A DNA stretch of 40,200 nt from a virus. Positions within the stretch are counted from its first letter, which is position 1. Every line of letters starts with the position of its first letter. The translations under genes were made by a program, and so were the position numbers. The stretch spans positions 1-40,200 of IMG/VR virus record IMGVR_UViG_3300032144_000419; one strand, written 5' to 3'. Shown one piece after another: positions 1 through 40,200 of this stretch. The notes under the pieces were generated by a model. That model was not told where the DNA came from. It was given only the letters and a program-made list of their open reading frames with translations, and made no database searches.

Positions 1-810
1 TCAAGGTGCTGCGGCGTAGAGCGCCAGCAACTGTGCATCGGTCACATAGCTGTTGAAGAAGGCCACCCCGTCAGCCTTGCCGCTCATGCTGTTCGTGTTG
101 TTGCTGCCCAGGTTGTAGGACGAGCCGATCACCGCGTTCATGCCGCCGGCCAGCGCGAAAGGGGCGACAGCGCTGGATCCGCTGGCACGCTCCGTGGTGT
201 CAAGCCAGATCGAGTACCGCGGCGTCGCAGGAGACGCGTCTCTGCGAAAGGCCAGCAGGTGCCGGCTGCCGTTGTTGACCGCGGTCGAAGCGACGCTGAT
301 GGAGTACGCCACGGCGGCGACATTGGAGGATCGGAGAGCGATGTAGATCGCCCCGCTGGTCTCAATCGTGCATTGGTAGGCAGGGTAGTAGGAGCCTGCC
401 AAGTCGGCACAGAACACGTTCTCATAGCCAGACACCAGCGTCGACGTCACCCAAGAGAGCATCGTCCAGCTGCTGAACGCGTTCAGGTCGCCGACCGAGC
501 TTGGAATCGTGAGCGCGTTGCCGGTGTTCGCGCCGCCCTTGAAGGCGTAGGACTTGCCACTATCAGCCAGCAGCGGCGCCTGGTTGATCTGGCAGCGCGG
601 CCCAATGGTGCCGTGGCGCGCATTGCCCGAAGCGTCGTTCGCGGTCGACCCCGAGGTCTCGTCGAGCTTGTAGTAGGCGCGTGGACCAAGCGCCAGCACC
701 AGCGCGTGATAGTCGACGGCGCCGCCAAAGCGGTAGGGGTTCAGCAGGAAGCCACGCTGGCGGCTGCGCAGCGCGCTGCGAAGGTCGGTGCTGCGGAGGA
801 TGCGGCTCAT
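1..810 (-). CDS. LamG-domain tail fibre-like protein
   Basis: This is the last gene of the tail operon, 269 residues and complete. After a basic N-terminus of about 30 residues, residues 45-265 look like a LamG/concanavalin A-like jelly roll, with an AYYKLDE start, SGNARHGTIG, a WTMLSWV strand and a closing VAFFNSYVTDAQLLALY segment. This is the fold often found in proteins that bind glycans. It follows the preceding tail gene with only 2 bases between stop and ATG, and the Shine-Dalgarno sequence is weak, so translational coupling is likely. Its position after the tip protein suggests an accessory receptor-binding or virion-decorating protein. That role is inferred; the fold assignment is fairly secure. 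Confidence 0.8.
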   Translation of the reverse strand: MSRILRSTDLRSALRSRQRGFLLNPYRFGGAVDYHALVLALGPRAYYKLDETSGSTANDASGNARHGTIGPRCQINQAPLLADSGKSYAFKGGANTGNALTIPSSVGDLNAFSSWTMLSWVTSTLVSGYENVFCADLAGSYYPAYQCTIETSGAIYIALRSSNVAAVAYSISVASTAVNNGSRHLLAFRRDASPATPRYSIWLDTTERASGSSAVAPFALAGGMNAVIGSSYNLGSNNTNSMSGKADGVAFFNSYVTDAQLLALYAAAP

Positions 811-812
811 GG

Positions 813-1565
813 TCAGGGCGCCACGACGATGTAGACCTTCAGGCCCTTCGCGCTGCCATTGCCGATCTGGTCAATGTCGATGGTGCCCTTCTGGCCCTTG
901 GTGATCGTCGTGTTCGTGAGCACCCGCGCCGTGGCAGCCGTCAGCGAGGTCTCCTCGGTGTTGTCGATCGTGAGCTTGGTCGACAGCATGGTCGCGCCGT
1001 TGTTGTTCACGTCGACCGTGAAGATGCTGCCCGAGGCCTGAGGAGTCGTCAGCGCGCACCAGATGTCGGTCACCGTGCCGCTGAGTGGCCAGTGGAACGT
1101 GACCTTGTCGTTGCCGGTTCCCAGCGCGGTCGTCTCGTCGCTGCAGGCGACCGGAATGTGCACGCCGCCGCCGGCGACCAGGCCGGCGATCTCAGACGCG
1201 CTCGCCCGGCGCGTCTCCCACTTCGTGATCGTCACTGTCTCACCGGCCGCGTCGTCGACGATGACATTGCCGTCGGCGCCCCCAACGGTCATCTTGCCGG
1301 CCGTCAGCACGGTGACCGTGGCGCTGAAGATGTTGTTCGCGGCGTTGCCAGTGAAGCCCTGGACCCGCACCTGGTCGCCAACGGCGAAGCCCGCCGTGAG
1401 GAAGCCGTTGGCGCTGTCGTTGAAGCTGTTATCGCTGTTGAGCGCGCTCAGCGTTGTGGCGCTGCGCAGCACCGTGGCGGACAGCGTGGCGATCATGATC
1501 TGATCGCTGCCGCTGGGCGCCTTGGCGACCAGTTGCGTGACCTTCTTGTTTGCTGCGGTTGCCAT
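813..1565 (-). CDS. Fibre-like phage structural protein
   Basis: A 250-residue protein rich in Ala, Thr, Val and Asn with alternating beta-strand patterns and no predicted membrane helices. The C-terminal half (residues about 130-250), with VTFHWPLSGTVTDIWCAL, STKLTIDNTEETS and TIDIDQIG...GLKVYIV, looks like a beta-sandwich domain common at the ends of phage head or tail fibre proteins. It lies between the tail tip gene and the LamG protein, 8 bases after the tip gene stop, with a good ribosome site (AGGGGCG) before the ATG. Virion location at the tail tip is inferred from position. The exact function is unknown. Confidence 0.7.
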   Translation of the reverse strand: MATAANKKVTQLVAKAPSGSDQIMIATLSATVLRSATTLSALNSDNSFNDSANGFLTAGFAVGDQVRVQGFTGNAANNIFSATVTVLTAGKMTVGGADGNVIVDDAAGETVTITKWETRRASASEIAGLVAGGGVHIPVACSDETTALGTGNDKVTFHWPLSGTVTDIWCALTTPQASGSIFTVDVNNNGATMLSTKLTIDNTEETSLTAATARVLTNTTITKGQKGTIDIDQIGNGSAKGLKVYIVVAP

Positions 1566-1573
1566 GATCGCCC

Positions 1574-4500
1574 CTATGCGAAGGTGATGCGGCTGCCATA
1601 GGAGGCCCAGGCGCCGATGGTGAATGCGGTGTTGACGGCGACGCGTTCGACCTCGATGAAGCCGGTCGCGGCGTACCAGTTCACAGTGAAGAGGCCGCCG
1701 GCCTCGATCAGCGTCTTGAGCGCGGCCGCCACATCGGCGAAGCCCGACTCGGACCCGGTCGCCGTGTAGACGTAGGCCGTGCCGTCGAGCGTGATCTCGA
1801 ACTTGCCGCCGGCCGGAATGCCTCCGCCGCCGGGGCGGTAGAAGTAGACCGTCGAGAGCTGCTTGGCACCGGCCGGAAGGCTCGGCTGGCCCGCATGCAG
1901 GTAGCGATACAGCGGCTTGTAGCCCGACGGGTGGCTGCTCGCCTGGAAGCTGTCACCGGCCTGCACGGCGTCGTAGTCGCCGCCGCCCTGCACGAGGATC
2001 GCGTTGCGCGACATGCCGCCCGCCAGCGACAGCGTGCCGCTGATGCCGTAGGCCGACATCGCGCTGTCCCCGCTGATCTCCGCCGCCAGCGGATAGAGCT
2101 GCGTCACGCGGCTCGTGGTCGTCGACAGCACCACGTTCCAGTTGATCGTGCGGTAGTCCTGCCCGAAGCCGGCCGAGGTGACCCCGATCGCCTTCTTGGC
2201 CGCATAGGTTCGGCCCTTGATCAGGAAGCGGATCGACGCGAGGCCGGTGTTGGCATAGGCCGCGTTCGAGTCCGGCGCCAGCGAGTAGCCCGCACCGACC
2301 GCCTGGAACATGTCGACATAGCCCTCCTGCGTCGTCGCGGCGGTGATCGGCATGGGCGGCTGCTGCAGCTCCACCGCGTACTCGGCGACGTTCGTATAGG
2401 CCTGGTAGCTCAGGGCCACGTTGGCCTTCACGATCACGCTGTCGCCGGCGACCTCGACACTTCCCAAGCCAGGGCCGCTCGCGAGCAGCTCGGCGGCCAG
2501 CGCGGCGGCCATCTGCGCGTGCGTGGTCTTGCCCACCGCGCTAATGACCTTCTGCGTCGCCGAGTAGCCGAATGCGGCGACGGTGACGTAGTAGACGTCC
2601 GAGGCGCTGAAGGTGCCGCCGAAGGTCGCGGTGAGCGTGTAGGCGAAGGCCGGCGTCGACGTGGCCGGCTTCTCTTCGATCAGATAGTCGCCTTCCTCGG
2701 TGAGGATGAGGTCGCCTTCCTCCATCGCCAGAACACCGTCGATGCTCGAGAAGCGGCGCACCTGGCGCTGCCAGCTTGTGAGGCCGCCGCGATCGCTCTC
2801 GAGCTCGAGGCGCAGGTTGCGTGCTCCAGGGACGGCCGGCGACCAGGTCGTGCCGGTGATGCCGGCGAGCGACGTGAGCAATGCGTTCGAGTCGTCGTCG
2901 TAGACGAAGGCGTTGACGACGGTGCCGGGCTCGGGCCCGATGTCGCCTTCGTCCTGCTCGATGATGTCAGCGGTCTGCTGCAGCCGATCCCGGTGCGCCC
3001 ACGCGACCGTGATCGCACCGGCCACCGACGCCGGGTAGGCCATGCCGTTGACCGTCACATTGCCTGGCGGATAGGGCCGCGCCTGGCGCTGCGCGGCAGT
3101 CGCGCTGATCGCTGTGGCCAGGGCCTCGTCCAGCACGCCGCCCGTCGCGATCGTCAGCAGCTTGTAGTCGACCTCCTCGCCCGTCGCGCGCTCGACTCGA
3201 TCGCTCGCGCTGCGCGCATCGTCGAAGAAGATCGGCGCGCCGTCCGCGTGAGCCTGAGGCGTCGTGTCGAGCACGCCGCGCGCGACGGTGATCTCGGCGG
3301 CTTCTTCATCGATCTCGAGGACCAATACCCACTCGGCCAGCCGACCAGTGCCGATGATGGCCAAGTCGCCGGGCTCGACCAGGTCGAGGTCCACCCAACC
3401 CTCGAGCGCCAGCACCGTCTCGGCCTGGTCGATCGCTGCCCACAGCACGGCGGACGGAGCGAAGTCACCGTCACCCTGCTGCTCGTAGTCCCCAGCGCCG
3501 ACTCGATTCCAGAGCTGGAACCCCTGCGCGAGGCTCGATGGCCGCCCGGCCACGGCGGCAAAGAATGTCGCGTCGACATCGAGGGCCGACAGCTCGGCGG
3601 CCGTCAGCTCATCCACGAGCGAACGGTACGGAATCTCGACGATGTCTTGCTGTGTGATCGGCACCGGCCCGGTCGACGGCTCGACCCAACCCGTGGGCTC
3701 CTGCGCCACATACGCGCTGTCGGGCAGGCCGAAGACGTCCTCGACGATCTGGGCCGAGATCCTTCCGTCGGTGAGCTCGCCATAGTCGATCTCGAGCACC
3801 CGGAAGATCACCCCGTCCAAGCCGAGCTTCGGCCACTCCAGCTTGAACACCGCGCCCGTACTGAGAGACCAGGCGCTGCGCTTCACCGAGATGCGAGCCT
3901 TGGCCAGCGGCGTCGAACCCGCGAGGAGGTCTCGCTGCGCCACGCGGGCGGCCAGCTCGGCGGTGGGGATCCCAGGGTAGGGGCGCGTCTCGGCGACGAC
4001 GGCACCCTGCGCGTGGATGTTGGCCAGGTTGTGGACCGTGATCGGCGTGTCCTTGTCGGTCAGCCAGTCGTGATAGACGACGGTGATCTGGTTGACCATC
4101 TCGCCGTAGCCGGCCCGGTTGAACTCATCGACGGCAATCACGGAGCTCTCGTCGAACACGGGCAAGGTGTCCGGGTCGTAGTCCGCACGCAGCAGCTTGA
4201 TCTCGAACTTGCTGGTCGCCTGATCGAAGTAGACGAGGCCGCCGCAGTGGTCCATCACGAGCTGAAGGAATTCTTCGATCGACTCTTCCTGCAGCCACTC
4301 GATGCAAAGGCCGAAGTCTTCGTCGAACAGCCGATCGGCGGCGGCCTCGAAGCTCGCGCCGAGCAGCGCCCTCGGATAGCCCATGCCCCACCGGCTGTCG
4401 GTCATCAGCTGGTAAGCCATGTGCGATGGGTTCATCGCATTGGCAGGGCCGGTGCCGGGCGTCTCGATCGGAGGGAACGACGCCGGCGCCGCGTAGGCGT

Positions 4501-5587
4501 CGCCGCTGTAGAGCTCGGCGTCGCTGACGCGCGCGCCGAGGTACTGCACGGTCGTGGTGAGGGACGCGTTGCCGCTGCCGCCGAGGATGATGTTGCTGCT
4601 TGTCGGGAACGAGGCTCCGGTCGTCTTGTCGGCGGCGATTCGAGTTCCAGCGGACCCGGCCTGGCCAAAGTAGATGTCGACCTTGTTCGTCGCTGCGCGG
4701 TAAACGAAGGCGACGTGATAGAGACCGCCTTCAGCAATGGTCGGCGATTCGACGCCGACGAAGCCGCCCGTCGTCTCCGTGAACTGGAGCACCTTGGGGC
4801 CGGTGCCGCTGGTCAGGATGATGCGATGTTCATGCGTGCCGCCTGGGCTGGGGCTTTGCCAGATGAAGATCGTCGACGCTCCGTCCGTGTCGGCGTTGAC
4901 GATCCCAACGATGAACTCGACCGTCTTCGGCTGATCCTGCAAGCGCCGGATCGGCAGACCTGACCAACGCCGACCGACGTTGTCCAGCACGTTGAAAGTG
5001 AGCTGGTAGGCGCCATCGAGCAACCCGTCCGTCGTCGTGGCCGGCAAGCGGTCACCGCCGCCGAGATCGCTGGGGCTCTCGTCGTCGGTCGACGCCTCAG
5101 GAAACGTCACCTGAAAGACGACGTCGGTCTCGACGACCTCGCCTTCCGTCAGCGGGATCGGCGCCTTGGCCGGGTACCACGGATCGTCACCCTCCCAGCC
5201 CTTGAGGATCCGCTCGTACTGGACCTCGCAGGCCTTGACGTACGGGTTGTTGGAGGCGACCAGGCCCTTGAAGATCAACGACAGCACGCCGCGATACGCA
5301 GGAGACGGTTGCGGCAGCATCGACAGCGCCAGCGCCGGCAAGGTCTGCGTCGGCTCGCCCATCAGCACGTGCGCGGGACCTTTGACGCCGCCTTCGCGCG
5401 AGTCGCCGCCCCAGAGCTTGGGCGCGTCGATCTCGATCGGCCCGCTCGCAGTGACGTTGCCCGACCACGCCTGGCGACCGCCCCAGACGATCTTCCTCAG
5501 GCGATCGACCGGCCCCCAGCCCAGGCCCATGTGCAGGCCCATGTAGTAGCGCCAGCCGACCGTCTGCTTCTTGCTGCTGCCGCCCAT
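1574..5587 (-). CDS. Tail tip/central hub protein with inserted LamG domain
   Basis: This 1337-residue protein is the largest gene in the window. The N-terminus (1-145) and residues about 375-640 match the long tail tip proteins of siphovirus Mu-like phages (Phage-tail_3/J type). Examples are MNPSHMAYQLMTDSRWGMG, then VDEFNRAGYGEMVNQITVVYHDW, then a hub-like domain to about 640. Between them, residues about 155-365 form a LamG-like beta sandwich that interrupts the usual continuity. The C-terminal 600 residues are beta-rich and probably reach the receptor. It shares a 1-base TGATG overlap with the upstream 69-codon gene. By analogy with lambda J it would close the tail tube and set host range; that role is inferred. 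Confidence 0.85.
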   Translation of the reverse strand: MGGSSKKQTVGWRYYMGLHMGLGWGPVDRLRKIVWGGRQAWSGNVTASGPIEIDAPKLWGGDSREGGVKGPAHVLMGEPTQTLPALALSMLPQPSPAYRGVLSLIFKGLVASNNPYVKACEVQYERILKGWEGDDPWYPAKAPIPLTEGEVVETDVVFQVTFPEASTDDESPSDLGGGDRLPATTTDGLLDGAYQLTFNVLDNVGRRWSGLPIRRLQDQPKTVEFIVGIVNADTDGASTIFIWQSPSPGGTHEHRIILTSGTGPKVLQFTETTGGFVGVESPTIAEGGLYHVAFVYRAATNKVDIYFGQAGSAGTRIAADKTTGASFPTSSNIILGGSGNASLTTTVQYLGARVSDAELYSGDAYAAPASFPPIETPGTGPANAMNPSHMAYQLMTDSRWGMGYPRALLGASFEAAADRLFDEDFGLCIEWLQEESIEEFLQLVMDHCGGLVYFDQATSKFEIKLLRADYDPDTLPVFDESSVIAVDEFNRAGYGEMVNQITVVYHDWLTDKDTPITVHNLANIHAQGAVVAETRPYPGIPTAELAARVAQRDLLAGSTPLAKARISVKRSAWSLSTGAVFKLEWPKLGLDGVIFRVLEIDYGELTDGRISAQIVEDVFGLPDSAYVAQEPTGWVEPSTGPVPITQQDIVEIPYRSLVDELTAAELSALDVDATFFAAVAGRPSSLAQGFQLWNRVGAGDYEQQGDGDFAPSAVLWAAIDQAETVLALEGWVDLDLVEPGDLAIIGTGRLAEWVLVLEIDEEAAEITVARGVLDTTPQAHADGAPIFFDDARSASDRVERATGEEVDYKLLTIATGGVLDEALATAISATAAQRQARPYPPGNVTVNGMAYPASVAGAITVAWAHRDRLQQTADIIEQDEGDIGPEPGTVVNAFVYDDDSNALLTSLAGITGTTWSPAVPGARNLRLELESDRGGLTSWQRQVRRFSSIDGVLAMEEGDLILTEEGDYLIEEKPATSTPAFAYTLTATFGGTFSASDVYYVTVAAFGYSATQKVISAVGKTTHAQMAAALAAELLASGPGLGSVEVAGDSVIVKANVALSYQAYTNVAEYAVELQQPPMPITAATTQEGYVDMFQAVGAGYSLAPDSNAAYANTGLASIRFLIKGRTYAAKKAIGVTSAGFGQDYRTINWNVVLSTTTSRVTQLYPLAAEISGDSAMSAYGISGTLSLAGGMSRNAILVQGGGDYDAVQAGDSFQASSHPSGYKPLYRYLHAGQPSLPAGAKQLSTVYFYRPGGGGIPAGGKFEITLDGTAYVYTATGSESGFADVAAALKTLIEAGGLFTVNWYAATGFIEVERVAVNTAFTIGAWASYGSRITFA

Positions 5588-5796
5588 CAGCGCCCCTCAT
5601 GCTCGGCGCGGGCGCGCGCGACGGCCTTGAGCGCCATCGCGTCGCCGGTGCGCTCGAGTTGCTCGGCTGGGATGCCTTCGCGAATGAACGCGCGCCAGTC
5701 AAGACCGTGCCGCTCGAAGAAGGCGCGCGCACCGGGCACGCAGTACCACAGCTTGCCGCGCTCGCGGATGTGGTGCATGCGCACGATGACGCTCAC
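5587..5796 (-). CDS. Small conserved tail-region protein
   Basis: A 69-residue protein with a GTG start inside a GTGA overlap with the upstream gene stop. The sequence has a compact basic core (VRMHHIR), then GARAFFERHGLDW and GIPAEQLERTGDAMAL. I recognise this as a small conserved protein that regularly precedes the tip protein in Mu-like siphoviruses, but no function is known. A longer reading in the same frame exists but would run through the preceding gene, so the GTG start is preferred. It may be a tip assembly factor (inference). Confidence 0.75.
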   Translation of the reverse strand: MSVIVRMHHIRERGKLWYCVPGARAFFERHGLDWRAFIREGIPAEQLERTGDAMALKAVARARAEHEGR

Positions 5797-6023
5797 TTCT
5801 TCCCGCCCTTCTTCTTGATCGGCTTGGTCTCGAGGTCGCCGTACCAGACCACGTTCGGGCTCTTGGTGGTGATGGTTCCGAAGGCCACAGGGATGCGACG
5901 GTCCTCGCTGGCCGTGGGCACGTTGAAGTCGCCCAGGCTGGCTGCCTTCGGCTGCGGCGGCTTCGGCGCAAGGGCGCGCTGAACAATCGCCGAGATGATG
6001 AGGATGGCAATCTGGATCCACAT
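5793..6023 (-). CDS. Small tail assembly protein with N-terminal hydrophobic segment
   Basis: A 76-residue protein that starts with a hydrophobic stretch (residues 2-16, IQIAILIISAIVQRAL). It continues with a Pro/Lys-rich part and ends with a lysine-rich tail. The body segment FNVPTASEDRRIPVAFGTITTKSPNVVWYGDLE resembles the N-terminal part of many tail tip proteins. This suggests a split-off module of the tip protein that may prime its assembly (inference). It ends in a GTGA overlap with the next gene and begins 10 bases after the upstream stop. Confidence 0.7.
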   Translation of the reverse strand: MWIQIAILIISAIVQRALAPKPPQPKAASLGDFNVPTASEDRRIPVAFGTITTKSPNVVWYGDLETKPIKKKGGKK

Positions 6024-6032
6024 GGCCAGGCG

Positions 6033-6851
6033 TCAGTAAACGGGGTTGTTCCCGAAGGGGTTCTTGCCCGGCGTGAACGGGAAGCCGCCGTGCGCGTCGA
6101 GGTTGTCGTAGGTGTTCGCGCAGGTGCCTCGCGTCTGGTCACAGCCTGGTGATGCGGTCACCGAGGCGCCGATGGCAATGCCCTGAAACGGCCAGGTCAG
6201 CGTGAGCTCGAGGCCGCTGGCCGCGACGATGAACCGGCGCTCGAGGTGACCGTCGCCGCTGTCCCATTCGACGAAGCCACCTGGCCAGGGCTTGGCGCCC
6301 AAGGCCGCGACGGTGAGCTTCGAACGATCGATGGCGGTGACCGTGGTCACCGTGCTGTGGGCGGCCCGATCGACGCCGCACTGGTTGGTGCCCTGGCTGT
6401 AGAGCACGTGCGGGCAATTGCGCTGGTAGCTGCGCGTCAAGCCGTTTCGCTTCAACGAGGTCGACGCGGGCTCAACGTTGAGCTCGGCAGTGGCCGACCC
6501 ATCACCCCAGAGGCAATTGAGCACACGGCCCACCCAGATTGCCTTCACCTCGGCATCGCCGCGGTGGAAGCGCTTGAGCACGAACGCGATGACCTCGGAC
6601 GGCGGCGACACGCGGAACAGCTCAGCGATCGGGAAGTCGCGCCTGCAGGTGATCTTCAGCGCACTGCGCGTGCGCTCGCGCGTCGCCTCGATGCGGCTGC
6701 GGCGCAGCGGCTCGGCGAGGTAGGTGAGATCGCCGAGGACCACGTCCTTGGCCGCGCTGGTGAAGCGCGAGACCGTCGTGCCGCGCGTGAACTCGTAGAG
6801 CTCGACCGGCGCGCCGTCGTGGGTGCTGCTTTCGCGGCTGTCGTAGCTCAC
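6033..6851 (-). CDS. BR0599-family phage tail protein
   Basis: A 272-residue protein of the phage BR0599/DUF2163-like family found in tail modules of Mu-like phages and gene transfer agents. Recognisable parts are the N-terminal ELYEFTRGTTVSRFTSAAKDVVLGDLTYLAEPLRRS, and a cysteine-containing C-terminal half with RNCPHVLYSQGTNQCGVD, CDQTRGTC and NLDAHGGFPFTPGKNPF. The conserved Cys residues fit the small C-terminal domain of this family. I chose the GTG start in a GTGA overlap with the preceding gene over an ATG 36 bases upstream, because the extra residues are not family-like. It probably forms part of the distal tail or hub (inference). Confidence 0.85.
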   Translation of the reverse strand: MSYDSRESSTHDGAPVELYEFTRGTTVSRFTSAAKDVVLGDLTYLAEPLRRSRIEATRERTRSALKITCRRDFPIAELFRVSPPSEVIAFVLKRFHRGDAEVKAIWVGRVLNCLWGDGSATAELNVEPASTSLKRNGLTRSYQRNCPHVLYSQGTNQCGVDRAAHSTVTTVTAIDRSKLTVAALGAKPWPGGFVEWDSGDGHLERRFIVAASGLELTLTWPFQGIAIGASVTASPGCDQTRGTCANTYDNLDAHGGFPFTPGKNPFGNNPVY

Positions 6852-8044
6852 AGCACGTCCCTCACGCTGGCCAGGCCCACCGAGCACTCGGCCAGGCGGT
6901 CGGTCTGGTAGACGATCTCGACGGAATCGCTGGCCAGGCGCACCAGGCGCATGTAGGAGGCCTGCAGCACCGAGGTCGGCGTGACCGCCACACCCAGCGC
7001 GCTGTCGAGCGTCAGCTGCTCGACGTCGGCCGAGATCTGCTCGGCGGCGGTCACGCGGCGATAGAGCACGCTCCCGTCGACCAGCACCACGCGCAGGTCA
7101 CGCCGGCCGATCGCCGCGGGCGATCCGTCCAGGCGCCAGCGGCCGAGGTTCGCGACCTGCAACGTCGTTGCGCCGCTTGCGGCCGGTGCCACCAGGTGGA
7201 CGTCGTCTTGAAGGCTGGGCAGCCAGAAAGGCACCAGGCGGCCCGCACGCGCCGCCAGGAAGCTGCGGAACGCGGCGATCTCTTCGCGGCCGCCCAGCAG
7301 CCACGAGTGGCCCTTGGCGACGCGCTGGATGCCGGTGAGGTCGCTGACCAGGCGGCGCCCGACGCTACCGTCGAGCTCGGCCAGCGAGCGCGAGTGGTCC
7401 GCCTCCGGCTCGTTGGACCAGTTGGTCTGCTGCTCGAGCACGCTGTAGCTGCGATACGTCGCGTCTTCCTCGGCGGCTGGCCAGAGCCATTCGCCATCGA
7501 AGTCGAACCGAAGCGTCGAGACTGCGGCGGCGTCGCTTCGGTACCGGACGACGTTCGAGCGGTCCTGCAGGCGCGCGAAGCCGGCGGGCAGCACGCGCGC
7601 TCCGGCGGGCCAGCCGGCAGCGAGCGGATCGACCAGCGAAATCTCGCCGGCCTCGGCGTCGACGTCGTCGATCGACAGCATTGCAGCGCGCAGACCATCG
7701 ACGATCTGCACGTAGCCGCCGGCGACGAAGTTGAAGCCCGAAAGGTCCTCGCCCACGGACAGCACCAAGCCCGCGGCGGCCGCGGCGGTGTCGAGCTGCA
7801 CGGCATCCGGCCAGAACGGCACCTCGAAGTAGCCGCCGCCGCCCGCGCGCAGCAGGTTCTCGCACAGCACACGCTCGGTATTGCCCAGCAGCGCGAGGGA
7901 GTACTCCACGCCGCGGCGTGCGCCTTCGCGCAGGCGCACGCGCTGCTCCGTGTCATTGGCCGACGGCAGCAGGTCGGTCAGCCAATCGAAGCGCTCGACG
8001 ATCGGCGTCGACCAGTCCGCCGAGAAGGGAAACGGCGTCGCCAT
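6848..8044 (-). CDS. Distal tail structural protein
   Basis: A 398-residue protein that starts PFPFSADWSTPIVERFDWLTDLL. Its pattern of repeated beta segments with REGARRGVEYSLALLG and FWLPSLQDDVHLV is seen in the protein encoded directly after the tape measure in B3/D3112-like transposable siphophages. By position (tape measure, this gene, BR0599 protein, tip) it may be the distal tail or adaptor protein, but no single diagnostic motif proves this. The ATG overlaps the tape measure stop by one base (TGATG). The reading frame extends further upstream, but that part lies inside the tape measure gene. Confidence 0.75.
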   Translation of the reverse strand: MATPFPFSADWSTPIVERFDWLTDLLPSANDTEQRVRLREGARRGVEYSLALLGNTERVLCENLLRAGGGGYFEVPFWPDAVQLDTAAAAAGLVLSVGEDLSGFNFVAGGYVQIVDGLRAAMLSIDDVDAEAGEISLVDPLAAGWPAGARVLPAGFARLQDRSNVVRYRSDAAAVSTLRFDFDGEWLWPAAEEDATYRSYSVLEQQTNWSNEPEADHSRSLAELDGSVGRRLVSDLTGIQRVAKGHSWLLGGREEIAAFRSFLAARAGRLVPFWLPSLQDDVHLVAPAASGATTLQVANLGRWRLDGSPAAIGRRDLRVVLVDGSVLYRRVTAAEQISADVEQLTLDSALGVAVTPTSVLQASYMRLVRLASDSVEIVYQTDRLAECSVGLASVRDVL

Positions 8045-10968
8045 CAACCCACCAGCACGTTGCGAACGGAGCCGCTGTTGCGGCCGATGACGTTGACGAC
8101 CAGGCGCTCGAAGCTGGGCGTCTGGGCCCAGTCGTCGAGTGCGGAGTGGTCCAGGAGGTTGACCAGGCGCAGCGCGCTGATGCCGCCGCGCGCCGAAGGC
8201 GTTGCGGGCTCGTAGCCGGTCGGCACGCCGTTCGGCGCCGGCAGCGAGAGCGCCTGGCCGACAAGGCCGCCGTCGGCAAAGCCGCGCCACGCGTCGAGTG
8301 CGCGCATGCCCACGCGGTTGAACTCATGCAGGAAGGGCAGCGCGCCAGGCTGGCGGACCACTTCCTGCCGATGCACGAACTCGCCACGGTGGACGGTGCC
8401 GGCCGCTTCGAACTTGCCGCCGTCGCCGGTGTAGCCGCCCGACGCGAAGCCGGCCGCGCTCGCCACCGACGTCGCCAGCTGCATGGCCAGCTTCTGCGAC
8501 GCGAAGCGCGCCATCTCCTGGGCGATGCCGCGCAGCACGCCTTTGACGGCATCCTCGATGCTCGCGGTGCCGGCGGCCAGGTCCTCGAGGGCGGACGCCG
8601 CCTGGTTCCCGATCGCGTCCTTGAACGCCTCGCCGACCGGCGATGCCTTGACCTTCAGCTGGTCGACCCTGAGCGCGAGTTCCTCGACGCCGGTGGCGAT
8701 CGCCGGATCGCCGGTGATGCCGGCGAGCTCGCGCATCTTCGGCAGCAGCGCGTCGATCTCCTTGGCCGTGCGCTGCGCCGCGTCGGCCATGCGCTCCTGG
8801 CCTTGGGACGGATCAATCTGGTTGGTCGCCATCTCGATGGCGATGCGGCCCTGCTCGATGCCTTGGCGCGCGAAGATCTCCTGGACCTTCTGCTGCAGCT
8901 CGCCGAGCTCGCCCTTGGCCTTCTCGATGTCGACGATGCGATCGAGCTTGACCAGCGAGCCATCCTTGCCGGTCCGCATCAGGTCGCTGCGCAGCTGCGC
9001 AAAACGCATCTCGATCTGCTTGGCCGAGGCTTCGGCCGCCTGGCCGGTGGCCTGCAGCCAGGTGATCTCCACCTCCTGGACGCCACGCTCGGCGCGGCCC
9101 TGGCGCTCGGTGTCGTCGACCTGGCGCGCCAGATCCCGCAGGCCCTCGACGCGCTCGTCGGTGAGCTTGAGCGCGCGGCGATTGGTCAGCAGCCAGGCCT
9201 CGAGACGAACGCCCGCGCGCTCATCGGCGGCAGCCTCGCCGTCGCGCGCGTTGGACAGGCGGTTCTGCGCCTCGGCGAGCTGCGTGACCAGCTGCTGCTG
9301 CTGGGCGAGGAAGGCGTTCTCGACCGGGTCCTCTTTCGACCGCGGCGTGCGCTTCTTGTCCTTGTACTTTTCCTGGACGTCGGCGAGGAGCTTGTCGTAC
9401 TTCGTCTGGTCGATCGCGCCGAGCTCGAGCGCCTTGTCCAGCTTCTTCTTGGCTTCTTCGATCTTCTCGGCGTTGGAGGCCACCGTCTTGGCCATCGCAT
9501 CGGCCCACTGGCCCAGCTCGATGCGCTGCTGCTCACGCTCGGCTGCGGTGCGGCGATTCGCGGCGCGCACGTCGCGATCGCGCTTCTCGCGCTCGAGCGC
9601 GGCCAGGCGCTTCTCGGCGCCGGCCAGGTCGGTGTCGACGGCGCCGCCAAGCGCGAAGCCGGAAACGCCACCGCGTAGCGCCTCCACAGCGGCCTTCGCG
9701 TCCTTGATCTGCCGCTCGAGCGTGCCAGGCCGACCGATGTCGAGCATCGCGTCCCAGGCGTTCTTCGCGACGTTGGCGACGGCGCGCCAGGCGCGCTGCA
9801 GGCCGCCCAGGCTCTCGTTGGCCAGGCCGTCGATGCGATCCGCCAGGCGCTTGGAAAGCTCGAGCTGCGCGGCCTCGCGCTGGCCTTGATCCTCGAGCTG
9901 CGTGATGTAGCGCAGCTGCTCGAGGCTCAGGAAGTGCAGCTGCTCATTGAGCTGCTTCGCACCCTCGCTCGGCTTCTCGAAGAGCTTGGTCAGCTCCTGG
10001 CCGGCCTTGTCGGTGGTCTGACCCGTGATCAGCCCGTAGCTCTCGACGCTGCGCGTGAGGTTGCCGATGGTCTCGATGCCCAGCTTGCCGCTTTGCACCA
10101 TCTGCGTCGCGACATCGCGCGCGGCGCCCTTCGTGATGCCGGACGCGTCGCGCGCAGTTTCGGCAAGCTCCTCGATGCGCCCGCGCGTCGCGCCGGCGAA
10201 GTTGCCGGTCGACTGGATGGCCAGGTTGTAGGCCTGATTCTCGCGATCGATCTGCACGAAGGCGGCGCCGAGCACGCCGACGGCGGCCGCCGCGGCGGTG
10301 ATCGCGATCGTCATCGGCGTGACCAAGCTCGAGATGGCGCGGAACGCGGGGCCGATGCCACCGAACGAATCCTTGATCTGGCCGCCTTGCTGGATGGCGA
10401 CCATCCAGGCCGGCGAGCCGCTGGCCAGGCTGGTGGCGACGTCGGTGATCTGCGCCGGCAGCTGTCGATAGGCCTGCGCCGTCTGGCCAGCCGAGACCGA
10501 GGCGCGCGTGTAGGTCGTCGACGCCTGCTGCATCAGCTTTGTGTGCTGAGCAAGATTGATGCGGCCCGCACCCAGCGCCGTGTTGAGCGTCTTCTGCGCG
10601 TCGGCGAGTCGCTGCGCGTCGCCGGCGGCCGGATCCAGGACGGCGATGAGCTTGCGCAGCTCGGCCTCTTCGCGACCGACGCCGTCCGACGTCTTCTTCA
10701 TCGCGGCCGCGAGTGCGGCCTCGGTGGCAGCGAGCCGCTGATGCATCTCGCCGAGCTGGCGAGAGACGTCGAGCAACTGCTGCTCGGCCGTCGTGGCGGA
10801 GCGCGCGGCTTGCTCGACCTTCTCGATGGCCGGCGCCGCGGCGGTGGGCCCGGTCACGCCCTGCAGCTGCTGCAGGTCCTCGCGCAGCGCGCGCACCTGG
10901 CGCACTGCATCGGCCATGTCGGCCCGCAGTCGCAGCGCTACGTCGAGATCCCCGCCCTTGACAGCCAC
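8044..10968 (-). CDS. Tail tape measure protein
   Basis: A 974-residue protein. Long stretches are charged coiled coil, interrupted by the lambda-H-like block QLPAQITDVATSLASGSPAWMVAIQQGGQIKD and a hydrophobic Ala/Val helix around residues 220-240. A C-terminal block (KDAIGNQAASALEDLAAG... GIAQEMARFASQKLAMQ) is typical of the tape measure C-terminal family. It ends in a Gly-rich FASGGYTG / GFADGG region. Such proteins set tail length and are threaded through the tail tube. The start is GTG, preceded by GAGGAG with good spacing. Following the two-frame chaperone gene fits the usual tail gene order. Confidence 0.95.
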   Translation of the reverse strand: MAVKGGDLDVALRLRADMADAVRQVRALREDLQQLQGVTGPTAAAPAIEKVEQAARSATTAEQQLLDVSRQLGEMHQRLAATEAALAAAMKKTSDGVGREEAELRKLIAVLDPAAGDAQRLADAQKTLNTALGAGRINLAQHTKLMQQASTTYTRASVSAGQTAQAYRQLPAQITDVATSLASGSPAWMVAIQQGGQIKDSFGGIGPAFRAISSLVTPMTIAITAAAAAVGVLGAAFVQIDRENQAYNLAIQSTGNFAGATRGRIEELAETARDASGITKGAARDVATQMVQSGKLGIETIGNLTRSVESYGLITGQTTDKAGQELTKLFEKPSEGAKQLNEQLHFLSLEQLRYITQLEDQGQREAAQLELSKRLADRIDGLANESLGGLQRAWRAVANVAKNAWDAMLDIGRPGTLERQIKDAKAAVEALRGGVSGFALGGAVDTDLAGAEKRLAALEREKRDRDVRAANRRTAAEREQQRIELGQWADAMAKTVASNAEKIEEAKKKLDKALELGAIDQTKYDKLLADVQEKYKDKKRTPRSKEDPVENAFLAQQQQLVTQLAEAQNRLSNARDGEAAADERAGVRLEAWLLTNRRALKLTDERVEGLRDLARQVDDTERQGRAERGVQEVEITWLQATGQAAEASAKQIEMRFAQLRSDLMRTGKDGSLVKLDRIVDIEKAKGELGELQQKVQEIFARQGIEQGRIAIEMATNQIDPSQGQERMADAAQRTAKEIDALLPKMRELAGITGDPAIATGVEELALRVDQLKVKASPVGEAFKDAIGNQAASALEDLAAGTASIEDAVKGVLRGIAQEMARFASQKLAMQLATSVASAAGFASGGYTGDGGKFEAAGTVHRGEFVHRQEVVRQPGALPFLHEFNRVGMRALDAWRGFADGGLVGQALSLPAPNGVPTGYEPATPSARGGISALRLVNLLDHSALDDWAQTPSFERLVVNVIGRNSGSVRNVLVG

Positions 10969-10978
10969 CAGGTGCTCC

Positions 10979-11278
10979 TCAGTTCTTGCGCGCCAGGTCG
11001 CTCAAGCGACCCTTGGCAGCCTTGCCGCCGGCGGTGCCGGCGTTCACGTCGGCCAGCCTCATGGCGCTGCGCCGCTTGTCCAGCTCGATCGCCTCGCGGT
11101 AGAACAGCGTCAGCTGCCGCTGGGTGCAGGCATCGATCTCGGCGCGCGAGAGATGTCCTACGGCGAGGAGGGTGAAGTAGATTTCTCCGTAGCTTGCGGA
11201 GCGCGCGCCGTCTCGTGCAGACCCACCATGATTCGCGTCATGGCGCGCTGGACGAAAAAACGGCCGTTGCATCCCCAC
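10979..11278 (-). CDS. Tail assembly chaperone, frameshift C-terminal part
   Basis: An open frame of 99 codons that overlaps the 3' end of the upstream chaperone gene by 121 bases in the -1 frame. Only the part after the overlap looks protein-like (EIYFTLLAVGHLSRAEIDACTQRQLTLFYREAIELDKRR). There is no good start codon and ribosome site just before it. The expected product is therefore the extension of the upstream protein made by -1 frameshifting, like lambda gpGT. Slippage at the T6C site would join 132 upstream residues to 91 of these. The second frame usually contacts the tape measure protein. The frameshift is inferred from sequence. Confidence 0.8.
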   Translation of the reverse strand: MGMQRPFFRPARHDANHGGSARDGARSASYGEIYFTLLAVGHLSRAEIDACTQRQLTLFYREAIELDKRRSAMRLADVNAGTAGGKAAKGRLSDLARKN

Positions 11279-11649
11279 CAGGCCATCAGCAGCATCTCGC
11301 CCTCATCCGGCGAGAGCACCGCGTCTGGCTCGAGATCGCAAGCCTGGTGCACCAGGGGCATCAGTGCATCGACGTGCTCGGCCATCACCTCGAGCGCATC
11401 CTCGTAGCTCGGCGGCTTGCCGGTCTCGAGGCGAGCGGCCGTCTCGAGGCGCGAGGCGATCGAATCGATCAACGGCTTTGCGCGCGGCAGCAGGCGCAAC
11501 CACTCGATGTGGCCGTACTCGCGCATCGTCACGGCGCGCCCTGCCAGCTGCAGGACGCGCTCCGGGTGGAGCACCTCCGTATCGCTGGGGGTCGCGTTGG
11601 CGGCACCAGCCGCGTCGCGCTGCTGCCGCGTCCCGATCTTCTTGGCCAT
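11158..11649 (-). CDS. Tail assembly chaperone, N-terminal part
   Basis: A 163-residue, mostly helical protein directly upstream of the tape measure region and downstream of the tail tube gene, the position of lambda G. It contains LHPERVLQLAGRAVTMREYGHIEWLRLLPRAKPLI and an acidic helical stretch up to about residue 150. The last residues (PQATEKSTSPSSP) look like a spacer tail. A strong ribosome site (GGGAGG) precedes the ATG. It should coat the tape measure protein during tail assembly, with a minor frameshifted form. Family identity rests on position and architecture more than on motifs. Confidence 0.8.
   Translation of the reverse strand: MAKKIGTRQQRDAAGAANATPSDTEVLHPERVLQLAGRAVTMREYGHIEWLRLLPRAKPLIDSIASRLETAARLETGKPPSYEDALEVMAEHVDALMPLVHQACDLEPDAVLSPDEGEMLLMAWWGCNGRFFVQRAMTRIMVGLHETARAPQATEKSTSPSSP
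11254..11260 (-). promoter_or_regulatory. Predicted -1 ribosomal frameshift site T TTT TTC
   Basis: On the coding strand the upstream chaperone frame reads CGT TTT TTC, which contains the heptamer T TTT TTC in the correct phase for a -1 slip. Five bases further on begins a possible 7-bp GC stem (GCGCGCC at 11248-11242 with GGCGCGC at 11209-11203). The downstream frame is open from this point to its stop at 10979. Confidence 0.75.
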
Positions 11650-11661
11650 CGTGCCTCCCGA

Positions 11662-12429
11662 TCAGGCGGGCATCGTGATTTCGCGATAGCGACCGAACTG
11701 ACCGAGGTCGCCGGACGCAGGCTTGCTGCTGTCGAGCAGCACGCCGCACGAGAACGGGAAGCCCGCGACGTCGGTGCCGTCGGTGATCAGCGCCAGCTCC
11801 TGCAGCGGCTCGGCCTGCACCTTGTAGAACTCGGCGATCACGGGCGCGCCGCCTTCGGCCAGGTTGATGCCTTCGTAGCGCAGCTCGATCGTCCCCAGCA
11901 CCTTGCGCAGGAAGCTGACGTACTTTTCGCCTGCGTAGCTGTACGCGGCCTTCAGCGGCATCGTCGGCGCCGGGCTCGACGGCAGCGTCAGGAACTCGAG
12001 GTGACCGAAGCGCGGGTCGTGCACGTAGTGGTCATCGTCGATCGTCGCCGGCGAGCCGAGGCTGTCCGTGATGACCAGGCTGGAGACACCGGCGTGCTCG
12101 AGCTTGATGATGTCGCCGGCCGCCACAGTGCCCAGCACCTCGCCGGTCTTCGAGCCCGCCGCGACGGTGGTCACGATGCCGCCGAGCATCTCCGCCAGCG
12201 AGGCGGTGTCGAGCTGGTGCATGGTGCCGCTCAGGTTCATCACCGTGCTGTTGGGGAAGCTGCGCACCAGGGTCTTGAAGCCGCTGTGGCTTTCCTTGTG
12301 CTCGACCTTCTCGATGGAGGCCTGGCCGGACAGCGCCGACACGTCGCCCCACCAGCGCCACTTGGCGCCGACCACACCGATGGGCCGGCTGTAGACCTTG
12401 CCTTGGCCGTAGAAGAATTTTTCAAGCAT
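11662..12429 (-). CDS. Major tail tube protein
   Basis: A 255-residue protein that starts MLEKFFYGQGKVYSRPIG, with a beta-rich body (QASIEKVEHKESHSGFKTLVRSFPNSTVMNLSG, KAAYSYAGEKYVSFLRKVLGTIELRYEGINLAEGG). This is the pattern of tail tube proteins of siphovirus Mu-like phages. It sits between the tail terminator and the chaperone, the standard place for the tube gene. An excellent ribosome site (AGGAGC) precedes the ATG, which fits an abundant virion protein. Confidence 0.85.
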   Translation of the reverse strand: MLEKFFYGQGKVYSRPIGVVGAKWRWWGDVSALSGQASIEKVEHKESHSGFKTLVRSFPNSTVMNLSGTMHQLDTASLAEMLGGIVTTVAAGSKTGEVLGTVAAGDIIKLEHAGVSSLVITDSLGSPATIDDDHYVHDPRFGHLEFLTLPSSPAPTMPLKAAYSYAGEKYVSFLRKVLGTIELRYEGINLAEGGAPVIAEFYKVQAEPLQELALITDGTDVAGFPFSCGVLLDSSKPASGDLGQFGRYREITMPA

Positions 12430-12463
12430 CGCGTGCTCCTGTAGCGAAGAGGGTGTGAGGCGA

Positions 12464-12637
12464 TCAGGCGATCAGCTCGCCGACCTTGTTGTCGACGAGC
12501 CACTTCGCGTCGGCTTCGTTCACTTCGAGCTCGGCGCCCGCCTTGAGCGCCTTCTCGTCGGCCGTGTGGTCCTTGAGCAGGCGGACCTTCACGGTCTTCG
12601 CGGTCTCGGCCTGGCTGGGGGTCTGGGTCTTGCTCAT
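12464..12637 (-). CDS. Small conserved phage protein (DUF7210-like)
   Basis: A 57-residue protein that starts MSKTQTPSQAETAKTVKVRLLKDHTADEK. It has a short beta/alpha core ending in NEADAKWLVDNKVGELIA, the typical form of small head-tail junction proteins annotated as DUF7210. The ATG has a very good ribosome site (AAGGAGAA). A longer in-frame reading begins inside the upstream gene and is rejected. The function is unknown; the position between terminator and tube suggests a virion or assembly factor. Confidence 0.75.
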   Translation of the reverse strand: MSKTQTPSQAETAKTVKVRLLKDHTADEKALKAGAELEVNEADAKWLVDNKVGELIA

Positions 12638-12657
12638 GAAGTTCTCCTTGGCGCGCA

Positions 12658-13095
12658 TCAGCGCATCAGCACATGGGTGCACTCGTAGGCCTCGACCCAC
12701 AAGATCGTTGCGTCGTCGTAGTCCATCTGGGCACCGCCTCGCCAGCTGCACGCGGTGGCGCCCGGTGCCGGCGGGGTCCAGCCGATCAAGGCGGCGCGGA
12801 CCTTGCCGAGCAGCTCGCGCAGCTCGTCCTTGAGCTGGCCGCCGGCGCGATCGCGGAAGTTGCGCACCGCCAGCACCACGCCGAACTCGGCCGACGCCGG
12901 TGCCGCCTTCGCGCCGCGCACGCTGCCGCCGCCGCTTTCGTCGGCGAGCAGCACATAGGCGCCCGGCACGATGAAGTCGCGCAGGTTCTTGACCGCCGCG
13001 TAGTCCGCAGCGCCGGCGACCTCGCGCAGCTCCGGCACCTCGGCCTTGAGCCTGGCCTCGACCAGGCTGGTGTCGAACGGCTCGAAGTTCTTCAC
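12658..13095 (-). CDS. Mu gp37-like tail terminator protein
   Basis: A 145-residue protein with a GTG start. It has an N-terminal FDTSLVEARLKAEVPELREVAGAADYAAV, a central FIVPGAYVLLADE strand and GVVLAVRNFRDRAGGQLKDELRELLGKVRAALIGW. This is the fold and layout of the Mu gp37/tail terminator group. These form the ring that ends tail tube growth and joins the tail to the head. It follows the DUF1320 connector gene with a 9-base gap, in the normal order for Mu-like phages. Confidence 0.8.
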   Translation of the reverse strand: MKNFEPFDTSLVEARLKAEVPELREVAGAADYAAVKNLRDFIVPGAYVLLADESGGGSVRGAKAAPASAEFGVVLAVRNFRDRAGGQLKDELRELLGKVRAALIGWTPPAPGATACSWRGGAQMDYDDATILWVEAYECTHVLMR

Positions 13096-13104
13096 GGCCG
13101 CGCC

Positions 13105-13623
13105 TCAGCGAAAGGCCTTGAGCTGGTCGCGGCCGAAGACGGCCGGATCGCTCTCGAAGCGCACGTCGCTGCCGCCGGTCGATGACACGGTCTCGTCGCC
13201 AACGCCCAGCGAGAACTTGCCGTCGGCGGCGAGCTGCAGCAGGCGCACGGCCTCGCGGTAGTCGCGGACGATCGGATCGTCCTTGTCCAGGCTCTTCCGA
13301 TCCTTGTGCAGCAGGTAGCGCCCGATTGCGCGCGACCAGCCCGTGACGACCGGCGGTACCGGCGACGCGAGCGGCAGCGTGTAGCGCCTGGCCAGGAAGC
13401 CGTCGATCACGCCGTCGGCCTCGCGCACGGCATCGTCGATGCGCGTGAGCGCGACGCCGGCGGCCGCTTGCTCTTCCGGCGTCCAGGGGCTGAGATCTTC
13501 GCCGCGCAGCGCCGCGTCCATGAGGCCGTAGTCGACGATCGCCTTGTGGTCGGTGCTGGCCACCTGGGCCAGCTCGCGCGCACCAGGTCGCTCGGCGAGT
13601 TCAGCGTGGGAGACGTAGGGCAT
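13105..13623 (-). CDS. Mu gp36-like head-tail connector (DUF1320)
   Basis: A 172-residue, mostly helical protein that starts MPYVSHAELAERPGARELAQVAS. It contains AALTRIDDAVREADGVIDGFLARRYTLPL and YLLHKDRKSLDKDDPIVRDYREAVRLL, which are diagnostic of DUF1320 (Mu gp36). These proteins form a connector ring at the portal vertex. No clear ribosome site precedes the ATG. The upstream region (13624-13785) instead holds a strong hairpin, so expression may depend on RNA structure or a separate promoter (inference). Confidence 0.9.
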   Translation of the reverse strand: MPYVSHAELAERPGARELAQVASTDHKAIVDYGLMDAALRGEDLSPWTPEEQAAAGVALTRIDDAVREADGVIDGFLARRYTLPLASPVPPVVTGWSRAIGRYLLHKDRKSLDKDDPIVRDYREAVRLLQLAADGKFSLGVGDETVSSTGGSDVRFESDPAVFGRDQLKAFR

Positions 13624-13653
13624 GACGGGCTGCTGCGAAGCGTTGAAGAGGTT

Positions 13654-13697
13654 GCCCGGGGCTGACCAACACCATCCACCGTTATCCAGCCCCGGGC
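13654..13697. promoter_or_regulatory. 11-bp perfect inverted repeat in connector leader
   Basis: GCCCGGGGCTG at 13654-13664 pairs exactly with CAGCCCCGGGC at 13687-13697 across a 22-base loop. No T-run follows on either strand, so it is not a standard terminator. It lies in the 162-base gap between the FluMu_N-type gene and the DUF1320 gene, in a stretch packed with coding sequence otherwise. A shorter CCCC-TC-GGGG hairpin lies near 13768-13777. Confidence 0.7.
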
Positions 13698-13785
13698 GCC
13701 GAGGTTGGCGGTTTGAGCTCGACTTGGGCTCCCCAGCGACCTCTCGAGCGAAGCCGCGGGATCGTTGCCCCTCGGGGGGTGGGTA

Positions 13786-14031
13786 TCAGGACTGGGGCGT
13801 GTCGGTCGCCTCGGGCTCGATCTCGACCTCGTTCACGACGAGCAGCGGCTCGGTCTTCAGGGCTTCGACCTGGTCGTCGGTGAGTTCGTCGAGCGGGAGC
13901 GTCTTCGCTTCGCCGGTGAACTCGAAGCCGGCGCGACGGAAGCTGTCGCGGCGCGAGATCACCTTGAGCGCCTTGATGGGCGCGCCGGCGACGCGCTGCG
14001 GCGCCGCCTTGTTGGTCGTCGTCTTGGCCAT
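13786..14031 (-). CDS. Mu gp35/FluMu N-terminal-domain protein
   Basis: An 81-residue protein. The segment KVISRRDSFRRAGFEFTGEAKTLPLDELTDDQVEALKTEPLLVV matches the FluMu_N domain pattern found in small proteins encoded right after the Mu-like major capsid gene. The C-terminus is acidic. The start is the ATG after an AAGGAGA-type ribosome site, 35 bases downstream of the capsid gene stop. A longer in-frame reading runs back through the capsid gene and is not real. Its role in the virion is unknown. Confidence 0.85.
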   Translation of the reverse strand: MAKTTTNKAAPQRVAGAPIKALKVISRRDSFRRAGFEFTGEAKTLPLDELTDDQVEALKTEPLLVVNEVEIEPEATDTPQS

Positions 14032-14066
14032 TTGCAAATCTCCTTGTCGTGGCGGTTCGCTCAGGC

Positions 14067-14957
14067 TCAGACGAGCCAGGGGCAGACCAGCACTTCCGCG
14101 CTGTTGCGGTAGACGTTGTCCGCGCCGTTGGCCAGGCGCTCGGCCTGGGTGAGCTCGAGGGCGGCCTTCTCGAGGCTGGGCGGCACGAGGAGCAGCTTCG
14201 GCGTGATCGCCAGCGGCTGGCCGGCGTCGCTCTTGAAGCTCATCATGGCCGCGCGCGCCGCGCCGTAGTTCGTCGCGTCCAGCGCCTGCTTGGACATGTA
14301 CGCGGTCTGCCAGAGACCGAAACCGACGTTCAGTCGCGCGTCGACGCCCCAGACGTATTCCTTGCGATCGAACACGTTGTCGTCTTTGAGGTCGGTCTTC
14401 GACGTCAGCTGATAGTCGCGACGCTTCTGCAGGATGATCGGCTTGACCACCTTGCTGGTGTCGAGCAGATACCAGGGCGTGCCCGCGCCGCCACCGTGAT
14501 TGCTCACGCTGGCCTCGGCGCCTTGCTTGCCCACCGGGTGATCGGTGTCGAAGAAGTACTGGCCGTCGTAGCACAGCGTGCTGTCGCCGGCGACCAGCAG
14601 CTGGAAGACCAGCTGGTCGGGGTGCAGCGCGGCGTCCTGGCCCAGCTGCTGGACCAGCGGCGTGTAGACGCCGTACTGATCGTCCTCGATGTCCTCGCGA
14701 GGCACGCCGACCGTGTTCTCGAAGGTCTTGTTCTTGATGCTGTAGTCGTGCGCCTTCAGGTTCTGGATCTGGCGATCGCCGATCCATTCGCGAAAGCGCG
14801 TGGTCGCGCCGAGCCAGCCGTACTTCTCCTCGCGGGTGCTCGACGGGACGGGCATCGCGATCGCGCCGGACATCGGCTTGACGACCGCGAAGGCGCCCTT
14901 GAACGCGGCGTTGAAGGCCTGGTTCAGGATCGCGAGATTGGTGCTGTTGATGATCAT
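14067..14957 (-). CDS. T: Major capsid protein (Mu gpT family)
   Basis: A 296-residue protein that forms the capsid shell. It has features of the Mu-like major head subunit: an N-terminal LAILNQAFNAAFKGAF, KYGWLGATTRFREWIGDRQIQNL, NTVGVPREDIEDDQYGVYTPL, then YDGQYFFDTDHPVG, and a C-terminal PKLLLVPPSLEKAALELTQAERL. An AGGAGC ribosome site precedes the ATG. The neighbours (scaffold and decoration gene upstream, FluMu_N gene downstream) are as expected for gene T. Confidence 0.95.
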   Translation of the reverse strand: MIINSTNLAILNQAFNAAFKGAFAVVKPMSGAIAMPVPSSTREEKYGWLGATTRFREWIGDRQIQNLKAHDYSIKNKTFENTVGVPREDIEDDQYGVYTPLVQQLGQDAALHPDQLVFQLLVAGDSTLCYDGQYFFDTDHPVGKQGAEASVSNHGGGAGTPWYLLDTSKVVKPIILQKRRDYQLTSKTDLKDDNVFDRKEYVWGVDARLNVGFGLWQTAYMSKQALDATNYGAARAAMMSFKSDAGQPLAITPKLLLVPPSLEKAALELTQAERLANGADNVYRNSAEVLVCPWLV

Positions 14958-14984
14958 GGTGGTTCGCTCCTGGAAGCTGCGGGA

Positions 14985-15392
14985 TCAGCCGATGCGAACC
15001 CAGACGCCGTCAGCGTCCACGTCCACGATCTTGCCGGCCACGCTGCGCGTGTTGCTGCCGTTGGTCTTCGCGACCGTCTCGTCGTCGACGACGTAGCAGT
15101 CGGCGTTGACGTCGGCGAGCGCGATCAGGTCGCCCGACGCCGAGTTCTTGAAGCGGAACACGCCCTTGCGGTACGTGCCGCTCACCGCGCCCGCGCTGCC
15201 ACCGCTGTTGTCGGCGCGCGCCTGCGTCACGCCGACGGCCTTGAGCGTGGTCGCGGTCGCGCCGGGCGTGCCGTAGCCCGCCGCGTTGATGCAGAAGATC
15301 GAGCCGGCGTGCATGACCGTCGCGGCGGCCAGCGGGGCGGAGAAGTCCACGCCGTCGCGGCGCGGGGTGTCACGGTCTTTGGTGAGGGCCAC
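14985..15392 (-). CDS. Capsid decoration or head-stabilising protein candidate
   Basis: A 135-residue, beta-rich protein with a GTG start after a clear AAGGAGC ribosome site. It includes FSAPLAAATVMHAGSIFCINAAGYGTPG, an Ala/Gly-rich middle, KGVFRFKNSASGDLIALADVNADCYVVDDETV and AGKIVDVDADGVWVRIG. This resembles small head decoration proteins (DUF2190-like). It is encoded between the scaffold and the major capsid gene, the usual place for a decoration protein. The family call is moderate; virion location is inferred. Confidence 0.7.
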   Translation of the reverse strand: MALTKDRDTPRRDGVDFSAPLAAATVMHAGSIFCINAAGYGTPGATATTLKAVGVTQARADNSGGSAGAVSGTYRKGVFRFKNSASGDLIALADVNADCYVVDDETVAKTNGSNTRSVAGKIVDVDADGVWVRIG

Positions 15393-15422
15393 GTTGCGCT
15401 CCTTGAGTGGGGTGGCGGTGGA

Positions 15423-15995
15423 TCAGGCCTGCGCGGTCGCGCCCGCCTTGAATTGCTCGGCGGTCAGGCCCATGTGGCTGCACACGGCCAGCTCGTCGGC
15501 GCTGAGCGCGCCATCGCCGCCGCCTTCGGGCTTCTTGCCTTTGGTCTGCGTGCCGCCGAGCGCCGCGATCGGCTTCGCGTTCTTGAGGAACGTCGTCAGC
15601 GACGCGATGTCCTTCTTGCCGTGCTCGCGCGCCCAGGCTTCCTGCTCGCCGGGCAGCAAGCGGCCATCGGCCAGCGCGGGCTCGATGAGCTTGTTGACCT
15701 CGTCTTCATGCAGGCGCGCGGTCAGCACGGCGACCTGGCCCTGCAGCTGCGAGACGACGCCGATCGGCGCGAACTTGGCCGGATCCACGCTCGCAGCCTT
15801 GAGCTGCGTGCAGGCGGCCACCATCGCGGCGCCGTTGGCCTTGTCGTCGACACCGAGTGCCGTGCGAACTTCGCTCAGCGACTGGGTCAAGTCCTTGATC
15901 GGGCCGAGCGCCGTCAGTGCAGCGATGGCCTGGTCCTCGGTGGCGGTCTGCTCGAGACCGAAGGCGGTAATCAGCGCCTTGAGCAGCGGATTCAT
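15423..15995 (-). CDS. Z: Internal in-frame scaffold protein (Mu gpZ-like)
   Basis: Within the protease gene an in-frame ATG at 15995 is preceded by a full AGGAGG (16009-16004) at 8 bases, the strongest ribosome site in this neighbourhood. Translation from here gives 190 residues starting MNPLLKALITAFGLEQTATEDQ, which is exactly the scaffold half. Mu and related phages make a separate scaffold Z from the 3' part of gene I in the same way. Internal initiation is inferred from the ribosome site. Confidence 0.85.
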   Translation of the reverse strand: MNPLLKALITAFGLEQTATEDQAIAALTALGPIKDLTQSLSEVRTALGVDDKANGAAMVAACTQLKAASVDPAKFAPIGVVSQLQGQVAVLTARLHEDEVNKLIEPALADGRLLPGEQEAWAREHGKKDIASLTTFLKNAKPIAALGGTQTKGKKPEGGGDGALSADELAVCSHMGLTAEQFKAGATAQA

Positions 15996-16547
15996 GGAGT
16001 GATCCTCCTGGGTGGAAGCGATGCCAAAAGTGGCGGCCGCGCGCAGCGCCAACGGCTCCATGCCGTCGATCGCTGGCGAGTTGGTCAAGGCGCCCATGAG
16101 CACCTCGAGAACGGTGCCCGTCTGCTTGTCGAAGGTGAAGACGGGGCTGAAGTAGCGGTATTCCTTGGCGCCGATCAGGTCGCTCGCACGCTGCGTGAGC
16201 TCGGCGACCGCGAAGAGGCCGCGCCCTTCGCGCCAGACCAGGTCCTTGATGAAGGCGGCCGCCGGCGCGGGCTGGCCGTTGGCTTCCTTGTTGAGGGTCT
16301 GGTGCTCGTAGTCGATGACCGGCGGCGTCTTGCGCTGGCGGAAGCGCTCGATGACACGCGTCGCACTGGCCGCGTCGATGCGCCAGGCGTCGACGGGCAT
16401 CTCGCGGCCATCGCTGGGGCGGAACGCGCCGGCGGGCACGAACTGGAGCTCGACTACATGGTTGCCTCCCTCGAGCGCGGGCAACTCGAAGGCGCAGGCG
16501 GCGAGCGCGAGTCCTACTGCTGCGGTGAGTGCGGTTCGGCGATGCAT
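15423..16547 (-). CDS. I: Capsid protease with C-terminal scaffold (Mu gpI family)
   Basis: A 374-residue, two-part protein. The N-terminal half (residues about 1-180) is the Mu I-type protease, with VELQFVPAGAFRPSDGREMPVDAWRID, PPVIDYEHQT, AAFIKDLVWREGRGLFA and EYRYFSPVF. The C-terminal half is the helical scaffold. It processes the capsid interior during maturation and is probably removed. The start could be this ATG or a GTG 30 bases upstream; neither has a strong ribosome site. The ATG leaves the conserved promoter-like block at 16583-16610 outside the gene. The first 30 residues look hydrophobic (TALTAAVGLALAACAFEL), but this occurs in the family and is probably not a signal peptide. Confidence 0.9.
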   Translation of the reverse strand: MHRRTALTAAVGLALAACAFELPALEGGNHVVELQFVPAGAFRPSDGREMPVDAWRIDAASATRVIERFRQRKTPPVIDYEHQTLNKEANGQPAPAAAFIKDLVWREGRGLFAVAELTQRASDLIGAKEYRYFSPVFTFDKQTGTVLEVLMGALTNSPAIDGMEPLALRAAATFGIASTQEDHSMNPLLKALITAFGLEQTATEDQAIAALTALGPIKDLTQSLSEVRTALGVDDKANGAAMVAACTQLKAASVDPAKFAPIGVVSQLQGQVAVLTARLHEDEVNKLIEPALADGRLLPGEQEAWAREHGKKDIASLTTFLKNAKPIAALGGTQTKGKKPEGGGDGALSADELAVCSHMGLTAEQFKAGATAQA

Positions 16548-16582
16548 GGACGCATCGTCGGCGCGCGCGCTCCGCACATCAT

Positions 16583-16610
16583 CGGAACGAGTTCAGATTC
16601 TCCGCAGGGG
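16583..16610 (-). promoter_or_regulatory. Putative late promoter/activator site before I (PI-like)
   Basis: The plus-strand block GGAAC-GA-GTTC followed by AGATTCTCCGCAGGGG occurs here and again at 24946-24970 with one base gap. Both copies lie just upstream of minus-strand late genes (protease I here, holin there). The dyad GGAAC-N2-GTTC suits binding by a dimer such as Mor. Mu has late promoters at these same two places (PI, Plys). No convincing -35/-10 pair was found, as expected for an activator-dependent promoter. Confidence 0.6.
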
Positions 16611-16612
16611 AT

Positions 16613-17185
16613 TCAGCCGAGCAGTTCGCGCAGGAACTGGGCGGTGCGCACGTTGATCTCGGAGCGGTCATCGATCGAGAGGCCAAGGTAAGGCCGCGCC
16701 GGCATCGTGATGCGGTAGGCGCCGATCGTCACGCGCTGCGCCACCGAGGTCTTGTTCGACTTCTTCGCGAAGCGCCGACTCAGCTCGCCGGCCTTGTTGG
16801 CCCGACGATAAACGCTTTGCGATCGCGCCGCGATCTCGATCTCGCCGCCATGCTGGTGAATGCCGGCATAGGCGAGATTGCTGCCGACGGCGACAGTGTC
16901 GCCGCCCTCGAGCTGATACTGGATGCGGCTGCGCAGGTAGCCGCGCAGCGTGAGGATCTTGTCGCGGTTGCGGCGCTTGCGCTTGAGGTAGCGCGGCGAC
17001 AGCGCTTGCCACAGCACGCCGTCTGGCGACATCTGCGACTTGAAGCGGTCCTGCGTCGATCCGCGAAGGTACTCGCCGAGCTCGGACAGCAGCGGGCCCG
17101 GACTTCCGAGCAGTTGGTCGATACGATCGATCTGCTCGGGCGTGCGCTGGAGGTCGACCTCGATGCGAAGAGTGCTGCCAGCCAT
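16613..17185 (-). CDS. G: Virion morphogenesis protein (Mu gpG family)
   Basis: A 190-residue, basic protein. It begins MAGSTLRIEVDLQRTPEQIDRIDQLLG and contains LGEYLRGSTQDRFKSQMSPDGVLWQALSPRYLKRK, YLRSRIQYQLEGGDTVAVGSNLAYAGIHQHGGEI and a C-terminal RPYLGLSIDDRSEI. These are hallmarks of the Mu gpG / phage virion morphogenesis family, related to tail-completion proteins such as P2 gpS. It probably acts at head-tail joining. The chosen ATG has GGAGGG before it; an upstream extension is rejected as non-family sequence. Confidence 0.9.
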   Translation of the reverse strand: MAGSTLRIEVDLQRTPEQIDRIDQLLGSPGPLLSELGEYLRGSTQDRFKSQMSPDGVLWQALSPRYLKRKRRNRDKILTLRGYLRSRIQYQLEGGDTVAVGSNLAYAGIHQHGGEIEIAARSQSVYRRANKAGELSRRFAKKSNKTSVAQRVTIGAYRITMPARPYLGLSIDDRSEINVRTAQFLRELLG

Positions 17186-17196
17186 GCGACCCTCCA

Positions 17197-17448
17197 TCAG
17201 CCTTCGTCCATCTCGACGACGCGCGGCACCTCGAGCTCGCCCGTCACCATGAGCGGCCAGCCGAGCTCGAACTCTGGACTGACGAATCGCGTCAGCTCGA
17301 AGAGCAGCGCGAAGATCGCCTCGCTCGCCCACATCAGCGGGACGAAGATCCAGTGGCGCTCGAGCAGCAGCGGCGCTTCGCCGTACAGGTCACCGATGTG
17401 GACGGGGCACAGACCGAACCAGCCCTTGTGCGTGCAGGAGATCTTCAC
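17197..17448 (-). CDS. Small protein with one hydrophobic helix
   Basis: An 83-residue protein with a GTG start in a GTGA overlap with the end of gene F. It has Cys residues near the N-terminus (ISCTHKGWFGLCPVHIG), a hydrophobic aromatic-rich helix at about residues 32-53, and an acidic C-terminus (PRVVEMDEG). It lies between F and G in the head operon. I do not recognise the family. It could be a small membrane or virion component. Confidence 0.6.
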   Translation of the reverse strand: MKISCTHKGWFGLCPVHIGDLYGEAPLLLERHWIFVPLMWASEAIFALLFELTRFVSPEFELGWPLMVTGELEVPRVVEMDEG

Positions 17449-18713
17449 GAGTCTTCGTCCTCCAGCGATCGCCGATACAGGCGCACCCCCACACGCCAAT
17501 CGTCGACCGCCGCTGCGCTGGCGGCGTTGGCGCCGGTGAGCCAGCTCCAGCCGTCTTGCCCGAACTCGGCCAGGGCCATCACCGGTCCGACCTGGTCGTC
17601 GAGCTGGAACTGCGCCAGGTAGCGGCGACGCACGACCGCCTTGCTGCTCGCGTAATCCCATTCCACGCGCGCCCAGATCTCGTCCGGGTCGAGCACAGCC
17701 TGGGCGACCAGCGGCAAGAAGCGCCCGGCGCCGCCGCGGCCGACCTGCAGCTCGCTGGCGGAATCGACGAGCAGCTCGCGGCCGATGACCAGGCGCTCGC
17801 CGATCGCGTCGGTGAAGACGCGCGGGCGCTCGAGCGTGGCACCGAATGACTGCAGGAAGTCTCGCGCCTGATCCTGATCGCTCAAGCCGCCTTGCAGCAG
17901 CTGCGACGACGGGAACGGCCGAGGCTCGGGCATCGGACCTGGCGCGCGCAGGTTCGGTAGGCCGGGCCCGCCTAGGCGACCAGGCAGCGGTGGCTCTGGG
18001 CGTTGCGGTGGAATGCTGCTCTCGAGGCGCGACTGGCCCGGCGTGTACTCGAAGCCAGGGCCGATCCCCACCGGCACACGCACCTTGCGTGGACCGTTCG
18101 GGCTTCGCTGGCCGATGGTGCGCTCGACCATCTTGACCTCCGGCGCCTGATCGGGCCCGGACTTGCCCAGGCGCTCGAGATCTCGCAGCGACAGGCCACG
18201 CACAGAGCAGCTGCAGCCGAAGTCGTTGGGGGGGAAGTGCTGCTCCCACCAGGGATCCGACGCCTCGAGCACCAAGCCATCCCAGGCCACGTGCTGCGCG
18301 CGCGGATGCTCGACCCAGTCCGCATGAACGTACTGCCAGTACGGCGTGCGCGGGCTGTTGCGTAGTTGCTCGTAGCGACCCGCCGCGTAGCTGGTGCTCA
18401 GGTTGGTGTCGTAGATCACGCGGCTGCGCCAGTCGCGCCCGCCGTTGTAGTCCCAGCCGTGCGTCGCGACGATGCGATCGAAGTCGCGCCGGAACTCCTC
18501 GAGCGTGGTGCCGCCGCTGATCGCGCGCTCGATCGCACCGCGGAAGTCGGCCACGATCGCGTCGCGGTTGGCGCCGGCGACGACGAAGGCCCAGTCGTGC
18601 TCCTGCGTGTAGACGTCGGTCCAGGCCGCCGTCGGCAGGTTGAGCTTGCGCCGGAAGAACTCGCTCTGCTCTCGAAAGGGCAGCGAGCCGTAGGCCGCGA
18701 CCGCGTCAGGCAC
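17445..18713 (-). CDS. F: Minor head protein gpF with C-terminal PBECR2-like nuclease domain
   Basis: A 422-residue, two-domain protein. Residues about 40-180 are the Mu gpF/SPP1 gp7 minor head domain, including SRVIYDTNLSTSYAAGRYEQLRN, YVHADWVEHPRAQHVAWDGL and the CSC-containing PPNDFGCSCSVRGLS. A Pro-rich linker follows (232-270). Residues about 283-415 look like a PBECR2 (barnase/EndoU/colicin/RelE-like) domain, with FTDAIGERLVIGRELL, LPLVAQAVLDPDEIWARVE, RRRYLAQF and DGWSWLTGA. Such domains fused to packaged head proteins are proposed to act on nucleic acid or be injected. The nuclease role here is inferred. Confidence 0.9.
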   Translation of the reverse strand: MPDAVAAYGSLPFREQSEFFRRKLNLPTAAWTDVYTQEHDWAFVVAGANRDAIVADFRGAIERAISGGTTLEEFRRDFDRIVATHGWDYNGGRDWRSRVIYDTNLSTSYAAGRYEQLRNSPRTPYWQYVHADWVEHPRAQHVAWDGLVLEASDPWWEQHFPPNDFGCSCSVRGLSLRDLERLGKSGPDQAPEVKMVERTIGQRSPNGPRKVRVPVGIGPGFEYTPGQSRLESSIPPQRPEPPLPGRLGGPGLPNLRAPGPMPEPRPFPSSQLLQGGLSDQDQARDFLQSFGATLERPRVFTDAIGERLVIGRELLVDSASELQVGRGGAGRFLPLVAQAVLDPDEIWARVEWDYASSKAVVRRRYLAQFQLDDQVGPVMALAEFGQDGWSWLTGANAASAAAVDDWRVGVRLYRRSLEDEDS

Positions 18714-20409
18714 GACCGGCGCCGCCGGCGGCGGCCTCCTGCAGGATCTCGTAGCGGCCGGCCAGCGCCGCGGCCGCGAGGGCCTGAGCCATCGCGTCGG
18801 CGTACTGCTGCAGGCTCATGTCGGGCAGCAGCTGCTCGAGGCCGTCGCGCAGCTCCTGCAGCGAGTTCACGCGCTCGACCAGCGCACGCACCTGGTCGAT
18901 CCACTGGCCAGTCGCCGGCGCGACGTCGCGCGCCAGCTGCGCGCGCATCAGCTCGATCGGCTGCGCGATCGCGGTCGCCGAGGCGGCCGGCATGCGACCG
19001 GTGAGCGCCGCGAACATGGCCGACATGAACGCCGTTGCTGCAGCCACCTCGGGCGGCTGCAGCTGCTGCTGTGCGGGCGGCTGGCCAGGCACCTGTGCCG
19101 GCAGTTGGCCAGGCGCTGGCGGCGGCGGCTCGGGCGGCATGCCCAGGACGGCCTCGCCTTCCTCGGCCTGCGGAATGCCGAGCTTCTCGTGGACCCACTG
19201 GACGGTCGGCCGCACACCCAGCTTGACCAGGCCGGGCAGCGACTCGGCATAGCTCGCCATGTCCTCGGGCTCCTCGGCATTGAGCCGGAAGCGACCGCAA
19301 CGAGCGATGCCATCGGGTGCCAAGCCGTTGAGGACGGCGATCGCGTAGACCAGGTCGCGCGAGAGCGTCGAGTTGACCTGGCGCACGTCGGCATCGCGCA
19401 GGTCCTTGCGCACCTCGTTGTGGACATTGCCCAGCGCGTTGGTGCTGCTCTTGCCGTCAGCGCCGCTGGTCAGCGTGCCACCCAGGATCACCTTGCTCTC
19501 GGTGCGCTCGCAGACGTTGATCATCAGCTCGAAGGAGGCCGGGTCGCCCTCGGCCGCCTTCTGGAACTCGATCAGCATTCCCTCCGGCACGATGCCCGAG
19601 GCCTTGTGGCCGATGCCGGCCAATGCGCGCAGCAGCGTCGCCTTGTCGGCCTCGGTCGCGTTGCTCGGGTACTTGCCCAGCCGCACAGGGATGCCGTAGA
19701 CCTCGAGGAACTCGGCCAGGTCGCCGAGACTGTAGTTCTTGAAGAGGTAGGGCCAGACGAGCTGGCGGAACAGCGCGGTGCGCTCGACGTAGCCGCTCTT
19801 GGCCTTGTGCACGTGGGTGATCCAGCCGAACGGTCGCAGCGGCTCCCCCATCACGCCGTCGACGCTCGTATTGCTGCGCAAGCGAATCTCTTGCTGCTGG
19901 CCACGGTGCGTCATGAACCAGGTCTGCGGGCGGTGGGTGATCCTGGCCGGCAGCCAGGCGCGCCCCTCGCGACGCCATTCGATCTCCAGGTTCACGAAGC
20001 CCTTGCCGATGGAATCGGTCAGATCGAACAGCATGTCCTCGAAGTCCGGGATCTGGCGCACGAGCTCCTCGATCTGCTTCGTGCGCTTCTTCTCCGCGGC
20101 GCTGGCATTCACCGGGTCGACCAGGTCCCAGTCCAGCAGCAGCGCTCGCCGACGCTTGCCCATCTCTGCGGCGAGGTGGCCATCCTTCTCTTCCATGTCC
20201 TCGAACAGCTCGTACTGGGCGACGATGTCGCCCTGCTCGGCGGTGTCGAGGATGTTGGCGAGGCGACTCGGCGTGAGGCCCCGCGACGGATGCCGGGCGA
20301 ACTCGCGCTGCAGGTGCGTGAGGCGCGCGGTCTGCGGTTCGGCCAGGTCGCCGAGGGCTGCGCGCTCGATCGGTCGACCGTCCGGCCCGAGGATCTGGGG
20401 CGTGCTCAT
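18706..20409 (-). CDS. Portal protein (DUF935, Mu gp29)
   Basis: A 567-residue protein of the DUF935/Mu portal family. It includes GLTPSRLANILDTAEQGDIVAQYELFEDMEEKDGHLAAEMGKRRRALL, then GKGFVNLEIEWRREGRAWLPARI, and EFLEVYGIPVRLGKYP. The C-terminal 100 residues are Pro/Gln-rich and then helical. It forms the dodecameric ring through which DNA is packaged. It overlaps gene F by 8 bases. CGGAGAA precedes the ATG. The 157-base leader contains an 11-base tandem repeat. Confidence 0.95.
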   Translation of the reverse strand: MSTPQILGPDGRPIERAALGDLAEPQTARLTHLQREFARHPSRGLTPSRLANILDTAEQGDIVAQYELFEDMEEKDGHLAAEMGKRRRALLLDWDLVDPVNASAAEKKRTKQIEELVRQIPDFEDMLFDLTDSIGKGFVNLEIEWRREGRAWLPARITHRPQTWFMTHRGQQQEIRLRSNTSVDGVMGEPLRPFGWITHVHKAKSGYVERTALFRQLVWPYLFKNYSLGDLAEFLEVYGIPVRLGKYPSNATEADKATLLRALAGIGHKASGIVPEGMLIEFQKAAEGDPASFELMINVCERTESKVILGGTLTSGADGKSSTNALGNVHNEVRKDLRDADVRQVNSTLSRDLVYAIAVLNGLAPDGIARCGRFRLNAEEPEDMASYAESLPGLVKLGVRPTVQWVHEKLGIPQAEEGEAVLGMPPEPPPPAPGQLPAQVPGQPPAQQQLQPPEVAAATAFMSAMFAALTGRMPAASATAIAQPIELMRAQLARDVAPATGQWIDQVRALVERVNSLQELRDGLEQLLPDMSLQQYADAMAQALAAAALAGRYEILQEAAAGGAGRA

Positions 20410-20453
20410 CGTGTGTTCTCCGTTCGGGCAGCTCGGACCTCGATCCGGCCATG

Positions 20454-20475
20454 CCGCTGCAACCCCGCTGCAACC
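20454..20475. repeat. Two-copy 11-base tandem repeat in portal leader
   Basis: CCGCTGCAACC occurs twice in tandem and is followed by a CCCCC-T-GGGGG palindrome around 20474-20484. These lie in the 157-base gap (20410-20566) between the terminase and portal genes, which has no plausible coding frame of its own. It may be a leader structure or nothing. Confidence 0.5.
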
Positions 20476-20566
20476 CCCTGGGGGCCGCGATCGTCGGCAA
20501 GACGGGGCGATGTAGCCGCCGAGGCTCGAAAAGCGCTCAGCGGCCCGATTTCGATGCGAGCCGGAT

Positions 20567-22039
20567 TCACCATGCGCCAGGCTCCGGCACCCAGATCAGC
20601 GAATCGCCGCGGCGCTCTTCGTCCGAACCGACAGCTTCAGCACCGCGATCGAAGCCGCGCGACGACGACACGCCGGCTTGCCACTCGATCGGCGCCGCCG
20701 CGTTCGAGCCGGCATGCAGCGCCAGGCCGAGCGCCCAAAAGCGGTCGGCGTGGCCGTCGGGCGTGCTCTCGGCAACGAAGCGGATGTTCCCGGCTGCGGT
20801 CGTGGTCTTCTGCACCTTGCGCAGGTCGGCGCGGATCGTCGCGTCCTCGGGAATGCGCAGCTTTCGGTCCTCGAAGGCGCCGCGAACCGGATAGGCCAGC
20901 GCCTCCTTGACCACGTTGGTGAATGTCACGCCCTCGATGCGGCTTTTGCCGAATTTGTCTTGCGCGTCATCGACCCAGCCGATGCCCAAGCCCGTCGCGT
21001 CGATGCACACGCGCTGGCACTTCTCGAACCACGGCCAGAGGATCTTTTCCTGCTCGCTCTTGCGCATGCGCTCCATCGGAATCACCTTGCGCGTGTAGAA
21101 CACGTCGCCCAGCTTCTCGAGGATCCACAGGACCGTCAGATCTTTCTTGCGGCCGATGTCGACGCCGGCGTACAGCGGTCCAAGGAACGGCCCCTCGAGC
21201 TCGCGCTCCCAGGCGACGCCGCGGGAGTACTCACACGACGTGAGCAGCAGGTACTCGAGGAACTTGGCATCGTCGTCGGCCGGAATGCACATGTACTCCT
21301 GGTCGAAGCTCTCGGCGTCCGCGGCGCCGGCCTTGACCCAGTCGAAGTACTCCGCCTCGGTCATCGCTTGCTGCTCGGCGTCGGCCGGCAACGACTGCTG
21401 CAGCTTCCACAGGAAGCCTTGCTCGAGCGCGTCTTGCAGCGTGACGCGGTGATGGCTGATCCGCTTCGGGTTGCCCTTCTCGACGATCTCGCGGATCAGC
21501 TGGTTGAAGAAGCTGTGCGAGCCGCGGTGGGTGGAGATGGCCTCCAGCGAGCCGCCCCAGGTGATGCCTGGATAGGCGATCGCCCACATCTTGCGCTGGT
21601 CGGCGTGCAGCGCGAACTCATCCAGGATGCGGCTGCCGCGTTTGCCGGCCTGCGCATCGGGGTTCGAGCTCATGCTGTGGATGCGCCGCCCGCTGGCGAA
21701 CTGCAGCACGTAGGCGGTGACCTTCTTCTCCGCGTCGATCACCAGCTCGCCGAGATCCTTGGCGGCCAAGCTCATGACGCCTGCAAAGAGCTTGCAATCC
21801 TCCAGGAACAGCCGAGCCTGGATGTCATCGCGGCTGCTGACCCACGTGTCGTAGCGCGCGCCCTGCGCGGCGGCGCGTTCGTCTGCGGCGTAGGCCGTCG
21901 ACCAACTGATGCCGACCTGGCGGCTCTTCTCCATGAGCTTGAGGCGCGACTCGTCCTTGATCCACTTCGCCTGGAACGGCAGAAAGATCGCCTGCGTGTC
22001 GGCAGGGATGATCTTGGCGCGACCCTTATGCTGGGTCAT
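20567..22039 (-). CDS. Terminase large subunit (Mu gp28 family)
   Basis: A 490-residue packaging motor. ATPase signals are a Walker A-like EKSRQVGISWS (residues 37-47) and Walker B RILDEFA (about 137-143). The RNase H-like nuclease domain shows Asp residues at GVDIG (D294), VCIDATGLG (D347) and GHADRFWALGLA (D432), the standard three-acid set. This agrees with FluMu gp28/terminase_6 proteins. It overlaps the small subunit stop by 1 base (TGATG). For headful packaging of transposable phages the enzyme would cut in host flanking DNA (family knowledge). Confidence 0.95.
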   Translation of the reverse strand: MTQHKGRAKIIPADTQAIFLPFQAKWIKDESRLKLMEKSRQVGISWSTAYAADERAAAQGARYDTWVSSRDDIQARLFLEDCKLFAGVMSLAAKDLGELVIDAEKKVTAYVLQFASGRRIHSMSSNPDAQAGKRGSRILDEFALHADQRKMWAIAYPGITWGGSLEAISTHRGSHSFFNQLIREIVEKGNPKRISHHRVTLQDALEQGFLWKLQQSLPADAEQQAMTEAEYFDWVKAGAADAESFDQEYMCIPADDDAKFLEYLLLTSCEYSRGVAWERELEGPFLGPLYAGVDIGRKKDLTVLWILEKLGDVFYTRKVIPMERMRKSEQEKILWPWFEKCQRVCIDATGLGIGWVDDAQDKFGKSRIEGVTFTNVVKEALAYPVRGAFEDRKLRIPEDATIRADLRKVQKTTTAAGNIRFVAESTPDGHADRFWALGLALHAGSNAAAPIEWQAGVSSSRGFDRGAEAVGSDEERRGDSLIWVPEPGAW

Positions 22040-22611
22040 CAGACGATCCCCAGCGCCTCGCGGATCGCGGCCTTGGTGTCGGCCGTCACGCCGCCCTTGT
22101 TCGGCATCGCCTCGAGCTTGGCGCGCTGCTCCTCGAGCAGTTGCTTGCGCGCGCGGTCCTCGACCTCGGACTGGAACTTCTTCAGGTTGACCGAGCTGCG
22201 CGACAGCGTCGCGATGTTCTTGGCGGCAGAGCTGAGCATGGCGACACGCTCGCCCGGTTCAAGGTCCGGATCGTCGGCGTCCTGCAGCTGCAGGATGGCC
22301 TCGAACAGCTCGGTCTGCACCAGTGCGGTCAGCGCCTCGCTGCGTGCGTCCTTGTCGTCGCCGGCCTGCTCGCGGATCAGCTTGGCGGCCTCGGTGCTGG
22401 CGCGGATCGCCGCTAGGCGGCGGTCGAGCTTCTGCCCGTAACGGCCGAGCGCGCTGCGGCTGGGCAAGCTGCCCGCGGTCGACTCGGCGGGGAAGCGCGT
22501 CTGCAGGTCGGCGATCAGCTCATCAAGGGTTTGCGCGCCGGTGGCGAGCATCGCCTCGATGTAGCTCTTGATCTCCGGCGGCAGCCGGGTGATGGTGCTC
22601 TTGCGCGTCAC
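22039..22611 (-). CDS. Terminase small subunit (DUF3486, Mu gp27)
   Basis: A 190-residue, helical protein that starts MTRKSTITRLPPEIKSYIEAML. It has an HTH-like N-terminus (TGAQTLDELIADLQTRFP...PSRSALGRYGQKLDRRLAAI) and a C-terminal coiled coil ending in ADTKAAIREALGI. This is the DUF3486/Mu gp27 pattern. It should recognise the phage end and load the large subunit. It lies directly upstream of the large subunit gene with a one-base stop/start overlap. Confidence 0.9.
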   Translation of the reverse strand: MTRKSTITRLPPEIKSYIEAMLATGAQTLDELIADLQTRFPAESTAGSLPSRSALGRYGQKLDRRLAAIRASTEAAKLIREQAGDDKDARSEALTALVQTELFEAILQLQDADDPDLEPGERVAMLSSAAKNIATLSRSSVNLKKFQSEVEDRARKQLLEEQRAKLEAMPNKGGVTADTKAAIREALGIV

Positions 22612-22617
22612 GACGGT

Positions 22618-22941
22618 TCACCAGTACTTCGCCGGTCGCGCGATGCCGGGTTCGCAGTCGACCGTGTACTCGGCGACGTCGACACCATCGCGCGTCAGTT
22701 CGGCATGCCAGCGGCCGTTCGGCTCCTTCTTCACCTGCACCAGCTCGCGCTCGTCCAGGTAGTCGAGTTCGCGACGAAGCTCGAGCGGCGTGGCGTCCGG
22801 ATACTCGCTCTGCGCCACGGACAGGATCGGGCCCTCGTACGCGCCCATCGGCCGAGCGTTGTTGAGTGTGAGCAGGATCAGCCAGCGCAATGCTTCGCGG
22901 CGGATCCGCGCGGTGTCGACCGGGATGTCGGTTTGTCGCAC
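22618..22941 (-). CDS. Mu gp26-like winged-helix protein (VpaChn25_0724 type)
   Basis: A 107-residue protein with a GTG start one base after the upstream stop. The core RREALRWLILLTLNNARP, ATPLELRRELDYLDERELVQVKKE, then ELTRDGVDVAEYTVDCEPGIARP has the winged-helix and C-terminal signature of the VpaChn25_0724 phage family. This family sits at this position in Mu-like genomes. DNA binding is plausible, but the role (packaging cofactor or regulator) is unknown. A longer reading that starts inside the upstream gene is rejected. Confidence 0.8.
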   Translation of the reverse strand: MRQTDIPVDTARIRREALRWLILLTLNNARPMGAYEGPILSVAQSEYPDATPLELRRELDYLDERELVQVKKEPNGRWHAELTRDGVDVAEYTVDCEPGIARPAKYW

Positions 22942-22942
22942 G

Positions 22943-23305
22943 TCAGTCTCCCCGAGCTGCGGTGCGCAGCTGCCAGTTCTCGATTCGCACCGCCAGGCCG
23001 TCGAGCTTGGCCTCGACGATGCTCTGGCCGCGCACGTAGTCATCGCGCATCACGAAGCGCTGCGGCAAGTCCACCTTGAGTTCCATCAGCTCGCGCTCGA
23101 CGCGCTGCCATTGCCGGGCCTCTTCGCGGTTCGATTCCTGGATCTCGTCGAGCTGCTCCTGCAACTTGGCGAAGCGTTCGTCGAGGCTGCGCCCCTGCAG
23201 GTCGAGCAGCATCTTTCCGGCAGCGGCCACGGCGCCGAAGAACGCCAATAGCAGCGTGATCGCGAGCGTGATCAGCTGCCAAAGCTCGATCTGGATGTTC
23301 GTCAT
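22943..23305 (-). CDS. DUF2730 membrane-anchored coiled-coil protein (Mu gp25)
   Basis: A 120-residue protein. A hydrophobic helix at residues 10-33 (LITLAITLLLAFFGAVAAAGKML) is followed by a long coiled coil (DERFAKLQEQLDEIQESNREEARQWQRVERELMEL). The end is FVMRDDYVRGQSIVEAKLDGLAVRIENWQL, typical of DUF2730. The ATG is in an ATGA overlap with the Rz1 stop and has GGAAGA upstream. It lies between the lysis and packaging genes as in Mu. The function is unknown, possibly linked to lysis or to the membrane. Confidence 0.85.
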   Translation of the reverse strand: MTNIQIELWQLITLAITLLLAFFGAVAAAGKMLLDLQGRSLDERFAKLQEQLDEIQESNREEARQWQRVERELMELKVDLPQRFVMRDDYVRGQSIVEAKLDGLAVRIENWQLRTAARGD

Positions 23306-23562
23306 TGCGTCTTCCGGCGTTGGTACTCGATCAGGTCGACTAGGCGGCCCGCGCACAGGCCATAGAGGTCGTAGGTGGACTTGAGCGCGACCATGACGTC
23401 ATCGGCGAGTCGGCTGGCCGGTGCTGGTGGATCCGGGCACTGCACCGCCAACTCCGCTGGCAGCGGCTTCGATAGCTCGGGCACGGGCTTCGGAGAGCTG
23501 GCGCATGACGTCAGCACTGAACACGCAATCAGCGCGCAAATCGGCATCGGCAGCGAGCGCAC
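23302..23562 (-). CDS. Rz1-like outer membrane spanin lipoprotein
   Basis: An 86-residue lipoprotein with a signal peptide and lipobox LTSC (Cys20), followed by a Pro-rich stretch (PKPVPELSKPLP, PDPPAPA) typical of o-spanins. Its 5' half lies inside the 3' end of the Rz gene in a different frame, the classical overlapping Rz/Rz1 layout. Together with Rz it would fuse inner and outer membranes in the last step of lysis. It is longer than lambda Rz1 (60 residues). Confidence 0.85.
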   Translation of the reverse strand: MRSLPMPICALIACSVLTSCASSPKPVPELSKPLPAELAVQCPDPPAPASRLADDVMVALKSTYDLYGLCAGRLVDLIEYQRRKTQ

Positions 23563-23842
23563 GTTTGAACTCCTCGGTGGACTTCGCGTCGGCCGCGTGG
23601 CGGCGCGCGATCGACTGGCGCAGCGCCGTGCTGGCGTCTGCCGCTTCGGTGATCAGCCTGGTGTGCGAATCGATCAGCGCACCCAGGTCGCGCACCTGCT
23701 GCTCGGCGACTTCGCCACGCTCGAGCTTCTTGCCCGTCTGTTGGCCAAGCCACTGACCACCGAGCGCGCCGATCGACACGCCCGTGATCAGGGCAAGCGC
23801 CAGACGGCCTTGCACCGCGAGACCAGACACGATTTCCTTCAC
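23399..23842 (-). CDS. Rz-like inner membrane spanin
   Basis: A 147-residue protein with a GTG start in a GTGA overlap with the transglycosylase stop. It has a single N-terminal membrane helix (residues about 9-30), followed by a charged periplasmic coiled-coil region (KLERGEVAEQQVRDLGALIDSHTRLITEAADASTALRQSIARRHA). A C-terminal helix precedes a Gly/Ser tail. This is the standard i-spanin layout, and the Rz1 gene overlaps its 3' end. The upstream in-frame extension lies in the transglycosylase gene. Confidence 0.85.
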   Translation of the reverse strand: MKEIVSGLAVQGRLALALITGVSIGALGGQWLGQQTGKKLERGEVAEQQVRDLGALIDSHTRLITEAADASTALRQSIARRHAADAKSTEEFKRALAADADLRADCVFSADVMRQLSEARARAIEAAASGVGGAVPGSTSTGQPTRR

Positions 23843-24486
23843 GTGCAGCTCCCGCGGCCCCAGCCTGCCGCGACGTAAACCGACTCGTGCCGCAGCAGGA
23901 TGCGTCGCGGGTAGTCGCGGTTCTCCTGCCAATGCGCCGCGGCGCGGCCGGCGTTGACGCGCTCGACCGCGCCGAACCAGGCAAGCGGATCGAGGCCTTG
24001 CTTCGCGGCCAACGCCTTGTCGCGGTTCACCCAGCCGAGCCCGCCGTTGTACGAGGACAGCACGAACGCCATGCGATCGCAGGCACTGCGGGCCTGCACT
24101 CGCTCGTGCAGCCACAGGTCGTAGCTGGCCAGCGCGCGCAGCGACCAGGCCGGATTGAACGGCTCGTTCGCTGCCAGCGCGGGATCGATGCGGGCCATCC
24201 AGCTCGAGGTCTGCGGCATGAACTGGGCGAGCCCCGCGGCGCCGACGCGCGATACCGCGCGAGGGTTCCACGCCGATTCTTGGTGCACCTGGGCAGCGAA
24301 CGTCGCGATCGGCGCATTCAGGCCCCAGACCGCGCGCGCCGAGCGGACCAGGTCCGCGCGATATGGCGCCGCAGCCTGCGGCGGCGCGGCCGCGGCAGCA
24401 AACGCGAACGCCTGGGCAAGCGCGCCGAGACAGACTGACGTCCAGCCGACCGCGCGCGCCTTCCAGACGGCGACCGTATTGCCCAT
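23839..24486 (-). CDS. SLT-type lytic transglycosylase endolysin
   Basis: A 215-residue protein. The N-terminal 40 residues form a probable signal or signal-arrest sequence (VGWTSVCLGALAQAFAFAAAAAPPQAAA). The SLT fold follows, with catalytic Glu70 in AAQVHQESAWNP, then VGAAGLAQFMPQTSSWM and SSYNGGLGWVNRD. It cleaves peptidoglycan glycan strands. With its own export signal it could act with a pinholin or holin. It lies between the holin and spanin genes, with a TGATG overlap with the holin gene stop. Confidence 0.9.
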   Translation of the reverse strand: MGNTVAVWKARAVGWTSVCLGALAQAFAFAAAAAPPQAAAPYRADLVRSARAVWGLNAPIATFAAQVHQESAWNPRAVSRVGAAGLAQFMPQTSSWMARIDPALAANEPFNPAWSLRALASYDLWLHERVQARSACDRMAFVLSSYNGGLGWVNRDKALAAKQGLDPLAWFGAVERVNAGRAAAHWQENRDYPRRILLRHESVYVAAGWGRGSCT

Positions 24487-24863
24487 CACAGCCCCGTGGC
24501 CAGGCCGACGATGACGGCCGCGACGATCACGGCACGTCTCAGCAGCGCAGCGATGAAGACCGGCTGGTATTCCGCGACCACGCGAAAGTCGGCGTCGCCC
24601 GTTGGCTCGTCGGTGCCGAGTCGCCAGTCGCGCTCGAGGTAGCCATCGGGCCGCGAGTACGGGAACAGCCCGCGATCGACCCAGTAGCCCAGCACCGCGC
24701 CGAGCGCGATCAGCGCGGCCTTGTAGAGGACCACGGGCAACTGCACCAGCGAGACCAGCGCCACGGCCGCCAGCGCGATCGCGGCGATCGCCAGCCACAG
24801 CGTGGTGCGCGGCAGCTTCAGCAGCGCAGGGATGTGCTCTCGCACACCGGACAGCAGGAACAT
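24486..24863 (-). CDS. Putative holin
   Basis: A 125-residue protein with three hydrophobic segments: residues about 20-37, 42-61 (PVVLYKAALIALGAVLGYWVDRG) and 105-125 (at the C-terminus). The motif GYWVDRGLFPYSRP is typical of the putative phage holin family found before SLT lysozymes in Mu-like prophages. GGAGGG precedes the ATG. It is the first gene of the late minus-strand arm after the promoter-like block at 24946-24970, and would time lysis. Confidence 0.85.
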   Translation of the reverse strand: MFLLSGVREHIPALLKLPRTTLWLAIAAIALAAVALVSLVQLPVVLYKAALIALGAVLGYWVDRGLFPYSRPDGYLERDWRLGTDEPTGDADFRVVAEYQPVFIAALLRRAVIVAAVIVGLATGL

Positions 24864-24945
24864 GACTCGCCCTCCGCGACAACACGAGGCGGACGCCCCG
24901 GGATCAATGGGCGTCAGTCTGGTGTCGCGGTGTCAGCGAGTAATG

Positions 24946-24970
24946 GGAACCGGTTCAGATTTCCGCAGGG
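24946..24970 (-). promoter_or_regulatory. Putative late promoter/activator site before lysis cassette (Plys-like)
   Basis: GGAAC-CG-GTTC then AGATTTCCGCAGGG is the second copy of the block found before gene I (16584-16610). It lies about 83 bases upstream of the holin ATG in a 199-base gap (24864-25062). The dyad here, GAACCGGTTC, is perfectly palindromic. The rest of the gap holds two GAAGACAAAC repeats (24978, 25042) and a CGCTC-TCCC-GAGCG hairpin (25009-25022). It contains no gene. Confidence 0.6.
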
Positions 24971-25008
24971 CGCCGGGAAGACAAACGCTTCGCGTGCTCC
25001 TGCGAGAT

Positions 25009-25030
25009 CGCTCTCCCGAGCGGTTTGTTA
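25009..25030 (+). terminator. Weak terminator-like hairpin between lipoprotein and lysis genes
   Basis: CGCTC-TCCC-GAGCG forms a 5-bp GC-rich stem, followed on the plus strand by GTTTGTTA. The stem is short and the T-run imperfect. Lysogenic minus-strand transcripts from the lipoprotein gene would cross it from the other side without a T-run, so its role as a boundary is uncertain. Confidence 0.3.
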
Positions 25031-25062
25031 TCTCGAGGCCGAGAAGACAAACACCGGCCAGG

Positions 25063-25683
25063 TCACTGCATCACGCGGCAGTTGCCGAACTCGCAGCGCA
25101 GCATCATCACATCGCCGTTGCTGCAGGCGACCGAGTAGGTCTCGAAGCCCGGGCCCTTCGCAATCATGCTCGATCGCGGATCAGAATTGCACTTGCCTTG
25201 CCGGGCCATCGTTTCGACCTGGTAGGACCACTGGCCGCGCGCGGCCGGTGCCGACGCGGCTGGCGCCGCGGTTGCGGGCGTCGTCGCAGCTGCCGGCGCG
25301 GAGGCCGGCGCAGCTGCTGCCCCCGCGGCCGCGTTCTCCGCCGCCAGCGCCATCGTGGTCGTGCAGCCACGCTGCGTGCGCACCTGCTGCAGCTGCGCTA
25401 GGCGCGCATTCGCACTCTCGACCGCGCTGGACTTCTCCATCACGTTGCCAACGCCGAAGTCACCGAGGAAGCTGAGCACCGAGCGCGTGTCGAACTCGCT
25501 CTCCTTCTCGACACGTGCCAGGAAGCCATGAACCTTGGCCGTCTCGAGCTCGAGCTCGCGACAGTTCATCGTGTTGCGCTCGACGCCAGTGAGCTCGCCC
25601 TGGCGACCGTAGTTCTTGGTCGCGCAACCGGTGGCTGTCAGCACGGCAAGGCCGAGCCAGGCGATAGAGAGGAATCGGTTCAT
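25063..25683 (-). CDS. Lipoprotein of the lysogeny region
   Basis: A 206-residue lipoprotein. The signal peptide MNRFLSIAWLGLAVLTATGC ends with a lipobox at Cys20. A helical part follows (ELELETAKVHGFLARVEKESEFDTRSVLSFLGDFGVGNVMEK...NARLAQLQQVRTQ). Next is an Ala/Pro/Thr-rich low-complexity linker (about 118-153). The C-terminal domain is small, with four Cys (KCNSD, VACSNG, LRCEFGNCRVMQ). GGGAGC precedes the ATG. It lies between the membrane protein and the lysis cassette and has its own leader with a dyad. It is not a known Mu gene. A role in altering the lysogen surface (exclusion or host benefit) is inferred. Confidence 0.8.
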   Translation of the reverse strand: MNRFLSIAWLGLAVLTATGCATKNYGRQGELTGVERNTMNCRELELETAKVHGFLARVEKESEFDTRSVLSFLGDFGVGNVMEKSSAVESANARLAQLQQVRTQRGCTTTMALAAENAAAGAAAAPASAPAAATTPATAAPAASAPAARGQWSYQVETMARQGKCNSDPRSSMIAKGPGFETYSVACSNGDVMMLRCEFGNCRVMQ

Positions 25684-25706
25684 GAAGCTCCCTTTTTTCT
25701 GCGACG

Positions 25707-25728
25707 GACCTACAGTTTTCTGTAGGTC
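25707..25728. promoter_or_regulatory. Perfect 9-bp dyad before lipoprotein gene
   Basis: GACCTACAG-TTTT-CTGTAGGTC is a perfect 22-base dyad 24 bases upstream of the lipoprotein ATG. No T-run follows it in either direction, so it looks like an operator or leader hairpin rather than a terminator. A TTGAGA (25739-25734, minus strand) could be a -35, but no good -10 is seen. It is the only long dyad in the 103-base gap to the membrane protein gene. Confidence 0.55.
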
Positions 25729-25786
25729 GAAGGTCTCAACTTTCGTTGCGACAGCGCGTGTCGACAACCCCTCTGCGGGGGATGAA

Positions 25787-26197
25787 TCAACGGCGCTCGA
25801 ACAGTACCTGCTCGATCTCGGACAGGTGCACCTTGTAGCCGCGGATGGCGCGCCCATAGATCCGGCGATCGCGCTCGACGCGATGCATCGGCCAGGCCAC
25901 GGTGACCGCCTGCAGCAGCATGCCGGCCATCAGGAACTCGCCGCGCACGTTCGGCCGGTGCGCGACCACGATCAGCAGCAGTGCGGCCGCGCCCAAGAGC
26001 AGCGCGACCATGAGCAGCAACCACGGCGAGGTCAACATCTCCCAGCGCGCGGTGTTGAGCTTGGCGCGGAAGCGCGCCTCTGCATCGAGCAAGTCTTCGG
26101 TCGACCAGTCCCAGTAATCCAGACCGGGTGACGTGATGTTGAAGATGTCCCGGCCAGCGACCTGGCGCACTGGGCCGTGATAGACCTGATTGGTCAA
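25787..26197 (-). CDS. Two-helix membrane protein with N-terminal QVAGRDIFN motif
   Basis: A 136-residue protein translated from a TTG in a TTGA overlap with the repressor stop. AAGGGGAG at good spacing supports this start. Residues 5-22 carry VYHGPVRQVAGRDIFNIT, very similar to the C-terminus of the repressor. An amphipathic, acidic part follows. Two membrane helices (about 58-79 and 86-104) are separated by a very short loop. The C-terminus is basic (HRVERDRRIYGRAIRGYKVHL). Both ends should be cytoplasmic. It is cotranscribed with the repressor in the lysogen. The proposal that it binds the repressor at the membrane is inferred; I know of no characterised homologue. Confidence 0.8.
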   Translation of the reverse strand: MTNQVYHGPVRQVAGRDIFNITSPGLDYWDWSTEDLLDAEARFRAKLNTARWEMLTSPWLLLMVALLLGAAALLLIVVAHRPNVRGEFLMAGMLLQAVTVAWPMHRVERDRRIYGRAIRGYKVHLSEIEQVLFERR

Positions 26198-26763
26198 CGT
26201 TTGCTCCCCTTCCCGCGGCCGTGATTAACGACATCGCGGCCCGCGGCCTGACCGACCGATGCGTGGAAGGTCTGGGTCACCGTGGACTTTCCTGTGACCT
26301 TGCCTTCCGTTGGTGCGGCTGCTGTGGGGGACGTCTTCGCCAGCCGCTTGGCCAACGAACTCACCGTTTCTCGGTCGGACTTGCCGCAGTTGCGCCAGTC
26401 TTCAAGCAGCTCAGCCTCTTGATCGTCCCTGGGCCCGCGATCGAGCGCTTCGCGGAGTTGGCCCAGCAAATCGGCGCTTTTCGAGAACACCTGACCGGCC
26501 TCGCGTTGTATGCGCTGCAGTTGCCCCTCCCCGGTCTGGATGTACCAAAGGTCTATTTCTAGATCCGGCCTGGCCTCGGCGAGCTTCTTGACGGCCTCGA
26601 ACGGGAACGACGACCGAGCCTTCCTCTTGTTGAAGGCGGCGGCACTCATGCCCAAGAGCGCGGCGACCTCCTGATCGGTCTGCACCTTGAGCGTCTGCTT
26701 CAGGCGAAGCAGCGCGTGCTCGTACTCGAAATATTGCAGTTCCAAGAGCAACCCCTTGCGCAT
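26194..26763 (-). CDS. Phage repressor with CI-type HTH and C-terminal glycine-rich motif
   Basis: A 189-residue protein. Residues 12-80 form a CI-type HTH (LRLKQTLKVQTDQEVAALLGMSAAAFNKRKARSSF... DLWYIQTGEG). A helical linker follows, then a Ser/Thr/Pro-rich stretch. The end is TFHASVGQAAGRDVVNHG (165-182) and a basic tail. No S24 LexA-like protease domain is present, so RecA-type cleavage is unlikely. It is divergent from the Ner-like gene across an operator region. The ATG at 26763 overlaps a dyad and has no ribosome site. An in-frame TTG at 26745 has AAGGGG at 6 bases and may be the true start, giving 183 residues. Confidence 0.85.
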   Translation of the reverse strand: MRKGLLLELQYFEYEHALLRLKQTLKVQTDQEVAALLGMSAAAFNKRKARSSFPFEAVKKLAEARPDLEIDLWYIQTGEGQLQRIQREAGQVFSKSADLLGQLREALDRGPRDDQEAELLEDWRNCGKSDRETVSSLAKRLAKTSPTAAAPTEGKVTGKSTVTQTFHASVGQAAGRDVVNHGRGKGSKR

Positions 26764-26796
26764 GTCCGTTTATGGACATACACTGAGTCCATAAAT
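26762..26796. promoter_or_regulatory. Immunity operator cluster between repressor and Ner-like gene
   Basis: The half-site GTCCATAAAT (26787-26796) is repeated in reverse as GTTTATGGAC (26768-26777). This gives the dyad TATGGAC-N9-GTCCATA (26771-26793). An overlapping dyad, ATGTCC-N6-GGACAT, spans 26762-26779. The area is unusually AT-rich for this genome and lies between divergent genes. It is the most likely binding site for the repressor, the Ner-like protein or both. The early plus-strand promoter is probably just downstream (TTAGCTAT near 26802 could be a -10). Confidence 0.75.
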
Positions 26797-26853
26797 CGAC
26801 ATTAGCTATCCCAAAAAAGCACTAACTGACTCGAATTGAGAAGGGTACTTCAG

Positions 26854-27087
26854 ATGAGCGTTCGCACTGCGAAGACGATCCGCACACCGGCTCAGGTGCG
26901 AGACGAGTTCACTCGCAAGGGTGTCTCGATCAGCAGCTGGGCGGTGGCGCATGGCTTCAGCACTGCGCTGGTGTTCGACCTGCTTGCCGGCCGCAAGAAG
27001 GGCCTGCGCGGGGACGCGCATCGCGCGGCCGTCGCGCTCGGCCTCAAGCGCGGCGAGATCGTCACCGACTTGAGCCAAGTGCTCTGA
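26854..27087 (+). CDS. Cro/Ner-like DNA-binding protein (BcepMu gp16 family)
   Basis: A 77-residue protein that starts MSVRTAKTIRTPAQVRDEFTRKG. It contains the helix-turn-helix SISSWAVAHGFSTALVFDLLAGRKKGLRGDAHRAAVALGLKRG, the signature of BcepMu gp16-type phage proteins. It is the first early gene, divergent from the repressor, so it probably plays the Ner role (turning down repressor and early transcription). AGAAGGG at 8 bases supports this ATG over a TTG 18 bases upstream. Confidence 0.85.
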   Translation: MSVRTAKTIRTPAQVRDEFTRKGVSISSWAVAHGFSTALVFDLLAGRKKGLRGDAHRAAVALGLKRGEIVTDLSQVL

Positions 27088-27094
27088 GGTCGCC

Positions 27095-27358
27095 ATGCAG
27101 CGATCGCAGCGTCATCTCGACCTGCCGCGCCGCGAGCCCGTGCGCTCGCGCGCCGGCTTCCTGCGCATCGAAGGCGGCTGCGTCGTGACGCCCGCCGGCA
27201 TCCGCATCGGCTGCGCTCACCTGCAGCGGCCGCCCGCACCCAGCGCTGACGCCGAGGCGATCCAGCGCGCCTTCATCACTCCGCATCAGCGCGCCAACGC
27301 GCTGGTGCGTGCGCTCGCGGCCGGCTTGGCCGCCATCACCCGGAGGAATCGCCTATGA
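27095..27358 (+). CDS. Small early protein of unknown function
   Basis: An 87-residue, Arg-rich protein (MQRSQRHLDLPRREPVRSRAGF...GGCVVTPAGIRIGCAHLQRPPAP, then a helical QRAFITPHQRANALVRALAAGLAAI). Its ATG lies 7 bases after the Ner-like gene stop. Its end overlaps the next start by 4 bases (ATGA). I do not recognise a family. Its place in the early operon suggests a takeover or regulatory role. Confidence 0.6.
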   Translation: MQRSQRHLDLPRREPVRSRAGFLRIEGGCVVTPAGIRIGCAHLQRPPAPSADAEAIQRAFITPHQRANALVRALAAGLAAITRRNRL

Positions 27359-27555
27359 ACGCCCTTGCAACGTCTCCCCAGAGGGTCAGCGAAGCAGCTG
27401 GCGCGCTCGTGCTGATCGAAACGATCGCCCCCGCGCCGTCGCTGTTCGCCACGACGCCGCTGCCCGAAGTCACCGAGCTGCCGGCCGACGCGGGCTGGTC
27501 CCAGTGGGACCTCGCCGTGCACATCCAGGACGGACCGACCTGGAGGCTCGCATGA
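27355..27555 (+). CDS. Small early protein of unknown function
   Basis: A 66-residue protein (MNALATSPQRVSEAAGALVLIE... PEVTELPADAGWSQWDLAVHIQDGPTWRLA). GGAGGAA precedes the ATG. It is in ATGA overlaps at both ends with its neighbours, which supports translation. The C-terminal half is acidic and Trp-rich. No family recognised. Confidence 0.6.
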   Translation: MNALATSPQRVSEAAGALVLIETIAPAPSLFATTPLPEVTELPADAGWSQWDLAVHIQDGPTWRLA

Positions 27556-27641
27556 CACCGAAGAGCATCGCCACCGTCGCGCTGGCCTTGGCAAACGCCG
27601 TCATCTGGCTCTACGTCGCGCACAAGGCGCTGTCGCAATGA
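27552..27641 (+). CDS. 29-residue single-helix membrane peptide
   Basis: A very short gene linked by ATGA overlaps to both neighbours. Its product MTPKSIATVALALANAVIWL plus 9 residues is almost entirely one hydrophobic helix. Because it fills exactly the space between two coupled genes and has a start and stop in register with both, I consider it real. Small membrane peptides of this sort in early phage operons can affect host membrane proteins; nothing specific is known here. Confidence 0.6.
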   Translation: MTPKSIATVALALANAVIWLYVAHKALSQ

Positions 27642-28096
27642 GCGCCGCCCGCCAGCAGAGCCTCGTGGTCGGCCAGTACGAAGACCACATCAAGTTCCAG
27701 GGCCGCGCGCCGCGAACCCTGGCGGAAAAGGCCATCGCCCGCGCCGAGTACGACTGCAGTCGTCGCATGGCCGAGATCAAGGTGCTCGCGTCCAAGCTGG
27801 CGCAGCTCGACCCGCTGTTGCCCGCGCTGGCCGAGCGCGGCATCCGCCTGGCCGACCGCGAGCTCGGCACCTTCGATCACGGCAAGACGCTGCGCATCCA
27901 GACGCCGCTCTTCACGCGCAACGACGACAAGCTCCACGCCGTGCTGCTCGAGCTGGGCTTCCGCGAGATCGAGCGCAAGCCCTTCGGCAACGAGTCCGAC
28001 CAGGTGCTGATGAAGTTCGGCCGCTCGCTCGTCGTGCGCATCGACGTGGCAAAGCTGCCGCAACAGGTCGACCAGGCCGAGGCGGTACCAGCATGA
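27638..28096 (+). CDS. Early protein of unknown function
   Basis: A 152-residue, mixed alpha/beta protein. It has a helical N-terminus (RTLAEKAIARAEYDCSRRMAEIKVLASKLAQLDPLLPALAERGIRL). A more structured half follows (TLRIQTPLFTRNDDKLHAVLLELGFREIERKPFGNESDQVLMKFGRSLVVRIDV). Start and stop overlap with the neighbours by 4 bases each. Proteins of this size occur at this place in other Mu-like phages, but I cannot assign a function. Confidence 0.65.
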   Translation: MSAARQQSLVVGQYEDHIKFQGRAPRTLAEKAIARAEYDCSRRMAEIKVLASKLAQLDPLLPALAERGIRLADRELGTFDHGKTLRIQTPLFTRNDDKLHAVLLELGFREIERKPFGNESDQVLMKFGRSLVVRIDVAKLPQQVDQAEAVPA

Positions 28097-28404
28097 GCGG
28101 CGCACCCGAGAGCGGCCCCAACGCGCTGGTCGAGCGCTGCGCGCACGTGCTCGAGATGCTGTGTGGCGCGGTGCCGCACGGCATGAGCAACAAGGCGATC
28201 GCCGAAGCCTTGCGCGAGCCGCCGAGCTACGTCACGCGCGCCGCGGCGGAGCTCACCGCGATCGGCTGGGTCGAGAAGCTGCCGAGCGGCAACTTCGGGG
28301 TCACGACCCGGTTTTCCCGTCTGTCGTTCAAGGTGATGGCTGCCTTCGAGAAGGAGCAGCAGCGCCTGTCCGACATGCAACGCAACTACACGCTCAACAA
28401 CTGA
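28093..28404 (+). CDS. Winged-helix DNA-binding protein
   Basis: A 103-residue protein with an IclR/MarR-like winged helix: ERCAHVLEMLCGAVPHGMSNKAIAEALREPPSYVTRAAAELTAIGWVEKLPSGNFGVTTRFSRL. A C-terminal helix follows (KVMAAFEKEQQRLSDMQRNY). It is likely an early regulator or replication-linked DNA-binding protein. It is in an ATGA overlap with the gene before it. Confidence 0.8.
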   Translation: MSGAPESGPNALVERCAHVLEMLCGAVPHGMSNKAIAEALREPPSYVTRAAAELTAIGWVEKLPSGNFGVTTRFSRLSFKVMAAFEKEQQRLSDMQRNYTLNN

Positions 28405-28418
28405 GGAGCTTCTCCCGT

Positions 28419-29426
28419 ATGGCCCGCACGCCCAATCCGAAGTCCACGTCACCCGTCGAGGTGGACTTCGACGAGTCCAAGTTCAAGAAGCTCGACTCCG
28501 ACGTCCGCGCGCTCGTCGCGCTCGACAACCAGGCCGAGGCGCACGTGCGCGCCGTGGCCATCCGCGTGGGCTACCAGCTGCCGGCCGACAGCGTCGACCC
28601 CGACCTCATCCAGCGCGACATTGCCGCGAGCATGCGGCGCAGCGTCGAGGCCGTCCTCGAGGTGGGCCGCGGCCTGACCGCGCTGAAGGCCGCCTGCCAG
28701 CACGGCCAGTTCCTGGCGCGCCTGGAGCTGCTCAACCTCGAGCCGCGCGTCGCCCAGCGGTTCATGCAGTCGGCGCTCAAGTTCGCAAATGCGTCGACGT
28801 CGCCGCTTTTGAAGGCCGCCGGCACCCAGAGCAAGCTGTTCGAGCTGCTGGTGCTGGACGACGAAGAGGTCGAGGAGCTGATGCTGACCGGCCAGACCGG
28901 CGAACTCAGCCTGGACGACGTGGCGACTATGTCGGTGAAGGAGCTGCGCGCCGAGCTGCGCCAGACCCGCGCCGATCGCGACTTCGAGGTCGACAAGCGC
29001 TCCAAGGCCGAGGCCAAGCGCGACGCCGCCGAGAAGAAGTTGCGCGGCAAGGTGCCCGAGGTGATGCCGCTGGACGAGCGCCTGGCGCCGTTCCAGAAGG
29101 ACATCACCGAGCGGCACTCGCTCATGGAGAAGTGCGTGATGGCCGACGTCGAGGCCATCAAGGCGCTCGAGACCTGGTGGCTCGAGGATTCGGGCGAAGA
29201 CGGGCCGATGCCGCCCGCGGTGCTCGCGGTTCTGGTGCACATGGACAACTCGGTCGCGCAGCTCGCCAGCTGGGTCGGGATGCTGCAGCACACGCTCAGC
29301 GAGCGCTTCAGCGGCGACCTGCAGGCGGCGCGTCAGTACCTGATGCAGGCACCGCCACCCGATGACGAAGTGGAGGCCGAAGAGGCATCCGCGCCGGCCG
29401 CCGGCAAGCGCGGCAAGCGGGGCTGA
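28419..29426 (+). CDS. DUF3102-like early protein
   Basis: A 335-residue, mainly helical protein. Residues about 60-110 (SMRRSVEAVLEVGRGLTALKAACQHGQFLARLELLNLEPRVAQRFMQSALKFAN) match the DUF3102 pattern of ParB-like HTH phage proteins. A coiled coil follows (TMSVKELRAELRQTRADRDFEVDKRSKAEAKRDAAEKKL), then an acidic, Ala-rich tail with a basic end (GKRGKRG). The ATG is chosen for GGAG upstream; the longer in-frame reading runs through the winged-helix gene. It lies directly before transposase A, so a role in transposition or DNA handling is possible. Confidence 0.7.
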   Translation: MARTPNPKSTSPVEVDFDESKFKKLDSDVRALVALDNQAEAHVRAVAIRVGYQLPADSVDPDLIQRDIAASMRRSVEAVLEVGRGLTALKAACQHGQFLARLELLNLEPRVAQRFMQSALKFANASTSPLLKAAGTQSKLFELLVLDDEEVEELMLTGQTGELSLDDVATMSVKELRAELRQTRADRDFEVDKRSKAEAKRDAAEKKLRGKVPEVMPLDERLAPFQKDITERHSLMEKCVMADVEAIKALETWWLEDSGEDGPMPPAVLAVLVHMDNSVAQLASWVGMLQHTLSERFSGDLQAARQYLMQAPPPDDEVEAEEASAPAAGKRGKRG

Positions 29427-29427
29427 C

Positions 29428-31227
29428 GTGCTCGACGCCGACATGAGCCTCACACCCGCCATTCGCGAGCACCTCAAGGCCCTCGCGGCGCGGCTCGACG
29501 CTGCACCGCGCGGTCAAGCCACCGCACTGGTGCGCGAGGCCGCCGAGTTCCTGGGCTGGTCGCCGCAGACGGTCTACCGTCAGCTGCGCGAGTCGGCCGG
29601 CTGGAGTTCGGGTCGGCGCGTGCGCAAGGACAAGGGCAGCACGTCGGTCAACGCCGATGCGCTCGTCTCGCTCGCCGCAGCGCAGCGCGAGAGCGTTCGC
29701 GACAACGGCAAGCAGACGCTTTTCACGACCACCGGCCGCGGTGTGTTCGAGGCCAATGGCGTGCGCTTCGGCGTCTCGAACCAACAGCTCAACCGGCTCA
29801 TGCGCGACCGCAAGCTCGGCGTGGCCGCCCAGCGCAATGCGAACCCGGTGCAGGACTTGCGCGCGCCGCATCCGAACCACACGCACGAGGTCGATCCGTC
29901 GCTGTGCCTCGTGTACTACCTGCGCAATCGCCAATACCTGATCCGCGACAGTGAGTTCTACAAGAACAAGCTCGACGCGATCGCGCGGGTCAAGTTCAAG
30001 TGCTATCGCTACGTCGGCTATGACCGCGCCAGCGGTGCGCTGGTGCCCTGGTACGTCGAGGCCTCGGGTGAGAGCCAACAAAACCTGTTCGACTTCCTGA
30101 TGTTCCTGTGGGGCGAGCAGTCTGGCCGTCCGTTCCACGGCGTGCCGAAGAACCTGCTCGTCGACAAGGGCAGCGCGCGCGGCAGCGCGCTCGACAACCT
30201 GCTCAAACACCTCGAGGTCAATCCGCTCGACCACGCGCCGGGCAAGCCGCGCGTGAAGGGCGGCGTCGAGGTCGGCAACAACATCGTCGAGACGCAGTTC
30301 GAGAGCCGCCTGCGTTTCGAGCCGGTCGACAACGTCGAGCAGCTCAACGCCGCTGCGTTCGCCTGGGCCAATGCCTACAACGCGAACCTGATCCCTGGCC
30401 AGGACTCCCGCTTGCGCCGCGAAGGCCTGGCGCAGCCTGTGGCGCGCTACGACCTGTGGCAGCTGATCAATGCCGAGCAGCTGCGTCGCTTGCCGCCGGT
30501 CGATGTTTGCCGTGCGCTGATGGCGGCGCGCGAGGAGGAGCGCACCGTGCGCCCGAACCTCACGATCACCTATCGCCACCCGCAAGCGGACGCGTCGGCC
30601 ACCTACAGCGTGCGCGGCCTGGACGGCGTCAACGTCGGCGACAAGGTGTCCGTGCGCTCGCTGGTCTACGGCGAGTGCGCCATCCAGATCGAGGTCGCTC
30701 GCTATGACGGCGAGCCACTGGTCTATCGCGTCGAGCCCGAGACCGGTTTCGATCGCTTCGGTCAGCGCCTGTCCGCCGCCGAGATCGGCAGCGAGTTCAA
30801 GGCCATGCCGAAGACCGAGATCGAGCACGCGGCCGATGCGATGGACGACAAGGCGTTTCCCGGCCTCAACGACGACGAGCTCAAGGCCGCGCGCGAACGC
30901 AAGGTCACGCCGTTCGGCGGCGAACTCAAGGCGCACAGCTACCTCAAGGACGTGGCGCTGCCGACCTACCTGCCGCGCAGCGGCAGCGAGATCGAGACGC
31001 CGGCGCACGCGCGCTTCGAGATGCCGCGCCTGGACGCCACCGCCGCGATGCTGCGCATCGTCGACGCGATCGGCCGCAACCTGAGCAGCGCCGAGCACGC
31101 ATTCCTGGCCGCCCGCTATGCCGATGGCGTGCCAGAGGACCAGCTCGAAGCGCTGATCGCCCAGTTCAAGGCCGGCCTCGATGCGCCGGTGCCGCAGCAG
31201 GCCGTCGGTGGCCTGCGCGCTGTCTAG
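29428..31227 (+). CDS. A: DDE transposase A (Mu A family)
   Basis: A 599-residue protein from the GTG, or 594 from an ATG at 29443. The N-terminus is an HTH region (REAAEFLGWSPQTVYRQLRE). The catalytic core shows Asp199 (YVGYDRASG), Asp246 (NLLVDKGSA) and Glu281 (KGGVEVGNN), giving a D-D35E spacing like many integrases. A Mu-transposase C-terminal beta-barrel follows (ATYSVRGLDGVNVGDKVSVRSL). The C-terminal tail would contact B. It carries out strand transfer for integration and replicative transposition. The early operon position with B next is as in Mu. Confidence 0.95.
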   Translation: MLDADMSLTPAIREHLKALAARLDAAPRGQATALVREAAEFLGWSPQTVYRQLRESAGWSSGRRVRKDKGSTSVNADALVSLAAAQRESVRDNGKQTLFTTTGRGVFEANGVRFGVSNQQLNRLMRDRKLGVAAQRNANPVQDLRAPHPNHTHEVDPSLCLVYYLRNRQYLIRDSEFYKNKLDAIARVKFKCYRYVGYDRASGALVPWYVEASGESQQNLFDFLMFLWGEQSGRPFHGVPKNLLVDKGSARGSALDNLLKHLEVNPLDHAPGKPRVKGGVEVGNNIVETQFESRLRFEPVDNVEQLNAAAFAWANAYNANLIPGQDSRLRREGLAQPVARYDLWQLINAEQLRRLPPVDVCRALMAAREEERTVRPNLTITYRHPQADASATYSVRGLDGVNVGDKVSVRSLVYGECAIQIEVARYDGEPLVYRVEPETGFDRFGQRLSAAEIGSEFKAMPKTEIEHAADAMDDKAFPGLNDDELKAARERKVTPFGGELKAHSYLKDVALPTYLPRSGSEIETPAHARFEMPRLDATAAMLRIVDAIGRNLSSAEHAFLAARYADGVPEDQLEALIAQFKAGLDAPVPQQAVGGLRAV

Positions 31228-31238
31228 GAGCGCCCCCG

Positions 31239-32450
31239 ATGGCCCTCAAGCTCAAGCACCTCCTCACTCAGCGCGGCGTCAGCGCCAACGGCCTGGCACG
31301 CGCCACCGCCCTGAACAGCGGCTCGATGAGTCGCTTCCTGAACTTCGGCGTCTGGCCCAAGACACCGTCGGAAGGCGAGCTGCGCCTGCGCATCGCCGAG
31401 CACCTCGGCATGCCCGCCGAGCAGCTCGCCAGCCACTTCGAACACGACGTCGACCTGCAGCCGCAGGACGGCGACACCCACCCGGCGGCGGATGCCGTCA
31501 CTCAACCGGAGATCGACCTCATGCTGTTGCGCAAGCAGACCCTGACCCGCGAGGCCCGCCAGCACTTTCGCATCGCCCGCGACCCCTTCGACGAAAGCGC
31601 CATCCAGTCCGACGCCGACGTCTTCGTCAACGACGACATCCGCCACGTTCGCGCGGCAATGCGCCAGACGGCACGCCACGGCGGCATGCTCGCCGTCATC
31701 AGCGAGAGCGGCGGCGGCAAGAGCACGCTGCGCCACGACCTGGTCGACTGGATCAACTCGAACAACGAGCCGATCACGGTCATCCAGCCCTTCGTGCTGG
31801 GCATGGAGGGCAAGGGCGAGCGCGGCAAGACGCTGACCAGCATCGACATCACCGGCGCGGTGATCCGCAAGGTGGCACCTGGCACCACACTGCGCGCCAG
31901 CCAGCAGGACCGCTATGACCAGATGCAGGCGGTGCTGAGCGCGAGCGCCCAGGTCGGCCGCAAGCACGTCCTGGTGATCGAAGAGGCCCACGACCTGGCC
32001 GTGCCCACGATCAAGCACCTGAAGCGGTTCTACGAGCTGCAGGACGGCTTCCGCCGCCTTATCTCGGTGATCCTGATCGGCCAGACCGAGCTCGAGCGCA
32101 AGCTGAGCGAGCAGAACCCCGAGGTTCGCGAGGTCGTGCAGCGCATGGAAGTCGTGACGCTGCCGCCGCTGGACAACCACCTCGAGAACTACCTGCGGCA
32201 CAAGCTGGCGCGCGCCGAGGTGAACATCGACGCCGTGCTCGACGCGAGCGCCGTCGACGAGATCCGCACGCAGCTGCGCACGACGATCACCGAACGGAGC
32301 AGCGCTGGTCAGCGCGCGACGCGCATGGCGTCGCTGTGCTATCCGCTGGCGGTCCACAACCTCCTGACCTCGGCCATGAACGCTGCGGTGCGCATCGGCG
32401 CGCCGCGCGTCACGGCCGACCTGGTCGCCGCCGCAGTGAGGGCGTCGTGA
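31239..32450 (+). CDS. B: Transposition target/activator ATPase B (MuB-like AAA+)
   Basis: A 403-residue protein. The N-terminal HTH (HLLTQRGVSANGLARATALNSGSMSRFLN) binds DNA. The AAA+ core has Walker A SESGGGKST (155-163), Walker B HVLVIEEA (243-250) and sensor ILIGQTELE. The C-terminal part has RATRMASLCYPLAVHNLLTSAMN. This is the ExeA-like/MuB type. It captures target DNA, activates A and gives target immunity. It starts 11 bases after the A stop. Confidence 0.95.
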   Translation: MALKLKHLLTQRGVSANGLARATALNSGSMSRFLNFGVWPKTPSEGELRLRIAEHLGMPAEQLASHFEHDVDLQPQDGDTHPAADAVTQPEIDLMLLRKQTLTREARQHFRIARDPFDESAIQSDADVFVNDDIRHVRAAMRQTARHGGMLAVISESGGGKSTLRHDLVDWINSNNEPITVIQPFVLGMEGKGERGKTLTSIDITGAVIRKVAPGTTLRASQQDRYDQMQAVLSASAQVGRKHVLVIEEAHDLAVPTIKHLKRFYELQDGFRRLISVILIGQTELERKLSEQNPEVREVVQRMEVVTLPPLDNHLENYLRHKLARAEVNIDAVLDASAVDEIRTQLRTTITERSSAGQRATRMASLCYPLAVHNLLTSAMNAAVRIGAPRVTADLVAAAVRAS

Positions 32451-32692
32451 GCGCGAACCGCACACCGCCGAGCGTCCTCGTGCGCATTGCCGCGATCGTC
32501 GGCGCGATCGCGGCCGCGCTGGCCGGCCTGCTGCTGCCGCCGAACAGCGAGCCGGCCGAGCTGCCGGTGTTCGACACCGGCGAGCAGGCGCTGCGCGAGG
32601 AGATGGCCGACCGTGTTGCTGCCGCCTACGTCCAGGGCCGCACCGACGCGTTCAAGAGCTCGATGTGCGGCATCGCGGGAGGTCGGCCATGA
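32447..32692 (+). CDS. Small membrane protein of unknown function
   Basis: An 81-residue protein with a GTG start in a GTGA overlap with B and GAGGG upstream. One membrane helix (VLVRIAAIVGAIAAALAGLLLPP, residues 10-32) is followed by an acidic helical part (DTGEQALREEMADRVAAAYVQGRTDAF). It is coupled at its end with the next gene by ATGA. The function is unknown. Confidence 0.65.
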   Translation: MSANRTPPSVLVRIAAIVGAIAAALAGLLLPPNSEPAELPVFDTGEQALREEMADRVAAAYVQGRTDAFKSSMCGIAGGRP

Positions 32693-32964
32693 GCTACAGC
32701 CTCACCGCACTGCTGCTGATCCAACTCGAGAAGGCCGGTATCCCCGGCGCCACCGTCGGCGACCTGGCGCGCGACCTGGCGATGAGCGAACTCGAGGTGC
32801 GTGTTCGCCTGGAGGCGCTGGCCGCTGAGCAGCTGGTGCGCATCGCTCGTGATGCCGAGACGCTTGAGATCGTCGCCGCCCAGGCCAATGCCCCGTCCTG
32901 GATCGGCGTCGACCTGGCGAAGTCGGGTCCGGACATCACGACGTTCGAGGTTCGCACTCGATGA
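32689..32964 (+). CDS. Winged-helix protein
   Basis: A 91-residue protein. A winged-helix core (SLTALLLIQLEKAGIPGATVGDLARDLAMSELEVRVRLEALAAEQLVRIARD) is followed by a short tail. GGGAGG precedes the ATG. This is the first of two consecutive genes for small winged-helix proteins after B. They are probably early regulators; the target is unknown. Confidence 0.75.
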   Translation: MSYSLTALLLIQLEKAGIPGATVGDLARDLAMSELEVRVRLEALAAEQLVRIARDAETLEIVAAQANAPSWIGVDLAKSGPDITTFEVRTR

Positions 32965-33278
32965 ACGCCAACCAGCTTCTCAACCTCCTCAGCGCGCACC
33001 AGGGTCGCGAGAACGGCATCGCCGCGCGCGACCTGGCTGCGAAGTCGGGCCAGTCGCCGCGCGTGCTGCGCAAGCTCATCAGCGCGCTGCGCGAGGAAGG
33101 CATTGCCATCTGCGGCAAGCCCGGCACCGGCTACTTCGTGCCGGTCACGCCTGAAGAGTTGGAAGAGAGCTGCGAGTTCCTCGAACACCGCGCGCTGCAC
33201 AGCCTGCGCCTGCTGTCGCGCATGAAGAAGGTTGCGCTGCCCGAGCTGCTCGGCCAGCTGCGCCTCAACAAGGCCTGA
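32961..33278 (+). CDS. Winged-helix (HTH_11-like) protein
   Basis: A 105-residue protein with LLSAHQGRENGIAARDLAAKSGQSPRVLRKLISALREEGIAICGKPGTGYFV, a clear HTH_11-type winged helix. A C-terminal helix with LEHRALHSLRLLSRMKKVALPELLGQ follows, as in phage repressor-like and replication-control proteins. It is in an ATGA overlap with the preceding gene. A regulatory role is inferred. Confidence 0.8.
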   Translation: MNANQLLNLLSAHQGRENGIAARDLAAKSGQSPRVLRKLISALREEGIAICGKPGTGYFVPVTPEELEESCEFLEHRALHSLRLLSRMKKVALPELLGQLRLNKA

Positions 33279-33281
33279 GCC

Positions 33282-33596
33282 ATGTACATGCACCAGCCTG
33301 GCCAGCCCACTTCCGATCGCAAGCGACCGATCACGAAGCACCGCTGCGCGGTGTGCGATCGCTGGGTCCCGATTCGCCTGCTGATGTGCGGCGAGCACTG
33401 GCGCCTGGTGCCGGCCGACCTGCAGCTCGCGGTCTACCGGACCTGGAACGCGCTGAGCCGCGCGGCGCACCGCATGAGCTATGCGCGCTGCCGCCGCGAG
33501 TACGACCAGGCGAGCAACGCGGCGATCTCGTTCGTCGCCAGCCTGATCAAGGGCGAGACGCCCGAACCCGAAACGCCCTTGCCGAAAGGAGATTGA
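33282..33596 (+). CDS. Small protein with Cys/His cluster
   Basis: A 104-residue protein. The N-terminal half has KHRCAVCDRWVPIRLLMCGEHW, whose C-x2-C-x9-C-x2-H set may bind zinc. A helical second half follows (LVPADLQLAVYRTWNALSRAAH... EYDQASNAAISFVASLI). It lies directly before Gam in the early operon. This pattern is common in small phage proteins of unknown function. Confidence 0.65.
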   Translation: MYMHQPGQPTSDRKRPITKHRCAVCDRWVPIRLLMCGEHWRLVPADLQLAVYRTWNALSRAAHRMSYARCRREYDQASNAAISFVASLIKGETPEPETPLPKGD

Positions 33597-33598
33597 CG

Positions 33599-34150
33599 AT
33601 GACCGAGCACGACCAGATCGCCGAAGCCACGCGCACGCCGCTCGACGAAATCAGCGACGCGGCGCGCGTTCTCGGCGAGCGACGCGACCACCTGGCCAAG
33701 CTGGTGAAAGCGCTGACCACCGGCCTCGAGGCGCTGAAGACCGACAGCTTGCCGGCGATGCGCATTGCAATCGCCGAGGCGAGCACCGCCTGGGAGTCGC
33801 TCAAGGCGCTGATCGAAGCCAACCCGAACCTCTTCGTCAAACCGCGCACCGTCGCGCTGCACGGGATCAAGGTCGGTTATGCGAAGGGCAAGGGCGGCCT
33901 CGAGATCGAGGACCCGGAGCGCACGGTGAAGCTGATCAAGAAGCACATGCCCGACCAGGCCGACGTGCTGATCGCGACCGAGGAAACGCCGGTCAAGGAT
34001 GCCTTGGCCCAACTCTCGGCCGAGCAGCTCAAGAAGCTCGGCGTGAACGTGAAGGGCACCGCCGACCAGGTCGTGATCCGACCGGCCGACGGTGAGGTCG
34101 ACAAGTTGGTCAAGGCCCTCATCAAGGCCGAGACCGAAGAGGAGGCCTGA
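33599..34150 (+). CDS. gam: Host-nuclease inhibitor Gam (Mu Gam family)
   Basis: A 183-residue protein with the Mu Gam layout. A long N-terminal coiled coil (residues about 15-75) is followed by PRTVALHGIKVGYAKGKGGLEIEDPERTVKLIKKHMPDQADVLIATEETPVKDAL, then a C-terminal end with QVVIRPADGEVDKLVKALI. It binds double-strand DNA ends like Ku and protects them from RecBCD. GAAAGGAG precedes the ATG. It is the last gene of the core early block before a 251-base gap. Confidence 0.95.
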   Translation: MTEHDQIAEATRTPLDEISDAARVLGERRDHLAKLVKALTTGLEALKTDSLPAMRIAIAEASTAWESLKALIEANPNLFVKPRTVALHGIKVGYAKGKGGLEIEDPERTVKLIKKHMPDQADVLIATEETPVKDALAQLSAEQLKKLGVNVKGTADQVVIRPADGEVDKLVKALIKAETEEEA

Positions 34151-34401
34151 CCCCAAAGAACCCGCGCAGCCGGCCGCGGTGCAAGCGCAAGCCGGTGGGA
34201 CGTCAGCGGTGAGTGGTCCCGATCAAGCAGCCTCGGTTTCGACCGCAGTTGCCGTCACAAGAAACCTCCGCAGGTGCTGAACGCGCCGTGTAGCGCTGCA
34301 GGGCTGCTCCACGGTCTCCACCCTCTCACGAGGGATGCGTGGCGGCACCCGGTTTCCGGTGTCCGAGAACACCGGACCTTTTCAACCCAAGAGCCATTGC
34401 G
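34151..34401 (+). other. 251-base gap after Gam with two hairpins
   Basis: No convincing gene is present; a 23-codon GTG frame (34209-34280) lacks support. It contains CCCTC-TCAC-GAGGG near 34321 and the terminator-like hairpin at 34355-34382. It breaks the otherwise continuous chain of coupled early genes. Confidence 0.6.
34351..34382 (+). terminator. Terminator-like hairpin after the core early block
   Basis: TCCGGTGT (34355-34362) pairs with ACACCGGA (34369-34376) over a 6-base loop. The stem extends to GGT/ACC with a small bulge and is followed by CC and TTTT (34379-34382). The next gene starts only 20 bases later, so it could be an attenuator or a leaky terminator that sets expression of the accessory genes. 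Confidence 0.6.
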
Positions 34402-34725
34402 ATGACCAAGACCAGGTTGCCATTCGATTGGACGCAGTTCGAGAACGAACTGCTCGATCGAGTCACGGCCGCGGCGGCCTTCACGGCATGGCTGCCGCGC
34501 GCGACGCCGCCCTTGGCTGATCGGCCTGGGGTCTACCAGGTCACGAGCCCGAGCGGCATCGCTGGCTGGTCATGGTGGAACGGAAGCCACTTCGGCGGGA
34601 GCTATGTCCACATCTCTGGCGCGCTGACGATGCGCGAACACGGGCTGCGGACGAACGACGACGGTGACGCGTCGATCTCTCTGATTCGGTCGTGGCGCGG
34701 GTGCTTGGAAGTCATCACCTCCTGA
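34402..34725 (+). CDS. Accessory early protein of unknown function
   Basis: A 107-residue protein that starts MTKTRLPFDWTQFENELLDRVTAAAAFTAWL. It has a Trp/Gly-rich middle (PGVYQVTSPSGIAGWSWWNGSHFGGSY) and ends SLIRSWRGCLEVITS. It is the first gene after the terminator-like hairpin. The ATG has a weak ribosome site (AAGAG), and the frame is open further upstream without a good start. No family recognised. Confidence 0.55.
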   Translation: MTKTRLPFDWTQFENELLDRVTAAAAFTAWLPRATPPLADRPGVYQVTSPSGIAGWSWWNGSHFGGSYVHISGALTMREHGLRTNDDGDASISLIRSWRGCLEVITS

Positions 34726-34740
34726 CGCGGAGAACGCACC

Positions 34741-35391
34741 GTGGATAACGACCTCACTCAACGCATCGTCAGCGCATCGTCTGCGCCGCCTGTCGAGACC
34801 AATGCGCCCAACAGCGTCTTCGCGTTGGGCGGGGCACCCGGGCTACCGAGCATCACGCTCAAGCCGCGCAGCGACTCGACGTGGCCGCAAGTCCTGCACC
34901 TGATCCAGGAGCGCGGGCCCATGTCGGTGGCTCAGATCGCGGTCGCAACCGGGATGACCGAGGAGCGGGTCCACAAGTCGCTGCTGCGGCTGCGGGCTCA
35001 CAACGCCGTAGGCGTGGCGTCATCGCACAGACCTTGCGCTGGCCACCCGCTGCTCTACGACCTTACCCATCGCTGCCCAGAAGCGCCGAGCGGCTTCAAG
35101 ACTTGGCTGGCAAAGCGTGGCGATCAGAGCGCCGAAGGTCGAGCGTCTGTGCAGCCCGCACCCGAGCCGGACACATCACCAGAGCCCAGGGTGTTGACCG
35201 GTCACGGCCGCGGGCGACGCGCCATCGCCCGCATCGACCCGGTGCCGGGCCCGCAACTGACCTGCGGCCTGCTGAACACGGGCGAACTGCTGATCGAAGA
35301 GGGCGAGCAGCACATGAGGCTCAATCGTGGCCAGGCGCAAGCGCTTGTGGCCTACCTCGACCTCGTGGCCGACACGCTGAAAGCCATCTGA
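34741..35391 (+). CDS. Winged-helix accessory protein
   Basis: A 216-residue protein with a GTG start. An unstructured N-terminus is followed by a winged helix at about residues 45-105 (WPQVLHLIQERGPMSVAQIAVATGMTEERVHKSLLRLRAHNAVGV). Next come a Pro-rich linker and a C-terminal segment (CGLLNTGELLIEEGEQHMRLNRGQAQALVAYLDLVADTL) that resembles short domains found in other phage regulators. It is likely a DNA-binding regulator. The target is unknown. Confidence 0.65.
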   Translation: MDNDLTQRIVSASSAPPVETNAPNSVFALGGAPGLPSITLKPRSDSTWPQVLHLIQERGPMSVAQIAVATGMTEERVHKSLLRLRAHNAVGVASSHRPCAGHPLLYDLTHRCPEAPSGFKTWLAKRGDQSAEGRASVQPAPEPDTSPEPRVLTGHGRGRRAIARIDPVPGPQLTCGLLNTGELLIEEGEQHMRLNRGQAQALVAYLDLVADTLKAI

Positions 35392-35394
35392 ACC

Positions 35395-35871
35395 ATGAAG
35401 CGAGCCGGCCCTTTCGACCATTTGCTGGGCATGCAGCGTGAGCTGTTGCCGAAAAGCGCTTCCGTGGCCGTTGTCGTCGACGGCAAGCGCATCGACGACG
35501 TGAGGCAGATCGACCCTGACGACAGGCGCTCATACGAGCGCCAGGTTCGACGTGCCAAGGACGCAGCGCGCTACCAGCGAGATCGCCAGCAGCCCGAGAA
35601 GATGGCCACGCGCCAAGCCTGGCTGGAGCGCAACCGCGAGAAGGTCCGTGAGTGGAAGCGCGTGTACGACCAGCAGAACAAGGTGCGCCAACGCGGCCAG
35701 AAGGCCGCCTATCAGCGGCGCAAGTACGCGAGCGACCCGGAGGCATGCCGTGCCGCCACTCGCGCGTACTACGAGCGCCACCGTGAGGAGATCCTGGCCA
35801 AGAAGAAGGCTCAACGCGATGCAAAAAAGGCCGCTGCCGCTGCAGGCTCCGCGGACCTGGGAGGCCGCTGA
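35395..35871 (+). CDS. Highly basic helical accessory protein
   Basis: A 158-residue protein with a short N-terminal domain (LLPKSASVAVVVDGKRIDDV). A long, strongly basic helical region follows (SYERQVRRAKDAARYQRDRQQPEKMATRQAWLERNREKVREWKRVY...KKKAQRDAKKAAAA). The form suggests nucleic-acid binding. Repeated Y-x-R-x-R elements (YQRD, YQRRKYA, YYERHRE) resemble those in phage-associated HNH-linked proteins. No function is known. Confidence 0.6.
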   Translation: MKRAGPFDHLLGMQRELLPKSASVAVVVDGKRIDDVRQIDPDDRRSYERQVRRAKDAARYQRDRQQPEKMATRQAWLERNREKVREWKRVYDQQNKVRQRGQKAAYQRRKYASDPEACRAATRAYYERHREEILAKKKAQRDAKKAAAAAGSADLGGR

Positions 35872-36104
35872 TGGCTACGAACTCAGCAGCGACTCGACGC
35901 GCGGCGCGCGACGGCAACGGCTATCGCACCGGCATCGCGAAGGTGCCGGGAGCGCGGCGCTGTGACACCTGCAGGCACTGCACGAAGGCCTGCAGCAACT
36001 TCGGTGTTTCGAAGTACGACCGGCTCTGCACGCTGTTCGCCGCTGGCGTGAAGACCCACGGCGGCTGCGCCCGCTACGAATCTGAAGGAGCCAAGGATGA
36101 GTGA
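35871..36104 (+). CDS. Small Cys-rich accessory protein
   Basis: A 77-residue protein. The cluster RRCDTCRHCTKACSNFGVSKYDRLCTLFAAGVKTHGGC has seven Cys, suggesting a zinc site. The ends are disordered and acidic. The ATG overlaps the previous stop by one base, and its stop overlaps the next gene by 8 bases. No family recognised. Confidence 0.6.
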   Translation: MATNSAATRRAARDGNGYRTGIAKVPGARRCDTCRHCTKACSNFGVSKYDRLCTLFAAGVKTHGGCARYESEGAKDE

Positions 36105-36369
36105 TTCCCTTCGCCCGTATCGCGTCGCGGTTCGCGAGGATGGCGAGTTCGTCAACGCCTACTTCGCGAAGGCGGACACGCTCGATGGAGCGTGGCTCGT
36201 CGCGAGCATCAGCAAGACCGTGCTCGAGCTTGAGCCGGTGGCCTGGCAGGTCTTCCAGGAGTTCATGAAGTGCGTTGCGTCCACGCTGGTCGAGAAGGCC
36301 ACAGGCGCTCGCGTGGTCGACGTCATCGTCGGGCCCGGCCCTGCGCACGAGCGATCGGGGAGCGCTTGA
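36097..36369 (+). CDS. Accessory protein of unknown function
   Basis: A 90-residue alpha/beta protein (YRVAVREDGEFVNAYFAKADTLDGAWLVASISKTVLELEPVAWQVFQEFMKCVASTLVEKATG). AAGGAG precedes the ATG, and a one-base TGATG joins it to the next gene. The compact, well-formed strands and helices suggest a folded protein, but there is no family match I can name. Confidence 0.6.
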   Translation: MSDSLRPYRVAVREDGEFVNAYFAKADTLDGAWLVASISKTVLELEPVAWQVFQEFMKCVASTLVEKATGARVVDVIVGPGPAHERSGSA

Positions 36370-36596
36370 TGGCCAGCGTCCGCGACATGAAGCGCCAGGG
36401 TCTACAGCGCGAGCGAGCAGCCCGACGCGCGACGGGCCTCACACCGAACGATGCACGTGAGGTTGAGCGCTTTCGGTCGTTTCTTGCCGACTCGACCGCG
36501 CTGCCGTTGCCCGACCTGGTCGAGAAGCACGGCGCCGACTACCTCGGTCTCACCGACGCAGAGGTCGCGGTGATCAAGAAGAAGGCGAGCACGTGA
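36369..36596 (+). CDS. Small accessory protein of unknown function
   Basis: A 75-residue, basic then acidic protein (MASVRDMKRQGLQRERAARRATGLTPNDAREVERFRSFLADSTALPLPDLVEKHGADYLGLTDAEVAVIKKKAST). The ATG and the stop are each in TGATG overlaps with the neighbours. The N-terminal Arg cluster may contact nucleic acid. No family recognised. Confidence 0.6.
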   Translation: MASVRDMKRQGLQRERAARRATGLTPNDAREVERFRSFLADSTALPLPDLVEKHGADYLGLTDAEVAVIKKKAST

Positions 36597-36814
36597 TGCA
36601 GAGCTTCGACGTCTTCGTCCAGCGCGCCGGCGACGGCTTCGTCACCAGCGTCTACCAGGGCCACTGCGCCGCGTCGAGTGAGAACGCTCAGGACGCCGCC
36701 GAGAAGCTCGGTCTGCAGCTGTTCGGCGAGTCGTTCCTGCGCGCGGAGTCGCTCCCCATCAAGAACCCGGCGCTGCACACCTGGTGGCGCCTCTTTGCTT
36801 CCACTGAAGGCTGA
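36596..36814 (+). CDS. Small accessory protein of unknown function
   Basis: A 72-residue protein (MQSFDVFVQRAGDGFVTSVYQGHCAASSENAQDAAEKLGLQLFGESFLRAESLPIKNPALHTWWRLFASTEG) with a beta-beta-alpha look. A GTG three bases upstream is also possible. It is coupled to both neighbours by stop/start overlaps. No family recognised. Confidence 0.6.
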   Translation: MQSFDVFVQRAGDGFVTSVYQGHCAASSENAQDAAEKLGLQLFGESFLRAESLPIKNPALHTWWRLFASTEG

Positions 36815-37377
36815 TGCCCATGCACCAATCCACGACCGACATGCAGCGTATCGCCGCGATCTCGAGCGACGTCGAGGCGCGCGCTGCTCTGCTCACCGCC
36901 GCGACGGCGATCGAGCAAAAGGACGCCGCACTGCGCGAGGCCTGCGATCAGCTGGAAGGCTGGATCCGCTGGAAGTGCAGCAAGAAGCACCTGGCCGAGC
37001 ACCTGACCCACCTCGAGCAGCTGCGCAGCGTCCTCACCGACAAGAGCATCGACGGTCAGGATTGCCCGGTCTGTGACGGCACCGGCGAGATCGCCCAGCT
37101 GCTGCCTGGTTCGCGGCACTTCACCGACGTGCAATGCGACGTCTGCAAGGGTGACGGCTGCATCTCCAGCGCGCCCGACTTGGCCGGCGTCGCCGAGCGC
37201 GCCGCGGCCGCCGGTAGCGAGTCCGCAGCGCTTGCGCTGCAGTGCTCCGACTTCGCCACCAGTCTGCGCAGCGCCTACACCGTCGCGGCCTTGAAGGGCG
37301 AAGCGCCGGCGTCGTTTCGTCGCGCGGCCGAGCTGCTCGAGCGCGCAGCGATCGCGCTCAACACCCAAGCACGCTGA
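36814..37377 (+). CDS. Accessory protein with DnaJ-like zinc motifs
   Basis: A 187-residue protein. An N-terminal helical part (residues 10-80) is followed by two DnaJ-type motifs, CPVCDGTGEI (about 84-93) and CDVCKGDGCI (about 108-117), that should bind one zinc. A C-terminal helical part comes next. Such CxxCxGxG pairs in small phage proteins may mediate protein contacts. There is no J domain, so it is not a real DnaJ. The function is unknown. Confidence 0.7.
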   Translation: MPMHQSTTDMQRIAAISSDVEARAALLTAATAIEQKDAALREACDQLEGWIRWKCSKKHLAEHLTHLEQLRSVLTDKSIDGQDCPVCDGTGEIAQLLPGSRHFTDVQCDVCKGDGCISSAPDLAGVAERAAAAGSESAALALQCSDFATSLRSAYTVAALKGEAPASFRRAAELLERAAIALNTQAR

Positions 37378-37386
37378 GGCAACGCC

Positions 37387-37941
37387 ATGCTGGTGACCTA
37401 TCTGCCCTGGCTGATGTCGGCCATCACGATTTGGATGACCCTCCTCGCGGGCAACAACCATCGTCACGCGTGGGCCGTCGGCCTGGTCAACCAGGCGCTC
37501 TGGCTCGTCTGGATCGTGGTGAGCGGTGCCTGGGGCTTTCTTCCTCTGAACGCCGCGCTATGGATCGTCTACGCCAGGAACCACTTCAAGTGGGCGGAGA
37601 CGCGGCGAGGCGTCGAGCAGCAGCTCGCAGAGATGGAAGCGCGCAAGGACGCGGCCTACCTCGAGCGCAATCAGGTTGTCGCGGCACTCGCGAAATGCTT
37701 CCCTTCCGGCGTCGCGCGCACCGCGATCGAGGGCTGGTCGCCTGAGTGGCATGGCTGCGTTCTGATCGATCTTCCGACCGGGCAGGCGTCGTGGCATTTC
37801 CACGACTCGCAGGCGCACTTGTTCAATGGCCTGCCGGCGTACACCAAGTCCTGGGACGGCCACTCGACCGAAGAGAAATACCGACGACTCGCGGCTCTGT
37901 CAGGCGTCTTCAGCTGCGTCATCGTCGGGCGATGGGAGTGA
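37387..37941 (+). CDS. Membrane protein with C-terminal WDGH domain
   Basis: A 184-residue protein. The first 65 residues hold about three short membrane helices (LVTYLPWLMSAITIWMTLLAG, AWAVGLVNQALWLVWIVVSGAW, LPLNAALWIVYAR). A helical linker follows (WAETRRGVEQQLAEMEARKDAAYLERNQVVAAL). Then comes a small domain with GCVLIDLPTGQASWHFHDSQAHLFNGLPAYTKSWDGHSTEEKYRRL. I recognise the WDGH motif, widespread in phage proteins without known function. The join to membrane helices is unusual. A membrane-localised role is likely. Confidence 0.75.
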   Translation: MLVTYLPWLMSAITIWMTLLAGNNHRHAWAVGLVNQALWLVWIVVSGAWGFLPLNAALWIVYARNHFKWAETRRGVEQQLAEMEARKDAAYLERNQVVAALAKCFPSGVARTAIEGWSPEWHGCVLIDLPTGQASWHFHDSQAHLFNGLPAYTKSWDGHSTEEKYRRLAALSGVFSCVIVGRWE

Positions 37942-37946
37942 CCCAG

Positions 37947-38381
37947 ATGAACCGGACCGAGAAGACTCAGATGGAAAGCCAGCCAGCCATCCTACAGGCG
38001 CGCCGTGCAATCGAGCATGCGCTGCGCCGCATTCGTGAGCACGCTGGCATCGGCTACTACATGGGCGAGGCAACGCAGGCGTTCGAACTGCTGACGGAAG
38101 CCTACGCCACGATCACCGGTGCAAGGGTTGCCGATGTGCGTCGGGACTATCAACCCACCAGCCCAGCCGACCCCGGCGAAGTTCGCATGCCGCTCGACCC
38201 CGTCATGCTCGTGCCCGCGCTCTCTTTCGAGACGCGTCAACGCATCGAGCAGATCGCGGATCGCGGCGACCTGGACATGCGCAGTGCCGATGACCTGGTG
38301 TACCTGGTCGAGCACTTGCTCGACCTTGGCCTGCGCGCAAAAGAGGCCGAGCTCGATGACCAGACGGCGGAGCTGTTCTGA
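37947..38381 (+). CDS. Accessory helical protein of unknown function
   Basis: A 144-residue, helical protein (ILQARRAIEHALRRIREHAGIGYYMGEATQAFELLTEAYATITG... SFETRQRIEQIADRGDLDMRSADDLVYLVEHLLDLGLRAKEAELDDQTAELF). I chose the ATG with GGGAG at 8 bases over a GTG nine bases upstream in a GTGA overlap; either would work. No family recognised. Confidence 0.6.
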   Translation: MNRTEKTQMESQPAILQARRAIEHALRRIREHAGIGYYMGEATQAFELLTEAYATITGARVADVRRDYQPTSPADPGEVRMPLDPVMLVPALSFETRQRIEQIADRGDLDMRSADDLVYLVEHLLDLGLRAKEAELDDQTAELF

Positions 38382-38840
38382 ATGCAGCTGACCTGCCCTT
38401 GCTGTCACGTCCGCTTCCCGCTCGAAGCGGCGCTCCAGGATGAAGCCGGTCGCGAGCTGCTCGCGCTGCTGGCCGGGCTCGACAGCGCAATCGCGCGGCC
38501 GCTGGCCAGCTATCTCGGGTTCTTCCGCGCCACGAAGACGCAGCTCGGCTGGGATCGAGCCTTGCGCCTGGCGCGCGAGGTGCTCGAGCTGTCGATCGAC
38601 CAGCGGCAGCTGCAGGTCGCGCTCGACGAGACGGTCACGGCGATGACCGAGAAACGTGCTCAGGGCGCTTGGAAGCCTCTCGGCGGGCACAACTACCTCC
38701 GAAGGGTGCTGGAGAGCACGACGGCCCGTCTGGAGGCCTCGCCGATGGCATCTGCGGAGAACGAACGCAGCACTGCGCGCGCGCCGCGCAGCAAGGCTGG
38801 CCAGGCGCTGGTCGCCTTGCAGGGGATGAGACGTGGTTGA
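38382..38840 (+). CDS. Conserved phage protein with N-terminal zinc knuckle
   Basis: A 152-residue protein that begins MQLTCPCCHVRFPLEAALQDEAGRELLALLAGL (a Cys-rich knuckle). It continues with ASYLGFFRATKTQLGWDRALRLAREVLELS and ends with a basic C-terminus. This sequence type occurs in many phages of high-GC Proteobacteria, next to the two genes that follow here. It is probably linked to DNA replication or nucleic acids, but this is not proven. Confidence 0.7.
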   Translation: MQLTCPCCHVRFPLEAALQDEAGRELLALLAGLDSAIARPLASYLGFFRATKTQLGWDRALRLAREVLELSIDQRQLQVALDETVTAMTEKRAQGAWKPLGGHNYLRRVLESTTARLEASPMASAENERSTARAPRSKAGQALVALQGMRRG

Positions 38841-39249
38841 CGCGCGCCAAGTCGTGCCGGCCTGGTTCAACGACGCGATCGTTGATGGTCTTCAGCGCAT
38901 GCACGTCCTCGGCTTGGATGGCACGCCATCGGCCGAGACCGTCGTGCTCACCGCCAACGTGTGGATCGAGCTGCTATGGAAGGCCAGGGCCTGGGATGAG
39001 GCTTCGACGCCTGCTCGCATCGCCGAAGCGTTCTCGCGTCTGCAGCTCGTGGTCGACCGCTGGCCGTCACCGAGCCGATTGCTGGAGTGCGTGCCCGAGC
39101 GACCCGAGCCAAAGCTGCTGTCGCGTGCCTTCACGAAGCCCGAGATCGCCAAGAACGTTGAGTTCATTCGCAAGGAGCGCGAGCGCATGTTCGGCCCGAA
39201 GCGCAAGCCATGCGTCGACGTCGACGCAGATGAGGGGCCACAGCCATGA
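38833..39249 (+). CDS. Conserved phage protein of unknown function
   Basis: A 138-residue protein with a GTG start that overlaps the preceding gene by 8 bases. The segments VWIELLWKARAWDEASTPARIAEAFSRLQLVVDRWPSPSRLLECVPERP recall a small helical family that accompanies replication or late-control genes in Pseudomonas and Burkholderia phages. The C-terminus is basic and then acidic (ERMFGPKRKPCVDVDADEGPQP). The function is unknown. Confidence 0.65.
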   Translation: MVDARQVVPAWFNDAIVDGLQRMHVLGLDGTPSAETVVLTANVWIELLWKARAWDEASTPARIAEAFSRLQLVVDRWPSPSRLLECVPERPEPKLLSRAFTKPEIAKNVEFIRKERERMFGPKRKPCVDVDADEGPQP

Positions 39250-39830
39250 GCAAGAGCGTTGTCGACCAGGAAGGCGGACGTCGCGTCGACCTGGCCAAGA
39301 TCCATCTCGCCAAGAAGGATCTCGGCTGGGATGACGAGTTCTATCGTTCGATCCTCTGGAGCGTGTGCCGCGTGAAGTCCAGCGCCGACCTGGATTTCAC
39401 CGGGCGCAAGCGCCTGCTCGAGCACATGCGCCGCTGTGGCTGGCGCGGCCAGCGTGGCGCGCGGCCCCGTGCGGATGACGATCAGTCGAAGATGATCCGC
39501 GGGCTCTGGCTCGAACTTCACGAGCTTGAATACGTCACAGATTCAAGCGAGGCGGCGCTGGCCAACTGGATCAAGCGCGAGACGCGTGTCGAGGCCCTTC
39601 AGTGGCTCTCGACCGCACAGAAGCGTCAGACGATCGAGAAGCTCAAGCGCTGGCTCGATCGCGACGCCGCGAAGCTACGGCCGCTGGCCAGCAAGGCTTT
39701 CGAACTCGGCCTGGTGCCGCTGGCGCAGCTCGATGAGATCTCCAAGGCCTGGTTCGGTTCACCGAAGCTCACCAAGACCGTCGCAGCCCAGATGCTGGCG
39801 CGCCTGCAGAGGGAGACCGCCCGTGGCTAA
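39246..39830 (+). CDS. gemA: GemA-like regulatory protein (Mu gp16, DUF1018)
   Basis: A 194-residue protein that starts MSKSVVDQEGGRRVDLAKIHLAKKDLGWDDEFYRSILWSV. It contains SSADLDFTGRKRLLEHMRRCGW, then SKMIRGLWLELHELEYV and LANWIKRETRVEALQWLSTAQKRQTIEKLKRWLDR, the hallmarks of DUF1018/GemA. In Mu this early gene influences host gene expression and DNA supercoiling, and lies just before mor. The same order is seen here. It overlaps Mor by 8 bases. Confidence 0.9.
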   Translation: MSKSVVDQEGGRRVDLAKIHLAKKDLGWDDEFYRSILWSVCRVKSSADLDFTGRKRLLEHMRRCGWRGQRGARPRADDDQSKMIRGLWLELHELEYVTDSSEAALANWIKRETRVEALQWLSTAQKRQTIEKLKRWLDRDAAKLRPLASKAFELGLVPLAQLDEISKAWFGSPKLTKTVAAQMLARLQRETARG

Positions 39831-40200
39831 CGAGCACACCAGCATGTCCCAGCGGCGCAACGAGTTGCTCACCGACCTGGTCGACATCGCGCGGCGCGTC
39901 CTGCGCGACCACGACATCCCGGAAGAGCTGGCGTCAGTCGCCTCCAACGCTGTGGCCGACCGCCTGGCCGATCACTGGGGCGGCCAGAACATCACGTTCC
40001 CCAAGGACTACTTCTGGCGACTTGCCAAGGTCGAGCTGTCGATCTACGACGACTGGGCCAAGGGCGCCACGCCGCCCGAGCTGGCCATGAAGTACAGGAT
40101 GACCGAACGCGGCGTGCGCAAGCTGATCGCCCGCGTTCGTGCCAAGATTGCGGACGCCCGCCAAGCCGGCCTTTTCGAGCCCGCAAAGCCGAGCAGCTGA
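39823..40200 (+). CDS. mor: Mor-like middle/late transcription activator
   Basis: A 125-residue protein of the Mor/C family. It has an N-terminal dimerisation part (RRNELLTDLVDIARRVLRDHDIPEELASVASNAVADRLADHWGGQNITFPKDYFWRL). The C-terminal HTH is IYDDWAKGATPPELAMKYRMTERGVRKLIARVRAKI. The GTG start has GGGAG upstream; an ATG lies 7 codons in. It is the last gene and complete, ending on the last base of the window. No second Mor/C copy is seen, so it may drive the late minus-strand arm directly (inference). Confidence 0.9.
   Translation: MANEHTSMSQRRNELLTDLVDIARRVLRDHDIPEELASVASNAVADRLADHWGGQNITFPKDYFWRLAKVELSIYDDWAKGATPPELAMKYRMTERGVRKLIARVRAKIADARQAGLFEPAKPSS

Follow-up and report, generated by a model that had tools for sequence, protein, structure and literature searches.

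Why should the repressor of a temperate phage and the product of the next gene carry the same short motif at their facing ends? The question is raised by a locus in a 40.2 kb IMG/VR virus record (the window, by which we mean the whole stretch of DNA analysed). The window belongs to a B3/Mu-like transposable phage. It encodes a transposase A (29362..31227, plus strand), whose nearest known phage relative is Komp_PAO1_1 (62.6% identity, with 42% to Bise), and an AAA ATPase transposition protein that is MuB-like by position (31239..32450, plus strand; PF13401, 2.8e-15). The repressor gene is divergent from that of a Ner-like early regulator (26854..27087, plus strand), which by eye resembles the Ner-like antirepressor of Bise. 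An earlier note had singled out the repressor and its neighbour from the letters of this DNA, and the reading frames, the overlap and both peptides that it described are indeed present.

The repressor (26194..26763, minus strand) is a protein of 189 residues with a CI-type HTH at about residues 18-83 (PF07022, E 1.8e-8), a helical middle and a tail, residues 145-189, that is predicted to be disordered; AlphaFold pLDDT is >90 over the HTH and <50 over the tail. Domain searches returned no S24 autoprotease match, as the earlier note had maintained, so that the protein does not group with the S24 LexA/CI-type repressors. The next gene (25787..26197, minus strand) overlaps it by four bases, TTGA, at 26194-26197, and encodes a 136-residue membrane protein, here called the partner. 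Its frame opens at a TTG with no other start upstream, and the protein begins LTNQVYHGPVRQVAGRDIFN and continues into a helical hairpin. Of the two membrane helices claimed for it, the first (residues 60-78) is strong by hydropathy and the second is weaker; the AlphaFold model nevertheless gives a hairpin (helices 58-80 and 82-135), homologues also show two helices, and we place the predicted transmembrane hairpin at about residues 58-105 (25883..26026, minus strand). The partner matches no family in Pfam, PHROG, NCBIfam or PADLOC, its model found no structural match at E 0.001, and it has no match to the P22 Ant C-terminal or ORF6C domains that would place it among the antirepressors. PADLOC anti-phage defence models matched neither protein, and PDB profile searches gave nothing significant, the top entry being bactofilin A, a polymerising beta-helix, at E 0.11.

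The shared motif lies at residues 164-180 of the repressor (QTFHASVGQAAGRDVVN; 26224..26274, minus strand) and residues 4-20 of the partner (QVYHGPVRQVAGRDIFN; 26138..26188, minus strand). The two segments, which we call tail and head, align without gaps over 17 residues with a BLOSUM62 score of 51, z 9.9 against shuffled tails, and this alignment bears out the homotypic motif that had been proposed for the facing ends. When the tail was compared with all ORFs of at least 50 aa in the six frames of the window, the best match besides the repressor itself was the adjacent gene (52), followed by an overlapping frame (46). Both segments are predicted to be disordered in monomer models, in which the HTH and the hairpin are well predicted.

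Is this likeness a peculiarity of one phage? Direct homologue searches with the window repressor and partner found almost nothing; the pair is too divergent for them, and relatives were therefore collected by their transposase, and the repressor and following gene were read in each. About 40 relatives were examined, including IMG/VR prophages, Pseudomonas phage B3 and P2-like E. coli prophages. For most repressors with a glycine-rich tail, the N-terminus of the next gene product bears a motif of that kind too; the adjacency is thus conserved, with a wider spread than the earlier note had envisaged. That note had named tails with no motif-bearing partner as the outcome that would count against it; most loci show the opposite. 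The AGRD motif of the window is real, and it is only one of several types, the others being a RHIM-like VQ[IV]G type, an SGHRF..DYYE/NRxAGRDY type and an FHGQ..EGDV type. Examples of tail and head are QHFHGSVTGDQFAAGDITNH and QHFNGNAKGQFAAGNIHNH in L067, EIAGSGHRFSVTGDYYE and QIGGSGHRFALRDYYE in L076, GGVQVGVNSGTIT and GSIQVGCNSGSIT in L088, GDFHGQLVEGNVNN and GDFNGQLANGNINN in L110, and NVHAPGGNAAGRDLTI and KVNAPKGNAAGRDIDI in L106. The pair of phage B3 consists of the ORF18 tail VTGDGNRTAGRDFHE and the ORF20 head VTGSNNIVAGRDFIE; it resembles that of the window in locus position, in its matched tail and head and in its two membrane helices, and differs in having a motif of NRxAGRDF type and a partner annotated only as hypothetical. 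Phage Ps59 also bears a pair, with a two-helix partner. Searches of viral contigs gave no match to the B3 partner.

The matched pair of the P2-like E. coli prophages, LNISGGNNRIAGRDYNE and VNSNGSNNRVAGRDFHE, has similar DNA in 520 of 5,426 complete E. coli genomes, and two more diverged P2-like variants are also matched, as are further viral contigs. Burkholderiales chromosomes yielded no partner and one tail-less repressor (L180). Flk is a membrane-anchored flagella regulator, and the body of one P2-like partner (L177:1937-2587, E. coli 55989) matches it at 7.8e-16 (NF007987), below the curated cut-off; Flk and these phage partners may share ancestry. In Escherichia phage 520873 (L161:3900-4650) the partner gene is frame-shifted, whereas E. 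coli genomes have annotated intact copies.

While the window partner is a membrane protein, as had been claimed, this does not hold as a general rule. Soluble-looking partners include most of those of VQ[IV]G type, that of L106 and one of the two in L111, where three matched genes stand in a row (repressor tail, soluble ORF6C-like protein, two-helix membrane protein), all with G-VAGRDI-N. L111:3848-4984 and L080:5848-7091 each show two successive motif-bearing partners behind a single repressor, of which one has membrane helices and the other is soluble or zinc-binding. In several partners a second, VQ[IV]G-like glycine-rich element lies behind the first motif (NIQIGRYDGSHTVNI, RIQIGVINGGQNI; for example at L177:1997-2050 and in an L111 partner head).

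The strongest evidence is that motif type co-varies across the phages, which is invisible from the window alone. In a blind test on 43 non-redundant loci, for which the longest ORF after the repressor was taken automatically as partner, re-pairing gave a mean score of 23.5 (SD 1.24), and the mean for cognate tail and head was 39.7, a value that 0 of 100,000 permutations reached. In three cases (the window, L095 and L097) the automatic choice picked a wrong frame; the blind test keeps these errors, and they are put right only for a curated set of 40 pairs, with means of 47.6 cognate and 26.0 re-paired. Cognate pairs also score above re-paired ones inside single types: AGRD (n=15; 44.8 vs 32.3, p 1e-5), VQ[IV]G (n=11; p 1.6e-4) and NRxAGRDY/HRF (p 0.025), with the caution that all permutation p-values here, including that of the blind test, are inexact because the loci are related by descent. 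Presence of a tail predicts presence of a head (30/4/5/14, Fisher 8.7e-6, each segment being scored only against other loci), although this table and the curated set depend on our choice of loci, and the curated set and class labels were made after viewing the sequences; the blind test is independent of them. Six pairs match weakly (L062, L080, L082, L094, L126 and L131). Common descent of a single motif does not explain how large the effect is, nor that it recurs in different motif types.

A second line of evidence is the behaviour of tail and partner as a unit. The repressor cores of L075 and L076 are identical at 75 of 105 residues and those of L079 and L142 share 82 of 90, and within each of these two couples both the tails and the partners differ. 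Conversely, the body of the window partner has homologues in the partner bodies of L076 and L115 (HMM E 1.3e-6), whereas its motif is of AGRD type and theirs is SGHRF, each fitting its own repressor. By sequence, then, tail and partner have been exchanged together, as one cassette, between repressors whose cores are alike.

Where the repressor lacks a tail (Bise, Fc02, L063, L066, L087, L119, L148 and L180), unrelated genes come next, encoding a capsid-family protein, a lipoprotein, TPR-like and TIR-like proteins and others. The lipoprotein gene that directly follows the Fc02 repressor is a homologue (53% identity) of the gene that follows the partner in the window (25063..25683, minus strand), so that tail and partner look like an insertion there. 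The Fc02 repressor RepC gives immunity, and the lysogen transcript of the repressor extends into the next gene (PMC9936078); since RepC has no tail, the tail is dispensable for repression. For the tailed repressors of L105 and Komp_PAO1_1, the stretch that was read contained no partner. In relatives the slot behind the repressor is a cargo site of B3-like prophages, and by eye it also holds TIR-like (L087:5632-6471), HsdR-like (L085:6316-7497, also L086) and DUF4236 (L060:5837-7003) genes.

Matched motifs on neighbouring genes have precedents in bacteria. BASS motifs occur in NLR-Bell gene pairs and were found through pairwise alignment of neighbours (PMC8086366, PMC7889193). The present pairs resemble them in having a short matched motif at the facing termini of the products of adjacent or overlapping genes, in falling into several motif families and in that one partner often has a membrane helix; in these respects the architecture seems close to that of paired amyloid-signalling motifs, as the earlier note had suggested. 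In the present candidate pairs, the receptor side is a phage repressor, with the motif at its C-terminus and at the N-terminus of the partner. The window pair contains an HTH repressor and no NLR receptor, Bell domain or other known effector, and it lacks the RHIM/PP (BASS3) core [IV]Q[IVL]G, and we therefore claim no BASS membership for it. That core is confined to the VQ[IV]G relatives, whose G-x-V-Q-[IV]-G resembles RHIM, fungal PP and BASS3 motifs. A Pfam scan of the AGRD peptides gave no match, and the AGRD motif matches no known amyloid family. The L088 tail weakly matches the fungal Ses_B family as a peptide (PF17046, 0.0012), 19 of 20 VQ[IV]G peptides have no Ses_B match, and the PDB yielded no match.

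Two familiar classes of phage regulator offer further comparisons. Like S24-type CI and Mu c repressors, the window repressor is an HTH protein opposite an early regulator in a position to control lysogeny, but it has no autoprotease domain and its tail is matched to a second protein, the partner. Weak similarity to phage antirepressors (P22 Ant C-terminus, phrog_245, 2.5e-4; ORF6C, 0.0037) was seen for some partner bodies that are soluble or C-anchored, a similarity that the window partner body does not share. We know of no antirepressor that carries a motif in common with its repressor.

How, then, are the matched motifs to be understood? Matched motifs occur in adjacent genes, and motif type switches in both genes together. 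The best reading of these alignments is that repressor tail and partner head are two copies of one short homotypic interaction motif, co-evolving in the manner of lock and key, and we put the probability that the pair represents a real homotypic coupling at about 0.8. The repressor and partner would be made from one lysogenic transcript and would co-assemble through these segments, which are disordered on their own, into what is probably a stack of beta-arch/amyloid-like or beta-solenoid form; that the assembly is of amyloid type is a guess we would back at slightly less than even odds. The window partner is a predicted two-helix inner-membrane protein whose motif probably lies on the cytoplasmic side, and because of this anchoring assembly would draw the repressor to the membrane. 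The most likely use, though a less certain one, is as a conditional brake or sink by which the partner controls the repressor (an antirepressor or tether), so that lysogeny or immunity would depend on a cue sensed by the body of the partner. We favour this direction because the genes are probably co-transcribed and some partner bodies are weakly antirepressor-like, and hold it tentatively, at a little under one chance in two; the same grade applies to coupling and regulation of the repressor taken jointly.

Almost equally likely is the reverse direction, in which the repressor is the sensor and the partner the effector, both directions being inferred; considering that the partner bodies are diverse and several have no membrane helix, an effector fits as well as a regulator. 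In one specific form, which we regard as possible but doubtful, repressor crowded on the operators of a phage that is entering or replicating would nucleate the motif and switch on a membrane partner, and this partner would exclude the phage or bring the cell to arrest, much as proposed for NLR-Bell pairs. The known use of matched motifs in adjacent genes is indeed in receptor-effector pairs (PMC7889193), many of the diverse partner bodies have membrane helices, and elsewhere the slot carries the TIR-like (L087) and HsdR-like (L085/L086) genes. Yet PADLOC found nothing beyond coiled-coil noise in the window and other partners, several partners are soluble, and some resemble antirepressor domains weakly.

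Three other explanations fare worse. The tail might serve self-association of the repressor, replacing a missing C-terminal oligomerisation domain, while the partner oligomerises by the same motif and any mixing is incidental. The repressors do lack a C-terminal S24/oligomerisation domain and tails without partners exist (L105, L160), but strict matching of neighbours even inside one motif type would be unexpected, as would exchange of tail and partner as a unit, and we judge this improbable. Still less probable is a toxin-antitoxin-like operon in which the HTH protein restrains a membrane toxin by binding through its tail: the gene order (HTH gene first, small and partly membrane partner second), the short overlap and a weak similarity of the HTH to antitoxins suit it, whereas the motifs are matched rather than complementary, the HTH gene occupies the place of the phage repressor, facing a Ner-like gene and beside transposition genes, and several partners are large or soluble. 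Finally, short low-complexity-like motifs match randomly in large collections, and when the motif was searched as a DNA pattern in genome contigs, the matches were mostly unrelated proteins, only L016, L017/L026 and L020 looking motif-like. Chance, or recent duplication of a glycine-rich stretch, is nevertheless refuted for the family as a whole by the permutation and codon tests, and we give it almost no credence. In the codon test, the same codon was used at 144 of 308 identical aligned residues in 28 pairs, compared with 136 expected from local codon use. Such chance-level sharing implies that the likeness is old and kept at the protein level, with no recent duplication. The codon test also ruled out a DNA or RNA element as the cause of the similarity of tail and head.

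What would a homotypic coupling of repressor and partner mean? If the pairs bind, repressor activity, and hence lysogeny and immunity, would be controlled by a protein-protein motif system with built-in specificity. Such coupling of a repressor to a matched partner in phage dormancy is apparently previously undescribed: in agreement with the earlier note, a search of the open literature gave us no description of a motif-paired repressor system in temperate phages. A review has asked if bacteria have signalling amyloids other than those of NLR pathways (PMC7889193), and the pairs provide a large, statistically supported set of candidates, tractable in phage B3/PAO1 and in the P2-like E. coli prophages. 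The more sweeping idea that many different temperate phages couple their lysogeny to the cell membrane, or to other partner modules, by prion-like templating between the repressor and a co-transcribed protein, as an amyloid-type signalling switch that works independently of NLRs and with motif types diversified against cross-talk between co-resident prophages, seems to us rather unlikely. Motif-like segments (NNQVAGRDIVNN and similar) also occur outside the transposable phages, in Pelobacter, Desulfobulbaceae and Opitutaceae, and at a C-terminus in Nonomuraea (L017, L026, L020, L016).
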